A DNA stretch of 64,000 nucleotides, from assembly GCA_029239675.1 (NCBI GenBank), contig JARBUM010000001.1:62001-126000 (forward strand), written 5' to 3'. Made by a program: the position numbers and the translations under genes. The notes under the pieces were generated by a model. That model searched no databases, had not been told where the DNA came from, and saw only the letters and a list, made by a program, of their open reading frames with translations. Source of the DNA: Pelosinus sp. GTDB lineage: Bacteria; Bacillota; Negativicutes; DSM-13327. This document shows, piece after piece, positions 1 to 64,000 of this stretch. Positions within the stretch are counted from its first letter, which is position 1; each line of letters opens with the position of its first letter.

Positions 1-492
1 ATCTACACCACCTGTTGGCATAAGACGCACTTGAGGCAAAGGTCCTTTTAAAGCTTTAACAAATTTAGGTCCCATCATCTCTCCTGGGAACACTTTTAGA
101 ATGTCAGCTCCTGCTTCCATAGCGAGCACTGCTTCTCGCACTGTCATAATTCCAGGCATTACTGGTACCCGATATTTATTGCAAAGTTTTACTGTTTCCA
201 CATCCAAGCAAGGAGACACCACAAACTGAGCACCACTCAATATGGACAATCTCGCTGTCGTTGGATCTAACACGGTTCCTGCACCAATCATCACATCTGT
301 ACCTGTATATTCTGCTGCTAACTCAGCCATAAGCTCATGTGCTCCTGGAATGGTAAAAGTAATTTCGATTAACTTTATACCACCAGCAACACAAGCCTTT
401 ACTGCCTTACGCGCTTCTTCATGATTTGCGCCACGTACGACTACTACTAAACCTTCTTCACAAAGTCTCTTTATAATAATTTCTTTATCCAT
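1..492 (-). CDS. eda: KDPG/KHG aldolase, 3' end cut by window edge
   Basis: Encodes the first 164 residues of a 2-dehydro-3-deoxy-phosphogluconate aldolase, which splits KDPG into pyruvate and glyceraldehyde-3-phosphate in the cytosol. The translation shows the class I aldolase pattern: Glu43 in LIEITFTIPGA and the Schiff-base lysine Lys133 in ADILKVFPGE, the same numbers as in the E. coli enzyme. The start ATG at 492 follows a GAGG ribosome site. It is the last visible gene of the kdu/kdg operon, 18 bp after kdgK, and takes the product of that kinase. The C-terminus lies outside the window. Confidence 0.93.
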   Translation of the reverse strand, partial: MDKEIIIKRLCEEGLVVVVRGANHEEARKAVKACVAGGIKLIEITFTIPGAHELMAELAAEYTGTDVMIGAGTVLDPTTARLSILSGAQFVVSPCLDVETVKLCNKYRVPVMPGIMTVREAVLAMEAGADILKVFPGEMMGPKFVKALKGPLPQVRLMPTGGVD

Positions 493-510
493 TTTTTCCT
501 CACTACTCTT

Positions 511-1449
511 TTATTTTTGTGCCATATAGGCCGACAATCCTTCCCTATTAGGTAATCCATCATTATCACCTGGGGACATCACTGCTAAAGCACCAATGGC
601 TGCAGCACGCCTTACAGCCTCTTGTAAGGACAAGCCTTCTAAAAGCGCACTTACCAAACCGACAGCAAAACCATCACCTGCACCTACTGTATCTACCACT
701 TTTTCTACAGGGAAGCCCGGTGTATAAAACTGTTGCCCCTCTGAGCTTGTATACGCACCCTCTGCACCCAATTTTATCACGACGATCTTCACACCAGCAG
801 CATGATATGCATCTGCAATTTCTTGTACCGTTTCTTTTCCGGTAAGTAATTTCCCTTCTTCAATACCTGGAATCACAATATCAGCAAGGCATGCGAGGTC
901 ATTAACCACTCTTGCCATTTCTGCTTTATCATTCCAAAGACCCGGACGCAGATTTGGATCATAGGATATTTGCACACCCTTTTCTCTGGCCTGTTTTATT
1001 AATTCATATACCATTTGCCGACAACCAGCTGATAATGCGGGAGGAATACCTGTCAAATGAATATGCTCGAATCCTTCCCAATTGAGTTCGCTGATTGTCT
1101 CACTACCCATATGAGAAGCGGCTGAATTTTTTCGTAACGAAAATACTTGCGGATCGCCACTGGCAACCTTTTGTTTCCACTGCATCCCCGTAAAGTACTG
1201 TTTATCATAAGTTGCATAGGAAGTATCAATACCACTTTGCTTTAAAAATCGCTCTATCTGTTTACCAAAAGGATCTTCACCTAATTTAGTAATATAAGTC
1301 ACTTCATGTCCTAAACGCACCATGCCAATGGAAAAGTTAACTTCAGCTCCCGCAACAAAACGGGAAAAATGTTCTACTTCTTCCAAAGAGCCTTCTTCTT
1401 GAGCCACAAAAAGTGCCATAGGCTCACCGACGGTAAGAATTTTACTCAT
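511..1449 (-). CDS. kdgK: 2-keto-3-deoxygluconate kinase (PfkB family)
   Basis: A 312-residue ribokinase/PfkB-family sugar kinase. The C-terminal PfkB signature DTVGAGDGF is present with the probable catalytic Asp259, and the N-terminal half has the usual glycine-rich sugar-binding region. Family knowledge and context point to phosphorylation of 2-keto-3-deoxygluconate to KDPG. It lies between a TIM-barrel isomerase (33 bp after that gene's stop) and the KDPG aldolase, so it supplies the aldolase substrate. An AGGAGG-like site precedes the ATG at 1449. A related PfkB kinase such as 5-dehydro-2-deoxygluconokinase is possible by sequence alone, but the operon favours KdgK. Confidence 0.9.
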   Translation of the reverse strand: MSKILTVGEPMALFVAQEEGSLEEVEHFSRFVAGAEVNFSIGMVRLGHEVTYITKLGEDPFGKQIERFLKQSGIDTSYATYDKQYFTGMQWKQKVASGDPQVFSLRKNSAASHMGSETISELNWEGFEHIHLTGIPPALSAGCRQMVYELIKQAREKGVQISYDPNLRPGLWNDKAEMARVVNDLACLADIVIPGIEEGKLLTGKETVQEIADAYHAAGVKIVVIKLGAEGAYTSSEGQQFYTPGFPVEKVVDTVGAGDGFAVGLVSALLEGLSLQEAVRRAAAIGALAVMSPGDNDGLPNREGLSAYMAQK

Positions 1450-1482
1450 ACCAAACCTCCTATTTTTTAATCTAACATGATC

Positions 1483-2235
1483 TTACTTTGCCTCTTGAAT
1501 TTGTTGAATTGTTTTGATTAATAATTCTCTTGGCTCGTCCCCACAAGGAAATTCAATGCCAATAGGCACGTCTTGTGGTAATAAACGCAGTGCTGCACGC
1601 CAATCTATATTACCCATATCTAAACTGCGGACCTGTGGTCCTTGAAGAGTCATTTCCACATCTTTCAGATGAATATAACGAACATAGGGAGAAAGTTTCA
1701 CAGCATTATAAAGAGGTTCCTGGCCAACCCAGACAAAATTGCCTACATCAAAAGTGCTATATACTGGAATCTGGGCAGCCTTACATGCTTCTAGGAAAGT
1801 GAGAATGGGTTCCATTTTGCCATTAGCAGCAGATTGATCACCTTCTACAGTTAGCATGATAGGATACTCTTCTACCATATTCTTAAATTCTCTTAATTCG
1901 TCTTGGGAATTGCTATTAAAATCACCAACAGCAAATTTAATCCGCGTAGCTCCTAGTACCTGCGCTTCCTGAAAAGCCTGACGCAATTCATCCCGCTCTA
2001 ATTTACCTGCACGAAATAAAGCCAACGGAATGGAATAATAGACTTCCAAACCAAGTCTTTCTGCTTTACTGCGCATAAGGGGTAATTCCGCCATAAAATC
2101 CTGAATCCATTCTCGGCGTACTTCTACCTTTTTTACCCCTAGTGAAGCTACCTCAGGAAAAATTTCTACCTGCCGTGTTCCTTTTGCAACTGCATTCGCA
2201 TAAGCCAGTAAATTAATCACAATTTCTTTTGCCAC
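1483..2235 (-). CDS. Sugar phosphate isomerase/epimerase-like TIM barrel protein
   Basis: A 250-residue protein of the AP-endonuclease-2/xylose-isomerase-like TIM-barrel superfamily. Recognisable pieces are the metal-binding style segments TVEGDQSA, STFDVGNF, IHLKDV and the late IEFPCGDE. I place the start at the GTG at 2235 because AAAGGAG sits 8 nt upstream; an in-frame ATG 27 bp earlier has no ribosome site, and the Shine-Dalgarno would fall inside its coding sequence. The gene is embedded between kdgT and kdgK, so it probably isomerises or epimerises a hexulosonate or related uronate intermediate. The exact reaction cannot be read from sequence. Confidence 0.8.
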   Translation of the reverse strand: MAKEIVINLLAYANAVAKGTRQVEIFPEVASLGVKKVEVRREWIQDFMAELPLMRSKAERLGLEVYYSIPLALFRAGKLERDELRQAFQEAQVLGATRIKFAVGDFNSNSQDELREFKNMVEEYPIMLTVEGDQSAANGKMEPILTFLEACKAAQIPVYSTFDVGNFVWVGQEPLYNAVKLSPYVRYIHLKDVEMTLQGPQVRSLDMGNIDWRAALRLLPQDVPIGIEFPCGDEPRELLIKTIQQIQEAK

Positions 2236-2277
2236 GTCATAATCTCCTTTTTGGTCGATCAACTCTAAACAAATTCT

Positions 2278-2313
2278 AGTAGAGAGGCACGCCCTAGGGC
2301 ATGCCTCTCTACT
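2278..2313 (-). other. Intercistronic hairpin between kdgT and the TIM-barrel gene
   Basis: Two 16-nt arms (2278-2293 and 2298-2313) pair with a single G-U type mismatch around a CTAG loop. No T-tract follows on the minus strand, so this looks like an mRNA processing or stability hairpin, or a weak attenuator, rather than a standard terminator. It lies in the gap after the kdgT stop. Confidence 0.65.
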
Positions 2314-2327
2314 TCGTCAAATAAGAA

Positions 2328-3302
2328 CTATGCCCGCTCTATAGATGCTGCTTCTTTGCCCTTCATATAATTACTCCACCAAGCTGTCAATATAGGCACC
2401 ATAATGGATGTCACAATTACCGATGTAGCAACTAACGCAGTAGCAGCTTGTGCCGCAGGTTTAAATTCTGGAAGCATCTCACCAATAATCATAGGATTGG
2501 TAACGGCTGCTCCCGCAGTACTAGACGCTGCAAGTCCTGCAGTACCATTTCCACCACCAATAAATTTATCCGCTAGCATTAATGGAATACCTGTAACGAT
2601 AATAACGAAGAGCCCCAATCCAATGCCCAAGAGACCAGTTTGACCGATAACATGCAAATCTATGGTGTTACCTAAAGCAAAACCAAAGAATGGAATCATA
2701 ACATTAGATGCTTTACCGAAGTATTCCCGCAGTTCACCGTCTAAATTACCTAAAGCAAAACCAATCACAAAAGGAAGAACTGCTCCTACAAACAATTGAG
2801 GTTCAAATGTTGCTAATCCAGATGTTCCCATAATAAGCATGGTTACCAAAGGCCCAGATTCAATGGACATTAAAACGAATGCTCCCGCTTCTTCCTTTGA
2901 ACCATATTGTTGCATAATGGAAGCATATAGACCACCATTGGTCATATCCATGGCAGCAATTAAAGCCAATGTGGATAACCCAGCAAAAAAGCCTGTCTGT
3001 ATTCCATTTCCCGGTATTATTTGGGCAGCAATGAATGCAGCCACCCAAGCAACGGCAATTTTAGTCACTACCAGAGTACCTGATTTTTTTAAAACCGTAC
3101 CTGTGGCTCTGATGTCAATACCAGCGCCCATGCAGAAAAACCAAACAGCAAGAATAGGTACTGTACCGGTGATTAAACCATTAGTGAATGAACCAAAATA
3201 TTTACCAGCTCCAGGAGAAAAGGTATGGCAGATTGCTCCTAAAAATAATGGCACCAACATGAGTCCACCAGGAATTCTCTCAATTGATTGCTTAATTTTC
3301 AT
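2328..3302 (-). CDS. kdgT: 2-keto-3-deoxygluconate permease
   Basis: A 324-residue, very hydrophobic protein with about ten membrane segments. It matches the KdgT family of H+-coupled 2-keto-3-deoxygluconate importers; the conserved opening [19 protein letters not shown] and the glycine-rich [15 protein letters not shown] stretch are typical. It acts in the cytoplasmic membrane and feeds kdgK. The gene lies between kduD and the TIM-barrel isomerase and is bracketed by two 16-bp hairpins. A GAAGGAAG ribosome site precedes the ATG. Confidence 0.93.
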
Positions 3303-3410
3303 AATGTACTTCCTTCTTTTTATAAATTTTTTCTCTTTTTCTATAAAATTTACAATTGCACACTTATACCAAATATTGTACTATCCTTGAAAAATTCAGA
3401 ATTTAATACT

Positions 3411-3447
3411 TGTGAATAAAGTAGCCATCTGGGCTACCTTATTCACA
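3411..3447 (-). other. Intercistronic hairpin between kduD and kdgT
   Basis: Arms 3411-3426 and 3432-3447 form a 16-bp stem with one mismatch and a 5-nt loop. It begins about 11 nt after the kduD stop. No run of T follows on the minus strand, so full termination is doubtful. It may lower downstream expression or stabilise the upstream mRNA segment. Confidence 0.6.
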
Positions 3448-3457
3448 TTTTCCTTAA

Positions 3458-4213
3458 CTAGCGAGCTAGCCATCCTCCGTCAACAGCCACAGTGTAGCCA
3501 TTCACATAATCAGAAGCAGGTGCTGCTAAGAACACAACAGGCCCTTCCAAATCTTTAGGCAGACCCCAACGTCCAGCGGGAATACGATTCACGATTTCAG
3601 CATTACGTTGTTCGTCAGCACGAATCGGGGCTGTATTGGCAGTAGCCATATAACCAGGTGCGATGGCATTTGCATTAATATTATATTTAGCCCATTCATT
3701 CGCCATCAGACGAGTAATGCCCATTACGCCACTTTTACTACCAGTATAGGACGGTACACGAATACCACCTTGGAAAGATAACATGGAAGCGATGTTAATA
3801 ATTTTACCGCCTTGTCCTTGTTTAATAAATTGTTTGGCTGCAGCTTGGCTGAAAAAGAATACAGTTTTAAGGTTAAGATCCATAACATCGTCCCAATCTT
3901 TTTCAGTGAAGTCAATTGCATCGGCACGACGGATGGTACCTGCACAATTAACTAAGATATCAAGTCTGCCAAAAGCAGCAACCACTTGATCGATTACACC
4001 AGGAATCACTTCAATGCTCATCAAGTTGGCATCTATAGCTAAAAACTTTCTACCTGCAGCTTCGATCAACGCTTTTGTTTCTGCATTATCACCTAATCCT
4101 ACGCTTACAATATCTGCTCCCGCTTTCGCTAAGGCAGCAGCCATCCCTTGACCAAGTCCCATGGCTGCGCCGGTAACAATGGCTACTTTTCCTGTCAAAT
4201 CAAACATATTCAT
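3458..4213 (-). CDS. kduD: 2-deoxy-D-gluconate 3-dehydrogenase (SDR family)
   Basis: A 251-residue short-chain dehydrogenase. The cofactor motif TGAAMGLG lies at residues 14-21, the NAG-type motif is NCAG at about 89-92, and the catalytic Ser143, Tyr156 and Lys160 are in place. KduD reduces 2,5-diketo-3-deoxygluconate to 2-keto-3-deoxygluconate using NADH in the pathway from unsaturated galacturonate. It follows kduI directly in the operon, as expected for the two consecutive steps. The ATG at 4213 has an AGGTGGAGG-like ribosome site. Confidence 0.93.
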   Translation of the reverse strand: MNMFDLTGKVAIVTGAAMGLGQGMAAALAKAGADIVSVGLGDNAETKALIEAAGRKFLAIDANLMSIEVIPGVIDQVVAAFGRLDILVNCAGTIRRADAIDFTEKDWDDVMDLNLKTVFFFSQAAAKQFIKQGQGGKIINIASMLSFQGGIRVPSYTGSKSGVMGITRLMANEWAKYNINANAIAPGYMATANTAPIRADEQRNAEIVNRIPAGRWGLPKDLEGPVVFLAAPASDYVNGYTVAVDGGWLAR

Positions 4214-4271
4214 ATTGAACCTCCACCTGTCTTATTTTTATCCATAATAGATTACCATCTATCAACAAAAT

Positions 4272-5099
4272 TTATTTCAATGTTTTCATGTCAACATGAT
4301 CCATATCATCAAAGGTCTGATTTTCCCCAGCCATACCCCAAATGAAAGTATACGATTGAGTACCTACACCAGAGTGAATCGACCAACTAGGAGAAATAAT
4401 AGCTTCTTCGTTTCTCATCACGACATGCCTAGTTTCTGTTGGTTCACCCATATAGTGAAATGCAACAGCATCTTCTGGAAGATTAAAATACAAATATACT
4501 TCCATACGGCGATCGTGGGTATGACAGGGCATAGAATTCCACATATTTCCTGGTTCCAATACTGTCATTCCCATTACTAGTTGGCAACTTTTAACCCCTT
4601 GTGGATGAATAAATTTATATATATTCCGATCATTGGACTGGGTTATAGAGCCAAGATGATTCGGGGTAATTTCGCTTTTTTGAATTTTTACTGTTGGATA
4701 GGTTTTATGAGCAGGTGAACTATTAAAATAAAATTTAGCAGGTTTACTGGCATCTGCACTAGAAAAACTAATTTCTTTTGCACCCATACCAATGTATAAA
4801 CCATCAGTAGTACTAAGTTCATATTTCACACCATCAATGGTAACTGTACCCGCATTACCAATATTAATTACCCCCATTTCCCGCCGTTCCAGGAAATAAT
4901 CCACTCCCATACCTGTCCCTACTTCTAACTGCATAGGCTTAACAGGACACACGCCACCCGTTATCATCCGATCAATGTGGCTATATACCATTTTGATTTC
5001 ATTTGGAACAAATAAATCTTGGATCAGAAATCGTTTTCTCAACTCCTCAGTTGTATAATGTTTTGCATCCTCTGGATGAACTGAATGTCTGACCTCCAT
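4272..5099 (-). CDS. kduI: 5-keto-4-deoxyuronate isomerase
   Basis: A 275-residue cupin-fold isomerase converting 4-deoxy-L-threo-5-hexosulose uronate to 2,5-diketo-3-deoxygluconate. The zinc ligands of the family are visible as His193, His195, Glu200 and His242. The start is the ATG at 5099, preceded by AAAGGAGG. An upstream in-frame extension of 31 codons crosses a palindromic operator and this ribosome site, so it is not coding, and 275 aa agrees with the family length. It is the first gene of the kdu/kdg operon. Confidence 0.95.
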
Positions 5100-5114
5100 G
5101 TTTATCCTCCTTTT

Positions 5115-5129
5115 TTCCACTATGTGGAC
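5115..5129 (-). promoter_or_regulatory. IclR-type operator, proximal copy
   Basis: TTCCACTATGTGGAC contains the perfect inverted repeat TCCAC-TAT-GTGGA. It lies 16 nt upstream of the kduI start codon. A near-identical box is found at 5207-5221. The TTCC...GGAA layout resembles operators of IclR-family regulators, the family of KdgR, but no regulator gene is in the window. Confidence 0.6.
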
Positions 5130-5206
5130 TTGTTTTTCATTTACACCATGTATATTCGCGTATTGTATTCTAAATCCTCTTTTTATTCTCATAAATAAAT
5201 AATTTA

Positions 5207-5221
5207 TTCCACTATGCGGAA
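5207..5221 (-). promoter_or_regulatory. IclR-type operator, distal copy
   Basis: TTCCACTATGCGGAA differs from the proximal box at two of fifteen positions and improves the outer symmetry (TTCC...GGAA). The two boxes are 92 bp apart centre to centre. That arrangement would allow looping or occlusion of the kduI promoter, which must lie between them or just upstream. Confidence 0.6.
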
Positions 5222-5324
5222 CGAACTATTTATTTACGACTTTCACTATATCTAAAATACTATTTAAATCACCATATAGTAATTCCCTTACAAATACACA
5301 CCAATTACTATGCCCCATTCGCGA

Positions 5325-5351
5325 TAAAAAAAAACTTGGCTTGTACCAAGT
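5325..5351 (-). terminator. Intrinsic terminator with ACTTGG/CCAAGT stem
   Basis: On the minus strand ACTTGG and CCAAGT form a hairpin followed by a run of nine T. An additional CCAAGT...ACTTGG pair lies just upstream on the same strand (complement of about 5369-5387), so alternative pairing is possible. It ends the structured non-coding stretch ahead of the kduI promoter. Confidence 0.65.
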
Positions 5352-5419
5352 CCTCAGACGTAGGCAGAATCCAAGTCTTTCTTACTTGGAATCAAGAAAG
5401 TAATTCTTTCTGATTCCGT

Positions 5420-5460
5420 AAAAAAAATACCCTATGACCGCATTTGGGTCATAGGGTATT
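5420..5460 (-). terminator. Intrinsic terminator downstream of the 81-aa gene
   Basis: A perfect 13-bp stem (5427-5439 with 447-459, that is 5447-5459) has a 7-nt loop and is followed on the minus strand by a run of seven or more T. It is about 185 nt past the stop of the small acidic protein gene, so the transcript would carry a long structured 3' region or a separate small RNA. Confidence 0.8.
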
Positions 5461-5511
5461 TACTATTGATTCGATGATCAAGTTGTTCTAAACTTCCCAG
5501 CTTTGATCTCG

Positions 5512-5560
5512 TTAACAGCCTGTAGCACCCTGTCCATGGTGGGCAGGGGACACAGGCTGA
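5512..5560. repeat. Long imperfect palindrome, possible structured RNA
   Basis: An outer pair CAGCCTGT/ACAGGCTG of 8 bp encloses an inner CCCTG/CAGGG pair, giving a cruciform-like element of about 44 bp. It lies between the palindromic repeat at 5577-5621 and the terminator at 5420-5460. No coding potential is seen. Function is unknown. Confidence 0.5.
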
Positions 5561-5576
5561 AAACTCAAACTAAGTG

Positions 5577-5621
5577 CGACTAAGATTCAGGTAGAGTTAA
5601 AACTTCAACTGAATCATGTCG
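5577..5621. repeat. Dispersed palindromic repeat, copy 1
   Basis: Arms GATTCAGGTAGAGTT (5584-5598) and AACTTCAACTGAATC (5601-5615) pair with three mismatches or wobbles and are flanked by CGAC and GTCG. The same element recurs at about 20092, 28668 and 60775. It lies 24-60 nt past the stop of the small gene on the minus strand. Confidence 0.7.
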
Positions 5622-5644
5622 TCTTGATAAACGGGAAGGAATTC

Positions 5645-5890
5645 TTAGTCTTCTTGACCTTCTTCATCTTCTTCATCTGCTATAATGTATTCAAATGTAT
5701 CAAGAATATTGGAATGATGCTCTTCTAATGCATCACTTATCAGTCTTAACACTGCCCCAGTCTGTTCTTCTGGCAAACCCATCGCAATAATAACATCCGC
5801 TAAACGATCTTCGAGAAGTTCAATGTCATCCGTAAACAACACTGGAATTTCATCCGTCATTTCAGGATCTTTTTCTTCGCAACCACACAT
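5645..5890 (-). CDS. Small acidic protein, unknown function
   Basis: An 81-residue protein beginning MCGCEEKDPEM and ending in a glutamate/aspartate-rich tail (IIADEEDEEGQED). The ATG at 5890 has AAAGGGG 8 nt upstream; a GTG nine bases earlier overlaps that site. The middle section (about residues 25-70) looks helical with regularly spaced hydrophobic residues. There is no signal peptide or membrane segment. The two early cysteines (Cys2, Cys4) may bind metal, but this is speculation. I do not recognise the family. Confidence 0.7.
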   Translation of the reverse strand: MCGCEEKDPEMTDEIPVLFTDDIELLEDRLADVIIAMGLPEEQTGAVLRLISDALEEHHSNILDTFEYIIADEEDEEGQED

Positions 5891-6075
5891 AATAAACACC
5901 CCTTTTTCCTATCTTTTTTAATTGAGGTAAAAATAACTCTTCTTAACAAGTCTGACAACACCTTGTCTACTATTATAGTACCACGTATTTCCAACGCTGT
6001 CTTGTAAACATTTCGTAAAATTTGTAGAAAAATAATAGTTTTCTCCCATACATAGCGTATAGGAAAAACCCAGTC

Positions 6076-6501
6076 TTACTTTTCTTCCGATGGCAAAGAT
6101 CGGTGAGCCAGACCTACTGCCACTTCATTGAGATTCAAAACACCTACACCGAAGTAAATTGCTACACAAATATGTTCTCCATGGCGGGCAATGCCGATTT
6201 TACCACCCACATTTAGTCCAACTGCTTTTGACGTAATTTGTTCCAGTGCTGCATGAGTCGCACCCGCTACAGCTCCTTCCCCCACATGATTGGCATTCAC
6301 CAATCCCTGGCGCTGGGCCGCTACTACTGCCCGTTCAATAATTTTTTTGACAGACAGCAAATATTCCCCGCCAAAATCAACAGCTACAGAAGAAATTCCA
6401 CGAGTACTTAAGCGCTGACGAGTTCCTTGTTCACCTTGTCGATCTTCACTAATTGCCATAGCCATCGCCGCTCTACCCACATCAATACTCGTAATTTCCA
6501 C
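6076..6501 (-). CDS. hutP: HutP-family RNA-binding antiterminator
   Basis: A 141-residue protein resembling HutP, the histidine- and Mg-dependent RNA-binding antiterminator of the Bacillus hut operon. The family-like C-terminal half contains EGAVAGATHAALEQI and GIARHGEHICVAIYFGVG followed by VAVGLAHR, comparable to the conserved C-terminal core of HutP. Translation starts at a GTG abutting the stop of the symporter gene, with GGGAGG 8 nt upstream inside the symporter end, so the two are translationally linked. No histidine-degradation genes are near. The partner is instead a Na+ symporter, which suggests control of transport or peptide use. Confidence 0.65.
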   Translation of the reverse strand: MEITSIDVGRAAMAMAISEDRQGEQGTRQRLSTRGISSVAVDFGGEYLLSVKKIIERAVVAAQRQGLVNANHVGEGAVAGATHAALEQITSKAVGLNVGGKIGIARHGEHICVAIYFGVGVLNLNEVAVGLAHRSLPSEEK

Positions 6502-7908
6502 TTATGCAGCCTCCCTCTTATCTACAACTTTGATCTTTTCTTTATCAACCACAGCAACAACAAAGAAAGTAATCAGACAAACTAGCCATTCCATATAGAT
6601 GGGATGTGCGAAAATCTGAACTGCAGGGAACATCTGCCAAGCAAACAAGGTCAGCATACCTGCCAAGGTAGTATAAAAGGCCGAGTTTCGGCGACAAAGA
6701 CTTGGTGCAAACATGGTAAATAAAAACACCAAGGTAAAGGCAGTAGTCAGACTAAGTCCAATCAACATCGTCTTAACAATGCCGACAGCATTAAAAGCAA
6801 ACCATAGGGTAACAATCCCCAAGCCCAAAATGGAGTAACGGTTCACGATCGTATACTTTTTATCACTAACATTAGGATTGATAAAACGTTTGTAAATATC
6901 CTGAGAAAACAATGTCCCTGCAGCAAGTAAAATATGGCAAGCCGTAGCAACATCTGCTGCCCAAAGTGCTGCCAAAGTCAAACCAGAGATGATCGGGTCC
7001 AATCCCATAATCATCTGCGGAAGAGCCAATGTAGCATTCATTCCTGGATGTGCTACCCTAGCAGCCATTCCCATAATAGCGCAAGAAAAGCCAACAGGAA
7101 AAATCAGAAGTGCTCCCCACAAAAACCCCTTCTTCGCAGCCTTACCATCAACGGCAGAACAAGCAATTTGTACTGGCCCTTGAGCGGTAATCGTTTGTGT
7201 CATCATCACGGCAAACCAGCCGATAATTGTAGCCAAACCCAGCCCACCAAGAGGACTAAACCAGTCTATATTGGAAGGCAGAGCTGTAGCAATCGCATTC
7301 AAACCACCTTGATTGGAAACAGTAGTCACCGTGCTAATCAACACGCCAACATAAATCAAGGTCACACTTAAAATATTCGACAAGCCGGATGACCATAATC
7401 CACCGATCAGGGTCGTTCCAATAAATACTATGGCACTGGTTATCATGCCACCCTGGAAAGAAAATATACCTGGCAAGAGAGAAGATAAAATTGCTCCACC
7501 GGCAAGGTATTGCAGAGACGTGATCACCAATTGAATGATAATCATGCCTAATACACTAATCAATCGCCCTTTTTTATCATAATATCGTTCAAATAATTCA
7601 GGTATGGTAGTACAATCCATTTCTCGATATTTTTCAGCTGCTACCATTGCCATTAATACAGCTCCGGCTGCCCAAGCAACATTGTACCATCCAGCGGCAA
7701 TACCATACTGATAGGCATTTTCCGCAACACCGATCGTCGCTGCTGCCCCAATTGCTGTACCTGCAATATTAGTCGCTACCAATAAGGTAGTGAGCTTTCG
7801 CCCGGCAAACAAAAAACCTGTACTACTTTCTGTCCTACGTTTTACATAAATACTAATCCCAAACAAAACACAAATGTAAAGAATAATAATAACCAATTGA
7901 ATATTCAT
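6502..7908 (-). CDS. Sodium:solute symporter (SSS family)
   Basis: A polytopic membrane protein of about 468 residues with roughly 13 hydrophobic segments. It has features of the SSS/PutP family: the N-terminal GRKLTTLLVATNIAGTAIGA region and the following segment ending in TTIPELFERYYDKKGR. It probably imports a small organic solute with Na+. The start at 7908 is preferred (AGG 9 nt upstream); an ATG at 7917 is an alternative. The gene lies between a terminator that follows ggt and hutP. The substrate is unknown; an amino acid or gamma-glutamyl product would fit ggt and hutP. Confidence 0.85.
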   Translation of the reverse strand: MNIQLVIIILYICVLFGISIYVKRRTESSTGFLFAGRKLTTLLVATNIAGTAIGAAATIGVAENAYQYGIAAGWYNVAWAAGAVLMAMVAAEKYREMDCTTIPELFERYYDKKGRLISVLGMIIIQLVITSLQYLAGGAILSSLLPGIFSFQGGMITSAIVFIGTTLIGGLWSSGLSNILSVTLIYVGVLISTVTTVSNQGGLNAIATALPSNIDWFSPLGGLGLATIIGWFAVMMTQTITAQGPVQIACSAVDGKAAKKGFLWGALLIFPVGFSCAIMGMAARVAHPGMNATLALPQMIMGLDPIISGLTLAALWAADVATACHILLAAGTLFSQDIYKRFINPNVSDKKYTIVNRYSILGLGIVTLWFAFNAVGIVKTMLIGLSLTTAFTLVFLFTMFAPSLCRRNSAFYTTLAGMLTLFAWQMFPAVQIFAHPIYMEWLVCLITFFVVAVVDKEKIKVVDKREAA

Positions 7909-7949
7909 CTTTTCCATCCTACCTTCCTACACATAATTCGCAGACTTGA

Positions 7950-7986
7950 GCAAAAAAAACAAAAAAGCACTCCAAAATAGGAGTGC
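7950..7986 (-). terminator. Terminator between ggt and the symporter gene
   Basis: GCACTCC (7967-7973) and GGAGTGC (7980-7986) form a perfect 7-bp stem with a 6-nt loop. On the minus strand it is followed by TTTTTTG and a further T-run. An outer 7-bp pair TGAGCAA/TTGCTCA encloses it. Several UAG/NAG triplets precede it on the transcript, making it a candidate for HutP antitermination. Confidence 0.8.
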
Positions 7987-8112
7987 ATATATACTTGCTC
8001 ATTTACTATCCTGCCATCCTACAAAATATATACCTTTTACCAATACTACCATTCTACATAATAATTATATAAGTAATGACGGCAATATGTCAACTTTTCA
8101 AGAAACCTCGAA

Positions 8113-9720
8113 TCACCACGCTGCTATTCCACTATCAGCCCGTCCTTCCGTACCTGCAACCAAAACGCCATTATCTTGTCTAATGATCACTTGTCCCCGC
8201 CCAAAGCTGATATGGTCAAAGGACATGTTGATATCATGACCTTTCCCAATTAATGCTTCTGCAATATGTATAGGAAATCCAGGTTCTAAATCAATCTTTC
8301 TCCCTTCCTTCCATTGCCAGCGAGGTGCATCCAAAGCTGCCTGAGGATTCAGTTTGTAATCCAGCATATTCACCAGCAATTGCACATGTCCCTGGGGTTG
8401 CATAAAGGCTCCCATGACACCAAAAGGACCAATTGCCTTATTTTTTTTCGTAAGAAATCCTGGGATAATGGTATGATAGGGCTTTTTCTCTGGTTCTAGT
8501 CGATTGACATGGGCTGGATCTAAGGAGAAATTCTTACCACGATTATGTAAAGCAATTCCAGTACCTGGCACAACCAAACCAGAACCGAACCCCATATAAT
8601 TACTTTGAATATACGATACCATATTTCCTTCCTTGTCAGCAGTGGCTAAATACACTGTACCCCCAGAATCAGGTTTTCCCCCTTGTGGTAATATAGCATT
8701 ATCCTCAATTAATTTTCTACGTTCAAGTGTGTAAGCCCGAGAAAGTAAATCCGAAACATCTACTGTCATCTTTTTCCTATCTGTAATATACTTTTGCCCA
8801 TCGGCAAAAGCAATTTTGATTGCTTCGATTTGCTTATGATAGGCATCAATAGGATCGCCACAGTCAATTGTAAGGCCATTCAATATATTCAGCGCCATGA
8901 GTGCAACTAAACCATGTCCATTGGGTGGTATTTCCCATACATCATAACCTCGATATGCAACTTTGATCGGCTCCACCCACTCCGCTTTATAATTGGCGAA
9001 ATCGTCGGCTTCTAAATATCCATTAAATTGCCTTGAAAAATCGACGATCTTTTCTGCTAAAGAGCCTCGATAGAAAGACTCCCCCTTTGTCTTGCCAATT
9101 TCTCTCAAGGTGGCAGCATGATCCATAAGCTGAACCATCTCACCAGAGAGAGGAGCTCTGCCTAAAGGAGCAAAGGTACTAAACCAGGATGCAAATTCCT
9201 TTCCCTTTAGCTGCTCCGCAAAAATCCTGTATGCCACTGCCCAGTATTTACTTACAATGGGCGAGACAGGATATCCTACCTCAGCATATGATATGGCAGG
9301 TTTTAACACCTCGCCAAGAGGAAGTTTACCAAAACGCACCGACAATTCTGACCACGCAGCCGGCACTCCTGGTACGGTGACTGGAATAAAGCCATACTTC
9401 GGCATTTCATGAAAGCCGCGTTTTTTCACCGCCTCCAAAGAAATTGTTTTGGGAGACGGTCCGCTAGCATTCAATCCATATAACTTACCTTTTACCCAAA
9501 CCAATGCAAATGCATCTCCACCGATTCCATTAGAGGTAGGTTCTACCACAGTGAGGCAAGCCGCAGTAGCAATGGCAGCGTCAATCGCATTGCCTCCCAT
9601 TCTAAGAATATCCAGTCCAGCCTGGGATGCTAAATGCTGAGAAGTGGCAACCATTCCATTTTGAGCAAAAACCAATGTCCTTTGTGAGGGATAGGGATAA
9701 GAAAGTGCATCAAAATTCAT
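8113..9720 (-). CDS. ggt: Gamma-glutamyltransferase family protein
   Basis: A 535-residue Ntn-hydrolase of the gamma-glutamyltransferase family. Autocleavage would occur before Thr355 in DSGGTVYLATAD, followed by the conserved NMVSYIQSNYMGFGSG. The start is the ATG at 9720 with AGGAGG 7 nt upstream. The N-terminus (MNFDALSYPYPSQRTLVFAQ) has no signal peptide, unlike the exported enzymes of E. coli and Bacillus, so it is probably cytosolic. It could process gamma-glutamyl compounds delivered by the downstream symporter. Capsule-degrading or cephalosporin-acylase-type relatives are alternatives. Confidence 0.88.
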   Translation of the reverse strand: MNFDALSYPYPSQRTLVFAQNGMVATSQHLASQAGLDILRMGGNAIDAAIATAACLTVVEPTSNGIGGDAFALVWVKGKLYGLNASGPSPKTISLEAVKKRGFHEMPKYGFIPVTVPGVPAAWSELSVRFGKLPLGEVLKPAISYAEVGYPVSPIVSKYWAVAYRIFAEQLKGKEFASWFSTFAPLGRAPLSGEMVQLMDHAATLREIGKTKGESFYRGSLAEKIVDFSRQFNGYLEADDFANYKAEWVEPIKVAYRGYDVWEIPPNGHGLVALMALNILNGLTIDCGDPIDAYHKQIEAIKIAFADGQKYITDRKKMTVDVSDLLSRAYTLERRKLIEDNAILPQGGKPDSGGTVYLATADKEGNMVSYIQSNYMGFGSGLVVPGTGIALHNRGKNFSLDPAHVNRLEPEKKPYHTIIPGFLTKKNKAIGPFGVMGAFMQPQGHVQLLVNMLDYKLNPQAALDAPRWQWKEGRKIDLEPGFPIHIAEALIGKGHDINMSFDHISFGRGQVIIRQDNGVLVAGTEGRADSGIAAW

Positions 9721-9910
9721 ATGTAACCCTCCTAGTAATATGCGATACTTATTCATTCTATAAGTAAGCATATGTTCCTTCTCAACACTTCCCCGCCCTC
9801 TATGCCTATCATTGCTATTTTTCTTCCTTTATTGTATTTTTTCAATAAATATTGTAATATTGCACATAACCCTCAACGCAAATTTCTTATGAGAGAAAGA
9901 AGGTTTAATT

Positions 9911-10816
9911 ATGAAATCTTTTACAACCTATAAAGTCGCCAAGGAACACACAGGCTTGACCCTTGAAGATTACTTAAAAACCATTTTACAATATTCTGGG
10001 AGAAAAATTCAAAAGCTCACCAGACAAAAGGGAATCCTTTTAAATAATAAAAAAGTTTTTTTGCAAAAAAAAGTAAAACCAGAGGACACATTGCGTATCC
10101 TCATTGCTAACGATATGACTTACGGTGTGGAACCCGAGGAAGGATGTATCGAAGTCCTTTATGAAGATGATTATATGCTAGTCTTAAATAAGCCTGCTTA
10201 TCAACTAGTTCATCCTACAGGGCAAACCACCAGCGGTACATTAGCCAATTTTCTAGCCCATCACCTTAAGGAGCAAGGAATAATGTCTACGGTTCGTCCT
10301 GTACATAGATTAGACCGAGAAACCTCTGGCTGTGTGATTTTTGCCAAAGATGATCGCAGCCAATTCATCTTGGAACAGCAACTAAAAGACAGAACTTTAA
10401 AACGTACATATTGGGCTCTGGTAAAGGGAATCGTCCACCCTCCTTCTGCGACTATTGACGCTCCCATCGGATTTCATCCTACTCTGGCAAATCGTCGGGG
10501 AATCAGCGAAAAAGGCGAACAGGCTATTACCCATTATCATACCCTCCGCAATTTTTCAAACACATCCCTCTTAGAACTAGCATTAGACACAGGGAGAACC
10601 CATCAAATTCGAGTACATCTCGCTCACATCGGCTACCCCATTCTAGGAGATGGCATGTATGGGGTACGTGTACCTTATATATCCAGACAAGCCTTGCACG
10701 CCTCCTCTATCTGTTTTAAAAGCATAAAAGATCAACAGGAAATTAGGATTGAGGCCCCTCTACCTGGAGATTTTACTCGTGCCATCGATGTCTGCAGTAA
10801 AGAGCTACACTCTTAA
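9911..10816 (+). CDS. RluA-family 23S rRNA/tRNA pseudouridine synthase
   Basis: A 301-residue pseudouridine synthase with an N-terminal S4-like RNA-binding part (about residues 15-75) and the catalytic RluA core. The motif HRLDRETSG carries the catalytic Asp135, and GRTHQIRVHLAHIGYPILGD is the conserved later block. It isomerises uridine in structured RNA; which uridine is not readable from sequence. AAGAAGG lies 7 nt before the ATG. It is transcribed divergently from ggt and alone. Confidence 0.92.
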   Translation: MKSFTTYKVAKEHTGLTLEDYLKTILQYSGRKIQKLTRQKGILLNNKKVFLQKKVKPEDTLRILIANDMTYGVEPEEGCIEVLYEDDYMLVLNKPAYQLVHPTGQTTSGTLANFLAHHLKEQGIMSTVRPVHRLDRETSGCVIFAKDDRSQFILEQQLKDRTLKRTYWALVKGIVHPPSATIDAPIGFHPTLANRRGISEKGEQAITHYHTLRNFSNTSLLELALDTGRTHQIRVHLAHIGYPILGDGMYGVRVPYISRQALHASSICFKSIKDQQEIRIEAPLPGDFTRAIDVCSKELHS

Positions 10817-10861
10817 AATTTAGGATTTCAAGAAATGAGTTAGGCGTTTTTAAAACATAAT

Positions 10862-10957
10862 CGAACCACAAAGACACATAGGACACAACGGGGCTATTTA
10901 TATTTTTTGCATTCTCCTTTGTGTGCCGCGTCAGTGGCATTGTGTCTTTGTGGTTCG
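10862..10957. repeat. Palindromic repeat family A (ACCACAAAGACACA type)
   Basis: A 17-nt left arm (10862-10878, CGAACCACAAAGACACA) is perfectly complementary to 10941-10957. The 62-nt interior also contains GTG-rich words. Related copies occur at about 33969-34049 and, decayed, at 30655, 38121 and 44205. It lies between the pseudouridine synthase and the permease terminator. Confidence 0.7.
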
Positions 10958-10971
10958 TAAAATTTACAAAA

Positions 10972-10999
10972 AGAACCTCGCAAATTAATGCGAGGTTCT
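10972..10999. terminator. Bidirectional terminator
   Basis: AGAACCTCGC and GCGAGGTTCT form a perfect 10-bp stem with an 8-nt loop. T-rich runs follow on both strands (TCTTTG on plus, TTTTTG on minus). It separates the converging pseudouridine synthase and KimA-like permease genes. Confidence 0.85.
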
Positions 11000-11022
11000 C
11001 TTTGTATTTTATCAAACTAGTT

Positions 11023-12903
11023 TTACTTGTTGAGATGATAAGGAATGGTTGTCACACTTACATTTTCCTTTATTACCAACATAGCGTGTAATAGCCAGCC
11101 TGTTTGATTATGCAGCAACCTATGCCACCATTTCCGTGTCTCAAATTCAGGAATAACAACCGTAATGTAATCTTGGGGATTTTTCTTCTTCTTTAATTCC
11201 TCTACGTAATCCAGTAAGGGTTGAATCGTAAGACGATAGGGGGATTGAATGATTTCTAAATCCATACCCGGGTTCCATTCCTGCCATTTTGCTTGCACTT
11301 TAGCAGCACTCTCTTCATCTTTTGCAATATGAAGAACGATAATGTCCTTGCTTAAGGTTTTGGCAAACTTCAAAGATTCATATACTACCCGTGTTGGCGA
11401 TGAGATCGGCACGATAACATAATTGCGCACCACCATGTTATCATCATCTTGCGTTTTACTCTCCAGCGGCAGATGCAATTGCTCAGCCATGTCATCATAA
11501 TGTGACCGAATCTTCTTAAATACAAAAACCATTACAGGTATAAAAACAAGTACTGCCCAGGCACCATGGGAAAATTTAGTCATCGTAATAATGATTACCA
11601 CTAGACCCGTAGCCACTGCTCCTACACCATTCACAAATCCTCTAATTAACCAACCAGTACCCTTTTCTCGCTTCCAATGAACCACCATGCTACATTGAGC
11701 AATGGTAAAGGAAATAAATACACCAATTGCATATAATGCGATTAAATGGTCTAGATGCCCTCCAAAAACAACAATGAGCACCGCTGCTGAAAGGGTGATC
11801 ACAATAATCCCATTGGAAAAAGTCAGACGTTCACCACGGGAACTAAGATATCTAGGTAAATAGCCATCTCTAGCTACAATAGACAATAACACGGGCAACC
11901 CATTATATGCCGTATTGGCTGCCAAATAAAGTACAACCATTGTCGTAATCTGAATGTAATAATAAAGAAATGACCTACCAAAGACATGTTCCGCAAGCTG
12001 AGATAAAGCAGTAACTTCCAAAATAGGAATTATATGAAAATGCATCATCATAAAAGTAACTCCACCAAGCATAACCACTAAGATACCCGCCATCCAGTAG
12101 GTGGTAATAATAGCATTCTTCGCTTCTGGTTTTTGAAACAAAGGTACACTATCAGCAATTGCTTCTACCCCCGTCATGGAACTACAGCCATTGGCAAATG
12201 CTCTTAAAACTATGTACAACATTGCCATATTTAAAGTCTGCCTTTCTAAGGATACAGCAGGTACTAGGTCAGCGTCCTGGGTAACCGCTTGGTAAATCCC
12301 AGTAACAATTAATGCTATCATTCCTAGCAAAAATGCATAGGTAGGATATACAAACATATTGGAAGATTCTCGCATGCCACGCAAATTAACCAACATCAAA
12401 ATAAAGAATAAGACTGCTAAATCAATGCCTACTTCTTTTCCAGCTAAAGTAGGAAAGGCTGATACAATAGCTGCCGTACCTGCTGCCACACTCACAGCTG
12501 CTGTTAGAACATAGTCAGCAAAAACGGCACCAGCCGCTACTAACGCGGGAAGTTCACCAATGTTCTTTTTGGCAACAGCATAAGCACCACCGCCCCCAGG
12601 ATTAGCCCTAGAAACTTGTACATACGATAATGCCACGATGAGTAAAAGGATAGATACTGCAATAATAATCGGGGACAAATACCCATAAGCAACAACCCCT
12701 TGCGCTGCCACCAAAACAAGCAGAGCTTGCTCTGGTCCATATGCTACAGAAGATAATGCATCAGATGAAAAAATAGATAGCGCTTTCCATTTTGGTAACC
12801 GTTCATGCATCATTTCCTTATTGTGAAGAGGCTTGCCTATGAGAAAACGGCGAGCAATGCTAATCAACTTTAATCTAGACCTCCTTAATGTCCCTTTTTC
12901 CAA
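11023..12903 (-). CDS. KimA-like APC-family permease with cytosolic C-terminal domain
   Basis: A 626-residue amino acid-polyamine-organocation superfamily transporter. An N-terminal cytosolic stretch with LPKWKALSIFSSDALSSVAYGPEQ leads into about 12 membrane segments (residues ~60-470). A soluble C-terminal domain of about 140 residues follows (FAKTLSKDIIVLHIAKDEE, USP-like). This layout and the SSDALSSVAYG motif match the B. subtilis KimA/YdaO high-affinity K+ importer. Amino acid transport remains possible. The c-di-AMP riboswitch that precedes kimA in Bacillus is not seen in the 350 bp upstream. Confidence 0.8.
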   Translation of the reverse strand: MEKGTLRRSRLKLISIARRFLIGKPLHNKEMMHERLPKWKALSIFSSDALSSVAYGPEQALLVLVAAQGVVAYGYLSPIIIAVSILLLIVALSYVQVSRANPGGGGAYAVAKKNIGELPALVAAGAVFADYVLTAAVSVAAGTAAIVSAFPTLAGKEVGIDLAVLFFILMLVNLRGMRESSNMFVYPTYAFLLGMIALIVTGIYQAVTQDADLVPAVSLERQTLNMAMLYIVLRAFANGCSSMTGVEAIADSVPLFQKPEAKNAIITTYWMAGILVVMLGGVTFMMMHFHIIPILEVTALSQLAEHVFGRSFLYYYIQITTMVVLYLAANTAYNGLPVLLSIVARDGYLPRYLSSRGERLTFSNGIIVITLSAAVLIVVFGGHLDHLIALYAIGVFISFTIAQCSMVVHWKREKGTGWLIRGFVNGVGAVATGLVVIIITMTKFSHGAWAVLVFIPVMVFVFKKIRSHYDDMAEQLHLPLESKTQDDDNMVVRNYVIVPISSPTRVVYESLKFAKTLSKDIIVLHIAKDEESAAKVQAKWQEWNPGMDLEIIQSPYRLTIQPLLDYVEELKKKKNPQDYITVVIPEFETRKWWHRLLHNQTGWLLHAMLVIKENVSVTTIPYHLNK

Positions 12904-13210
12904 ATGTCACTTATACATGATTGTGTACATGCCACTAAGTCTATTTTTGACACAGCTTCTTATCCCATCTAAATATTTTATGTACTTGCTATAAAATTTA
13001 TTATACGCTTTTTTATTAAATTTTATATACTCTCTTTCTCCAAAAGAGTTAATTCTCATAAACTTTTAAATAAACAACAACAAGAAATATACTGATTCAT
13101 CTTTTTTAATCACAGAATTAGAAAATATCCCTCAGTGCACTCTAAAACTCCGTGGTAAAACGATTCCACCTGCGCTCTCTTTCCAGAAAAGCATTTACTT
13201 TGTAGCATAA

Positions 13211-13241
13211 CAAAAAAAGCCTCGCAATATTTGCAAAGCTC
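13211..13241 (-). terminator. Terminator of the tRNA operon
   Basis: On the minus strand AGCTTTGC and GCGAGGCT pair over 8 bp with two G-U wobbles and a 7-nt loop, then a run of seven T. It lies 10 nt past the 3' end of tRNA-Leu. Between 12904 and 13210 I see only AT-rich sequence with no gene. Confidence 0.7.
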
Positions 13242-13250
13242 TAATTTACG

Positions 13251-13339
13251 TGGTGCCGAGGACCGGAATCGAACCGGTACGGAGATCTCTCTCCGACGGA
13301 TTTTAAGTCCGTTGCGTCTGCCAGTTCCGCCACCCCGGC
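13251..13339 (-). tRNA. tRNA-Leu(UAA)
   Basis: The minus strand folds into an 89-nt class II tRNA with acceptor GCCGGGG, anticodon loop CTTAAAA (anticodon UAA), a long variable arm, TTCGATTCC in the T arm and an encoded CCA end. Last gene of the four-tRNA operon. Confidence 0.96.
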
Positions 13340-13385
13340 ATATATAATATGCCAAACTGTTAAAGGCAGTATAAAAAACTATTAT

Positions 13386-13459
13386 TGGAGGCGACACCTA
13401 GATTTGAACTAGGGATGAAGGTTTTGCAAACCTCTGCCTTACCACTTGGCTATGTCGCC
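13386..13459 (-). tRNA. tRNA-Cys(GCA)
   Basis: A 74-nt tRNA with acceptor GGCGACA, anticodon GCA in TTTGCAA, T arm GTTCAAATC and an encoded CCA. Third gene of the tRNA operon. Confidence 0.96.
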
Positions 13460-13469
13460 ATAGAATGAA

Positions 13470-13544
13470 TGGAGCGGGAAAGGAGATTCGAACTCCCGAC
13501 CCTCGCCTTGGCAAGGCGATGCTCTACCGCTGAGCTATTCCCGC
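13470..13544 (-). tRNA. tRNA-Gly(GCC)
   Basis: A 75-nt tRNA with acceptor GCGGGAA, anticodon GCC in TTGCCAA, T arm GTTCGAATC and an encoded CCA. Second gene of the tRNA operon. Confidence 0.96.
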
Positions 13545-13562
13545 ATAAATAAACAATAAGAA

Positions 13563-13639
13563 TGGTCGGAGCGGCAGGATTCGAACCTGCGACCCCCTGG
13601 TCCCAAGCCAGGTGCTCTACCAAGCTGAGCCACGCCCCG
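13563..13639 (-). tRNA. tRNA-Pro(UGG)
   Basis: A 77-nt tRNA with acceptor CGGGGCG, anticodon UGG in CTTGGGA, T arm GTTCGAATC and an encoded CCA. First gene of the tRNA operon. Confidence 0.96.
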
Positions 13640-13750
13640 AAATGAACTTCACTACATCACAACGAAAGGTTCACGCTTTCGTCATAGCCCATTATTTGGA
13701 TAAAACAACCACAATTATCCTTAAATAATTTACCGGGGTGACGAGTTCTA

Positions 13751-13779
13751 ATTATAGCAGAGTAATTAATATCCGTCAA
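13751..13779 (-). promoter_or_regulatory. tRNA operon promoter
   Basis: On the minus strand TTGACG (complement of 13774-13779) and TATAAT (complement of 13751-13756) are separated by exactly 17 bp. This is a near-consensus sigma-A promoter about 110 nt upstream of tRNA-Pro. Confidence 0.85.
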
Positions 13780-13928
13780 CAAAAAATCATAAATATAATT
13801 TTTGTACAATAAATGTTACGAATCCCCTTAGGCTCAATTATTCCATCGATCTTAATCCCAACTGTGAAAACAGGCTACCCTGAATATTTTTCAAATAATC
13901 CACATTCCTTAAATCGAAAAATAAAAAG

Positions 13929-13965
13929 ATGGTATAAATCTATGCTATTTATACCATCTTTTTTA
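13929..13965 (-). terminator. Terminator of the glycosyltransferase pair
   Basis: GATGGTATAAAT and ATTTATACCATC form a 12-bp stem with a 7-nt loop. T-rich sequence follows on both strands. It lies about 50 nt after the stop of the 14015 gene. An apparent small plus-strand reading frame across it is not credible. Confidence 0.8.
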
Positions 13966-14014
13966 TTTTTAATGTCATACAGCTTTATTTTATATACTCA
14001 GTTGTTAACCGATT

Positions 14015-15256
14015 CTAGATAACCTTAGCATTTGAGTATTTCTCTAGCAAAACCATTTCTTCATAATATTTTAAGCGGGTATCGACAATGGAAGACCAAG
14101 AGTATTGATGAGCCTTATCAAGGGATTTATGACAAAGTTCTTGATATTGATCATCCCCCATTTCAAGAATCCTAATAATGGCTTCAGCCAGTAACACGTG
14201 GTTTTCAGGTTCAACAAGACCACCAACTGCAAATTCAGCCAAACCTCCTACGTTTGTTGCTACGATTGGTATACCACACGCCATAGACTCTAGGGCTGCT
14301 ATGCCGAAGCCTTCCGTACGAGATGGCAAAACACTCATTTTAGCAAGATTATGCAATATTGCTAGATCTTCCTGAGAGCGATGTCCAAGATATACTACAT
14401 TTTCCATGGAATATTCATCGGAAATTTCATTACATATTTCATCAAGTTCTCCGCCACCAAGTACTAGGATCACTGCCTTTTGCCGTTGCTGTATCAGAGA
14501 GTTAGCTCTGAGTAGAACATCAATACCTTTCGTTTTAGAAACTTTTCCGCAAAAGGTGATCAGAGGCAAATCCTTAAATTTGCTAAGTCCAAACCTAGCC
14601 ATTTCCTCTTCTCTATTTATTTCTAATTCCATAAAAACAGACTGCTTATAACCATTCGATGTACTGATGACCTTTTCTGATGAAACACCATATAAATCTA
14701 TAACTTCTTGTTTAACATAGTCAGAAATAGCAAAAATATATTTAGCGTTGTTTGCAGAGCGAATCGCATACTCTCTCATTCTAGTATCATAGAGGAATCC
14801 TAATTGATCACTATGATGTGCGACTGCAACATAAGAATATCCTAGTTCGTGAAGAATATGATCAATCGCCCAAATATGCTGGCATTCTATCACATCTGGT
14901 TGAAACTCTTCCAAGACTTTCATTAATTCTTGTTTTATATAACCTAAATAAGCCTGCAATTGCACTTCGGTCAAGTCTCGAAATGTCCATGCATGCTTAT
15001 AATTACGAGGATTTGGATCTGAGATAATTAGCGGAAATGTGTAAAGTTTTACTCCTTCATATTCTACTGGAAAAGGAACAATTCGATAACGTTCCTTATT
15101 ACCATAATACTTATCATACTCAGCCCCAGGCAAGCCAAGATCTGGGAAAAATGCTACTACTTCATGTCCCCTTTTTATAAGCTCTTGCATCACAGCATCT
15201 GCTACCGTTCCGCTTCCAGTTCCCCACGGGCCAGTGTTGGTTATTAGTACTTTCAT
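14015..15256 (-). CDS. GT4-family glycosyltransferase
   Basis: A 413-residue GT-B fold glycosyltransferase. The N-terminal acceptor domain opens with NTGPWGTGSGTVADAVM. The C-terminal donor domain has the GT4 pattern FCGKVSKTKGIDVLLRA, then SRTEGFGIAALESMACGIPIVATN with the E-x7-E style catalytic pair. It transfers a sugar from a nucleotide-sugar donor in the cytosol; substrate unknown. It lies 23 bp downstream of a second GT4 gene and follows AGGAGG. The pair may make a glycan or modify a lipid, but no flippase or polymerase is adjacent. Confidence 0.87.
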   Translation of the reverse strand: MKVLITNTGPWGTGSGTVADAVMQELIKRGHEVVAFFPDLGLPGAEYDKYYGNKERYRIVPFPVEYEGVKLYTFPLIISDPNPRNYKHAWTFRDLTEVQLQAYLGYIKQELMKVLEEFQPDVIECQHIWAIDHILHELGYSYVAVAHHSDQLGFLYDTRMREYAIRSANNAKYIFAISDYVKQEVIDLYGVSSEKVISTSNGYKQSVFMELEINREEEMARFGLSKFKDLPLITFCGKVSKTKGIDVLLRANSLIQQRQKAVILVLGGGELDEICNEISDEYSMENVVYLGHRSQEDLAILHNLAKMSVLPSRTEGFGIAALESMACGIPIVATNVGGLAEFAVGGLVEPENHVLLAEAIIRILEMGDDQYQELCHKSLDKAHQYSWSSIVDTRLKYYEEMVLLEKYSNAKVI

Positions 15257-15279
15257 GACAAATTCCTCCTTAATTTCGC

Positions 15280-16917
15280 TTATAGCGTTTCATTTTTTAG
15301 GAGTTCTAAATATTGATTTGCCATACTATCCCAGGAATAGTGCAAAGCTATTTTTTTTGCAAGTTGACGTATCTCATTTCGCTTCTGTGGCTCAATTTTA
15401 GAGTAATACTCAAGAAACTGACACATATTACTAGCTAAATTGAATACCAAATGCTTATCCAAAAATAAGGGATATAATTCAGAGTCTTGAAAAAGATCCT
15501 TGAACACCACTGAATATTTTGCAATGACTTCAGAGAACCCGGAGTGGTTCGTTTGAAGTGGAATAACCCCAGAGGCAAGAGCCTCTATCGCTACCATACC
15601 GAAGGCTTCCGGAAAGACAGAAGCAGCTACAGTAACATCAGCGCATGGGATAATTTTACTCAAATAATCATGTGGTAAAAAGCCAGTAAAAATAATGTTA
15701 TGTCCGATTTTTCCTTTTGCAGCAGTAAAATAGTCTTGAGCAAACTTAGGATCATCAAGTTTTTGCAGCAACAAAGAAAAATAGATATTTTCACTGAAAG
15801 GTTCGGAGAAATTCTCTTCCGGGGATGCAATCATGCTGCGAAAAATATCCTCTCTTCCTTGATGTAATGCCGCTACCATCTTTTCAAGATAAGCCCGAAA
15901 CTCACCAAAACCAACCAAAAGGAAATAGGTATTAGGATGTTTATTGAGCACAAGGGGTGCCGCTGCAAGTAGTATATGAATCCCCTTAGTCCACAAATAT
16001 TTCCCGTAGTAAAGTACTATTTGGGATTTCATCCAGTCAATAGACTGGATTTCTTCTGCAGCATTTGCATCAGGAAGCCACATTTCCTTACCATCTTGTC
16101 TTAGATTCACTAGTCTTTCCTTCGGATTCGTAAACATTGTCTCCCGAATAATTCCATTATTCTGCAAGTAATCCGCTACCTGCGCCATACGAGCTACCTT
16201 CTCGTCATCTGACACTAATGGCTGAAATCTTTCAACGTCTACACCAGCTGGAATCACTTGAGCTTTCATCTCGACAATTGGGAGATGATCAAAGAATTCT
16301 TTAAATTCCCTAAAGGAAAATTCACTCACAAACACCAAACGATCCACGGTGTTAATCACTTCATGAGCATAGGTTTTTAGTAGTTCACTTTTTCGTACTG
16401 CAAAATTGAGGCAACTGCCATGGATGGTAACGAAGTGAGGTATACGGGGTACATGTCCCATCATTTCTAGTGCACGATGTACATACACAGGTTGCATGAT
16501 AGTGTGATTGCTGAGTATAAGATCAGGCGGCTTAGCCGATAAGATCGTATGCAGAGCTATCTGATTTAGTTCGATGTATTCCTCAATCTCTGATACTAAT
16601 AAGTCAGTAAATGTTTTTACTTGATACCCTTCATAATTATCAAATACATAGACTGGGAGTTTACCACCTAGATTTGGGCGATAAGATAAGCATTTCCCAG
16701 GATAAGCAGTATCTTGTTGAGAATGAATAACTATTTCTCGATTATTATCAATAAATTCAACGGACTGACTGACAAAATCCAGTTTTTCCGGGTACTGTTC
16801 TTGACTGAAAAGCAATACCTCATGCCCCAATAAACATAATTTCCTACATAAATTAGCAACAAATAAATTACTGCCTGTCCCCTGAAGAAAGTATCCATGA
16901 ACAACAGCTATGCGCAT
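15280..16917 (-). CDS. Large GT4-family glycosyltransferase
   Basis: A 545-residue protein with a GT4 architecture. The N-terminus MRIAVVHGYFLQGTGSNLFV resembles that of its neighbour. The donor domain has YYGKYLWTKGIHILLAAAP and ADVTVAASVFPEAFGMVAIEALASGVIPLQTN. An unusual insertion of about 100 residues around 250-400, holding several Asp/Glu-rich segments, lengthens it relative to the family norm of about 380-420. It is the first gene of a two-gene operon. The acceptor is unknown. Confidence 0.85.
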   Translation of the reverse strand: MRIAVVHGYFLQGTGSNLFVANLCRKLCLLGHEVLLFSQEQYPEKLDFVSQSVEFIDNNREIVIHSQQDTAYPGKCLSYRPNLGGKLPVYVFDNYEGYQVKTFTDLLVSEIEEYIELNQIALHTILSAKPPDLILSNHTIMQPVYVHRALEMMGHVPRIPHFVTIHGSCLNFAVRKSELLKTYAHEVINTVDRLVFVSEFSFREFKEFFDHLPIVEMKAQVIPAGVDVERFQPLVSDDEKVARMAQVADYLQNNGIIRETMFTNPKERLVNLRQDGKEMWLPDANAAEEIQSIDWMKSQIVLYYGKYLWTKGIHILLAAAPLVLNKHPNTYFLLVGFGEFRAYLEKMVAALHQGREDIFRSMIASPEENFSEPFSENIYFSLLLQKLDDPKFAQDYFTAAKGKIGHNIIFTGFLPHDYLSKIIPCADVTVAASVFPEAFGMVAIEALASGVIPLQTNHSGFSEVIAKYSVVFKDLFQDSELYPLFLDKHLVFNLASNMCQFLEYYSKIEPQKRNEIRQLAKKIALHYSWDSMANQYLELLKNETL

Positions 16918-17306
16918 AAATTATTTCCTTCCCACCCTAGCGGTGCTTCTTTGACAAACAACAGTATTCTAAAAATTCATTGGGAGTCTTAAAGCGATTT
17001 AGTCATCAAGTCTTCGATTAGCATTTTTTCTCTGGACGTAGACAATATAGGTACATAATTCATAATGCATTTTGTACTTGCATATCTAGTCACCGCCTTA
17101 ATAGAATGATTTTATATGAAATTTTTACCACTACTAGTATTTTATAGATATTATATAATTTCAAGAATTTTTAGTCAATAATTATATTCTCTAAATAAAA
17201 GTTATTTTGTAATTTTCTATATCTTTTTTTTACCAGATAGAGTCTTGCGATTGTTAACCAAATGGAAGTGGGAGTTAATAGGGTTTTCATTGAAAAAAGT
17301 ATATAA

Positions 17307-17356
17307 AGAATGGCAAGAATCTACAGTTTATAATAAACTCAGGTCCTTGCCATTCT
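17307..17356 (-). terminator. Nested hairpin, probable flavodoxin terminator
   Basis: An outer 11-bp perfect stem (AGAATGGCAAG at 17307-17317 with CTTGCCATTCT at 17346-17356) encloses an inner perfect 7-1-7 palindrome (17325-17339). On the minus strand the outer stem is followed by a T-rich stretch. The rest of 16918-17496 is AT-rich and shows no gene; 17452-17463 resembles part of the dispersed palindrome family in reverse orientation. Confidence 0.55.
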
Positions 17357-17496
17357 ATGGAGCTACAATATTCTAAAGTAATAATACCTACTATTCAGTT
17401 TTATCCGATAGACAATTTGCTCTAACCTCAACAAATGGGATTTAGGAGCAACGAAGTCGCACTTATCTTTCAAGGGTGAAATACAAACATCTATAA

Positions 17497-17934
17497 TTAT
17501 CTAATTGTCGCTGCGAGTTTGGCACCCAGTTTTCGGCAAAGATCAAGCCCTTCCTGATCAGGAGCATTTTGAATGATTAGCCCTTCTTCCAAAAGTGTAG
17601 CTCCTCCATCCTCCATTCTCTCTGCCCAGTCCTTCATCCATTGTCCATCACCCCAATCATAAGAACCGAATAGAGCTAATGGTATAGAAGACAAATTCTC
17701 TCCTTCTAAAGATGTGACAAAAGGCTCCATCTCGCCTTCTTCCAATACTTCATTTCCCATGGCTGAGCACCCCAAGGCTACGGCATCGGATTTTAGTACA
17801 TCCTCTTTACTGGCTTTGTCTACAGAAATCAAATTTACAGAAATCCCCTCTAAAGCTGCACCTGCTGCAATAGCCTCTGCCATTTGTTCTGTATTTCCTG
17901 TCCCGCTCCAATAAATAACTGATATTTTCTTCAT
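17497..17934 (-). CDS. Flavodoxin
   Basis: A 145-residue flavodoxin. The FMN phosphate-binding loop SGTGNTEQ lies at residues 10-17, and FGSYDWGDGQWM matches the late FMN-binding loop region. It carries low-potential electrons in the cytosol and can replace ferredoxin when iron is scarce. The start is the ATG at 17934 with GGGGGA 8 nt upstream; the in-frame ATG 15 bp earlier overlaps that site. A Fur-like palindrome lies about 30 nt upstream, consistent with induction in low iron. Confidence 0.92.
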   Translation of the reverse strand: MKKISVIYWSGTGNTEQMAEAIAAGAALEGISVNLISVDKASKEDVLKSDAVALGCSAMGNEVLEEGEMEPFVTSLEGENLSSIPLALFGSYDWGDGQWMKDWAERMEDGGATLLEEGLIIQNAPDQEGLDLCRKLGAKLAATIR

Positions 17935-17964
17935 ATTCCATTCCCCCATTTTTAAAAACTTAAT

Positions 17965-17979
17965 TGATATTCATTATCA
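17965..17979 (-). promoter_or_regulatory. Fur-like box upstream of flavodoxin
   Basis: TGATATTCATTATCA matches the 7-1-7 Fur consensus TGATAATNATTATCA at all but one position. It lies 31-45 nt upstream of the flavodoxin ATG, where repressor binding would block transcription or its start. Confidence 0.7.
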
Positions 17980-18182
17980 ATAATGGCTTGAAAAAAATGC
18001 CTTTAAAATCTAGTTTCGCCACATAAAACTTTATTTTTAAAGGAATATTATTTTAACAGGCAATATGCTCCTATAATCACCTACACGTTTTATTGATAAT
18101 TTTTCTCAATTGCATGAACTTATTTTATCAACAAGCTGATATTCTGTCAATTAAAAAATATTACTAAATCTCTGTATTCTGC

Positions 18183-18218
18183 AAAAAAAAGCCTACAATC
18201 TATTAAAAATTGCAGGCT
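18183..18218 (-). terminator. Terminator of the pga-GH10 transcript
   Basis: AGCCTACAAT (18190-18199) and ATTGCAGGCT (18209-18218) pair over 10 bp with one wobble. On the minus strand they are followed by a run of eight T. It is about 10 nt past the GH10 stop. Confidence 0.85.
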
Positions 18219-18226
18219 AATTCATA

Positions 18227-19978
18227 TTATTCAGGTACATTCGCAAGTATTTCTTTCATCCTATAGTAAGTGGGCTTCCGTTGGTAATCAGCATCAAATA
18301 GCAAACCATTACCTAACTGAAAGTATTCAAACATGGGTGCTAAAGAAGAATATCGATCAGTAACTCCCCATTGACCAAAACTCTTCAATCCATCTTGCCT
18401 TACACTCATTGTCAGCATCTCAGCAAAAGCACGAGCCTGTTCATTTAAACGGCGAGGCGTTGATTTTGCGTTCATGTTTACATCCATCTCAGAAACTCGA
18501 ACTTCTAACCCCAGATTAGCCATTTTTTGCATATTAACTGCTACAAGATCAGGCTGGGCACCGACATATTTACCAGACTCCATATCTTCATGCATCTGAA
18601 AGCCAATGCCATGTATCGGCACACCACGAGCTAGCAGACGTTTTACTAATGCGTATAAGGCGTCAAATTTCTCACCTGGCTCCTCAATACCATATTCATT
18701 TAGATATAGTCTGGCATTACTATCAACCTCATGTGCTTCACGAAAAGCAAAATCAATGTATTCTTCTCCCATAGCCTGAAACCAAGGGTTGGCGGCACGG
18801 AGCCCTTTATCAGTATTGAATCCCCTATCTTTTAATGGTTCATTCACAACATCCCATTCAGCAACTCTTCCTTTATAGTGCCCTACGACTGTACGAATAT
18901 GATCCGAAAGAATTAGTTTTACTTCACTAGGCGAATATTTCACTCCAGTTACCCAAGTTGGTAAAGCCTCATGCCAAACTAAAGCATGACCATGAACGCG
19001 AATATTGTTGTGTTGAGCAAATTCGACTAAACTATCAGCCTCATTAAAGGCATATAAGTTTGGACCGGGATGGATAAATTGGAACTTCATATCATTTTCA
19101 GGAGTAATCATATTAAATTCCTGTCCCACGAGAGATTGATATTTCTCATCTGTAACTAAAGGAATCGCTGCAACTGCTGCACCAATGTAAAGCGGTTTAT
19201 TTCTAGCAGCTGCAATGAAGCGCAAGGAGTTAGGCATAACGCCATAGGACTTCCAAGGCTCACGATCTATAACGGTAGCTTTTGATGCAGTATTAAGTGC
19301 TTGTGCAGTAAGTTGACGAATGATAAAACCACCGCCTTTTTCAGCATCAGCTCCAAATACAATACTACCATCGTTAAATAACCCTGGATCACGTAATTTA
19401 CCAACTGTCTTACCATTTACCTGAAAGACGAAGTTATCACTTAATCGAGTCACGTTAATTTCTACAACATCTGTCATACCCTCACCAAATGTTTTTGTTA
19501 TTGGTTCAGATGAACGACCATTCCATATGGATACAAGAAGGGCTCCATCCTTCACTCCCACTCGAAGAGCCTTGCCTTCCTGCCGCCATTCATCATAAAT
19601 GACAGGTAATGTTCCATAAAGATCGAGATAAGCGCCCTTATTGGAGCTTATCTCCAGAAAGATTGAAATAGTAAAATCGCCCTGCACTTGTAGCATAGGA
19701 CCACGCAAGTTGATTGGGGGATTAGGTGTTGGTGACCTCTTAGCCATTTCTGCTACATCTTGATCATCAGTTTCACGAGGAACTGAAACCTTCGGAACTA
19801 TCATCCTGTTAACCGGCATAATTTCTATGCCGCTTTCAGTGACAGTAGCTCCAGTAAAGTGTCGCCAATCATGATTAGTAAGCAAATCTGCCGCGAAGCA
19901 AGAGGGGGATTTAAAAAGAGTAGCAGAAAGTATTACACCTAAGAATATTCTTAGTAATATCTTGTTAAACTGCTTCAT
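18227..19978 (-). CDS. Secreted GH10-family glycoside hydrolase (endo-xylanase-like)
   Basis: A 583-residue exported protein. The signal peptide is MKQFNKILLRIFLGVILSAT and onward to SCFAA. An N-terminal jelly-roll/LamG-like domain (about 35-245) leads to a GH10 TIM barrel (about 265-580). The acid/base Glu380 in WDVVNEP and nucleophile Glu497 in RVSEMDVN are present, so it should be active. The start at 19978 has GAGGT upstream; longer readings run into a repeat. It follows pgaD by about 185 nt on the same strand, which suggests trimming of exported polysaccharide or use of plant xylan. Confidence 0.9.
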   Translation of the reverse strand: MKQFNKILLRIFLGVILSATLFKSPSCFAADLLTNHDWRHFTGATVTESGIEIMPVNRMIVPKVSVPRETDDQDVAEMAKRSPTPNPPINLRGPMLQVQGDFTISIFLEISSNKGAYLDLYGTLPVIYDEWRQEGKALRVGVKDGALLVSIWNGRSSEPITKTFGEGMTDVVEINVTRLSDNFVFQVNGKTVGKLRDPGLFNDGSIVFGADAEKGGGFIIRQLTAQALNTASKATVIDREPWKSYGVMPNSLRFIAAARNKPLYIGAAVAAIPLVTDEKYQSLVGQEFNMITPENDMKFQFIHPGPNLYAFNEADSLVEFAQHNNIRVHGHALVWHEALPTWVTGVKYSPSEVKLILSDHIRTVVGHYKGRVAEWDVVNEPLKDRGFNTDKGLRAANPWFQAMGEEYIDFAFREAHEVDSNARLYLNEYGIEEPGEKFDALYALVKRLLARGVPIHGIGFQMHEDMESGKYVGAQPDLVAVNMQKMANLGLEVRVSEMDVNMNAKSTPRRLNEQARAFAEMLTMSVRQDGLKSFGQWGVTDRYSSLAPMFEYFQLGNGLLFDADYQRKPTYYRMKEILANVPE

Positions 19979-20016
19979 AATACTACCTCTCATCACATCA
20001 TTATATCCTTTATCCG

Positions 20017-20135
20017 ATGACCAAGTCGTTCTTAACCCCATCTTATATAAAGGGAAGCTCTAGAACGACTGGTCCTAGGGATAATTATGACTAAGATTCA
20101 GATAGAGTTAACACTCTACCTGAATCTTATCTTCT
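20017..20135. repeat. Dispersed palindromic repeat, copy 2, with second dyad
   Basis: Arms TAAGATTCAGATAGAGT (20092-20108) and ACTCTACCTGAATCTTA (20113-20129) pair over 17 bp with one wobble. A second dyad, GACCAAGTCGTTCT with AGAACGACTGGTC, precedes it (about 20017-20075). It occupies the pgaD-GH10 gap and could lower GH10 expression relative to pga. Confidence 0.65.
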
Positions 20136-20163
20136 TTACAGAATAAGAAGGTATAACACTTGC

Positions 20164-20628
20164 TTATTTTGCAGTAGGATCATTTAAAGGAAAACATGTT
20201 CCATGATAACTGCAAAGCACTAGCTTACCATCGACCACTTCAAGAGTAGCTGACTTAAAAGTTTGTGCCAAAGCAACAGGTTCGCTTTCTATAGCAAATA
20301 ATGTTCCCGTAGCTTCTAAGGGAGGAGGTGGCACAGCATGGCGACGGTTTAGACTACCGAATACTTTCAGATTATACTTTGACCATACTAGCATGATAAT
20401 AAATACTACCAACGCCACTAGGGCAAGACGGGTAAGCATGGTTATGGTCATCTGTATATCTTGAGGAGAGAAGAGATAGCTATAGAAATATTTTCCTGCA
20501 GCACCCCATAAAACAAGGGTTAAGAGCAAGAGAAAGAAGCTGAATATTGCCAGGCCAACGGTGATAATTGTACGATCCGCCACTTTCTGTTTACTTGATT
20601 GCAGTTTAGGTTCATTAATGATTGGCAT
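20164..20628 (-). CDS. pgaD: PgaD-like inner membrane protein
   Basis: A 154-residue protein with two membrane segments at about residues 22-48 and 65-90 and a soluble C-terminal tail. It matches PgaD, the small partner that with PgaC forms the c-di-GMP-responsive poly-N-acetylglucosamine synthase in E. coli. The start at 20628 is chosen because AAGGAGG lies 7 nt upstream; it overlaps the pgaC end by 14 bp, indicating coupled translation. The sequence is weakly conserved, so identity rests on topology, size and operon position. Confidence 0.8.
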   Translation of the reverse strand: MPIINEPKLQSSKQKVADRTIITVGLAIFSFFLLLLTLVLWGAAGKYFYSYLFSPQDIQMTITMLTRLALVALVVFIIMLVWSKYNLKVFGSLNRRHAVPPPPLEATGTLFAIESEPVALAQTFKSATLEVVDGKLVLCSYHGTCFPLNDPTAK

Positions 20629-21886
20629 TAGAATTACCTCCTTTTGCACCATCAACAATGCGAATTCCTCTATCTGGACTAATCCATGTTGCTGAACATC
20701 CCTTCTTCTTAAGTAAGGCTTTAGGAATAGCCCGTATCACAGCAAGTGAATTAAATATCCAATAGATCACCGGATACCAGATAACAACAAAGTATACGGC
20801 AAGCAGATTAGAATCATATTTCCGATCTAGAAATAAACTAAGGGCAAATTGAATGAGACATGTCAGTGCAATTATGCCACCAGTCCACTGGGGAATCATA
20901 TTCCCATAAGGAGCAAAAGGTGAATGAATTCCAAAGAGTACTCCCAATAACCACAAAATTGATAAGGTTATAAAAGTTAATGCCCAAGCAACACTTAACA
21001 CATAGTCAAGGTATAGGGGCCATAATCGGCGTTCCTTCCAGCTAGTAAGAATATTGGAATGACACCTTAGAACTTCAATTCCACCTTGGGCCCAGCGTAC
21101 TCTTTGTCGCCAGAGACCACCTACAGTTTCTGGTACCAATATCCAACCAAGAGCATTCGTTTCATAACGCACATCCCATTTCTTTTTCTCAATTTTCCAC
21201 GTCATATCAATATCATCTGTAATCATATCTGTACTCCACAAGCCTACGTCAATTAAAGCAGAGCGACGGAATGCAGCGATAACGCCAGATACTGTCAAAA
21301 TCTTACCCAATAGTCTTTGGGTTCGCTTAATGAGACCAATTACACTAGAATATTCTGCAGTCTGAATTTTAGCTAGCAAACTGGTCCGATTACGAACTCT
21401 CGGGTTACCAGTAACGGCTCCCACCCTAGGAAATTTTGTAAAATGCCATACTAACCAATGCATTGCTTTTTTGTCCAAAAGACAATCAGCATCAATCGTT
21501 AGAATGATTTCTCCTTTACTCATTAAAAACCCGTAATTTAAAGCTGCTGCCTTTCCCATATTCTGTTTGAGAATCAAAGTTCGAACCTTAGGTGATTCCG
21601 CTACGATTTCATCAAGTATTAAAGAAGTTTTATCAGTACTGCCATCATCAATAACAATTACTTCAAAATTAGGGTAATCTGATTGTAGAATAGCATGTAC
21701 TGTTTCTTTTATAGAATCTTCCTCATTATGAGCTGGAACCATTATTGTCATCAGAGGGAATTCTTGTAAATCTGGATATTCAGGCACGTTTCGCTCGTAG
21801 CGGAAATAAAAGTAGGAAGCTCCTATCATCCAAACAATACTCATAACAATCGGATATAGGAAAACAAACTGCCCTAGGAATTCCAT
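20615..21886 (-). CDS. pgaC: Poly-beta-1,6-N-acetylglucosamine synthase (GT2)
   Basis: A 423-residue processive GT2 glycosyltransferase in the cytoplasmic membrane. It has an N-terminal membrane segment, a GT2 domain with the DD of VIDDGSTD, the DxD motif Asp132/Asp134 in TIDADC, TDDID at about 223-227 and QRVRW at 261-265, followed by four C-terminal membrane helices. It polymerises UDP-GlcNAc into beta-1,6 PNAG and starts its export. It is third in the pgaABCD operon, 43 bp after pgaB. Confidence 0.94.
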   Translation of the reverse strand: MEFLGQFVFLYPIVMSIVWMIGASYFYFRYERNVPEYPDLQEFPLMTIMVPAHNEEDSIKETVHAILQSDYPNFEVIVIDDGSTDKTSLILDEIVAESPKVRTLILKQNMGKAAALNYGFLMSKGEIILTIDADCLLDKKAMHWLVWHFTKFPRVGAVTGNPRVRNRTSLLAKIQTAEYSSVIGLIKRTQRLLGKILTVSGVIAAFRRSALIDVGLWSTDMITDDIDMTWKIEKKKWDVRYETNALGWILVPETVGGLWRQRVRWAQGGIEVLRCHSNILTSWKERRLWPLYLDYVLSVAWALTFITLSILWLLGVLFGIHSPFAPYGNMIPQWTGGIIALTCLIQFALSLFLDRKYDSNLLAVYFVVIWYPVIYWIFNSLAVIRAIPKALLKKKGCSATWISPDRGIRIVDGAKGGNSNANH

Positions 21887-21929
21887 GTCATCGCCCCCTT
21901 AATTTATCAAGCTTACACCCTATTTTCTC

Positions 21930-23669
21930 TTAAAATCCAACATCAGGGTTATACACAAAATGTACGACTCCCTTACTGCGCAAAATAGCAATTTCTGATT
22001 TTAAATCTTTATCTGTTATCCACATGTTTTTGTTGTCATCAAACGTTTGCAACTCAAAGGTAACCTTGTTAGCAGCTTCTGAGCCAACGAGTACTATTTC
22101 TGCCAACTTTCTTAACGCTGCGTCCTTTTGCCCATCGTTGACCAGAGAAGTTTTGATAACAGTGTAGTCATAAGAATGTAAATAGCGGCTATAATTTTCC
22201 CCATATTCTTTTCCACTGTTTTTATCAAGAAGGGCTTCTGCTGATATACTTCGAGCAAACAATGTATATGGTCGGTAGGTTTGAACACCTTTTATGAGTT
22301 GGGTTCTTACATTTTCTATCGTCTCCATTTTCACCTTGATCCACTGACTATGAATTGAATTATCTTTTAGTACTTCAGTAGTAAGTTCTTTACCAAATTG
22401 ATTCTGAAAAGCTGCCTTAGCCGCTGGCGAGAAATCCTCTTTCATCAGATATAAATCATCTTGAAAGAGCACACCATCAGCATACGTGTAAGCACCTAAA
22501 TCTTTATACAGATCAACCATTTTTTTTTGTTCAACAGAACTAAAGGGAGTCGCAGATAAGGTCGACATTGTAGCATACACCAAAAATCCCTCATTACGAA
22601 GTCTGCTTGCTATATGACTGAAAATATCCGCCTTAACTGGAATTACCGTTGTGTGGAAATAAGCACGTTCTGTGTTGCTTTCTGCATCCCCACTCAAAAC
22701 CTTTAGAACTACAGTGTTAATACCTGTTTTATAAAATCTAGCAATGGCCAGATTCAAATTATTATCCGTTGCACGTAAGTTGTTGGGATCATAGATGGCG
22801 TCAATGTCTAAATATGCTGCCTTCATTGGCTTATTTTCTAATCCGCCACTCTTGACAAAGGAAGAGAAAAGTGAATTATTAGGATTCCCCATAATAATCC
22901 CGCGCCTTGCTTCTACAAGGCTTTTCTGTCCAACGTCATTGATTCCGCCACCTAATGCAAGCATGGTTTCAAATCCCATCTTTTTGGCAATTTCGATAGC
23001 AGGTAAATTATACTCACCATAGGGCCAAACCATTGCTCGTACCTTATGGCCCAATTCTTGTTCAAATCTTTTTTGCGATTGTTCCAAATCCTCGTACACC
23101 CGTTTATAAAACTCATCTGTAGTTTCATAACGATCATTAGCGTATGCGAGTGTTGACAATAATTCTCCACGGTCCCCTTGCGGGTTCATCACCGTAAAAC
23201 GGTGAGACCGAAACGAATGAGAAGCAATTTCCACTAGGCCTGAGGCTTCCATTTCCCTTATTTGCTGCCAATTTACCAACTGTCCTAAATCAGAAGGAGC
23301 GTATTCCAACCAAGAACCTACGATAGCAAAGACAGCAGGGTAATTATATTGTTTCAGCAAGGGAAAGACCTCATTATAGAAAGAAATGTAGCCATCATCG
23401 AAAGTAATCATTACTGGTTTTTCAGGCAAGGGTGCCCCTTCTTTCGTAAATGCCATATATTGCTCCAAAGAAATGGGGTGATAACCATTGGCCTTTAAAT
23501 ATGAAAAATGATTGATCAGGGTCTCTTTCGTAACTGTGTATTCATTATTGGCGGTTCCACCTACGTCATGGTAACAGAGAATGGGTACCCCCTTATCTGA
23601 TGCCAGGGCGAAAGAAGAAAAAACTAACTGCAAGATCAACACCAACAGAATTATTCTTCCTTTTGGCAT
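21930..23669 (-). CDS. pgaB: PNAG N-deacetylase with C-terminal glycosidase-like domain
   Basis: A 579-residue exported protein with signal peptide at 1-24. A polysaccharide deacetylase domain (about 28-260) carries the metal triad Asp92, His151 and His156 and the catalytic-base Asp91 (FDDG, then HSFRSH), with the spacing seen in E. coli PgaB. From about residue 300 a second domain beginning KPMKAAYLDIDAIYD matches the PgaB C-terminal GH153-like domain, which binds and cleaves deacetylated PNAG. It partially deacetylates PNAG so it can leave through PgaA. It starts 14 bp after the pgaA stop with AAGGAG. Confidence 0.94.
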   Translation of the reverse strand: MPKGRIILLVLILQLVFSSFALASDKGVPILCYHDVGGTANNEYTVTKETLINHFSYLKANGYHPISLEQYMAFTKEGAPLPEKPVMITFDDGYISFYNEVFPLLKQYNYPAVFAIVGSWLEYAPSDLGQLVNWQQIREMEASGLVEIASHSFRSHRFTVMNPQGDRGELLSTLAYANDRYETTDEFYKRVYEDLEQSQKRFEQELGHKVRAMVWPYGEYNLPAIEIAKKMGFETMLALGGGINDVGQKSLVEARRGIIMGNPNNSLFSSFVKSGGLENKPMKAAYLDIDAIYDPNNLRATDNNLNLAIARFYKTGINTVVLKVLSGDAESNTERAYFHTTVIPVKADIFSHIASRLRNEGFLVYATMSTLSATPFSSVEQKKMVDLYKDLGAYTYADGVLFQDDLYLMKEDFSPAAKAAFQNQFGKELTTEVLKDNSIHSQWIKVKMETIENVRTQLIKGVQTYRPYTLFARSISAEALLDKNSGKEYGENYSRYLHSYDYTVIKTSLVNDGQKDAALRKLAEIVLVGSEAANKVTFELQTFDDNKNMWITDKDLKSEIAILRSKGVVHFVYNPDVGF

Positions 23670-23683
23670 ATGCTCCTCTCCTT

Positions 23684-25990
23684 TTACCAGATAACTTGAT
23701 AGCGAATATCATATTGACGAGATCCAAAATGTAAGGTACTTGAGTTAACTAGACGATTCGTCCTGCCCCCATATTCGGCCCCTACAATCAGTAAATGATT
23801 GGGGGAAAAATTATGTCCATATTCCAAACGCAAACCTGGTTCAAAATCAGTTGGCTCTGGACGATCCCGTCCCCACTCAAATGTAGCAGTTCCTTCCCAG
23901 TAACCTTTAGGAATAATCCAACGTTGCGTTAAACCAGCACCATATGCCTGCCGTACTGTTGGACTCTCATATACGGTATCAACTCCATTAATCTGCTGGT
24001 ATTTATAGTTACTACGATTAGTATAAATAAACCAATCTAAGCTTTTCTTATCATTATCAAACATAGTGTGATCCCAGCGAAGATCGTAAGTATTCACTCG
24101 ATTCCCATCACTTAAAAGACCACGACTAAAATTAAAGGAATAAACGTCTTTTAGGCCAACTAGGCGTGTAAAGCCAATTGTATAGTTTGACATCATAATC
24201 CGACCAAAACCTTCTGCATTAGCAGGGTTAAGAGCTTGTACATCTAAGACAGGACCTTTTTCAAAATTAACATTTACAATCGCATGATCATCAAAATAAT
24301 AATTATTGTAAATACGGTATCCTGAAAAGTTGCCTTGATGTTGATAATGATCTAACCATACTCTTGTATCAAACTTCATGCCAAGATACTGCATACCTAC
24401 GCTTTGACTTTTAAGAGTAGATCTCTCATTGGTATCATTGTCGGTTATCCGATTATGACCAATACTGGCCAAAACAGAATAACTACCACCAATGTTCTGC
24501 TCGCCAATTACTACAAACTGTCTCGATTCAACCCCTTTATAATCCGAAGAGTAAATATAAGAAGAATCTACTCCTCCCCTTTTTCGACGGTCATAATTAG
24601 AAACAGCAGCTTGGGTAATGACGCTTCGGGCATATTTTTCTCTCAGCGTACCAATGGCTTGATCAGCTGCATGGTAATCTCCCACCATAACAGCAGTTTC
24701 TGCCATTCCTGCATTTCCTATTAATTCTCCCTCGGGTAACTTTGCTAACGCTTTAAATTGTTCATAAGCTTGCCGAGGCATCTGATTATCTACTAAAGAA
24801 CTGGCCAACTCCTGGCGGAAGGCTGGAATATTGGGAAATTGTTCGACTACTAATCCATAAATAGATTTACCTGCTGCATAACGATTCTTAGCAACAAAAT
24901 CGTAGGCATCATCTAATATAACCTCAGCGCGGCTAGGATCACTCTTCAAGACTTCTCGATAAAGAGCCATTCCTTTTTCCATCTTACCTTGAGCCACATA
25001 AGAATAGGCTAAACCTAATTTAACATTCACCGAATCCGGTTCACGCTTTAGTATTTCTTGATATAGAACTTCAGCCTTTTGAATTTGCCCATTTCTCAAG
25101 TAGGAATCCCCTAACGATTGGAGTCCAAAATTAGGCACCTTTCCATAATCAGGCCACAATCGTTCTCCTTCTGAAATAGCTGTTTTATAATCTGCATTAA
25201 GCCGTAATGCTGTGATATAGTCACCTTGCATCCAAACATCTGCTGTTCCGTCCTGGATATAAGGCTTTAACAGAAGTATGGCCCTAGCTTCATCTCCGAC
25301 TCGTATGTAGGAAATTGCCATATCATAATTGATCTGACGTCGTTTAATTATGCCTTCATCACCTGCGGGAACCAAGCTGAGAGCTTTTTCAAAATCATTT
25401 AAGGCAGCCGTGTTTTGATTGGTTAACACTAGAACTGAGGCTCTACTGAGGTACACATCAATATCATCAGGGTTTTTATCTAAAAGTTTTATATATATTT
25501 GATTACCAGCTTCTGTTTCGCCCATGCGAATTAGACTCTGAGCTTCCCACATTTCAGCTTTACGATCACCGCTCGCTGCAATTTCATGAAAAATCTTTTG
25601 AGCCGCTTTATATCGGCCGGTCTGATAGTAGGCTCCTCCTACACTTCTCTTCACATACATGGGTACTGTATCTCCATTGATCTTTTCAAACATTTCAACT
25701 GCAGCTTGATTGTTACCAGCCCAATTAAGAACAACAATATAATCTAATTGAACTTCTCTGTTATCAGGATATTTCTGGTATAGTTGTTTGAATATTTGTA
25801 AAGATTCTGAAAAATTCCGAGACTGAGCTAATGCTACTGCATATTCCCTCGCAGCTAATACATTGTCTTTATTTTGATTGTAAACCGTTTGCTTTTCGGA
25901 CAAATTTAAGTCCTCAGCAGCATGTACCACTCCAAAATTCGACAACATGACCGTAAAGCATAGTCCTGATACCCATTTCTTGACTTTCAT
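23684..25990 (-). CDS. pgaA: PgaA-like outer-membrane PNAG porin with TPR domain
   Basis: A 768-residue exported protein with signal peptide ending near VVHAA (residue 25). About ten TPR-like helix pairs (roughly 30-450) lead to a beta-barrel from about 470 with alternating aromatic/polar strands and a C-terminal tryptophan (DIRYQVIW), as in outer-membrane proteins. In E. coli, PgaA binds deacetylated PNAG through its TPRs and exports it through the barrel. Its presence implies a true outer membrane. It is the first gene of the operon behind a promoter with an embedded Fur-like box. Confidence 0.93.
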   Translation of the reverse strand: MKVKKWVSGLCFTVMLSNFGVVHAAEDLNLSEKQTVYNQNKDNVLAAREYAVALAQSRNFSESLQIFKQLYQKYPDNREVQLDYIVVLNWAGNNQAAVEMFEKINGDTVPMYVKRSVGGAYYQTGRYKAAQKIFHEIAASGDRKAEMWEAQSLIRMGETEAGNQIYIKLLDKNPDDIDVYLSRASVLVLTNQNTAALNDFEKALSLVPAGDEGIIKRRQINYDMAISYIRVGDEARAILLLKPYIQDGTADVWMQGDYITALRLNADYKTAISEGERLWPDYGKVPNFGLQSLGDSYLRNGQIQKAEVLYQEILKREPDSVNVKLGLAYSYVAQGKMEKGMALYREVLKSDPSRAEVILDDAYDFVAKNRYAAGKSIYGLVVEQFPNIPAFRQELASSLVDNQMPRQAYEQFKALAKLPEGELIGNAGMAETAVMVGDYHAADQAIGTLREKYARSVITQAAVSNYDRRKRGGVDSSYIYSSDYKGVESRQFVVIGEQNIGGSYSVLASIGHNRITDNDTNERSTLKSQSVGMQYLGMKFDTRVWLDHYQHQGNFSGYRIYNNYYFDDHAIVNVNFEKGPVLDVQALNPANAEGFGRIMMSNYTIGFTRLVGLKDVYSFNFSRGLLSDGNRVNTYDLRWDHTMFDNDKKSLDWFIYTNRSNYKYQQINGVDTVYESPTVRQAYGAGLTQRWIIPKGYWEGTATFEWGRDRPEPTDFEPGLRLEYGHNFSPNHLLIVGAEYGGRTNRLVNSSTLHFGSRQYDIRYQVIW

Positions 25991-26096
25991 ATCAGCTCAC
26001 CATCCCCAAAATAATTTTAAACACATCGTACCTAAAAGAACTTAAAAGTGCCATGCCTCTTTTTGATAAAAATTGCCAATTTCTTCTTTTATAAAT

Positions 26097-26125
26097 AGTA
26101 TATATTGATAATGATTATTGGTCAA
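26097..26125 (-). promoter_or_regulatory. pga operon promoter with Fur-like box in the spacer
   Basis: On the minus strand TTGACC (complement of 26120-26125) and TATACT (complement of 26097-26102) are 17 bp apart. The spacer is almost wholly filled by a 7-1-7 palindrome, TGATAATGATTATTG at 26106-26120 on the plus strand, matching 13 of 14 defined Fur positions or nearly so. A repressor there would block RNA polymerase directly. The remainder of 25991-26302 shows no gene. Confidence 0.72.
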
Positions 26126-26302
26126 TAATTATTTGTAAAGTTGTAAACTTATTTTTTAACTGCAAAAAAGTGAATAAAGCCATATATTATACAATGTTAT
26201 AGCAAATTCTTAATTATTCTCTTTTGGAAATGCAATCAAATACATTTCAAAGAATTCTTTTCGATATATACATAGATCTTAAAACAAAGGAAGGTTTTTA
26301 CT

Positions 26303-26620
26303 ATGCAAATTTCCTCAGTCAGTCAGACCAACACGCAAACAACCCAAAGTACCTCTAGTAGCATCAAAGCACTAGAGAAAAAGAAACAACAACTTCAAGA
26401 CCAAATTACAAAAATAAGTCAGCAAAAAGATGCAAATTCAGAAGATAATCAGGCGAAAGTTAAAAACCTCCAAACCCAAATACAAGTAATCGAAGCGCAA
26501 ATACAACAACAAAGCCAATCTAGCAATAGTAGTAGCCAGCAAAGCACCACTCCACCTGCAAAACAGACAAGTACTCTAACTAGTGAATCGGTGGGCAATA
26601 ATGTGGACGTAGAAATCTAG
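26303..26620 (+). CDS. FlxA-like coiled-coil protein
   Basis: A 105-residue, glutamine- and serine-rich protein. The central helix (about 20-75) is a strong coiled coil of the form EKKKQQLQDQITKISQQK, flanked by low-complexity Ser/Thr/Gln ends. This resembles the FlxA-like family found in Firmicutes and in E. coli, where flxA belongs to the flagellar regulon; function unknown. AAGGAAGG precedes the ATG. It is divergent from pgaA and shares the 312-bp intergenic region. No signal peptide. Confidence 0.72.
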   Translation: MQISSVSQTNTQTTQSTSSSIKALEKKKQQLQDQITKISQQKDANSEDNQAKVKNLQTQIQVIEAQIQQQSQSSNSSSQQSTTPPAKQTSTLTSESVGNNVDVEI

Positions 26621-26632
26621 GGACAACCCAAT

Positions 26633-26688
26633 AAAAATACCAAGGCGCCTCCTTTAATCTATCTTAAAGGAGGCGCCTTGGTATTTTT
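26633..26688. terminator. Bidirectional terminator with 25-bp perfect stem
   Basis: Arms 26633-26657 and 26664-26688 are perfectly complementary around a 6-nt loop, with A-runs and T-runs at the stem base. It separates the converging flxA-like and chemoreceptor genes. Confidence 0.92.
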
Positions 26689-26704
26689 TCATGTAAACTA
26701 TCCC

Positions 26705-28411
26705 TTATAATCTAAACTTTCTAATGACTCCTTGGAGCTCTTCCGCCATCTTAGCTAAAGCTTGGCTAGATGCTGCTATTTCCTCCATGGATGCGGATTG
26801 TTCTTCTGTTGCAGCTGAGACCGTTTGGGTCCTACCTACCGTATCTTGACTAATCTTATCGATATCCTGTACTGACGCTACTATTTGCTGACTGCCAGAA
26901 GCCATTTGCTGAACAGAATTTGAGGCTTCTTTAATCTGACCTGCTAATTGATCAATAAGTATTGATATATCTTTGAAGGCTTGCCCTGCAGTATTTACCA
27001 CTTGAGCTCCCACATTCACCTCATGATTTCCTTCCCTCATGGCGACTACCGCTTCTTCTGTATCAGACTGGGTTTCCGTAATCAAATGGGCGATTTGCTT
27101 TGCTGCTTCTTGGGATTGCTCTGCTAGCTTACGAACTTCTTCAGCAACTACGGCAAAGCCTCTGCCATGCTCACCCGCCCGTGCAGCTTCAATCGCCGCA
27201 TTCAACGCTAGTAAGTTTGTTTGACCAGCAATTCCTGAGATGGTATCCACAATCTGCCCAATTTCCTTAGATCGCTCTCCTAGTTTTGCAACCACTTGAG
27301 CCGATTTGGTCACGGTCTTTTCTACAATAGCCATTTGGCTGATAGCTGCATTCACTGCCTCTGTACCATTTTGTGCCGCTTGGAATGTTTTATCTGATAC
27401 TCCGCTCATCGTATCAGAATTTTCTGCAACTTGCTCAATTCCTGTGGAAAGATGTTCTACTACAGAAGTAGTCATAGCAACTGCACTTGCCTGTTGTTCA
27501 GCCCCTTGTGCCACTTCACTAATCGTAGCTGCCACTTGATTCGTAGCTTGAGCTGATTGTTCAGCACTTGCTGTCAGTTCTTCTGAAGAAGCGGCAACCT
27601 GTTCAGCGGAATGAGCTACCTGCTGCACCAAATCTTTTAGATTACTAGTCATCCTATTTAATCCGATGCCAATCTCGCCAATCTCATCTTGCTCCGCGAT
27701 ATTTATGCTTTCTACACCTAAATTCCCATTTGCTACTTCATTTAAAAAGGCTACCGCTCTTTCCAATCTGCTGGCTATTTGCTTGGATAAACGCCACCCT
27801 AAGAAAGTACCTAACAGAACAAAAAATCCTGTTAAGGTGAAAATAACTATGCCGGCAAATTTGGCATGTTCTTCTCCTGCCTGATTTGCCTTATCACTAC
27901 TTTCCGACATATGTTCGGCTAGCTCTCTAAGAATGGAATTGACCATTTCCAGTTTACCTGCTGCCTGTTGGGTAAAGTACACATATGCCTCTTGTTTGTG
28001 ACCTTGTTTGGATAATTCAATTGCTTTTTGACGTTCTGTTCTGTACTGGCCAATTGCTTCTTTTAAGGCTACTAATTTTTCACGTTCAAAAGAACCTAAA
28101 TTCTGACTTTCATATGCTTTTAATGTTTTATCTGTTTCTAATGACAAGGTTTTCATCTGATTTGTCAAATTATCTTCTCTTGCCTTATCTAGATTACCAA
28201 AAATCATTTCAAGTATCATTCCGTGTACTGCTCTAAAATTATGCCGCGTCTCATTTAACCTTTTAATCGATAACAGATTTTCATTATACATTATTTTCAA
28301 TTCATTACTCATTTGGTTAGTATAATAATACCCAATAGAACCAACTATAAGCATCGCCATGGATATTATTAAAATAATGGCTAGTATTTTTCCTTTAATC
28401 TTAAGTTTCAA
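26705..28411 (-). CDS. Methyl-accepting chemotaxis protein under c-di-GMP riboswitch
   Basis: A 568-residue chemoreceptor. Membrane segments lie at about residues 12-32 and 180-205 around a helical, 4HB-like periplasmic sensor. A HAMP domain follows, then a long signalling coiled coil with the conserved hairpin tip ([20 protein letters not shown]). The start is a TTG at 28411 with AGGAGG 6 nt upstream; in-frame sequence further upstream contains the riboswitch terminator and cannot be coding. The ligand is unknown. No che genes are in the window. Confidence 0.92.
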
Positions 28412-28439
28412 AATTAACCTCCTAAATTTGTTAAATGGC

Positions 28440-28475
28440 AAAAAATTAGCACCAGCATTCATGCACTGGTGCTAA
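28440..28475 (-). terminator. Riboswitch expression-platform terminator
   Basis: TTAGCACCAG and CTGGTGCTAA form a perfect 10-bp stem with a 10-nt loop, followed on the minus strand by six T and G. It lies between the c-di-GMP-I aptamer and the TTG start of the chemoreceptor, so readthrough decides expression. Confidence 0.88.
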
Positions 28476-28496
28476 TTACAACTCTTAAATTGAATC

Positions 28497-28571
28497 GGCA
28501 ACCTGGCAATCATAGGATGCAATATCCCTTAGACCCATAGCTTTGCGTCCCCATCTTTGGATGGGTTTGCC
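28497..28571 (-). promoter_or_regulatory. c-di-GMP-I (GEMM-I) riboswitch aptamer
   Basis: The minus strand contains the hallmark segments of the GEMM-I aptamer in order: GGCAAACCC, a GNRA-like AAAG capped stem, GGGGACGCAAAGC, the GGTCTAA segment, and the closing CAGGTTGCC. The 5' GGCAA pairs with the 3' TTGCC. It binds cyclic di-GMP and is followed at once by an intrinsic terminator, then by the chemoreceptor start, indicating transcriptional control of chemotaxis by c-di-GMP. Confidence 0.9.
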
Positions 28572-28591
28572 ATAATATACATTTCGGCCTA

Positions 28592-28620
28592 ATTCTACAT
28601 TATATTACATATAGTGTCAA
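28592..28620 (-). promoter_or_regulatory. Promoter of the riboswitch-chemoreceptor transcript
   Basis: TTGACA (complement of 28615-28620) and TAGAAT (complement of 28592-28597) are separated by 17 bp on the minus strand. The predicted start is about 10-15 nt before the aptamer. Confidence 0.82.
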
Positions 28621-28667
28621 TATAGAGTTAGGACTTTTATCCAAAGACCAAATCCCTAGATAAGTAC

Positions 28668-28711
28668 GAGTAAGAGTTAGATAGAATTAAAACTTTATCT
28701 AACTCTTACTC
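28668..28711. repeat. Dispersed palindromic repeat, copy 3
   Basis: 21-nt arms 28668-28688 and 28691-28711 match at 19 positions in inverted orientation. The hairpin starts 10 nt past the stop of the YibE/F gene. The plus-strand flank CATCTTTCTTTTATA resembles the flank of copies 2 and 4. Confidence 0.7.
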
Positions 28712-28720
28712 ATCTTTCTT

Positions 28721-29857
28721 TTATAACTGATTATTTACATCCTTTCGACTCAAAAGGAATGCTGTAATAGCAGCTGTTAGTGGAATGGAGCAGATTAAAC
28801 CAATGCTTCCTGTCAAAGCTCTTGTTATTTCCGTTGCAACAATATTTAAGTTCATAATTCGCATTAAAGAAACGTTATCTTGTGACGCTATTAAAAAAAT
28901 CAGAGGCAATGAGCTGCCAGTATAGGCCAGAATCAAGGTGTTTGCCATGGTTCCCATCACATCTCGACCTACATTTATTCCAGATTTAAATACTTCTGCA
29001 AAGCCATAATGAGGACAAGAACTTTTGATTTCATATTGGGTAGAGGCAATGGATATGGTGACATCCATAACAGCACCCAAAGATCCTAAAATAATTCCAG
29101 CGAATAATACTTCTTGAAAGTTCATGGAAGAAAGGGTCGTAACCTTTAGCATCATTGCTTCTTCACTATCTAATCCCGTTAAATGCATCCAAGAGATCGC
29201 AGCTGCGGCTAAAATACCAGCAATAACTACACCGCCTACTGTTCCCAAAATAGCACCACAAGTTTTCGAATTCCAACCGCTTATTGTAATTTGCGTTACT
29301 GTGGCAATAAAAGCACATATCAGCATTGTCGCAACAATAAAATTCCAATGATAATTTAATATAAGCGGAACCATTCCTTTAAGAATAATAACCACTGAGA
29401 AACAAATCACAAAAATAGTCTTTATACCAATTTTTTTCCCTAGAATTAACAAGGATAAAATAAAGATGCCAAGGAGCATATAGGTAGGGAAAAGACGATT
29501 ATAATCTGCAATATGGTACTGCTTAACATTCTGCGCTTCACTCACAGCTAAAATAATCTTATCACCAGGACTAGGATTGATATCAAATAGAGGTTGATTC
29601 GTAATATAATTGATGCTTTGCACCTCTTTACCTGCTTCCTCTCCAGAAGTAAGCAGGATCGTCACTAAACTTTTGCTACTAACACCAACCTTTTTATTAG
29701 GCGCTACATCTAGGGATTGTATTGATAAAACTACACCATTAACATACTCCAATTGTGGCGCATTATTGGGTGCCCCTAAGACAGGCACTGTACCAAAGAA
29801 TAAGCATGCTATGAGAACTACTAGAATATATCGTGGGAAAATTCCTTGTAATTTCAT
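28721..29857 (-). CDS. YibE/F-like multipass membrane protein
   Basis: A 378-residue membrane protein of the YibE/F family. It has an N-terminal signal/anchor (about 8-28), an extracytoplasmic beta-rich domain (about 30-125), then seven or eight membrane helices with the family-like stretch LGSLGAVMDVTISIASTQYEI. The biochemical function of the family is not established; transport has been suggested. It stands alone between cobO and the riboswitch unit. AAGGAG precedes the ATG. Confidence 0.82.
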   Translation of the reverse strand: MKLQGIFPRYILVVLIACLFFGTVPVLGAPNNAPQLEYVNGVVLSIQSLDVAPNKKVGVSSKSLVTILLTSGEEAGKEVQSINYITNQPLFDINPSPGDKIILAVSEAQNVKQYHIADYNRLFPTYMLLGIFILSLLILGKKIGIKTIFVICFSVVIILKGMVPLILNYHWNFIVATMLICAFIATVTQITISGWNSKTCGAILGTVGGVVIAGILAAAAISWMHLTGLDSEEAMMLKVTTLSSMNFQEVLFAGIILGSLGAVMDVTISIASTQYEIKSSCPHYGFAEVFKSGINVGRDVMGTMANTLILAYTGSSLPLIFLIASQDNVSLMRIMNLNIVATEITRALTGSIGLICSIPLTAAITAFLLSRKDVNNQL

Positions 29858-29914
29858 TATAAAATCTCCTTGCTATTTTAAAAGTATAAGGTGCTCAATC
29901 TATAGCTACACGTA

Positions 29915-29958
29915 AATAGAAGCATAATTTGTCCCTTGAGGCAAGCTATGCTTCTATT
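29915..29958. terminator. Hairpin between the adenosyltransferase and yibE/F genes
   Basis: AATAGAAGCATA (29915-29926) and TATGCTTCTATT (29947-29958) form a perfect 12-bp stem. A T-run follows on the plus strand only, although both flanking genes are on the minus strand. Its role is therefore uncertain. Confidence 0.45.
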
Positions 29959-30008
29959 ATTCTTTTTTTGAGAAGACACAATCTTATTAACCCCATGAAA
30001 ATTTCAAA

Positions 30009-30530
30009 TTATAGATTCACTAATTCCTGCTCTTCTTCTAGAAAACGTGCAAAAGTATATAAAACATCCGACAGCCGATTTACATATTTCATTAAAAGGG
30101 GACTCACTGACTCCCTCTCATCCAGTGCCGTCATAAGCCTTTCAGCACGCCGACACACGGTACGAGCTACATGCAAAATCCCAGATGCCTGGCTACTACC
30201 TGGTACAATAAATTTAGGAACTGGATTCATAAGCTTAACATACTCATCAATCCAAACCTCAAAGCGCGAAATTTCTGCGTCTCCAATCCGTGCTGGGTAT
30301 ATTTCACCTTTAGGATCTGCCAGTTCAGAGGCCACAGCAAACAATTCTCGCTGCACGATATGGATTTTTCCTATTATATCCTCATTCGTAACAAAGTGTT
30401 TTCCAAAGCCTAATAATGAATTTAATTCGTCAATCGTCCCATAGCTGTCTACACGTATACTATTTTTCCGTATACGACTACCATCTAATAGACTGGTTGT
30501 TCCTTGGTCCCCTGTACGAGTATAAATCAT
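30009..30530 (-). CDS. cobO: Cob(I)alamin adenosyltransferase, PduO type
   Basis: A 173-residue PduO-type ATP:corrinoid adenosyltransferase. Family motifs are the N-terminal TRTGDQGTTSLLDGSR (ATP-binding), SYGTIDELNSLLG and the late CRRAERLMTALDE with RLSDVLYTFAR. It transfers adenosyl from ATP to cob(I)alamin to form coenzyme B12. The other two unrelated adenosyltransferase types are excluded by these motifs. It stands alone; no B12 riboswitch is visible in its short upstream region. The symbol is used in the loose functional sense. Confidence 0.92.
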   Translation of the reverse strand: MIYTRTGDQGTTSLLDGSRIRKNSIRVDSYGTIDELNSLLGFGKHFVTNEDIIGKIHIVQRELFAVASELADPKGEIYPARIGDAEISRFEVWIDEYVKLMNPVPKFIVPGSSQASGILHVARTVCRRAERLMTALDERESVSPLLMKYVNRLSDVLYTFARFLEEEQELVNL

Positions 30531-30686
30531 ATATAAGCCTCCTATGCTTCTTAAATTTTACATATAGCTTTATATCCCTTCTAAGCATTTCGACTACTAC
30601 TTACATATTCCTGCAAATCAAAATAGGCAATACGAAAAAGCTGCTATATCTTCTTAACCACTAAGATGCAGAGGACACATAGAAAA

Positions 30687-30718
30687 CTAGGCAACCATTT
30701 CTCAGAAACGATGCCTAG
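30687..30718 (-). terminator. Hairpin after the second chemoreceptor
   Basis: CTAGGCA and TGCCTAG pair around an 18-nt loop. It lies about 45 nt after the stop of the chemoreceptor gene at 30763. A half-copy of repeat family A (30655-30685) adjoins it. Confidence 0.5.
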
Positions 30719-30762
30719 CTAGAATAGAGTATTTTATTTAAGAAGGTATACCCTCTTCTCCA

Positions 30763-32451
30763 CTATAGTCGAAATTGAGAAACGATTACTTGTAATTCAC
30801 CTGCCATATTAGCTAGTGCTTGGCTGGAGGATGCTATTTCTTCCATGGAGGCAGATTGTTCTTCCGTTGCTGCAGAAATGGTTTGTGTATCCCCTGCCGT
30901 TTGAGCAGCTACGATTTTCACACTATCTACGGAATGTACCACATTATCACTAGAGGCAGACAACACTTCCGCAGCAGAGCCAATATCTTGGATTTGGCGA
31001 TTAAGCTGCTCTATCATTTCTGTAATAAAGTTGAATCGTTCACCAGTAGCAGATATAACTTCGGTTCCCTTAGCTACTTCGTTGGTTCCCCGGTTCATTT
31101 TTGTTACAGCTTCATTCGTATTCCCTTGAATTTCATGAATAATGACTGCAATTTTTTGTGCGGCTTCATGGGACTGTTCCGCCAATTTTCTTACTTCATC
31201 AGCTACCACGGCAAAACCTCGTCCTTGTTCTCCAGCCCGAGCTGCCTCGATGGCCGCATTGAGAGCTAATAGATTGGTTTGTCCAGCAATGCCACTAATT
31301 ACATCGACAATCTCCCCTATTTGTTGAGAGCTTGCACCTAGTTGCTGAACCACTTGTGCTGATTGAGCAACAGACTCCTTAATTAATTGCATTTGATTCT
31401 CAGCTTGCCCGACTGCCTCACCACCCTCATTAGCAGCCTTAGCAGTCTCCTCCGATTTGGCTGAAACATGATGAGCATTACTAGCAATGTTAGTAATTGC
31501 CGCTGCCATTTCCTGCACAACGGAAACGGCTTGCTCAACAGCAAATAATTGGCTAGATGCGCCACTCGCTACATTAGTAACCGTTTCCGCAACCTGACCT
31601 GCGGCCTGAGCAGATTGCTCAGAACTAGCAGTTAGTTCCTCACTAGCTGCTGCCACTTGTTCAGCCGACTTTGCTACCTGACTTACCACCTGACGCAAAT
31701 TATCAGTCATTGCGGTAAAGGCTTCGATCATATCCCCAATCTCATCTTTGCCACTATAAGCAATTTTTACTACGCGTAAATCACCCTTAGCAATATTACC
31801 AGCTGATTCAGCGACTTGACTAAGAGGTCTGGATATACGCCTTGCTAAGATAACTGCTGCTGCGCAGGCTAGAATAAAGATGATAACATCCAGTACTCCA
31901 AGCACTGTTTGCCCCTTATCACCAGCCTCTACATTCTCTTTTACTCGTAAATCCATACGTTCCACTAAAAACATCACTGCAGCATCCATACTTTTCTCAG
32001 CAGTTTCTATTTTTGCTCCTGCCGCTGCAACAGATTTCAAGGCTTCTCCCTGCCCAATAGTCTTACGAGCAAGAATGCCTTGATCAGAAACCTTATGATA
32101 GTCAGCCAATGATGCCCTAAGCCCAGCTATCATCGCTTTGCCTTCAGGAGTAATCAGCTTCTTTTCCAAGCTGACCAAGGTTGCCTCCATTTTTTTCCTT
32201 GATGTTTCATATTCTTGAATGTATTTAGGATCAGCCGATAAAATGTAGCCCCGAACTTGGGCCGCTTGATTATTCAATTCAATGTTAAGATCTTTGACTT
32301 CAACTACTAAAGGCACGCTTCGCTTCAGCACACCATCATAACCATCCTGTATTTTGTCAACTTGATAGTATGTATATGCATTGAGTCCTGTAAAAGCCAA
32401 AACGATCATAATACAGACTAAAAGTATTTGTTTTCCAATTGTTAGCCGCAT
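30763..32451 (-). CDS. Methyl-accepting chemotaxis protein
   Basis: A 562-residue chemoreceptor with membrane segments at about 8-28 and 185-203, a helical periplasmic 4HB_MCP-like sensor, HAMP domain (about 203-258) and a cytoplasmic signalling coiled coil with the highly conserved tip ([20 protein letters not shown]). AGGAGG precedes the ATG at 32451. The ligand cannot be deduced. The upstream 330 bp contain no recognisable riboswitch, unlike the chemoreceptor at 26705. Confidence 0.92.
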
Positions 32452-32657
32452 AATTTTATCCTCCTATGCTATCGTCAAATTATAAAAAATCATTTTTCTG
32501 GGTTAATTTCCTTTTTTCTCCATAACATGACAAAAACCCTTCTTTTATAGTATTCTTTATAATCTTTTCTAGATAATTGAATTAATTTAGAGATACTGGA
32601 AATTAGAGAATCTAATTTCAAACCGCCTGTGTAATGAAAGTAGTTAAGGTAATGTAA

Positions 32658-32700
32658 ATAAAGTAACAATGTCACTCTATGAGTGGCTTTGTTACTTTAT
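32658..32700 (-). terminator. Hairpin downstream of the nucleotidyltransferase gene
   Basis: Arms 32658-32677 and 32681-32700 form a 20-bp stem with one mismatch and one wobble and a 3-nt loop. The minus-strand flank is only moderately T-rich. It is 85 nt after the gene stop. The rest of 32452-32784 shows no convincing gene. Confidence 0.55.
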
Positions 32701-32784
32701 CTGGGACCAATATTTAGTTTTTTAAAAATTCCATGTGAAATCAGTTCTTCTCATATAAGCTGCCTTATTAAACATAATTCTAGA

Positions 32785-33921
32785 TCAAAGCAATTGTTTA
32801 GAAATAGCTTCAACATGCTTTACTCTTAGCCATTCACCAATTTCTTTGCCCTTTAATGCCTTTGGCACAGCTTCATCTTGGGACAAGGTCATCGCTGCCT
32901 TCAAAGGGATCAATTCGGGAATCTTTAATCCCACTGCTTTAGTGATGGTGTCTAATTCTTCTATGTTAAGCGAACCACGCCTTAATTTAGTAATGGCAGC
33001 TACAATTTTATCTGGAGTTGGCTCTGCCAAAAAATCGATTGTCTCACGAACAGTAACTGCTGCATCAAGCCAATCACCAGGCAAGGTCATTCTCGTATTC
33101 CATGAGGTTAAACTTTCTTTGTCTAGCACTATACCTAAGGCTGCAAACCTCAACTTTGCATTTTGGGTAACTTTTGCCACTAAGTTTAAACCATCAATTG
33201 CTTTTTCAAACTCTTGGGTAGGCAATTCCCCGATTTCCCTGAAGGTTATCTCTAATAAATTAAGTTTTGCCAAAACCTTAAAAAAGATCCCTGGTTCCTT
33301 AGCTTCTGTTAATACCTTGCCCAATTCAGCAATCATCCTTTCCACGGGCTCTTGGGCAAGTTCTTCTCCAGCAGCCATTGCAAGGGGCAATGTATTCTGA
33401 TCTATGGTAAACCCAAACCGTGCGGATTGCCCGGCAAGGCGTAAGACACGTATTGGATCATCAGAGAAATGTTGACTAGTCGCACGAAGTATCTTGGCTT
33501 TTATATCCTCCATCCCATGAAAAGGATCGATAATTTCTCCTGTCAAACTATCCTGGGCCATGGAGTTAATGGTAGTATCACGCCTAAAAAGATCCTCCTC
33601 AATTGTGATTTTGGGTTTGGCTGATACTTTAAATCCTTTGTAACCGCTACCCACTTTTTGCTCCGTTCTAGCAAAGGCGACTTCCCGCTTTATTCCATCA
33701 ATTGTCAGGTGAAAAACTGGAAAAGACTTACCACATTCTCTGGCCTCAGGGAAAATGATTTTAAAATTTTTCTTAACCATACCAACGACGCTAAAATCAA
33801 TGTCCTTCGGTATTACTCCCATAAAACTATCTCTCACACAACCACCAACTCTAAAAACACGTCCACCATTCTCTGCAATGATTTGGGCGAATTTTTTCTC
33901 TGTTAATACTATATCACTCAC
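32785..33921 (-). CDS. tRNA nucleotidyltransferase / poly(A) polymerase family protein
   Basis: A 378-residue class II nucleotidyltransferase. The head domain has RVGGCVRDSFMGVIPKDIDFSVVG with the catalytic D-x-D, then FARTEQKVG and RRDTTINSMAQD typical of CCA-adding enzymes and bacterial poly(A) polymerases. A helical body (about 150-378) follows. It probably adds or repairs CCA on tRNA ends. The four tRNAs seen in the window all encode CCA, so repair or a divergent role is possible. An HD domain is absent. Confidence 0.85.
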   Translation of the reverse strand: MSDIVLTEKKFAQIIAENGGRVFRVGGCVRDSFMGVIPKDIDFSVVGMVKKNFKIIFPEARECGKSFPVFHLTIDGIKREVAFARTEQKVGSGYKGFKVSAKPKITIEEDLFRRDTTINSMAQDSLTGEIIDPFHGMEDIKAKILRATSQHFSDDPIRVLRLAGQSARFGFTIDQNTLPLAMAAGEELAQEPVERMIAELGKVLTEAKEPGIFFKVLAKLNLLEITFREIGELPTQEFEKAIDGLNLVAKVTQNAKLRFAALGIVLDKESLTSWNTRMTLPGDWLDAAVTVRETIDFLAEPTPDKIVAAITKLRRGSLNIEELDTITKAVGLKIPELIPLKAAMTLSQDEAVPKALKGKEIGEWLRVKHVEAISKQLL

Positions 33922-33968
33922 GATGTCTTTTTTCTCCTCTCTAAGAAAAACACTGTTCCATTTTTTTG

Positions 33969-34049
33969 AACCGCAGAGATGCAGAGAACACAGAGAAAAA
34001 ATAGATGGGTTGAAAAATATCTCTCAGCGTACTCTGCGCCTCTGCGGTT
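33969..34049. repeat. Palindromic repeat family A (ACCGCAGAG type)
   Basis: Arms 33969-33986 and 34032-34049 (18 nt, two mismatches) are built from repeated GCAGAG words, with ACACAGAG and CTCTCAGCG inside. It fills the gap between the helicase stop and the nucleotidyltransferase start. Confidence 0.7.
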
Positions 34050-34055
34050 AAATCA

Positions 34056-35519
34056 TTATATTCTAGAAAAGCTCACTTTCTTTGTTGTATATATTTTCCC
34101 CTTTATCTTTGTAGTTTGAAGTGCATCCATGACAAGTTCTCCTTTACCCCCAAGGATCTCAACATAGGAACATGTATCTTGGACATCGATAATCCCAATA
34201 TCGTTGCCACTGATTCCCGGAATGGTAGTAATTGCTCCTAATATATCTCCTGGACGCATTTTCATCTTTTTTCCTGCATTTACCCTAATCCGGGTAATCT
34301 CACGATTTAAATGCTCGCTTTTATCTATTTTTATGCTTGGCACCATTTTATGATCAAAAAGGCCTTTCCCTATTTCAACTTCTTCCATCGTCGGAGCTTC
34401 TTCTTTCCTAATCTTATAATCAACATATTCCTCGATCTCATGTAAAACTCCATATTCGTTTCTCGTTACCAGAGTAATAGCTGTACCTTCGTTCCCAGCC
34501 CGCCCTGTCCTGCCAATTCTATGAACATAACTCTCATTATCCAATGGCATATCATAATTGACTACAAGAGATATGTCGTCTATATGAATCCCCCTAGCTG
34601 CCACATCTGTCGCAATCAGAAACTGGAATTCACCCCTCTTAAAACCTTGAATGGAATCCAGGCGATCTCTTTGCTCCATCCCCCCATGTAGGCTTCCACA
34701 AGAGTAGCCTTGCTGTTTCAACTTTTCAAAGAGAGTTTCTACCTTTTCTCTCGTATTGCAAAAGAGAATACAACTATTCGGTCTTTGGGTATAGATGATG
34801 TTCGTAACTAGATTGTATTTTTCATTTTCTTCCACTTCATAATACACTTGGGAAATATTCTCCGACTTAGGATTTTCAGATTCCACTTCTATTTTTATAG
34901 GATGTTTCATGTATTTCTTGCATATATCTTGAATTCTGTCTGGCATGGTAGCCGAAAATAGCATGGTAACCCGATTAGTAGGCAACACTTTTATGATGGC
35001 TTCCACCTCTTCGATAAAACCCATATCCAGCATTTTGTCTGCTTCATCAATAATTAGATACTGCACTTCTTCTAGATTCATATTTTTTCTTTCAATATGA
35101 TCCAAGGTCCTCCCTGGCGTACCTACTATAATATGTACCCTTTGCCTTAATTCTCGCTTTTGTATTTCCATCGGTTGTCTGCCATAAACAACCGCACATC
35201 GTATTCTTTTAAACCTACCAATATTGGAAATATCCTGTTTTAATTGTACCGCCAATTCTCGTGTTGGCGTCAGAACCAATACCTGGGGATTCTTTTGCTC
35301 TACTTCTATTTTTTCACAAACTGGAATAGCAAAGGCCGCTGTCTTACCGCTACCCGTCTGGGATTGCACTATGATATCCTTACCGATAAGAGCTAAGGGT
35401 ATTACCTCTTCCTGAACCTTAGTAAGTGTCTCATACCCTAAGTCCTTTAATGCCTTTAGGATTTCTTTACTAAAAGCATAATTCTCAAAACCTGTATCAT
35501 CCATATGTTTCAACCTCAT
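34056..35519 (-). CDS. dbpA: DbpA/YxiN-like DEAD-box RNA helicase
   Basis: A 487-residue DEAD-box helicase. Motifs run in order: Q-motif region, SQTGSGKT (Walker A), PTRELAVQ, TPGRTLDH, DEAD, SAT, then in the second RecA domain HGGMEQRDR, ATDVAARGIH and HRIGRTGRAG. A C-terminal DbpA RNA-binding domain (about 410-480, ending with ILGGKGELVMDALQ) recognises 23S rRNA hairpin 92 in this family, pointing to 50S assembly. An internal ATG at 35504 is an equally plausible start; both have GAGG upstream. Confidence 0.93.
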   Translation of the reverse strand: MRLKHMDDTGFENYAFSKEILKALKDLGYETLTKVQEEVIPLALIGKDIIVQSQTGSGKTAAFAIPVCEKIEVEQKNPQVLVLTPTRELAVQLKQDISNIGRFKRIRCAVVYGRQPMEIQKRELRQRVHIIVGTPGRTLDHIERKNMNLEEVQYLIIDEADKMLDMGFIEEVEAIIKVLPTNRVTMLFSATMPDRIQDICKKYMKHPIKIEVESENPKSENISQVYYEVEENEKYNLVTNIIYTQRPNSCILFCNTREKVETLFEKLKQQGYSCGSLHGGMEQRDRLDSIQGFKRGEFQFLIATDVAARGIHIDDISLVVNYDMPLDNESYVHRIGRTGRAGNEGTAITLVTRNEYGVLHEIEEYVDYKIRKEEAPTMEEVEIGKGLFDHKMVPSIKIDKSEHLNREITRIRVNAGKKMKMRPGDILGAITTIPGISGNDIGIIDVQDTCSYVEILGGKGELVMDALQTTKIKGKIYTTKKVSFSRI

Positions 35520-35626
35520 TTTTTCCTCAAATTATTCTATATCTAGTGATAGTCTGCGATAGCTTGTATAACTCTATACCCCATCATAACATAGCCTACA
35601 TTTATTGTCTTACTAGACTTTTTATA

Positions 35627-35655
35627 TTGACTCTCAGCCAATCTTGTAGTATTTT
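35627..35655 (+). promoter_or_regulatory. Putative modABC promoter
   Basis: TTGACT (35627-35632) and TATTTT (35650-35655) are spaced by 17 bp. The -10 is weak. The predicted transcript would carry a leader of almost 290 nt with a terminator-like hairpin and a repeat element before modA. Confidence 0.4.
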
Positions 35656-35700
35656 AGATACAAACAAGTATAACTTATAATTTAATATGATACAAAGGCG

Positions 35701-35748
35701 TGTCAACTAGTCTAGCTCTCTTGCGCTAGATCAGTTGGCACTTTTATT
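35701..35748 (+). terminator. Terminator-like hairpin in the modA leader
   Basis: Arms 35701-35716 and 35725-35740 form a 16-bp stem with one wobble and a 2x2 internal loop, followed by TTTTATT on the plus strand. No plus-strand gene lies upstream, so it may be an attenuator for modABC. Confidence 0.5.
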
Positions 35749-35772
35749 AGGAAATAACATTAATGAAAAACA

Positions 35773-35890
35773 GTTTGGAACGCGAAGAAGCAAAGACGCT
35801 ATCGCGGGCACGAAGCACACGAAGGGACATGATAAAAACGTCTTCGCGTTCTTCATACACCTTCACAACTTCGCATTTCAGTTTTTTCCT
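35773..35890. repeat. Palindromic repeat family B (CGCGAAG type)
   Basis: The left half GGAACGCGAAGAAGCAAAG and later ACGTCTTCGCGTTCTTC are inverted copies built from CGCGAAG words. A related copy lies at 44313-44430. It is placed between the leader hairpin and modA, and shows a spurious open frame. Confidence 0.6.
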
Positions 35891-35942
35891 CCAAAAAATA
35901 CTTATAATTCTAATACCACAAAAAATTAGGAGGCACAACAAG

Positions 35943-36737
35943 ATGAGATTTTCTTTTTTCTCCCTAATCTTAGCTATGATTATATCTGTTACGATGGGCT
36001 GCAGTACGGGCAATCAGGGTCCTTCATCCACACCGCTACAAAAAATTGAAATTAATGTATCTGCCGCCGTTAGTTTAAAAGATGCCCTTACCGAAATTCA
36101 AACAAACTATGAACTCCAGCATCCCAATATAAAGCTAATCTATAACTTTGGCGCATCAGGTGCTTTGCAAAAACAAATCGAACAAGGTGCTCCTGCCGAT
36201 ATTTTTATCTCCGCAGCTCCAAAGCAAATGAATGATTTGGAAGCAAAAAATCTAGTAAATAAGGCTACACGTAAAAACCTGGTTGAAAATAAACTGGTCA
36301 TTATCATACCTCAAGCATCGACTCTCCACATTACAAAATTTGAAGATGTAACTAAGGATGAATTTCAAAAATTAAGCATTGGTGAAACAACAACGGTTCC
36401 CGCAGGTCAATACGCTCAAGAAGTCTTTAGAAAGTTGGGGATTTGGGATAAAATAAGAGATAAAACCGTTCTCGCTAAAGATGTACGTACTGTGTTAACC
36501 TATGTAGAAACAGGCAACGTAGATGCTGGCATCGTTTACCAAACGGATGCCAACTCTAGCAGCAAGGTAAGAATCGCTGCCACTGCACCTGAAGGATCTC
36601 ACCAACCAATTGTATATCCAGTTGCACTTTTATCAGAAACCAAACACCAAAAAGCGGGGGAGGATTTTCTTACTTACCTCTCGACTTCTAAAAGTAGAGT
36701 CATATTCGAAAAATACGGTTTTACCATGAGTAAATAA
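35943..36737 (+). CDS. modA: Molybdate ABC transporter substrate-binding lipoprotein
   Basis: A 264-residue lipoprotein. The signal peptide MRFSFFSLILAMIISVTMG ends at a lipobox cysteine (MGC). The mature part matches ModA: AAVSLKDALTEIQ near the N-terminus, FGASGALQKQIEQGAPADIFISA, and VETGNVDAGIVYQTDA. It captures molybdate (or tungstate) outside the cytoplasmic membrane. The start at 35943 has AGGAGG 9 nt upstream; the longer open frame reads through a repeat. First of three mod genes. Confidence 0.95.
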   Translation: MRFSFFSLILAMIISVTMGCSTGNQGPSSTPLQKIEINVSAAVSLKDALTEIQTNYELQHPNIKLIYNFGASGALQKQIEQGAPADIFISAAPKQMNDLEAKNLVNKATRKNLVENKLVIIIPQASTLHITKFEDVTKDEFQKLSIGETTTVPAGQYAQEVFRKLGIWDKIRDKTVLAKDVRTVLTYVETGNVDAGIVYQTDANSSSKVRIAATAPEGSHQPIVYPVALLSETKHQKAGEDFLTYLSTSKSRVIFEKYGFTMSK

Positions 36738-36764
36738 ATAATACAGATGGCGCAGGTGAATTTT

Positions 36765-37424
36765 ATGGTCGAATGGCAACCCGTTATCCTATCACTCAAA
36801 GTTGCATCCATTTCAGTAGTGTTTGTTTTTTTTCTTGGGGTGCTATCGGCTTATATAATGAGAAGTATAAATATTCCTGGGAAGATAGCCTTAGAATCCC
36901 TTTTCACCCTCCCCTTAGTCTTGCCTCCCGTCGTCATTGGTTTTCTGCTTTTAGTTCTCATTGGCAAACAAGGCCCAGTAGGTATTTTCTTGAAGAATTA
37001 CTTTGATACCCAAATTATCTTTACTCCAGCAGCAGCAGTTCTCGCGGGTATTGTTGTATCCTTTCCTCTAATGTATCAAAGTACAAAAGCAGCCTTTGAA
37101 AGCATTGATAAAACATTAGAAGACGCCGCCCGCACGCTAGGTGCTAGTGAATGGCGGGTATTTTGGACAGTAACCATCCCTTTATCCTGGCCAGGCCTTG
37201 TGTCTGGTTTGGTGTTGTCCTTCGCTCGGACGTTAGGAGAATTTGGGGCTACGATTATGATTGCTGGCAATATCCCTGGCAAGACACAGACCATTCCCTT
37301 GGCAATTTATTTTGCAACAGAATCAAATGACCTAGTAACAGCAGGTATGTATGTAATCATCATCAGTGTAGTAACCTTTTCTATTATCTTCGGATTGAAT
37401 CAGTGGAAAGGTAGAAAATGCTAG
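36765..37424 (+). CDS. modB: Molybdate ABC transporter permease
   Basis: A 219-residue inner-membrane permease with five or six helices and the EAA-type loop DAARTLGASEWRVFWTVTIPLSWPGL that docks the ATPase. The ATG at 36765 has AGGTGA upstream; an ATG 18 bp earlier has no ribosome site. It pairs with ModC to move molybdate into the cell. It follows modA by 27 bp. Confidence 0.94.
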   Translation: MVEWQPVILSLKVASISVVFVFFLGVLSAYIMRSINIPGKIALESLFTLPLVLPPVVIGFLLLVLIGKQGPVGIFLKNYFDTQIIFTPAAAVLAGIVVSFPLMYQSTKAAFESIDKTLEDAARTLGASEWRVFWTVTIPLSWPGLVSGLVLSFARTLGEFGATIMIAGNIPGKTQTIPLAIYFATESNDLVTAGMYVIIISVVTFSIIFGLNQWKGRKC

Positions 37425-37452
37425 TTTAAACCACAATAAAGGAGAGGGCTCA

Positions 37453-38109
37453 ATGTTAACAGTAGATATTAAAAAAAAGCTATGTGATTTTACCTTAAAT
37501 ATTTCTTTTACTGTTGAAAATAAAACCCTTGTTTTATTTGGTCCTTCCGGCTGTGGTAAAACAACCATATTACGTTGTATCGCCGGATTATTAACGCCTG
37601 ATGAAGGTCTTATCCTCTCCAATGGCCAAACTTTTTATTGCTCTCAATCGACTACGGATTTACCTCCTAGAAAAAGAAATGTTAGTTATATGTTTCAGGA
37701 TTTTGCTTTGTTTCCCCACATGAATGTTAAGCATAATATTTGGTATGGGGTTAAAACCCATAACCAACAGGCAAATCAATTATATGAAAAGCTAATTGCT
37801 TTATTAAAAATTGAACACCTCCCCCATCGCTCCATTCACCAACTATCTGGTGGCGAAAAACAACGAGTTGCCATGGCTCGTGCACTTATGGCTGAGCCAC
37901 AAATCCTTTTATTAGACGAACCCCTATCTGCTCTCGATACACAAAGCCGCTATGAATTGCAAGACGAATTAAAAAAGCTGCAACAGATCTGGAACATCCC
38001 CTTTATTCTCGTCACCCATTCACCAGAAGAAGCACGCGCCCTTGGCAGCGAAGTATTATTTCTACACCAAGGACAGCAGATGCCACCTTCATGGAATATA
38101 AATGAATAA
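37453..38109 (+). CDS. modC: Molybdate ABC transporter ATPase, short form
   Basis: A 218-residue ABC ATPase with Walker A GPSGCGKT, Q-loop region MFQDFALFPHMNV, signature LSGGEKQR and Walker B ILLLDEPLSALD. It lacks the C-terminal Mop/TOBE domain of the 350-residue E. coli ModC, so molybdate feedback through that domain is absent. AAGGAGAG precedes the ATG. It powers ModB. Gene order modA-modB-modC is standard. Confidence 0.93.
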   Translation: MLTVDIKKKLCDFTLNISFTVENKTLVLFGPSGCGKTTILRCIAGLLTPDEGLILSNGQTFYCSQSTTDLPPRKRNVSYMFQDFALFPHMNVKHNIWYGVKTHNQQANQLYEKLIALLKIEHLPHRSIHQLSGGEKQRVAMARALMAEPQILLLDEPLSALDTQSRYELQDELKKLQQIWNIPFILVTHSPEEARALGSEVLFLHQGQQMPPSWNINE

Positions 38110-38120
38110 AAAGTAAAATT

Positions 38121-38205
38121 GAAACACAGAGATGCAGGAGACGCCATAGAACTACGTTTCCTTTACGTGGCACGCTAGTGACATTGTGCCTTGGTGATCA
38201 ATTAA
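38121..38205. repeat. Decayed palindromic repeat family A
   Basis: GAAACACAGAGATGCAGGAG and later GTGACATTGTGCCTTGGTGATCA resemble the two halves of the element at 10862-10957, but the pairing is weak. Confidence 0.4.
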
Positions 38206-38209
38206 CACT

Positions 38210-38243
38210 AAAATCCGCATGAATAATTTCATGCGGATTTTCC
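38210..38243 (+). terminator. modABC terminator
   Basis: AAAATCCGCATGAA and TTCATGCGGATTTT form a perfect 14-bp stem with a TAAT loop and a short T tail. It is about 100 nt after the modC stop and may also serve the converging gene at 38301. Confidence 0.85.
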
Positions 38244-38300
38244 TTACTCTATAAGGCTTAACTATAAGTATTGACAATAGTTCATGTCCAAAAAGAATAT

Positions 38301-38615
38301 CTAATTTTCAATTCTTTCTAGTTTATATAATACAGGGTGCAATCCATCAGCACAGGATACGATTTCTACACCTTTCTGCTTAATCCAAGGATAGTCATGT
38401 CCTAGAGCAAGAAAAACAACCTTATCTTGAACGGCTACCCAAGCCCAGCTACAAAATCCTTCAGGTTTTTCGACATTTTTGCAAAGGTACTCTTGCCCCT
38501 CTTTGTATTTAGCACAGTTAATATGTACGCCGTCAGCGGCATATTCCTTGTGAACGTCAGGCACTTCAATTTTCTTCAACACAGTAATCTTAACATCATA
38601 TTTATTACCAGCCAC
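38301..38615 (-). CDS. TIGR04076-family protein
   Basis: A 104-residue soluble protein of the uncharacterised TIGR04076 type. Recognisable features are YDVKITVLKK at the start, a cysteine in HINCAKYKEGQEY, and GFCSWAWVAVQDKVVFLALGHDYPW, ending with ADGLHPVLYKLERI. These small proteins are common in anaerobes; function unknown. The conserved cysteines (residues 34, 46 and 55 approximately) could bind metal. It lies immediately downstream of the aminotransferase (about 30 bp) on the same strand. AGGTGGC precedes the ATG. Confidence 0.78.
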   Translation of the reverse strand: MAGNKYDVKITVLKKIEVPDVHKEYAADGVHINCAKYKEGQEYLCKNVEKPEGFCSWAWVAVQDKVVFLALGHDYPWIKQKGVEIVSCADGLHPVLYKLERIEN

Positions 38616-38648
38616 CTTATACCTCCAAACAATATTTTTTCATATTCA

Positions 38649-39827
38649 TTATAACGAAACTACTGAGCCTAACCAGCTCTTTATCCTCGCCACTACTTCT
38701 CTCAATCGCTCTTCCGGCTGCACTAAAGCGATTCTGATAAAACCCTCACCGCAATCACCAAAAGCTTTACCTGGAACGACAGCTACTCCTGTGTTATTCA
38801 GCAAATCAACAGTGAAGTCAAAAGAGCTTTGCTTAGTTGGCACCTTTGCCCATATGTACATAGATGCCTTTGGGCGTTCTACCTGCCACCCCATACTGTT
38901 AAAACCATCCACAATAATATCACGACGACGCTGGTAAGCAGCAGCTGTTTCTCTTACGCAGTCTTGAGGACCTGTCAAAGCAGCAACAGCTGCAAGCTGT
39001 AAAGGGGCAAATATACCATAATCGAAATTTGATTTCAAGCGGCCTAATAGAGATAAAACTTGAGAATTACCAACAATATAACCAACACGGCAGCCACACA
39101 TATTATAGCTTTTTGATAAAGAATTAAATTCTACACCAATCTCTTTCGCCCCAGGAATACTCAAAAAACTATCTGGCTGATAATCATCAAAAACTAGTTC
39201 ACTATAGGCAAAATCATTACAAACTACAAAATGATAGCGTTGTGCCAATGCTACCACTTTTTCAAAAAACTCACGTGTTGCCGTAGCAGCTAGAGGGTTA
39301 TTAGGATAATTCAAAATCATTAATTTAGTGCGTCTTAGCACGTCCTCATCAATGGCATCTAAGTCTGGCAGATAATTATTTTCAGGCGTCAGACACATTT
39401 TATGCAATTGTGCACCAGCAATCAATGGACCTGCACTAAATATAGGATATCCAGGGTCAGGAATCAGCACTACATCCCCTGGATTCACTAGACAAAGACC
39501 AATGTGAGCTAAGCCTTCCTGAGAACCGATAAGGGAATGAACCTCAGAAACCGGATCAAGCTCTACCCCAAATTTCTTATGATACCAATCAGCGATAGCC
39601 TGCAACAATTCAGGCTTTCCCTTCGAAAGAGTATAGCCATAGTTGCTGCCACACTCAACCTCCGATTTTAAGGCTTCCATAATATGTGGAGCAGGAGCCA
39701 TATCTGGATTTCCAATTGATAGTTGAATGATATCCTTACCAGCTGCTGCTGCTTTCTTCTGCAATTCCTCTAATTGTGAAAAAATTGCCGATGTCAGTCC
39801 CATCATACGGTCAGCTTGTTGAATCAT
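38649..39827 (-). CDS. PLP-dependent aminotransferase, class I/II (DapL/DapC-like)
   Basis: A 392-residue fold-type I aminotransferase. Family motifs are NYPNNPLAAT (PLP-binding Asn), DFAYSELVFDDY, the PLP lysine in SLSKSYNMCGCRVGYIVGN and the C-terminal substrate arginine in GEGFIRIALVQPEERL. It resembles LL-diaminopimelate or succinyl-DAP aminotransferases of Firmicutes, but general alanine/aspartate-type activity is possible. AGGGAT lies before the ATG. It stands upstream of the TIGR04076 gene. The gap to the MFS gene shows no feature. Confidence 0.88.
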   Translation of the reverse strand: MIQQADRMMGLTSAIFSQLEELQKKAAAAGKDIIQLSIGNPDMAPAPHIMEALKSEVECGSNYGYTLSKGKPELLQAIADWYHKKFGVELDPVSEVHSLIGSQEGLAHIGLCLVNPGDVVLIPDPGYPIFSAGPLIAGAQLHKMCLTPENNYLPDLDAIDEDVLRRTKLMILNYPNNPLAATATREFFEKVVALAQRYHFVVCNDFAYSELVFDDYQPDSFLSIPGAKEIGVEFNSLSKSYNMCGCRVGYIVGNSQVLSLLGRLKSNFDYGIFAPLQLAAVAALTGPQDCVRETAAAYQRRRDIIVDGFNSMGWQVERPKASMYIWAKVPTKQSSFDFTVDLLNNTGVAVVPGKAFGDCGEGFIRIALVQPEERLREVVARIKSWLGSVVSL

Positions 39828-40003
39828 ATTATCCCTCCATCTTATTTAGACTCCAATATCTTTGCCCTCTAAGAACAAGACTTACCTTTTTACTGTTTAT
39901 AACTCTAATAATCATAAACATATACACAATTCTCCAATTAATCTTTTAGATTCTTCTACATTTCCATTATGTAACCCTGCCAAAATCTGAAATTATACAA
40001 TAG

Positions 40004-41224
40004 CTATTTACGTTTTACCAGAAAGAAATAGGATAAAATCGCAGCAGTTTCAGCAACAGCAATGGTAATTCCCATGGGGATAGCAGTGTGACTGCCACCA
40101 AGTCCCACGAGGGGTGCCATAAATCCTCCAAAGACAAATGACAACAATCCAATAAGGGCTGCTGCACTACCTGCCGATTTAGCTTGATCCTGCATAGCTA
40201 ATGAAAAACTACTGGTACCAACGATTCCCACACTAGACACAACCACAAACATTGGTAGCAAAATAGCGTAAAGTCCTGCACCAATTAGGATCATAATCAG
40301 CAATAAAATTCCCCCTACAAAAGCAAGGGCAAGTCCTGTAATTAAAAGTTTCTTTTCATGAATCCTTCCTGCTAATCTGCCAGTAATTTGCCCAGCAATA
40401 ATGATACCAACACTATTAACCCCAAAAAGCAGACTAAACAATTGGGGTGAAACGCCAAAAATATTTTGCAAGACAAAGGGAGAACCGGAGATATAGGCAA
40501 ACATACCTGCCAAGACAAAACCTTGCGCTAATGCGTACCCCATAAAAGTCCGGTTTTTCATTAAACCGCGGAAGGTAATAATTGTGTTCTTAAAGCCCCC
40601 CTTTGATCGGAGAGTGATAGGCAATGTTTCCCGCAAGCCGAAAAATACAGCAAACAGCATACATACTCCTAGCACAAAGAGTACTAAAAAAACACCTCGC
40701 CAGGATGAAATCTGCAAAATCTGACCACCCAGTATAGGAGCAAGAATAGGAGCCACACCATTTACTAACATTAATAAGGAAAAAAATCTTGTCATTTCAG
40801 ATCCCGAGTAGAGATCTCTTACTATCGCTCGCGAAATAACAATACCTGCCGATCCAGCTAACCCTTGGATAAATCGCATAATTAAGAATATCCAAATAGT
40901 CGAAGCAAAAACACATAACAACGAAGAAATAACATAAATGAATAGTCCTACCAGCAAAGGGCCTCTGCGACCGCAGACATCGCTAATAGGCCCCGCAAAC
41001 AATTGCCCCAGGGCAATACCAAGCAAACATGCTGTTAGACTTAGTTGTACAAAAGAGGTACTTGCGCTTAGTTCACTCCCTATATTCGGCAGAGCAGGCA
41101 AATACATATCAATGGACAAAGGTGCAAAAGAGGCCAATGCCCCTAGTAAAAAGGCCATCCAGACAACAGAGGTTTTTTCCATTTTCTTTAGCACATCAGT
41201 CTTTTCTTCCAGGGAATAACTCAT
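40004..41224 (-). CDS. Bcr/CflA-family MFS drug exporter
   Basis: A 406-residue, 12-helix major facilitator of the Bcr/CflA (DHA1) family. The opening SFAPLSIDMYLPALPNIG, the loop motif GPISDVCGRRGPLL and RFIQGLAGSAGIVISRAIVRDLYSG are characteristic. It exports drugs or small metabolites with proton antiport; substrate not predictable. The start ATG is preceded by AAAGGATTGATGAT. A 23-bp perfect hairpin lies in its leader between the promoter and the start codon. Confidence 0.92.
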   Translation of the reverse strand: MSYSLEEKTDVLKKMEKTSVVWMAFLLGALASFAPLSIDMYLPALPNIGSELSASTSFVQLSLTACLLGIALGQLFAGPISDVCGRRGPLLVGLFIYVISSLLCVFASTIWIFLIMRFIQGLAGSAGIVISRAIVRDLYSGSEMTRFFSLLMLVNGVAPILAPILGGQILQISSWRGVFLVLFVLGVCMLFAVFFGLRETLPITLRSKGGFKNTIITFRGLMKNRTFMGYALAQGFVLAGMFAYISGSPFVLQNIFGVSPQLFSLLFGVNSVGIIIAGQITGRLAGRIHEKKLLITGLALAFVGGILLLIMILIGAGLYAILLPMFVVVSSVGIVGTSSFSLAMQDQAKSAGSAAALIGLLSFVFGGFMAPLVGLGGSHTAIPMGITIAVAETAAILSYFFLVKRK

Positions 41225-41257
41225 ATCATCAATCCTTTTATATAATCTCAGTAGGAC

Positions 41258-41320
41258 TCAAAAAACAAAAGATACAAGCACTATTTTTCTTTACGACAAA
41301 TAGTGCTTGTATCTTTTGTT
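41258..41320 (-). promoter_or_regulatory. Leader attenuator hairpin of the MFS exporter
   Basis: Arms 41264-41286 and 41298-41320 are perfectly complementary over 23 bp with an 11-nt loop. On the minus strand GTTTTTTGAG follows, so the structure is an intrinsic terminator in that direction. It sits 34 nt before the exporter start and downstream of its probable promoter, the position of transcription attenuators in Firmicute drug-resistance genes. Confidence 0.78.
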
Positions 41321-41351
41321 AATGCCCAACAACAATCTATCACATTCTCTT

Positions 41352-41380
41352 ATTGTAAGGGAAACATCATTCATCGTCAA
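41352..41380 (-). promoter_or_regulatory. Promoter of the MFS exporter leader
   Basis: On the minus strand TTGACG and TACAAT are separated by 17 bp (complement of about 41352-41380). The predicted start is only about 20-25 nt before the long hairpin. Confidence 0.68.
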
Positions 41381-41568
41381 TTCAAAATTTCATTGCTCCA
41401 TTAGTTTAAATTTCCACGAATTTTAATAAAAGTTTATGAGAAACTAATAGCAAGTACTTTACAATTTAATAGTTCGTTTAAAACTTCTATTTACTTTAAA
41501 TCCTAGTTTGATTTCCCAGGAATGATTACGATACGCCTATGGAATACAAAAAATTGGGAGGTAGGATT

Positions 41569-42333
41569 ATGGAAAAAAAACTATCTAAGCGAAAAATGCT
41601 TCGTCGCAAGTATGTCTCCGCCTTAGCAGGTGCTGCCATATTAACGGGAGCAGCAGGAATGGCAGCCCCAGCCACCACCTTTGCGGCTGAACGCCCTGTA
41701 GTGGCGGCTTCGGCTTCTAGCCAATCTAATAATGGCTCTCATTATGATACTAAATCTAATAATGGTTCTCATTATGATACTAGATACAATAATGGTTCTA
41801 ATCATGATACTACTAGATCTAATTCTAAAAATGTCACTCATGCTGACACTCGATCTAATAACGGCGCTCATTATGACTCTCGATCTAATAATGGCTCCCA
41901 CTATGACACAAGATATGATAAAGGTTCAAGCTTTGACACGAGATTTCACTCAGACTCAAGATATTATGATACAAGCCGAGGAGGAAGTGATTGGCATAGA
42001 CACGATCGTAGCTGGCCTAGCTCTAATGATAATAGAGGACTCTATAAAGATGGGAGAATCTATTATAGCAGTGATAATAATGGCTATTATAATGACGATG
42101 CCAATTATCGAACCAGTCCTCTAACATTTGCAAAAGATTATGCTTCCACTTACGGATTCGATGCAAACCGTGATTCCTTCTCATTACTGTCTCAATCCAG
42201 AAATCAGGCCACTGTTCAAATTATAAAACACGATACAAATCAGCGATTTAGAGTTGATTTAGTTAGAAACTCCGGTGATTGGAATATCGCAGGTGTGCGT
42301 GCAATAGGAAATGTTGCTACAGCGCGCACATAG
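41569..42333 (+). CDS. Secreted protein with tandem SNNGSHYDTR-type repeats
   Basis: A 254-residue protein with a signal peptide after a basic stretch (MEKKLSKRKMLRRK, then a hydrophobic core to TTFAA at about residue 42). Residues ~53-140 hold about eight degenerate copies of a 10-residue unit SNNGSHYDTR, in which Asn, Gly, His, Tyr and Asp dominate. A Trp/His/Asp-rich stretch (RGGSDWHRHDRSW) follows. The last 75 residues form an unrelated C-terminal domain. GGGAGG lies 7 nt before this ATG; an earlier in-frame ATG lacks a site. I do not recognise the family. Confidence 0.8.
   Translation: MEKKLSKRKMLRRKYVSALAGAAILTGAAGMAAPATTFAAERPVVAASASSQSNNGSHYDTKSNNGSHYDTRYNNGSNHDTTRSNSKNVTHADTRSNNGAHYDSRSNNGSHYDTRYDKGSSFDTRFHSDSRYYDTSRGGSDWHRHDRSWPSSNDNRGLYKDGRIYYSSDNNGYYNDDANYRTSPLTFAKDYASTYGFDANRDSFSLLSQSRNQATVQIIKHDTNQRFRVDLVRNSGDWNIAGVRAIGNVATART
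41725..41985 (+). repeat. Intragenic tandem 30-bp repeats
   Basis: About eight degenerate 30-33-bp units of the type TCTAATAATGGCTCTCATTA encode the 10-residue repeats of the secreted protein. Units 1, 2, 5 and 6 are the best conserved. Confidence 0.8.
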
Positions 42334-42393
42334 TATTCACATCTCGTCCACACCTTAGTCTTTAGCATAAATTCTCTATCCTATCTATACTAG

Positions 42394-42432
42394 AGAAGCT
42401 AGAAACCCTTTTAAAAAGGATTTCTAGCTTCT
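42394..42432. terminator. Bidirectional terminator
   Basis: AGAAGCTAGAAA (42394-42405) and TTTCTAGCTTCT (42421-42432) form a perfect 12-bp stem with further partial pairing of the CCCTTTT/AAAAAGG interior. T-rich sequence follows on the plus strand. It lies between the repeat protein and the converging transaldolase. Confidence 0.85.
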
Positions 42433-42447
42433 TTTAATAACTCGATC

Positions 42448-43095
42448 TTATTTATTTTTCACCTTTTCCCAATCGGACAAAAATTTGCTGATGCCTGAGT
42501 CTGTCAAAGGATGCTTTGACATTTGTTCAATTACACTATAAGGCATTGTGCCAATATGGGCACCTGCCAGAGCCGCTTGGGTCGCATGACGGGCCGTACG
42601 AATACTAGCCGCAATAATCTCAGTTTTAAAGCCATACATCTTAAAGATGGTTGCAATCTCTTCGACAACTTTTAAACCATCTTCATTAATATCTTCTAGA
42701 CGACCAATGAATGGGCTTACATAACTAGCTCCGGCTGATGCAGCCAACAAAGCCTGATTAGATGAGAAAATCAGAGTAACATTTGTTTTAATGCCCTTTG
42801 TTGATAATATCTTAACAGCTTTTAAGCCTTCTGTAGTCATAGGAACTTTAATAACAATGTTAGGATTAAGTGCTGCTAACGGTAATGCTTCCTCAACCAT
42901 TTTTTCTGCTTCTAAGCTAATAACTTCAGCGCTTATCGGCCCATCAACAATTGCACATATTTCTTTTACAACCTCTTGAAAATTTCTTCCTTCCTTTGCA
43001 ATTAAAGAAGGATTAGTAGTAACCCCCCGGATAACTCCTAAATCATTTGCCTTAGCGATTTCACTAACATTTGCAGTATCAATAAATATTTTCAT
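42448..43095 (-). CDS. Transaldolase / fructose-6-phosphate aldolase-like (TalC)
   Basis: A 215-residue short transaldolase-family protein. The Schiff-base lysine is Lys83 in NIVIKVPMT, with [11 protein letters not shown] near residue 26, [26 protein letters not shown] and a C-terminal KFLSDWEK. This size class includes bacterial TalC transaldolases and fructose-6-phosphate aldolases; which activity cannot be decided here. It is divergent from a DeoR-family regulator, suggesting sugar-phosphate control. AGGAGAG precedes the ATG. Confidence 0.93.
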
Positions 43096-43423
43096 TAAAA
43101 CTCTCTCCTTTTACATAATCTAAAATATGAGTGAGATTAAACAATCTAATGATATTTTACGGTATTATCAATCTCTTAAGCAATTCTTTTATAATATAAA
43201 TCTCTTATCCAATTCTAACACCTTGCTTTACTTTGTCAACCATTTTTATCCTTATTTTCTTTGTTTTTTCTACTATGTTATTTATTTTTATTTTCCAATG
43301 CTTATTTATTCTTTCTTTTCAAAGCCGAGTATTGAATATTTTCTTAGTTTTTGTTATGATAATTATAAATATAACGAAAATTGGTATTTTATATAACTCC
43401 AAAACGAGCAAAAAGGAGAAACT

Positions 43424-44188
43424 ATGTTTTTGATTGAAAGAAGAAAAAAAATCCTTGAATTTCTTAGCAATCATAGAAAAGCTACAGTAAAAGAGTTATC
43501 CTTATTTTCAGGTGTTACAGAAGTGACTCTGCGCAATGATTTGAAAACAATGGAAGACGAAGGGCTTATCAAAAGATTCCACGGTGGTGCTATTCTCTCC
43601 GAACAAGTTAATCCTGAAAACTTTTTTTCCGCACGAGAACAAAGGAATCAATTTCAGAAATCCATTATTGCCAAAAAAGCAGCTGAATTGGTTACCAACG
43701 GTCAGTGCATTCTTTTAGATGGAAGTTCAACCATCCGGGAGTTCGCTAAACTCTTAAAAACGATGCCCGTACGTCTAACGGTGATTACTAATGGCATCTA
43801 CACAGCTCTTGAACTTAGGGACAACCCGCTTATAACGGTTATTTTGCTTGGTGGAGTAATCCGTGTCGGCTCAACAGCTCTTGAAGGAACATTAGGAACA
43901 AACATTCTAAATCAACTTAAAATTGACATTATGTTCACATCTGCTAGCGGTTTCACGATAAAAGATGGCCTTATGGACTTTAATGTATATGAAGTAGACT
44001 TAAAAAGAAGAATGGTCGAGGCTTCAGCCCAATTGGTTACCCTAATGGATTCTAGCAAATTTGATACCTCTTCTTTGGCTTCCTTTGCTACTACTGACCA
44101 AATGGATATACTTATTACTGATGCCAATGCACCACCAGATACAATTACCCAATTGAGGGACATGAATATTCAAGTTATCATTAGCTGA
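43424..44188 (+). CDS. DeoR-family transcriptional regulator
   Basis: A 254-residue regulator with an N-terminal winged helix (about 1-57, KATVKELSLFSGVTEVTLRNDLKTMEDEGLIKRFHGGAI) and a C-terminal DeoR sensor domain (about 75-235) of the sugar-phosphate-binding isomerase-like fold, with LLDGSSTIREFAKLL. Members repress sugar genes until a phosphosugar binds. It is divergent from talC, its likely target; the 328-bp gap is AT-rich and I see no clear operator. AAAAGGAG precedes the ATG. Confidence 0.9.
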   Translation: MFLIERRKKILEFLSNHRKATVKELSLFSGVTEVTLRNDLKTMEDEGLIKRFHGGAILSEQVNPENFFSAREQRNQFQKSIIAKKAAELVTNGQCILLDGSSTIREFAKLLKTMPVRLTVITNGIYTALELRDNPLITVILLGGVIRVGSTALEGTLGTNILNQLKIDIMFTSASGFTIKDGLMDFNVYEVDLKRRMVEASAQLVTLMDSSKFDTSSLASFATTDQMDILITDANAPPDTITQLRDMNIQVIIS

Positions 44189-44204
44189 GTGGAAAACGAT
44201 TTTG

Positions 44205-44287
44205 AACTATAAAGACACAATACTGCTATTGCAGTAAACAAAGAAATTTTAATATTTTCTCTGCGTACTCTGTGCCTCTGTGGTTAC
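44205..44287. repeat. Decayed palindromic repeat family A
   Basis: ATAAAGACACA on the left and ACTCTGTGCCTCTGTGGTTA (44268-44287) on the right match the family at 10862 and 33969, but the left arm has decayed. It lies in the 319-bp gap between the DeoR regulator and the efflux operon end, next to a family B element. Confidence 0.55.
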
Positions 44288-44312
44288 ATCACTCTTTAGC
44301 CCATAACTAAAA

Positions 44313-44430
44313 AACGGTTGAAACGCGAAGATGTAAAGTCGCTGGCGCGGACATGAGGAACTTAAAGGAATTATTCTATAAACTCATCATTGTGTTCTTC
44401 ATATAACTTCGCGACCTTCGCGGTTTCAAT
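44313..44430. repeat. Palindromic repeat family B (CGCGAAG type)
   Basis: GGTTGAAACGCGAAGATGTAA on the left and ACTTCGCGACCTTCGCGG followed by TTTCAA on the right are inverted copies. Family resemblance is to 35773-35890. Confidence 0.6.
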
Positions 44431-44507
44431 GTTTTTCTCAAATTATATATTCTAGCTCTCATGTAGAATACTTCTATATGAGAGCTTTTCTCTGTTCTAT
44501 GGTAACT

Positions 44508-45725
44508 TTATTCATAACGCAGAGCATCAATGGGATCAAGCAATGCTGCTTTGCGGGCTGGATAGATCCCAAAAAACAAGCCAATCATTACGGAAACACT
44601 AAAAGCACTAATAATAGCAACAAAGGAGATCACTGTATTCCAGCCTACCACAAGAGAAACCACTCTCGCTCCCATGACGCCCAGAAGGATACCCAATAAA
44701 CCACCTGTAACACCAATGACAATAGCTTCTATCATAAATTGTAGCAGGATATTATTATAAGTTGCTCCCAAGGCTTTGCGTATGCCGATTTCTCGAGTCC
44801 TTTCCGTTACGGAAACCAACATAATATTCATAATACCAATTCCGCCGACTAGCAAGGAAATAGCGGCAACACTGCTTAGAAATAATGTAAGGGTGCCAGT
44901 GGTTTCTTGCATAGTAGTCATAAGGGCTGTTAGATTACGAACTGTAAAATCGTCCGTAACATTTTGCGCTAAATGATGACGTGACCGTAATAAAGCAGTG
45001 ACGTCCTCTTGTACTTTATCCATAATTTCATCATTCTCAACCTGTATGCTGATATTATGGATATACGATATGCCCATAAGGCGTTCTTGAGCTGTGGTTA
45101 AGGGGACAATGACCACATCATCCTGATCAGACCCCATAGATGACTGCCCCTTACTGCCTAATACGCCGATTACGCGAAAGGGAGCCTGACCAATTCGCAT
45201 AATTTGTCCTACAGGGCTAACACCTCCAAATAAATTAGTGGCGACAGTTTCACCGATTACAGCCACTCGCGCCCTAGTATCTTCATCGCTTGTACTAAAA
45301 AAGGTGCCCGATGCAACCTCAAAATTGCGAATTGCCAAAAACTCAGGCGTAGTCCCTTGGACACTGGTTTTCCAATTTTGATTACCATAAATCACTTGAA
45401 ACTGTTGGCTGACAGTCGGTGCTACTGAATTGATTCCGCTAATTTGTTGACTGATAGCTTTGGCATCTTGCTTTGTTAAGGTAATATTCGATCCGGCTGC
45501 TAAACGCACGCCCCCGGTTGGTGAATTCGATCCTGGCGTAACAATAAGAAGGTTGCTGCCTAAACCAGCAATGGAGTTTTGTACCTTTTGCTGCACTCCT
45601 AACCCAAGGGACACCATAGCAACAACAGCACCTACACCAATAATAATCCCTAGCATAGTGAGGACGGCGCGAAGCTTATTGGCCTTCAATCCTTCAAAAG
45701 CAATTAAAACGCTTTCCCAAAACAT
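44508..45725 (-). CDS. MacB-type ABC transporter permease
   Basis: A 405-residue FtsX/MacB-like permease. An N-terminal helix follows ALKANKLRAVLTMLGIIIGVGAVVAM, a large extracytoplasmic domain (about 45-280) follows, and three C-terminal helices end with GIYPARKAALLDPIDALRYE. It is the membrane part of an efflux or mechanotransmission complex with the adjacent ATPase and adaptor. Unlike E. coli MacB the ATPase is a separate protein. It starts 8 bp after the ATPase gene. Confidence 0.92.
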   Translation of the reverse strand: MFWESVLIAFEGLKANKLRAVLTMLGIIIGVGAVVAMVSLGLGVQQKVQNSIAGLGSNLLIVTPGSNSPTGGVRLAAGSNITLTKQDAKAISQQISGINSVAPTVSQQFQVIYGNQNWKTSVQGTTPEFLAIRNFEVASGTFFSTSDEDTRARVAVIGETVATNLFGGVSPVGQIMRIGQAPFRVIGVLGSKGQSSMGSDQDDVVIVPLTTAQERLMGISYIHNISIQVENDEIMDKVQEDVTALLRSRHHLAQNVTDDFTVRNLTALMTTMQETTGTLTLFLSSVAAISLLVGGIGIMNIMLVSVTERTREIGIRKALGATYNNILLQFMIEAIVIGVTGGLLGILLGVMGARVVSLVVGWNTVISFVAIISAFSVSVMIGLFFGIYPARKAALLDPIDALRYE

Positions 45726-45733
45726 AATCTCAC

Positions 45734-46414
45734 CTACCTCTTATTCTCGTCCCGGACAATTCTACCGTCCCGAACATGAAGTACTCGTCGTGTAAAAGCA
45801 GCAATTTCAGGCTCATGAGTAACTAAGATAATAGTTCTCCCTTGATTATTTAGATTACAAAATATCTCCATAATCTCATTGCCAGATTTTGTGTCTAGAT
45901 TACCAGTGGGCTCATCAGCCATAATAATTGCCGGATTATTTACTAGTGACCGGGCAATCGCTACACGCTGCCGCTGGCCACCTGACAATTCATTGGGACG
46001 ATGATCCTTACGTTCTTCTAGCCCAACCATGGCTAATGCCTCAGCTGCGATCTCCATACGTGACTTCTTATCTACACCAGCGTACACCATAGGCAGCGCA
46101 ACATTTTCTAAGGCCGACATGCGGGGCAGCAGATTGAAATTTTGAAATACAAAACCAATCTTTTTATTGCGGGTAACAGCTAATTCGTCATCATTTAGTG
46201 TCCCAACTTCCTGGCCATCGATAATGTAAGACCCGCTGCTAGGAATATCAAGACATCCCAATATATTCATTAAAGTAGATTTTCCTGATCCTGACGGCCC
46301 CATAATAGCAGTCAATTCACCAGCGGTAATCTCCAAATTAACCCCTGCTAATGCACGCACTATGGTGTCGCCCATATAATATTCTTTTGTTACGTTTTTT
46401 AAATTGATCGTCAT
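45734..46414 (-). CDS. MacB/LolD-type ABC transporter ATPase
   Basis: A 226-residue ABC ATPase with Walker [11 protein letters not shown]-loop [18 protein letters not shown], signature LSGGQRQR and Walker [13 protein letters not shown], all typical of the LolD/MacB subfamily. The start is the ATG at 46414 with GGGGGA 5 nt upstream; the longer frame overlaps the adaptor gene end. It energises the permease encoded next. Confidence 0.94.
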
Positions 46415-46433
46415 ACTATCCCCCATCCTATTC

Positions 46434-47507
46434 CTATATTGGAGGCGGTGGACCTTGATTCTGTGTCGTTGTTGCAGTACGCGCCTTAGTGGCTGGCAGA
46501 ATAATACTATCCCCTTCATTTAAACCACTGCGTATTTCCACCTTTTCCTCATCACTTAGTCCGACACTAACAGGTGCGTTCTGTGCTTTACCATTTACCA
46601 TCAATTGTACATACTTTTGTCCCTTTTCTTCCTTGACAGCCGCTAGGGGTGCAACCAATACATTCTTGCTTTCTCCCACTTTTATGGTTACTCTAGCCGT
46701 CATGGTTGGATAAAGCAGGCTTTGTGCTGATTCCACATCAACATAAACGGGATAATACACTACATTGGACGAAGTCGTAGCACTTCGGGAAATACGGGTC
46801 ACCTTACCCGTAAAAGTTTGGGTTGCATAGGAATCCACTGTGAAGGAAACCTCTTGTCCCGTCAGCACTCTACCAATATCCGACTCGTCTACTAAAACCT
46901 TGATTTGCATTTTTGACATATCTGCAATTGTCATAATAACCTGAGGAGTAGAAATCCCCTGTGCCACAGTCTGTCCAGCAGGGGTAGGTGTCCCAATGAC
47001 CATACCATCAATAGGTGCTGTAATTATATAATATCCCAACTGAGATGCATTGCTATTATAAGTAGACTGAGCTACTAGATAATTGGTACGATCCGTATCT
47101 AGCTGCTGCAAGGGCTCTGCACCAATAGCGGCTAATTTCTGACTGCGCTCATAAATGGCAGCATAATTTGCCATTTGGGCTTGATACTGGGAAATTTGTG
47201 CTTTAATCGTAGTATCATCTAGTACAACTAAAACATCTCCTTTCTTCACCATATCATTTTCTTTCACTCTTACTTCACTAATGAGCCCTGTTACCCGAGA
47301 GCTTACATCAACGGAATTAACTGCCGAAATCGTTCCTGTAGCAGAAACTGCTTCTATTACGTCACCTCGTCCTATGGTGACCGTTGACCCCGTAACAACA
47401 GGAGTGCTGCCTTTATTGAAATAAAAGGCACTGCCACCACCTAGGGATACCACAACTACTAGGAGTATGATCCATTTTTTATATTGATTTACTTTCTGCC
47501 AAATCAT
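46434..47507 (-). CDS. MacA/HlyD-type periplasmic adaptor
   Basis: A 357-residue membrane-anchored adaptor. One N-terminal helix (about 10-30) leads to a lipoyl-like domain (RVTGLISEVRVKENDMVKKGDVLVVLD), a short helical hairpin, and beta-barrel and membrane-proximal domains. The last residues, NQGPPPPI, are proline-rich. It links the permease to an outer-membrane exit duct; no TolC gene is in the window. The ATG at 47507 is preceded by GGGTGG. First gene of the efflux operon, divergent from the response regulator. Confidence 0.9.
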   Translation of the reverse strand: MIWQKVNQYKKWIILLVVVVSLGGGSAFYFNKGSTPVVTGSTVTIGRGDVIEAVSATGTISAVNSVDVSSRVTGLISEVRVKENDMVKKGDVLVVLDDTTIKAQISQYQAQMANYAAIYERSQKLAAIGAEPLQQLDTDRTNYLVAQSTYNSNASQLGYYIITAPIDGMVIGTPTPAGQTVAQGISTPQVIMTIADMSKMQIKVLVDESDIGRVLTGQEVSFTVDSYATQTFTGKVTRISRSATTSSNVVYYPVYVDVESAQSLLYPTMTARVTIKVGESKNVLVAPLAAVKEEKGQKYVQLMVNGKAQNAPVSVGLSDEEKVEIRSGLNEGDSIILPATKARTATTTQNQGPPPPI

Positions 47508-47560
47508 GAATACCACCCATTTCCCTATCCTTTATTTACCCATTACAATTCCTATTTTTA

Positions 47561-47607
47561 ATTATGGAGGGAAATTGTTACAGTTCTGTTACAGAATTTT
47601 ATATAAT
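47561..47607. promoter_or_regulatory. Divergent promoters with tandem response-regulator operator
   Basis: TGTTACAG occurs twice in direct orientation at 47576-47583 and 47587-47594, an 11-bp period typical of OmpR/PhoB-family sites. A plus-strand TATAAT at 47602-47607 serves the regulator gene. A minus-strand CATAAT (complement of 47561-47566) serves the efflux operon. Reversed, the operator and its spacing to this -10 match the element at 49871-49904. Confidence 0.75.
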
Positions 47608-47693
47608 ATAGCAATTCATTGACATCTATCTTTATACTCTTTATTCTAAAAATAGAAATATTGATTCTACCTAGTAATAAGGAGGCTGACCTC

Positions 47694-48359
47694 ATGAATA
47701 AAACAATTTTAATTGTTGACGATGAACTGCGTATCAGAAAGCTGATAGCTGATTTTCTAGTGCGAGAAGGCTATAGCACCCTAGAAGCTGACAACGGGCG
47801 TATCGCTTTGGAACTCTTGGCTAAAGAACATATAGATTTGGTTATTTTAGATGTTATGATGCCAAAAGATGATGGCTGGACAGTATGTAAGGAACTTAGA
47901 AAAAAAAGTAATATTCCTGTCATTATGCTTACAGCGAGAGGGGAAGAAGTTGATCAGCTTTTTGCTTTTGAAATTGGTGTCGATGAATATGTCACAAAAC
48001 CCTTTAGTCCCAAGGTTTTGACAGCACGAGTAAATGCTTTATTTCGTCGCATAGACACGGAGAAAGCCAATGTATATGATGGTTTAGAAATTAATACAGC
48101 AGCACGGCAAGTATCCATTAATGATCATTCTCTTGATTTGAGTCCTAAAGAGTATGAACTCCTTACATACTTAACGGAAAATAGCGGAAAAGCCTTAAGC
48201 CGACAGCAAATCTTAAATCAGGTATGGAGCTATGATTACTTCGGTGATCTGCGAACTGTAGATACACATATTAATCGGTTAAGAACAAAACTAGGGGATA
48301 AAAGTACTCTTGTCCAAACCATCAGGGGATATGGCTACCGATTCGAGGCAGAAAAATGA
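47694..48359 (+). CDS. OmpR-family response regulator
   Basis: A 221-residue response regulator with a receiver domain (phospho-acceptor Asp53 in VILDVMMP, Lys102 in VTKPF) and a winged-helix DNA-binding domain from about 125, ending QTIRGYGYRF. The start at 47694 has AGGAGG 8 nt upstream. Its stop overlaps the kinase start (ATGA). It very likely binds the TGTTACAG tandem repeats in front of itself, the efflux operon and the small secreted protein. Confidence 0.94.
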   Translation: MNKTILIVDDELRIRKLIADFLVREGYSTLEADNGRIALELLAKEHIDLVILDVMMPKDDGWTVCKELRKKSNIPVIMLTARGEEVDQLFAFEIGVDEYVTKPFSPKVLTARVNALFRRIDTEKANVYDGLEINTAARQVSINDHSLDLSPKEYELLTYLTENSGKALSRQQILNQVWSYDYFGDLRTVDTHINRLRTKLGDKSTLVQTIRGYGYRFEAEK

Positions 48360-49855
48360 TTGTTTCACTCAGAACAAAGCTCTTTATCATACTAAGTGGA
48401 CTTGTGCTATTCTTTGTACTTATGTTCTTAGGCCTAACCCGTATAGGTTTAGAACAATTTTATACTTCCCAAAAAAAAGATGTACTTATCGCCAGTAGTA
48501 AAAATTTTGATTCTCTATACCAAGGCAATCCTAATGAATTCTCGTTGGAACTAGAGCGGATAGCTAACACACTAGGTGCAGGGATCATTATCTTCACAAA
48601 GGAAGGTGGTATTAAATATAGTTCTTTCGGCCCGCTCATTGATCAAAGACCATCTAACTCTTTTGAAAATTCCTTTCCTAGAACCACGCCACCCCGTTTC
48701 CCTCCCGGGCCGCCACCCATTATCAAAAATAGAGAAGTGATTGATAACCGCACTACTTTGGAAATGGAACACGACCAGGATTTAAAAATAGATTTTATGG
48801 TTATCAGACGCCAAATGAAGAACGACGATATCTTGATCATCAAGCAGCCTCTTACCTTAGTATCAGAAAGTGTCAGTGTAGCAGGTCAGTTTATTATCTT
48901 TACAGGCATACTTTCAGTCGTAGCAGGATGTCTTTGGGCTTTTTTCTTTGCCAAAAAATTTACCCTCCCCATCTTGGATCTTAATCGCATAGCGCAAAGC
49001 ATGTCGCAACTTGATTTTTCACAGAAATGCATTATTAACCGCAGCGATGAAATAGGCGAACTGGGCAAAAGCATTAACCACTTATCTTACCAACTAGATA
49101 CCGCCATCTCCGAGCTCAGCCAGAAAAATCAGCAACTCATGGCAGATGTAGAAAAAGAAAGAAAGCTGGATACCATGCGTAAAAATTTTGTGTCCAGCGT
49201 CTCCCATGAGCTCAAAACCCCTCTTTCCCTCATTCTAGGATATGCGGAAGGATTAAGAGAAAACGTAGCACGAGATGAGGACAGCAAAAACTATTATTGT
49301 TCTGTCATTATTGATGAAGCGGAAAAAATGGATAAATTGGTGAAGGATTTGCTGAATCTATCCCAAATTGAATCAGGATTTTTTCAACTGAATAAAAACA
49401 ATTTCGATCTTACCTTACTTCTCCATGACATTGCACTCAAATACTCCACCATATTGACAGAAAAGAAAATACTCTTAGAAATGGCTAATGTAGAGCCTTA
49501 TATCGTCCATGGGGATGAGCTTCGTATTGAACAGGTATTACTCAATCTCTTTACCAATGCCATTGACCACGTCGAATTCCTGAGAACGATTAGAATATGG
49601 GTACAAGGTACAGGGGAGAAAGTCAGAGTCTTTATCTACAATTCAGGACGACCGATACCAGAAGAAAGCTTGGAGAAAATATGGACCAGTTTTTATAAAG
49701 TAGACAAAGCTCGTACCAGAGAACATGGCGGATATGGTTTAGGTCTCTCCATCGTTCGCGCAATCCAAGAATTACATGGCAACCACTTTGGCGTAAATAA
49801 TGTCCAAGATGGTGTGGTGTTCTGGTTCGACTTAACTAAGGCCCAAAAAATATAG
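48356..49855 (+). CDS. Sensor histidine kinase
   Basis: A 499-residue membrane kinase. Membrane helices lie at about 8-30 and 177-198 around an extracytoplasmic sensor of about 145 residues that contains a proline-rich run (TPPRFPPGPPPI at 111-122). HAMP (about 198-252), a coiled linker, HisKA with His284 in SSVSHELKTP, and an HATPase domain with NAIDH and GYGLGLSIV follow. It phosphorylates the overlapping response regulator. Signal unknown; an envelope or antibiotic stress is plausible given the target. Confidence 0.94.
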   Translation: MIVSLRTKLFIILSGLVLFFVLMFLGLTRIGLEQFYTSQKKDVLIASSKNFDSLYQGNPNEFSLELERIANTLGAGIIIFTKEGGIKYSSFGPLIDQRPSNSFENSFPRTTPPRFPPGPPPIIKNREVIDNRTTLEMEHDQDLKIDFMVIRRQMKNDDILIIKQPLTLVSESVSVAGQFIIFTGILSVVAGCLWAFFFAKKFTLPILDLNRIAQSMSQLDFSQKCIINRSDEIGELGKSINHLSYQLDTAISELSQKNQQLMADVEKERKLDTMRKNFVSSVSHELKTPLSLILGYAEGLRENVARDEDSKNYYCSVIIDEAEKMDKLVKDLLNLSQIESGFFQLNKNNFDLTLLLHDIALKYSTILTEKKILLEMANVEPYIVHGDELRIEQVLLNLFTNAIDHVEFLRTIRIWVQGTGEKVRVFIYNSGRPIPEESLEKIWTSFYKVDKARTREHGGYGLGLSIVRAIQELHGNHFGVNNVQDGVVFWFDLTKAQKI

Positions 49856-49870
49856 GAAATATATACTAGA

Positions 49871-49904
49871 TCGTAACCAAGTTGTAACAATTTCCCTTTA
49901 TACT
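49871..49904 (+). promoter_or_regulatory. Response-regulator operator and -10 of the small secreted protein
   Basis: GTAAC repeats at 49873-49877 and 49884-49888 (11-bp period), then CAATTTCCCT and TATACT at 49899-49904. The stretch matches the inverted sequence of 47594-47561 closely, with both -10 boxes at the same distance. There is no -35 consensus, as expected for an activated promoter. Confidence 0.72.
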
Positions 49905-49941
49905 AAGCATCAAGGAAACAACTTATAGAGGAGAGATTGAA

Positions 49942-50391
49942 ATGCAACAAGCTCTTACAAAAAAAATGGTTACTGGACTGGTTATTGGATGCCTTACATT
50001 ATCCTTTGGAGCAATAGCCCTCGCTAATGATAGCCAACAAAAAATTATGCCTAATCCTGAAATTAGAGAACAGTACATTAACACCAGCATAGATAATTTA
50101 GTAAACGAGGGCACCATCACTCAAGACCAAGCCACCAAGCTAATCAGCTTTTTAAAAGAACAGACTGAGCAGCGTGAATCTGAAATGGGAAAAATGAGAT
50201 CCATGACTCCCAAGGAAAGAGATACCTACCATCAGCAAAAGTTTAATCAGCATCCTGACCTTATCAAAGAATTAAAGGACATTGCCGGCTTATCTGATGA
50301 ACAAGCCAAGGCCGTAGCCGATGTAACACGTCCTCCTCACAGACCAAGCCCTGAAGGTGGTCCGCGTTGCCCCATGACGCAAAATCCTTAA
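49942..50391 (+). CDS. Small secreted protein, possible DUF2680-like envelope stress protein
   Basis: A 149-residue exported protein with signal peptide to about residue 29 (IALAND). A helical middle (INTSIDNLVNEGTITQDQATKLISFLKEQ) resembles DUF2680-type repeats, and the C-terminus is proline/histidine-rich (RPPHRPSPEGGPRCPMTQNP). AGAGGAGAG precedes the ATG. It follows the sensor kinase by about 85 bp but has its own operator, so it belongs to the regulon. It may act like Spy/CpxP as a periplasmic sensor antagonist or chaperone; this is inference. Confidence 0.75.
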   Translation: MQQALTKKMVTGLVIGCLTLSFGAIALANDSQQKIMPNPEIREQYINTSIDNLVNEGTITQDQATKLISFLKEQTEQRESEMGKMRSMTPKERDTYHQQKFNQHPDLIKELKDIAGLSDEQAKAVADVTRPPHRPSPEGGPRCPMTQNP

Positions 50392-50427
50392 TTAGTCACA
50401 ACGCGTCTTTTGCCATTCCAAAAGCAG

Positions 50428-50477
50428 CTAAAAATAACCTGCACCCTTAAATTAATAAGGGTGCAGGTTATTTTTAG
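50428..50477. terminator. Bidirectional terminator with 22-bp perfect stem
   Basis: Arms 50428-50449 and 50456-50477 are perfectly complementary around a 6-nt loop with A and T runs at the base. It separates the small secreted protein from the converging tup operon. Confidence 0.93.
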
Positions 50478-50497
50478 TTGCTATGTATCTCCAAGCC

Positions 50498-51568
50498 TTA
50501 CACAATATGTGCATCCCGAGGATCAAAAGCCACTTGAATAAGCATTTTTAATTTTAACCAATCTACAACTCGTTCCCGTGGAACACGTAAGGTTAATATT
50601 AATCCTTGAACATCCACCACCACCTGGTAAATTCCAACACCTGGTATAATTTGATGAACAATCCCCCTTAGCACCACCATTTTATCGTGTTGTCCCACCA
50701 GTCCCTCATCCATGATATGAAGAATATCACCTGGTAAACAACAAGTAGTAGCTGATGGCAAAACATTACCTGGATAGGAAAAGGAGAGATCATCAGACAG
50801 ACAGACCAACACGTTCTTAGTTTTCGCTATCCTGCAGGGAAGAATATTATCCATGCCAGTTAGATCCGCCACCGCCCGATTAACTGGCTGGCGCAATATC
50901 ATCTCTGGACGGTTATCCTGGGCTACTTGACCTGACAGAAAAACAATTGCCCGCTCGGCAAAATACAGTACATCATCATAATTGTGATTCACTAGAATCA
51001 CTGTCATACCACAACTTTGGGCTACCCTTTTGATATCAGCTAGCAAGGCAATTCGGGTCGGTGTATCAAGAGCGACAAAAGGTTCATCGAGTAGCAACAA
51101 TTCCGGCTGATGAACCATAGCCCGAGCTAAACACACACGCTGAGCCTCCCCCCCAGACAAGCTGTGAGCCGCCCTGTCAATCAAATGTAAACAGCGAAAA
51201 GCGGTCAAAGCCGAGCATACTTCTTCCTTGATCTTTTTAGCTGAACTTCCTCGGAACCGTAGAGCCAAAGCCACATTATTAAAAACGGTATCATTAAGCA
51301 GCAATGAGTCCTGAAAAACCATAGCGCAACGTCGGCGCAGAGAAAGGGTATTCATCTCTTTGACATTACTGCCAAATAATTTTACTTCTCCCTCCTGATA
51401 CGGTGTCAACAAATTTACTAGTTGCAACAACGTACTCTTACCAGCCCCATTAGGTCCAACTACTGCCACCATTTCACCTTGCTGTATCGCCAAGTGCTCT
51501 ATATTCAGCACCAAACGATTATTACGATGTATTTTCACATTACGTATTTCGACGATAGGCTTCCTCAT
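50498..51568 (-). CDS. tupC: Tungstate ABC transporter ATPase
   Basis: A 356-residue ABC ATPase with Walker A GPNGAGKST, signature LSGGEAQR and Walker B LLLLDEPFVALD, extended by about 130 residues after the nucleotide-binding domain that look like a TOBE-type ligand or regulatory domain. Together with TupA and TupB it imports tungstate. It overlaps the tupB end by 4 bp (ATGA), so translation is coupled. Sulfate/molybdate specificity is less likely given the TupA neighbour. Confidence 0.88.
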   Translation of the reverse strand: MRKPIVEIRNVKIHRNNRLVLNIEHLAIQQGEMVAVVGPNGAGKSTLLQLVNLLTPYQEGEVKLFGSNVKEMNTLSLRRRCAMVFQDSLLLNDTVFNNVALALRFRGSSAKKIKEEVCSALTAFRCLHLIDRAAHSLSGGEAQRVCLARAMVHQPELLLLDEPFVALDTPTRIALLADIKRVAQSCGMTVILVNHNYDDVLYFAERAIVFLSGQVAQDNRPEMILRQPVNRAVADLTGMDNILPCRIAKTKNVLVCLSDDLSFSYPGNVLPSATTCCLPGDILHIMDEGLVGQHDKMVVLRGIVHQIIPGVGIYQVVVDVQGLILTLRVPRERVVDWLKLKMLIQVAFDPRDAHIV

Positions 51569-52269
51569 ACCAACTCTCTCTTTTCACTTTGCTGTAAATA
51601 CGTCAAGATAACGACAATGACATAAGTCACCACTAGTAAAATAAAGCTAAGAGCAATAGCAGCATCAAAGTTTCCTTTACTCACTTCCATAACGGTGGCC
51701 GTAGTCAGCACTCTGGTTTCCCCTTTAATGTTACCCCCTACCATCATGGAGGCCCCCACCTCAGACACCACGCCGCCAAAACCAGCCATCACAGCAGCCA
51801 TTAAACCCATCCGGGCTTCCCTCACCAACAGCCAATTTGCCTGAAAAGGAGTTGCCCCGAGAGATAACAACTGCAGCCGTAGTTTAGGATTTAGCCCACT
51901 GATAGCCGCAAAACTTAAACCAGCAACAATAGGAGTGGCAATCACTGCTTGTGCAATAATCATGGCATAGGGTGTATACATAATCTGCAGCATACCTAAA
52001 GGACCATACCGCCATAGCAGCAGACTCACAAACAAACCCACCACTACCGGCGGCAACCCCATGCCAAAATTGATTACGCTAACTAAGATTTTCTTGCCGG
52101 GGAAATTTTTAAGGGCCAGCCATAGGCCTAGTGGAATTCCCAATAGAACACTGATCATTGTCCCTAAACCGGATACTTGGATCGTAAGTATGGTAATGGC
52201 ATATACTTCTTGGTCTCCAGCTAACAACAACTTCACAGCCTCTGACAGTCCCTGCCAGATACTATCCAT
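51565..52269 (-). CDS. tupB: Tungstate ABC transporter permease
   Basis: A 234-residue inner-membrane permease with about five or six helices and the EAA-like loop LLSLGATPFQANWLLVREARMGLMAAVMAG. The segment VSEVGASMMVGGNIKGETRVLTTA matches TupB/WtpB-type permeases. It lies between tupA and tupC. AGGGAT precedes the ATG. Confidence 0.9.
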   Translation of the reverse strand: MDSIWQGLSEAVKLLLAGDQEVYAITILTIQVSGLGTMISVLLGIPLGLWLALKNFPGKKILVSVINFGMGLPPVVVGLFVSLLLWRYGPLGMLQIMYTPYAMIIAQAVIATPIVAGLSFAAISGLNPKLRLQLLSLGATPFQANWLLVREARMGLMAAVMAGFGGVVSEVGASMMVGGNIKGETRVLTTATVMEVSKGNFDAAIALSFILLVVTYVIVVILTYLQQSEKRELV

Positions 52270-52328
52270 AATTTATCCCTCCCGGAAGCTGATGCTAAAC
52301 GCCTATGTATTTTGTACCTATAAAGAAA

Positions 52329-53210
52329 TTACAGTCCAAAATCTTTTTCAGTCTTGCCCCCATCAGCAAAAAATAAGGCTTGACCATATTTATCTTTACC
52401 AAAATTGGCGATTAACTTTTGAGTCTCAGCCGCTAACAGAAAATCACTAAACGCCTTGGCGCCAGCTTTATTTACTTTTGTAAATTTTTCAGGATTCACG
52501 AGCATGACATGATAAATATTGAGTAATTTAGGATCCCCTTCCACTAAAATGTCTAGGGAAAGATTCTTTTTTTGTGACAAAAAGGTAGCTCTATCGGTTA
52601 TACTATAGCCGTTTTTCTCATTAGCAATGGTTAATGTTTGTCCCATACCAGTGCCGGACTCTTGATACCAGCTTCCCTTAGGAGTTAGTTCAATTTGCTT
52701 CCACAGTTTTTTCTCTAACTGGTCAGTACCTGATTTGTCGCCTCGGGATATAAAGACAGCTTGAGCCTTAGCAATAGTCCCTAGTGCATCTGTCGCTTTC
52801 TTACCTTTAATTGTTACTGGATCTTGGACGGGTCCGATAATAATAAAATCATTATGCATTACCAGAGTACGGTTAATAACCGCCCCTCCAGCCAGGATTT
52901 TGCGTTCGGCATCAGGAGCATGGGTCAGCAATACATCAGCTTCCCCCTTTTCCCCCATAGCGATAGCCTGACCTGAACCTACAGCAATGGTCTTGATCTT
53001 ATAGCCGGTTTTTTGTTCGAATATAGGAATAAGCATGTCCAGCAAACCGCTATCTTGTGTACTTGTCGTTGTCGCCAGGATAATGTCCTTAACCACTGGA
53101 TTAGCTGTTGTCGCTGGCGGATTGGTTTTTGCTCCACATCCAGCACTAAATAGGACCAATGCACACATTAGAACTACCATTAACGTGTTAATAATGTTTC
53201 CTTTTTTCAT
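52329..53210 (-). CDS. tupA: Tungstate-binding lipoprotein
   Basis: A 293-residue substrate-binding lipoprotein. The lipobox is SAGC at about residue 24-27, and the TupA signature ATTTSTQDSGLLD follows, with DVLLTHAPDAE, FISRGDKSGT and ESGTGMGQTL. These oxyanion-binding motifs are those of TupA proteins, which prefer tungstate over molybdate. The start at 53210 has GGAGGG 7 nt upstream. A Moco/Tuco-type riboswitch lies in its leader. Confidence 0.93.
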   Translation of the reverse strand: MKKGNIINTLMVVLMCALVLFSAGCGAKTNPPATTANPVVKDIILATTTSTQDSGLLDMLIPIFEQKTGYKIKTIAVGSGQAIAMGEKGEADVLLTHAPDAERKILAGGAVINRTLVMHNDFIIIGPVQDPVTIKGKKATDALGTIAKAQAVFISRGDKSGTDQLEKKLWKQIELTPKGSWYQESGTGMGQTLTIANEKNGYSITDRATFLSQKKNLSLDILVEGDPKLLNIYHVMLVNPEKFTKVNKAGAKAFSDFLLAAETQKLIANFGKDKYGQALFFADGGKTEKDFGL

Positions 53211-53267
53211 ATGTAAGCCCTCCATTTTTTTCTTTTTTCTCTTCCCACATTTTGGAGAAAAAGAAAT

Positions 53268-53301
53268 AGCCCGTTATGCACAAATAGAGCAATATCGGGC
53301 T
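53268..53301 (-). terminator. Terminator sharing the riboswitch P1 strand
   Basis: On the minus strand AGCCCG (complement of 53296-53301) pairs with CGGGCT (complement of 53268-53273) and is followed by ATTTCTTTTTCTC. The AGCCCG strand overlaps the 3' strand of the aptamer P1 helix, so the two structures exclude each other. Confidence 0.6.
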
Positions 53302-53376
53302 TATCAGCCGTATATATCTCTTCTTTCCGCAATGGGAGGCCTATCAGTTTCCCGATAAACCTATAGGCCCGACAGT
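53290..53376 (-). promoter_or_regulatory. Molybdenum/tungsten cofactor (Moco/Tuco) riboswitch
   Basis: The minus strand carries the segments I associate with the Moco RNA motif: a P1 helix TCGGGC/GCCCGA, a P2 hairpin CCTATAGGTTT with AAACTGATAGG, then GCCTCCCATTGCGGAAAG and ATACGGCTGATAAGCCC. It lies 80-165 nt upstream of tupA in a cluster of tungstate transport and molybdopterin synthesis genes, the usual setting. Recognition is from memory of the family, not a covariance search. Confidence 0.78.
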
Positions 53377-53440
53377 CCTGACTTACTGTTGTAGACTTTT
53401 CTGGGCTCGAAGACGTATTCAATTTAAAGGTCAATCCCAA

Positions 53441-53881
53441 CTAAACCTGATATTCTACCTGAATCATATCCCCAGTAGCAATTTTTCCACCAGACACTAC
53501 AATCGCAAAAATACCTTCTCTAGGCATGACACAGTCACCAGCCTGATAATAAATATTACAACGTGTATGACATTCCTTGCCAATTTGGCTAACTTCCAAC
53601 ACCACTTCACCTATTGCTAATTTGGTACCAATAGGCAATGAAGGTAAATCCAAACCAGCGGTAGTCAGATTCTCAGCAAAATTGCCAGGATGAACATCAA
53701 GCCCCTTTTGCCGCATCTTCTCAATACTCTCAATTGCCAACAAACTGACTTGGCGGTGGGCAAACCCAGCATGGCCATCTCCTTCTAAGCCCAATCCAAC
53801 TAATAAGTTGGCACTAGGAACGTTTGTTTTTCGTTCCCCTTTTCTTTCACTTATCGAAACTGCTACAATTTCCCCTACCAT
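53441..53881 (-). CDS. MOSC-domain protein
   Basis: A 146-residue single MOSC-domain protein. Markers are GLGLEGDGHAG and the conserved cysteine in GKECHTRCNIYY, followed by MPREGIFAIVVSGGKIATGD. MOSC domains handle sulfur transfer to or from the molybdenum cofactor. It overlaps the moaC end, and its ATG at 53881 has AGAGAGG upstream. It ends just before the tupA riboswitch leader, so the moa genes and tup genes could be one long transcript. Confidence 0.88.
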   Translation of the reverse strand: MVGEIVAVSISERKGERKTNVPSANLLVGLGLEGDGHAGFAHRQVSLLAIESIEKMRQKGLDVHPGNFAENLTTAGLDLPSLPIGTKLAIGEVVLEVSQIGKECHTRCNIYYQAGDCVMPREGIFAIVVSGGKIATGDMIQVEYQV

Positions 53882-53883
53882 AA

Positions 53884-54363
53884 TCAATCGACCTCTCTCG
53901 TATATGTACCACTCTTACCGCCAGATTTAGCTACAAGGCGGATAAACTCTACCGTTATCCCTTTGTCAACAGCTTTGCACATATCGTAGATGGTCAATGC
54001 AGCTACTGATACTGCTGTTAATGCCTCCATTTCCACACCCGTTTTACCCGTGGTTCTAACAGTTGCCTGAATATCAACAGCACTCTTGTCATTGTCAGTG
54101 GTAAATTCAATATTTACTCCCGTAAGCATGAGAGGATGGCACATAGGAATAATTTCCCATGTCTTTTTTGCGCCCATAATACCAGCAACTTGGGCCACGC
54201 CAAGTACATCCCCTTTGCCCATCCCCCCTTGTTTTATCAAGGCTAGAGTAGCTGGCTTCATGGTCACTCGCCCCTCGGCTACCGCCTGGCGCACCGTATC
54301 ATCTTTAGTTGTGACATCCACCATTCGTGCTTTGCCAGAATCATTAAAATGTGTAAGTTCCAT
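53884..54363 (-). CDS. moaC: Cyclic pyranopterin monophosphate synthase
   Basis: A 159-residue MoaC. The characteristic blocks are [21 protein letters not shown] and [25 protein letters not shown]. It converts the MoaA product to cyclic pyranopterin monophosphate. The start at 54363 has AAAGGGGG upstream; longer frames run into the upstream gene. It lies between the E1-like gene and the MOSC gene. Confidence 0.95.
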
Positions 54364-54376
54364 TACAATCCCCCTT

Positions 54377-55108
54377 TCATTCAAGCTTAACAAATTCAAA
54401 CAAGTTATATTGGGTATCAAAATATAGCAACTTATTGCGAATTGGCTCACCAGTGCCAGTTAAAATCTTAACCACTTCCTGAACTTCAAGAGATGCAGCT
54501 AACGCTGGTGTGCCCGCCGGATTACCTAAAGTAGTCTCAATACCCCGATTAGCAGGAGGCTTAGATCGAAATAAGTTATCAAAACTCTTGTCTCCAGGCA
54601 TAACCGTCATTACCTGTCCAGCAAATCCAGCTATAGCAGCATGAACCAAAGGGATTTTGAGCTCTGCCGTTACTCTGCCTAATAGCATTCGGGATGAAAA
54701 GGTATCCAAGGCATCAACAACAACATCCATACCCTTTAGCAACCTTTCCCCATTACTCTCGTCTAACATCTCTGCAACTGGCTCCACCTGTACGTCACTA
54801 TTAATACTTTTTACACGTTGTGCAGCGATTTGTGCTTTATTCCGTTCCATATTCTGCTCCGTAGAGAGCACTTGTCTGTTAAGATTATGTAAAGCAAAAA
54901 CATCACCATCAATGACTTTAAGATAACCTACACCCATTCGTGCCAACAATTCCACTACTAAACCACCCAGACCGCCCGCCCCAACCACAGCTACACGACT
55001 TTTAAGAAGTCGCTCTTGTCCAGCAAGGCCAATTGTTCCAATATTGCGCAAATAACGTTCCGGAGTCTGCCCATTCGCTAATAATTCCAAACTCGACTCA
55101 CCCACCAT
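54377..55108 (-). CDS. ThiF/MoeB/HesA-family E1-like adenylyltransferase
   Basis: A 243-residue E1-like protein with the ATP-binding motif [19 protein letters not shown], the acidic IDGDVF strand and the conserved LNRQVL arginine. It would adenylate the C-terminal glycine of MoaD or a related sulfur carrier. The CxxC zinc motifs usual in MoeB and ThiF are not evident, so it is closer to the HesA-like short forms. No moaD or moaE is in this cluster. Confidence 0.88.
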
Positions 55109-55209
55109 TTACTCACCACCTTATTTAGTAGCCAATACTGTACATTAAAAAATTTCCCACAATTATTCTTTTTCCTTGTGAAATACCTAACAGGCAGCAG
55201 ATATTTGAT

Positions 55210-56193
55210 TTATCCACCAATCTGAGACATATGCCTTTGAAATTCCGGATGACCACTAACTCGACACAAACTATGACTGGAAGGTTTAGCCTGTATAGCC
55301 TGACAAAACAGTTCTGCCAGCCTCTTATCACTAATGCCAGATCGCAAATGTGCTTTAATATCAATTTCTTCATTTGATAGCAAACATGGTTTAAGCTTAC
55401 CATCTGCCGTTAAACGAATACGGTTACACTCACCACAAAAGTGCTCAGATATAGGAGTAATAAACCCAAACATACCTTTCGCATTTGGAAGCTGATAATA
55501 TCTGGCAGGACCATTACCCCGCTCCTGCGTTGATGCTGGTTGCAAAAAGCCTCTTCCTGCATCATTGATAGTACTTTTCACATTAACTATACTCGGACCT
55601 GGACTAACATCACAGTTGCCCAATGGCATATATTCGATAAAACGCACATGGATTGGATACTGATAAACTAGATCAATAAAATAATCTAGGTCACTTGGGA
55701 TAAAAAATCCAGTTAAGGCTACATTTATTTTCAGCGGTGTAAGTCCAGCATCTAATGCGCTTTGAATTCCTTGCAACGTAGCCTCTAATTCACTACGCCT
55801 GGTAATACTAGCAAAACGATCCGGATCAGCTGTATCCAGACTAATATTGACTCGGTTAAGCCCTGCCTCTTTTAGGCCATGGGCCACATTGGACAACAAA
55901 CTGCCATTGGTGGTCATCGACAAATCTTCAATGTTCTCAATAGCCGCAACTTTCCGAACAAAATCTACTATCCCCTTGCGCACTAGTGGCTCGCCTCCTG
56001 TTAGGCGAATTTTTTTCACCCCTAAGGAACTAGCCACCTCAATAATCCGTATCAATTCTTCATACCGCAGAATGTCATCATGATTTAGGGTTATAAGCCC
56101 CTCTGGCGGCATGCAATAGGCACAGCGGAAATTACAACGATCCGTTACTGAAATCCTTAAATAATCAATTGTACGATTATATCCATCCCACAT
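55210..56193 (-). CDS. moaA: GTP 3',8-cyclase
   Basis: A 327-residue radical-SAM enzyme. The N-terminal cluster cysteines are Cys20, Cys24 and Cys27 (CNFRCAYC), and the C-terminal cluster uses Cys253, Cys256 and Cys270. The protein ends in the Gly-Gly tail needed for activity. It starts molybdopterin synthesis from GTP. The start at 56193 has AAAGG 9 nt upstream; an ATG 9 bp earlier abuts that site. It lies between mobB and the E1-like gene. Confidence 0.96.
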   Translation of the reverse strand: MWDGYNRTIDYLRISVTDRCNFRCAYCMPPEGLITLNHDDILRYEELIRIIEVASSLGVKKIRLTGGEPLVRKGIVDFVRKVAAIENIEDLSMTTNGSLLSNVAHGLKEAGLNRVNISLDTADPDRFASITRRSELEATLQGIQSALDAGLTPLKINVALTGFFIPSDLDYFIDLVYQYPIHVRFIEYMPLGNCDVSPGPSIVNVKSTINDAGRGFLQPASTQERGNGPARYYQLPNAKGMFGFITPISEHFCGECNRIRLTADGKLKPCLLSNEEIDIKAHLRSGISDKRLAELFCQAIQAKPSSHSLCRVSGHPEFQRHMSQIGG

Positions 56194-56237
56194 CGTTATC
56201 ATCCTTTATCAACTACTATACTTACAAAAAAGTAACA

Positions 56238-56723
56238 CTATCTAATTACCTCTGCCACCAGAAAATCAGCCATTGGACTAGGGTCTTCCAAACTAAAATG
56301 AGGTGTCTCTTCATTCAAACGGGTATCCGACACAACTGCCAGCAACTCTTCTTTGCTGCATAATGGTGTATCACACACCAGCTGCCGAAACACTTCAATT
56401 TTTTTCTTACTTTCCCGTTTGTAACCTTCGGTAAAAATAATATCAACTCCTGCAATATGGGAAACAACTTCATCAAGGGATAATTCCTCATCAACCTTTT
56501 TAATCATAGCCATTTTTTGTGGTGAAGAAATACAAACAATATCCGCCCCAGCCTGAGCGTGGCGCCAAGTATCTTTGCCAGGTTTATCCATCTCAAATCC
56601 ATGGACATCATGCTTGATGACTGCGACTCGATAGCCTCGTCTTTTCATTTCACTGATTAACTTTTCTAAATAAGTGGTTTTACCGCAATTAGACCGTCCA
56701 ACAACAGAAACAACTGGAATCAT
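56238..56723 (-). CDS. mobB: Molybdopterin-guanine dinucleotide biosynthesis adaptor
   Basis: A 161-residue P-loop GTPase-like protein with Walker A GRSNCGKT at residues 9-16, VIKHDVHGFEMDKPGKDT and FTEGYKRESKKKIEVFR, all MobB signatures. It helps attach GMP to molybdopterin and is likely the first gene of the moa block. No mobA is in the window. Confidence 0.93.
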   Translation of the reverse strand: MIPVVSVVGRSNCGKTTYLEKLISEMKRRGYRVAVIKHDVHGFEMDKPGKDTWRHAQAGADIVCISSPQKMAMIKKVDEELSLDEVVSHIAGVDIIFTEGYKRESKKKIEVFRQLVCDTPLCSKEELLAVVSDTRLNEETPHFSLEDPSPMADFLVAEVIR

Positions 56724-57017
56724 ACTATCCCCCCTAGTATTATGTCAGAAGATGCTTTGCATCGAACTATCCTCTAAGTCATTATAATACTTTTAGAAAT
56801 ATCTATCACTATTAACTTTTCTCCTCAAGCCATACGATGAATTGTATTCTAGTAGAGAATTGGTATTCATCCTATGAAAAACATATTTCCTGCTACAGAG
56901 ATTTATTGTCTGTGCCATTCGGCGGTTTTGAGCTTGATTTTGAATCATAAATGGTCTGCACAGTACTTTCCTTCAGTTTTATAATATATTTAATAAGTTT
57001 TTAAACTGTAATTATTA

Positions 57018-57046
57018 TTGACAGATATTAATTATCCATTTAAGAT
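57018..57046 (+). promoter_or_regulatory. Promoter of the third chemoreceptor
   Basis: TTGACA (57018-57023) and TAAGAT (57041-57046) are separated by 17 bp. The predicted transcript has a leader of about 210 nt. Between 56724 and 57017 I see no supported gene. Confidence 0.72.
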
Positions 57047-57052
57047 AAGTAT

Positions 57053-57153
57053 GTGATTATTTACCATTTTACTTAACAGCAAACTTCTGTTAAAGTTGAT
57101 AAGCCGTTATGAAGACTTTACAAATCTACAATGATTGCTAGTTGGTAAATCAC
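57053..57153 (+). ncRNA. Structured leader RNA of unknown class
   Basis: GTGATT plus TACCA (57053-57066, with a 3-nt bulge) pairs with TGGTAAATCAC (57143-57153), an 11-bp long-range stem. It encloses a hairpin, ACTTAACAG (57071-57079) with CTGTTAAAGT (57087-57096). The layout is that of a regulatory leader, but it does not show GEMM-I segments or any family I recognise. Confidence 0.4.
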
Positions 57154-57265
57154 AGGGTGACATCTAATCGTATTTTTCTTATTTCTTTCATTGTATTGCG
57201 GAAGGTTTTAGCTATTTGTCACAATATTAATTACAGCAGAAATTGACATTAAAGGAGAATTATTT

Positions 57266-58954
57266 ATGAAATGGACCGTAGGTAAAAAAATAGGTGGAGG
57301 ATTTTCCCTGGTATTAGCCCTCGTTATTCTTATGAGCAGTTTTACGATTTGGAAAATCGGTGAAATAACAGCAAATTATGAAACATTTAGTAAACTAAAT
57401 ATTGAAAAAATGGAAATGGCACAAGGGGCAGCCGCTGATATTGCAAACGAAGCTGTTACCATGCGTCGCTTTAACTTTGTTGGCGATTCAAATGACATAC
57501 CTGTTTATAATGATTATAAAACAAAATCAAATAGTCGTTTAAAATGGTTGGAGCAAAATCTTCAAACAAAACAAGAGCAAGAATATATTCAGTCTATAAA
57601 AAAGGCCAAAGAAGAATATGAAAAAATTGCTGAACTGTCTATGGCTGCTAAACAAGCAGGTAAACTTGACGAAGTTGCTCTTTATATGTCCCAAGCGGGT
57701 AGCCCTTACAAAGCTTCTATGGCCGCCGCAGAGAACCTAACCCTTGCTACAAAAACATACGTCACCCATGAGCAAGAACAATATGCGAAGGATGCTAGAT
57801 CTTCTCAACTCCTCCTAGTTGCTGTCAATCTGTTGGTTATTATTGTATCTATTATCATTGCATTTTTTATTTCTCGTAATATTTCACGCCCAGTACATAA
57901 AGTTGCTGAGCTTGCTAGCCAAATTGCTGCTGGTAACTTAGCCGTCGAAAGGATAACCTACCAATCTGAAGATGAAATCGGTCAGCTTGCTGATGCTTTT
58001 AACAAAATGAATACTAATTTGCGAGCCCTCATATCCCAAGTCTCTGTCTCTGCCGAACAACTTGCTGCCTCTTCAGAAGAATTGACCGCAAGCGCAGAAC
58101 AATCAGCCCAAGCTGCCACTCAAGTAGCCATCACGATTATGGAAGTGGCTACTGGTACAGAAACACAAGGACAAAGTGTTAATACTACTGCAATGACAAT
58201 CGGAAAAATGACAACTTCCATTCAGGAAATGTCCAGCAATGCTAGTATTGTTACTACTATCAGTGATCAATCTGCTACTGCCGCACAAAATGGTGGTCAA
58301 TCGATCGAAGCTGCCATTAACCAAATGAACATCATTGATAGAACTGTCGCTGAATCCGCCAAAGTTGTCACAAAACTAGGGGAACGTTCCCGAGAAATTG
58401 GCCAAATTGTCGATACCATTTCCAACATTGCCAATCAAACAAACCTACTGGCTTTAAATGCAGCAATTGAGGCAGCAAGGGCAGGAGAACAAGGTAGAGG
58501 TTTTGCCGTTGTAGCGGAAGAGGTTCGCAAGTTGGCAGAACAATCCCAAGAAGCAACTAAGCAAATCGCTGGCCTTATTCAAGAAATACAAAGTGAAACA
58601 GATATTGCAGTTACTGCAATGAACGATGGAACCCGTGAAGTAAAAATTGGTACCGATGTGGTCAACACTGCTGGAACATCTTTCGCTGAGATCTCTAGCC
58701 TAGCCACTCAAGTCTCCAGCCAAGTAAAAGATATTGCCACTGCCATCAGTCTAGTAGCTACTGCCAGTCAAGAGGTCGTTGCATCAATTCAAGAGATTGA
58801 GGTAATTAGCAAAGAAACGGGGGCACAAACTCAAACTGTTTCAGCAGCTACCCAAGAACAATCTGCTTCCATGGAAGAAATTGCATCCTCTAGCGAAGCG
58901 TTAGCACATTTAGCTGAGGAACTACAAGTAACAATTGCTAATTTCAAACTTTAG
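57266..58954 (+). CDS. Methyl-accepting chemotaxis protein
   Basis: A 562-residue chemoreceptor with membrane segments at about 10-30 and 185-205, a 4HB_MCP-like helical sensor rich in charged residues, HAMP (about 205-258) and the conserved signalling tip ([19 protein letters not shown]). AAGGAG precedes the ATG. It is the only chemoreceptor here on the plus strand and has a long structured leader. The ligand is unknown. Confidence 0.93.
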
Positions 58955-59020
58955 ATTAACTGCTAAGCATATTTTAAAATAAGCTTCAACTAAAGCTGAA
59001 ATCAGATAGATACTGCAGGA

Positions 59021-59845
59021 TTATATTTGGTGCATAGAGTTTATTGCTCCCAGATTTGCATCTAAAAATAAGCATCCTGATGTATCCATAATGTTCTTAG
59101 CAATATTGTATGCTTGCTGCGCCTGCCGAGAAAAATACAACTTTCCTACTCCCATATCACTATTTTTATTTAAAATTCCAGCATTGTGAAGTACAGCCAC
59201 TATTTGCTTGGCTGTTTCTTCTGCCGGATCAACAATCCTCACTTTATCATCCATAATTTCTTCGATTAATGCTCGAATATAAGGATAATGGGTACACGCC
59301 AATATCAAAGTATCTATCTTCTCTTTTTTGAGAGGTACTAAATATTCAAAAATTGCATTTTTTACTTCTCTGCCCATAAGATCGCCCCTTTCAATAAGAG
59401 GCGCAAGCTTGGGACAAGCCTGAGTATATACTTTACACTTTGGATCTAATGCTACTATCTCTTTTAGATGCTGACCACTATGAATCGTCACTTCTGTCCC
59501 AATAACACCAATACGTTTATTACCACTGGCAGCGATTGCTTGCTGCGCTCCTTTACTCATTCCCAGAATTTTAAAATCATGATCTTTTTCTAAACTTTCT
59601 AATCCTAATACTGTAATCGTATTACAGGCACTTACAGCTAATTTAATATTATATAGGTCTAAAAAGGATAACATCTGATTCACAAATTCCCGTATTTTCC
59701 ATGGTTCTCTCGGGCCATAAGGAGCACGTGCAGTATCTCCAAAGTAAATAATATCTTCTTGAGGTAACATCTTTTTCACCTGAAGATAAACGGTTAAACC
59801 ACCAATACCTGAGTCAAATATTCCGATTGGCGAACTCCCTTTCAT
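59021..59845 (-). CDS. murI: Glutamate racemase
   Basis: A 274-residue racemase making D-glutamate for peptidoglycan. The two catalytic cysteines are Cys74 in SACNT and Cys184 in ACTHYP, and the N-terminal IGIFDSGIGGL is conserved. GGGGGA precedes the ATG at 59845. It stands alone, converging with the chemoreceptor gene. Confidence 0.96.
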   Translation of the reverse strand: MKGSSPIGIFDSGIGGLTVYLQVKKMLPQEDIIYFGDTARAPYGPREPWKIREFVNQMLSFLDLYNIKLAVSACNTITVLGLESLEKDHDFKILGMSKGAQQAIAASGNKRIGVIGTEVTIHSGQHLKEIVALDPKCKVYTQACPKLAPLIERGDLMGREVKNAIFEYLVPLKKEKIDTLILACTHYPYIRALIEEIMDDKVRIVDPAEETAKQIVAVLHNAGILNKNSDMGVGKLYFSRQAQQAYNIAKNIMDTSGCLFLDANLGAINSMHQI

Positions 59846-59940
59846 ACTATCTCCCCCTTATTAAATAAGAAAAACGTGACTCGACTTTTTTAACCCTTCT
59901 TTTCTTGCTCTCTTTCACTAAAGCTTATACATTCTGATAC

Positions 59941-59993
59941 TATAAAAAAATCCAGCAAAGCAATCCTATAAGAAGGATTGCTTTGCTGGATTT
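59941..59993 (-). terminator. Terminator of the DUF3870 gene
   Basis: Arms 59948-59967 and 59974-59993 form a perfect 20-bp stem with a 6-nt loop, followed on the minus strand by seven T. It lies upstream of murI. Confidence 0.9.
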
Positions 59994-60048
59994 CATTTAC
60001 GTTAACTAATAAATGAAGCAGCCACATATAAAATTACCTTGAGATATA

Positions 60049-60390
60049 CTACTCGGTCAATTGTACATGAATACCTTTTTTTATACTGTTATACTTCTTC
60101 TGGGCATCTTTAAAAGCTACAATAATGGCTTTCTGTGAAGCGCCAAAATACCGTGCTTCCACTTCTGAGCGAACGATCTCGCTATCAGTGGCTAAACTTT
60201 TATTGCTAAAAATACTTGTAATAAATTCATTCGTCAAACTTATGGCGAAAGTACTACTACATGCAATAATATTTCCTGATTCCTTATCTACCACAAAACA
60301 GATGGAAAAACGTCCATATTGATGTGTTACGGCATCATTCTGTGGTGACTTAGCATCGCCAACAATGCAAATTGTGTTAGGTCCAAACAT
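60049..60390 (-). CDS. DUF3870-family protein
   Basis: A 113-residue protein matching the DUF3870 pattern: an N-terminal ICIVGDAKSPQNDAVTHQYG, a central CSSTFAISLTNEFITSIF and a C-terminal ARYFGASQKAIIVAFKDAQKKY. Members are common in anaerobic Firmicutes and have no assigned function. No signal peptide or membrane helix. It is a single-gene unit with its own terminator. Confidence 0.8.
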   Translation of the reverse strand: MFGPNTICIVGDAKSPQNDAVTHQYGRFSICFVVDKESGNIIACSSTFAISLTNEFITSIFSNKSLATDSEIVRSEVEARYFGASQKAIIVAFKDAQKKYNSIKKGIHVQLTE

Positions 60391-60774
60391 AGAATCACCT
60401 ACAATTCTTATGTTTTAAGAATACATCCCAATTAAAGCATTGTCAATACTATTGCACGAACCCTCTCTAATGATAATCGCATTATAAAGGTATCTTCTAG
60501 TGCGACTAAGCCTATTCTTTCCTTCCTTTATGAATTGCTAAATAATACCATAATTGAGTGACTAACCGTATATAATAGCAGTACCCCCGTAAAAATCACA
60601 ATCGGATTATTGTGCCAATCCTCATCTCTTTCATTTATATCCCTCATAATTCACATCCCTTTTCCCTTATTGGATCACTAGACTTATTATTGCCACTATG
60701 TAGGATAAATATTACAGTCTACTATAAAATAGCTGTTTCTCAATTGTGCATATTTATCCGAGTTCGGCTAAGTC

Positions 60775-60818
60775 GATTAAGGTTCAGGTGGAATTAGAAT
60801 TCCACCTGAACCTTAATC
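60775..60818. repeat. Dispersed palindromic repeat, copy 4 (perfect)
   Basis: 21-nt arms 60775-60795 and 60798-60818 are perfectly complementary with a 2-nt centre. It is the best-preserved copy. The flank AGTTCGGCTAAGTC resembles copy 1 (CTAAGTGCGAC). A fragment GTGCGACTAAG is also at about 60500. The rest of 60391-60911 shows no gene. Confidence 0.8.
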
Positions 60819-60866
60819 TTCTTTATAATATGCCTCTTTTATTAGATGATGACCAAATGATCTCAA

Positions 60867-60899
60867 TAAAAAAGAAAAACCCACTCCTAGAAGGAGTGG
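60867..60899 (-). terminator. Terminator of the FAH-family gene
   Basis: CCACTCCT (60881-60888) and AGGAGTGG (60892-60899) form a perfect 8-bp stem with a 3-nt loop and a following minus-strand T-rich run. Confidence 0.85.
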
Positions 60900-60911
60900 A
60901 TCATTAACTGC

Positions 60912-61811
60912 TTATTTTACATAGTTAGTCAATCTTCCGATCTTTTCCACTTCTACAGTCACCACATCACCCGACTTCATAGGACAGGTCCCAGAAGGAG
61001 ATCCCAAAGCCAGGACATCACCTGGTTCTAGAGTCATTACTTTTGAAATCCAGCTAATTAAAAATGGTATACTAAGAGACATTTGGCTCGTATTTCCGTC
61101 CTGTACCATTTGTCCATTTAGAGTTGTAGTAATTCGTAAATTGGTAGGGTCAATACCCGTTACCACCCATGGGCCAATGGGTCCGAAAGTATCGAAACCT
61201 TTCCCCCGGGTAAACTGTGGATCACTCTTCGTGAGGTCTCTCGCTGTAACATCATTAAATACGGTATAACCAAAAACATAGCTTAATGCTTCTTCTTCCG
61301 GAATATTTTTACCGCTTTTACCAATAACTAAAGCAAGTTCTCCTTCAAGTTCCACTTTATTGGTCATATCAACGGGTGGTAAACATATGGTTTCCTCGTT
61401 AGCAATCAGGGCCGATTGAGGTTTCAAGAAAAGAAATGGTTCTTTTAGGTTTGCTGTACCACCAGTCTCTTTGGCATGTCCAGCAAATGTCCAACCAAAG
61501 TTCACTACCTTTGAAGGTTCAACAGGAATCAAAAGTTTTACGTCGGCAAGCAAAACCTCAGTCCCCTCATAGTCAAATACACCATTGGCAATTTCGGCAA
61601 ATCCATTTGTCAGTTGAAAAATACTTTCGCCCTCAACAATACCGTAATGTATGTTTTCATCTTTATCTTGGTAACGTACGATCTTCTTGGAATTTGTTCC
61701 TCTATGATTAACTTCCTCTAGGGTACTCTCTGCTGTGGCTACACAAGAAGCAACCAAGGAATAATTTTCTCCTGCTAAAGTTGTTCCCAAACTATTATAT
61801 TCTTTTTCCAT
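60912..61811 (-). CDS. Fumarylacetoacetate hydrolase-family protein
   Basis: A 299-residue FAH-superfamily enzyme. The core has VVNFGWTFAGHAKE, the metal ligands in VELEGELALVIGKSG and NDVTARDLTKSDPQF, and LEPGDVLALGSPSGT. Members hydrolyse or decarboxylate beta-keto or oxo acids (fumarylpyruvate, oxaloacetate, 2-hydroxyhepta-dienedioate). The substrate cannot be chosen. The ATG at 61811 is favoured by GAGGAG 7 nt upstream. It is divergent from a LysR regulator that probably controls it. Confidence 0.88.
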   Translation of the reverse strand: MEKEYNSLGTTLAGENYSLVASCVATAESTLEEVNHRGTNSKKIVRYQDKDENIHYGIVEGESIFQLTNGFAEIANGVFDYEGTEVLLADVKLLIPVEPSKVVNFGWTFAGHAKETGGTANLKEPFLFLKPQSALIANEETICLPPVDMTNKVELEGELALVIGKSGKNIPEEEALSYVFGYTVFNDVTARDLTKSDPQFTRGKGFDTFGPIGPWVVTGIDPTNLRITTTLNGQMVQDGNTSQMSLSIPFLISWISKVMTLEPGDVLALGSPSGTCPMKSGDVVTVEVEKIGRLTNYVK

Positions 61812-61921
61812 CATAATTCTCCTCATCTTTGTACATAGACACCTCTCGTATCTCCATATGAAGTACTGGTATCTGCACCTTCAGTATAGTACTATCCTAA
61901 ATATAATGAAAATATCGAATA

Positions 61922-61947
61922 ATCATGGTATGATAACTATAAGTTAT
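61922..61947. promoter_or_regulatory. Tandem dyads, candidate LysR-type operator
   Basis: ATCAT-GGT-ATGAT (61922-61934) and ATAACT-ATA-AGTTAT (61933-61947) are both perfect inverted repeats, placed just upstream of the regulator start and within the divergent intergenic region. LysR-type sites often consist of such paired dyads. Confidence 0.5.
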
Positions 61948-61967
61948 TATACGGAGTGGATAAAAGC

Positions 61968-62843
61968 ATGGATATAAGAGAATTAGAGTATTTCGTTACC
62001 GTTTCTGAATTACAGAATTTCACAGCAGCCGCTAATAAACTACATATTTCCCAACCAGCAATTTCTAAATCCATCCATAAGTTAGAAGAAGAACTGGGCT
62101 TTCAACTTTTGGATCGAACGCAAAAAAAGGTACTCCTAACGGAAGAAGGTACTGTATTTCTTGACTTGGCCAAAGATATCTTAGCGAGGATGATTGCTGC
62201 TCAGAATACCATGATCGAATATAAGAATTTGACGAGAGGCAACTTCCGAATAGCTGTTCCTCCATTATTAGGAGCCTATGTTTTCCCTCAACTCTTTGCT
62301 GATTTCAAGAAAAGCTATCCTTCTCTTGATATGTCAGTTTATGAGGATGGCTCTTCAACAGCCGTTGACCTGGTGCGAAATGAAGATGTACATGTGGGAC
62401 TTATCATCTTACCATCTAATTTAACAGATCTTCATTCTCATCTAATTACTTCCCAAGAAATCGTCGTTTGCCTACCCACTGATCACCCCCTTAGCAATGA
62501 ACCATTTTTAACCTTCGAACAATTAAAAGATGAACCGATCATACTCTATAACGAAGGCTTTGTCTTACGAAAAATCATTCTAGACGAGTACGCAAAACAC
62601 AATATAGTACCTAGTGTCGCACTATCAACCAACCAGTTCCAAACAATAAAAGCCCTAGTAGCCAAAGGAGTTGGAATCTCCTTTTTGCCAAAGAATTCAA
62701 TAAAGGTGGTAAACCATGTCACTAAGATTCCTCTTCATCCTCATCTTTTTCTCGACATGGGTCTTATTTGGAAACCAGATAAAATCTTGCCTTTAGCCTG
62801 TAAAGCCTTTATTGATTTCGTCAATGATTTTACCTACAAATGA
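61968..62843 (+). CDS. LysR-family transcriptional regulator
   Basis: A 291-residue LysR regulator with the N-terminal helix-turn-helix MDIRELEYFVTVSELQNFTA and ANKLHISQPAISKSIHKLEEELG and a C-terminal substrate-binding domain (about 90-290). The ATG at 61968 is preceded by GGAG; a GTG 12 bp earlier overlaps that site. It is divergent from the FAH hydrolase, the classic arrangement for control of the neighbour. The effector is unknown. Confidence 0.92.
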   Translation: MDIRELEYFVTVSELQNFTAAANKLHISQPAISKSIHKLEEELGFQLLDRTQKKVLLTEEGTVFLDLAKDILARMIAAQNTMIEYKNLTRGNFRIAVPPLLGAYVFPQLFADFKKSYPSLDMSVYEDGSSTAVDLVRNEDVHVGLIILPSNLTDLHSHLITSQEIVVCLPTDHPLSNEPFLTFEQLKDEPIILYNEGFVLRKIILDEYAKHNIVPSVALSTNQFQTIKALVAKGVGISFLPKNSIKVVNHVTKIPLHPHLFLDMGLIWKPDKILPLACKAFIDFVNDFTYK

Positions 62844-62916
62844 TACTAGAACAATGCCACGCTTTCTTATCAGCCTAAGGGACAATTTTATGTTATTATA
62901 AGCATCCGTTAAATGC

Positions 62917-62962
62917 TAATGGCAAGGCGTTAATAACATGGACCTAGCGTGCCTTGCCATTA
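62917..62962. terminator. Bidirectional terminator
   Basis: TAATGGCAAGGC (62917-62928) and GCCTTGCCATTA (62951-62962) form a perfect 12-bp stem with a 22-nt loop, followed by TTATTTAA. It separates the LysR gene and the converging small membrane protein. Confidence 0.75.
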
Positions 62963-63163
62963 TTATTTAACAAGGAGCTCTAACTTAGCTAGACGTTCTG
63001 TTAAATCATGGATCTTTCTTTCAAGCTCTCGCTTTTCTTGATCTTCTTTTTTTTGTTGTTCACTTTCCTCTTCAAGTGCTGCTATAAAAACAAGAAGGAT
63101 AAGAATATCCGCCGTTAGTGTAAAGAGCAATGCCGTAAGCTCTATTTCTTGTATTTTAGTCAC
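62963..63163 (-). CDS. Small membrane-anchored coiled-coil protein
   Basis: A 66-residue protein. The GTG at 63163 is preferred because GGAGGG lies 6 nt upstream; longer in-frame readings span this site. One membrane helix (LTALLFTLTADILILLVFIA, about 9-28) is followed by a charged coiled coil (EQQKKEDQEKRELERKIHD) to the end. It resembles no family I know. Alone between the LysR terminator and the LysE gene. Confidence 0.6.
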   Translation of the reverse strand: MTKIQEIELTALLFTLTADILILLVFIAALEEESEQQKKEDQEKRELERKIHDLTERLAKLELLVK

Positions 63164-63297
63164 AGGATTCCCTCCTCCAGAAGACTCTAGTAGTAGCTCC
63201 ACTTTCAATATATGTAAGTTCATACACCTTTCATGAATCATTGCAACTTCTACGTCCTATAAGCTTATAATCCCTCCGAAGAAATGCCCGCTACTAA

Positions 63298-63921
63298 TTA
63301 CAATAATCCCAAAAAGGAAATCACCCCAAAGCCAGCTATTATAATACCTGACACACGATTAACCCATATCAGCCTCTGGTAATTAAATGTATGCCGCAAT
63401 AACTGAATTGTTCCGCTTAACAAAAACCACCATAAGCTTGAGCCTAAAAATACCCCTCCTACTAAAATAAAAGAAGAAATATAATCACCTTTTGTGCCAA
63501 CAATCCCGAGGCCTGCAAATACGGCACCAAATGACAATATCGTCATTGGATTTGTAATCGTTAAAAAAAACGTGGAGAGACAGGCTTTTATCCATCCGTC
63601 TTGGTAAGCACTCTCGCTTTTATGTGCAGGCTTAGCGATAAAAGTACTATATCCAAGATAAAATAAAAATAAGCTGCCTATAATACGCAAATACAAACTA
63701 TTCTCTAAGAATAAATCAGTAATTATGGTAAGGCCAAAGGCCGCTGCACTTCCATAAAAAGCATCTGCAGTTGCTGCTCCCAAGCCTGCAGCAAATCCAT
63801 TTAGCATCCCCTGGGATAATGTTCGACGAATACATACAATTCCAATAGGTCCCACTGGGGCAGCAATGGAAAATCCTAGTACTAGACCTTTTATCAGCCA
63901 TACAGAATCCAGCATCTGCAT
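63298..63921 (-). CDS. LysE-family amino acid exporter
   Basis: A 207-residue LysE/RhtB-type exporter with about six helices. The opening LVLGFSIAAPVGPIGIVCIRRTLSQG is diagnostic, and the loop TNPMTILSFGAVFAGLG is conserved. It exports amino acids or related small molecules. AGGAGG lies just before the ATG at 63921; the ATG two codons later is also possible. The last 79 bases of the window carry no visible gene. Confidence 0.9.
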   Translation of the reverse strand: MQMLDSVWLIKGLVLGFSIAAPVGPIGIVCIRRTLSQGMLNGFAAGLGAATADAFYGSAAAFGLTIITDLFLENSLYLRIIGSLFLFYLGYSTFIAKPAHKSESAYQDGWIKACLSTFFLTITNPMTILSFGAVFAGLGIVGTKGDYISSFILVGGVFLGSSLWWFLLSGTIQLLRHTFNYQRLIWVNRVSGIIIAGFGVISFLGLL

Positions 63922-64000
63922 ACAACCTCCTCTCTTTAGCGTTATATAGTAAACTCCACCTAAATCAACGCTTCTTTATATCGGTAATATAGGAGTTTCT

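Follow-up and report, generated by a model that had tools for sequence, protein, structure and literature searches.

The Moco RNA motif (RF01055) was found to act as an OFF switch in E. coli, where it precedes moaA (Regulski et al. 2008, PMC2408646). In that report, 17 of the 19 organisms with the P3-lacking form of the motif fit its link to Tuco genes, and the split of the family by P3, its terminators and rare members with a GCAA loop and no receptor were already described there. At the time of that report, direct ligand binding by the Moco RNA had not been shown.

We analyzed a stretch of 64,000 nucleotides from Pelosinus sp. (the window), and all results given below are computed. On its minus strand lie, in this order, mobB, moaA, a moeB/thiF-like gene, moaC, a MOSC-domain gene and, after a gap of 230 nt, tupA, tupB and tupC. 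Gene and domain matches thus agree with a preliminary description of the sequence, in which a tungstate-uptake operon was preceded by moa genes. The genes at the locus are:

53884..56723, minus strand: moaC, moeB/thiF-like, moaA and mobB genes, upstream of the aptamer
53441..53887, minus strand: MOSC-domain gene (PF03473), with its stop 16 nt upstream of the aptamer
53223-53218, minus strand: Shine-Dalgarno sequence of the tupA-like gene, GGAGGG
52329..53210, minus strand: tupA-like gene for a tungstate-binding lipoprotein (Pfam PBP_like_2), with its ATG at 53210
51565..52269, minus strand: tupB-like permease gene (NF038017 at 275 bits, over cutoff; TupB at 165 bits, below cutoff)
50498..51568, minus strand: tupC-like ATPase gene (PF00005; top NCBIfam match WtpC, below cutoff)

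The top NCBIfam match of the TupA-like protein is TupA, at 221.8 bits and thus below the 400-bit cutoff, and the tungstate-binding protein PDB 3lr1 (8.7e-60) is among its nearest solved relatives. Since the MOSC-domain gene stops so close to the aptamer, the RNA is expected either to be read through from the moa genes or to start at a promoter within the MOSC-domain gene. A promoter search directly before the aptamer gave just a 9/12 match at 53481-53452, which is at chance level (3 sites vs. 1.2 expected). Elsewhere on the minus strand of the window are a c-di-GMP-I riboswitch (28494-28581, 80.9 bits) and a cluster of four tRNA genes (13254-13639).

RF01055 scores 48.2 bits at 53304-53424 of the minus strand, compared to a gathering cutoff of 36 bits (E of 2e-8 over the window), and a search of the genome gave no second match. 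The match covers the full model, with the conserved junction and the P4 and P5 residues retained and the P3 columns deleted, i.e. the P3 stem is absent. It lies directly upstream of tupABC and downstream of moa-type genes, a location in keeping with the family. The Moco/Tuco RNA that the preliminary description had recognized is thus present; its interval (53210-53376) stops short of the aptamer's 5′ portion (53377-53424). A model that we built from 23 P3-lacking RNAs (R1) scores the aptamer at 84.9 bits, the window sequence itself being one of the 23 seeds. The 205-nt leader has a folding z-score of -4.3, and none of 200 shuffled versions folds equally well. Aligned to RF01055, the parts of the aptamer are:

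53304..53424, minus strand: Moco/Tuco riboswitch aptamer, P3-lacking form (cmscan, full model 1-135)
53413-53409, minus strand: P1 5′ strand, UCUUC
53408-53403, minus strand: P2 5′ strand region, GAGCCC, with UCGGGC (53372-53367) on the partner side
53338..53363, minus strand: P4 hairpin, UAGGUUUAUCGGGAAACUGAUAGGCC, with a GAAA tetraloop (also in growing-chain folds)
53323-53319, minus strand: P1 3′ strand, GAAGA, also taken up by the antiterminator (folds)

The GNRA (GAAA) tetraloop is found at the tip of P4 as CGGGAAACUG. Its P2 receptor (53360-53400, minus strand) is degenerate, reading UCUACA/UCAGGA compared to UCUAAA/CAUGA in relatives and a consensus of CUAAG/UAUGG, and the tetraloop is kept despite this.

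Four further elements follow the aptamer or overlap its 3′ end:

53331-53277, minus strand: predicted antiterminator hairpin, about -20 kcal/mol (folds)
53268..53301, minus strand: intrinsic terminator hairpin, AGCCCG (53301-53296) with CGGGCU (53273-53268), -13.4 kcal/mol
53267-53255, minus strand: U-rich tract AUUUCUUUUUCUC behind the terminator
53266-53229, minus strand: further hairpin, UUUCUUUUUCUC with GAGAAAAAAGAAA, between the terminator and the Shine-Dalgarno sequence, -9.3 kcal/mol

Both the terminator with its U-rich tract and the imperfect stem ahead of the tupA ribosome site had been noticed in the preliminary description, and both are there. The terminator is imperfect: its 22-nt loop is long and partly paired and its U tract is interrupted. 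A simple terminator scanner finds nothing here, because it permits loops of 3-8 only. The 5′ arm of the terminator begins 22 nt past the start of the P1 3′ strand (+22) and so does not overlap P1, as it would in an ON platform. It is the antiterminator that uses the P1 3′ side, pairing its AGAG with CUCU (53289-53286), and GGCU with the AGCC in the terminator 5′ arm. In the folds, P1 and the terminator are compatible, and the antiterminator excludes both.

When folded as a growing chain, the RNA forms P1 first (chain ends 53316-53291), and the antiterminator displaces P1 from 53286 on, once CUCU has been made. At chain end 53263, the terminator has a probability of 0.01 when P1 is left free, rising to 0.96 when P1 is enforced. 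Hence, ligand binding should cause termination, which is the behaviour of a normal OFF switch. The free and P1-enforced states are 3-4 kcal/mol apart, a gap that tight ligand binding could cover. As long as the terminator 3′ arm is still to be transcribed, downstream pairing of the P1 3′ strand has a probability of 0.63, compared to 0.11 in shuffled sequences, of which 1 in 60 is as high. It should be noted that 15 of 200 versions with shuffled linker and loop swing by at least 0.9, and the evidence for a switch from the single sequence is therefore moderate. An alternative antiterminator, UAUCGGG (53357-53351) with CCCGAUA, was rejected, its forced fold reaching -35.1 kcal/mol vs. -51.6 kcal/mol for the free fold.

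In the preliminary description, GCCCGA (53300-53295) was taken as the 3′ strand of P1 and, at the same time, as part of the terminator 5′ arm. The ligand would then block termination and activate uptake, an ON switch where an OFF switch would be expected of an uptake operon. GCCCGA is indeed exactly complementary to UCGGGC at 53372-53367, and the ON layout does exist in a sister subclass of the family (see below). However, GCCCGA lies past the end of the RF01055 match and belongs to the terminator 5′ arm, and its supposed partner lies on the P2 3′ strand in the RF01055 alignment. Enforcing this pairing destroys P2 and yields -41.4 kcal/mol, which is 6.2 kcal/mol above the P1 fold (-47.6) and 10.2 kcal/mol above the free fold (-51.6), and the ON layout occurs in none of the TupA-linked relatives. 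We regard an ON switch in the window as extremely improbable. The apparent paradox arose because P1 had been misplaced; P1 shares no strand with the terminator here, and the predicted ON sign and the paradox therefore vanish together. The strand that P1 does share is shared with the antiterminator, giving OFF. The preliminary description had itself considered that the fold might differ, and the RF01055 alignment and the folds support it in this.

Relatives were collected by scanning with R1 the 75 tupA loci of named genomes and the tupA loci of 14 related genomes. The 26 TupA-linked RNAs, counting that of the window, comprise 13 in which a separate terminator starts 8-40 nt past the point where the P1 3′ strand begins, 8 that end at most 25 nt from the gene start and 5 that are undecided; the offset of +22 in the window is typical. 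TupA-linked RNAs of other Bacillota (L020, L021, L049, L052 and others) share with the window the downstream gene, the aptamer form and a terminator offset of about 18-27 nt, counted from where the P1 3′ strand begins; their terminator sequences differ from that of the window, and most are stronger. In most of the OFF-layout relatives the terminator wins at equilibrium even without P1. Antiterminators there, if any, must thus act kinetically, and the sign in these relatives rests on the geometry and the E. coli precedent. Two congeners and one further family member (L037, L038, L039) have tupA with no aptamer before it and with a different gene in front. The window TupA is closer to the TupA of some other families (70-74%) than to that of these three genomes (68-69%).

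The absence of the element from the searched congeners, together with the degenerate tetraloop receptor and the strong dominance of the antiterminator in free folds, would also suit a decaying or constitutive leader, whose aptamer has lost binding and whose antiterminator holds the tup genes on. This is very unlikely in our view, since the conserved junction and P4/P5 residues are retained over the full model and a terminator that excludes the antiterminator would hardly persist without function.

Control at the level of translation was considered as well, with either the hairpin at 53266-53229 or a pairing between the Shine-Dalgarno sequence and the aptamer setting tupA translation. Other members of the family bury the ribosome site in or beside P1, some TupA- and ModA-linked RNAs end within 25 nt of the gene, and equilibrium folds of the leader pair the Shine-Dalgarno GAGGGC with the P1 5′ strand. 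That pairing is long-range and contains G-U pairs, and we do not believe it; the Shine-Dalgarno sequence is located about 95 nt beyond P1 with the terminator in between, and the hairpin at 53266-53229 leaves GGAGGG unpaired. Translational control is thus unlikely.

Taken together, the family match, the position of P1, the mutually exclusive folds and the layout that recurs in relatives, all of them computed, point to a Moco/Tuco riboswitch of the P3-lacking form that controls tupABC as an OFF switch through transcription termination and lies inside a moa-type operon or at its end. We consider this reading likely. From these data we infer the ligand, the actual termination and the sign in the cell, as follows. 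With no cofactor, polymerase would pass the aptamer, and the downstream CUCU would capture AGAG of the P1 3′ strand. The resulting long antiterminator hairpin would also hold the terminator 5′ arm and allow readthrough into tupA. With the cofactor (probably Tuco) present, P1 would be locked, the antiterminator would lose its base, AGCCCG would pair with CGGGCU, and transcription would stop in the U tract at about 53267-53255. A plentiful end product would in this way lead to less tungstate uptake.

The same OFF switch could respond to Moco rather than Tuco. The upstream genes make molybdopterin, which is common to both cofactors, and TupA, TupB and TupC all score below the NCBIfam tungstate cutoffs. 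On the other hand, the RNA lacks P3, a form that tracks the use of Tuco; a tungstate-binding protein is among the nearest solved relatives of TupA; and the genome carries AOR. The AOR gene (G000:C51:57569-58168; L196, L212) is located about 4 kb to the left of the window. Among the 40 nearest genomes, all 14 that have tupA also have an AOR gene, and 1 of the 15 AOR genomes is without tupA. The absence of P3, an AOR gene in the genome and a tungstate transporter in the window together fit the Tuco subgroup. Moco as the ligand is possible, and we doubt it; Tuco is the cofactor assumed in the OFF switch described above.

The sharing of a strand between P1 and a terminator, misassigned in the window, is real in a sister subclass that precedes the AOR genes of other bacteria across Bacillota. 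These RNAs appear as short RF01055 matches of about 108-114 nt with neither P3 nor a P2 receptor, and their GNRA loops, such as GUAA, GCAA and GGAA, are closed by A-U. A model built from them (R2), whose weak end also catches ordinary P3-lacking RNAs, hits 20 of the 300 genomes searched in the class and 71 of the 398 in the phylum. The Rfam gathering score is reached at just 7 of the 20 loci that carry such RNAs. The aptamer helices covary, with 92% of cells paired and a covariation of 0.569, compared to 0.236 in shuffled and at most 0.20 in slid alignments. For the AOR gene of the window genome, R1, R2 and the genome-wide RF01055 search gave no recognizable upstream Tuco RNA. The subclass is represented by:

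L157, L161, L162, L164, L169, L170, L174, L292-L300, L308, L317, L319 and others: short subclass before AOR, ON layout, mostly below Rfam gathering

Here one and the same strand is the P1 3′ strand and the terminator 5′ arm, as in GGAAGUCUG UAUU CAGACUUC UUUUUUU. Past the P1 strand, the stem changes in sequence and stays paired, over 60 distinct sequences. P1 stabilized by the ligand would therefore block the terminator, and an ON switch is predicted. The ON layout was called by an energy-based definition, a looser geometric one having given false positives via long loops. Of 57 AOR sites (PF01314/PF02730), 48 are ON, none is OFF and 9 had neither type of terminator called (several of them ON-like by eye), while sites of the TupA, MoaA, ModA and MoeA types comprise 0 ON and 28 OFF, the sites in these counts not being independent. 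Since R2 was built from the short subclass, the search itself confounds aptamer type with platform and gene. R1 was therefore run, as a partial control, on 30 AOR loci that had been identified from the protein alone, and it gave no OFF-type RNA immediately ahead of an AOR gene. The sorting by function is imperfect, as the ON layout is also found at genes for sigma-54 regulators/activators and trigger factor (PF05697) and at a MoeA-like gene divergent to AOR (L167, L168, L158, L248). Three AOR genes are preceded by tandem ON-layout Tuco RNAs (G041:C1:1620198 and 1620357; G126:C1:579089 and 579297; G146:C1:3497515 and 3497702). In one genome (G015), two NAD-aldehyde dehydrogenase genes (PF00171) carry OFF-layout P3-lacking RNAs at +22 (L141, L144; G015:C26:9839-9955 and 15807-15924), and its AOR genes have the ON layout.

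With some reserve, we favour the view that Tuco RNAs are wired with either of two opposite signs, depending on gene function: OFF at genes that take up tungstate or make molybdopterin, and ON at AOR, in a short form largely missed by Rfam, the enzyme being made only with its cofactor. In G015 it would be as if Tuco swapped a metal-free for a tungsten isozyme. The window element itself would be a further Tuco-type OFF riboswitch with the expected sign, correct placement of P1 having removed the paradox, and the RNAs predicted to have the opposite sign are those before AOR, outside the window. If true, a metalloenzyme would be activated by its own cofactor through RNA, and the family would offer a natural OFF/ON reporter pair and a way to test direct Moco/Tuco binding and the discrimination of Mo from W. 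An ON platform is not mentioned in the main text of PMC2408646, and a literature search covering the main text of open papers found no report of an ON Moco/Tuco riboswitch.

Compared to the AOR-linked short subclass, the window RNA has the same family core and likewise no P3, and both occur with tungsten-related genes, the short subclass upstream of those for tungsten enzymes. The short subclass differs in its A-U-closed GNRA loops, the absence of a P2 receptor, the strand shared by P1 and the terminator, and the predicted ON sign. With the E. coli moaA riboswitch (Regulski et al. 2008, PMC2408646), the window RNA shares the core, P1, P2, P4, P5, the GAAA tetraloop and the predicted OFF sign, whereas it lacks P3, has a degenerate receptor and uses a terminator instead of a ribosome site sequestered by P1. 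The P3-lacking Tuco-type RNAs of the same source occur, as in the window, in operons for molybdopterin synthesis and molybdate/tungstate transport. One example is the Tuco-type operon of Syntrophomonas wolfei, which has three RNAs without P3 and with terminators behind the aptamers; the window likewise lacks P3 and has a terminator behind the aptamer, but it has one RNA only, with moa-type genes on one side and tupABC on the other.
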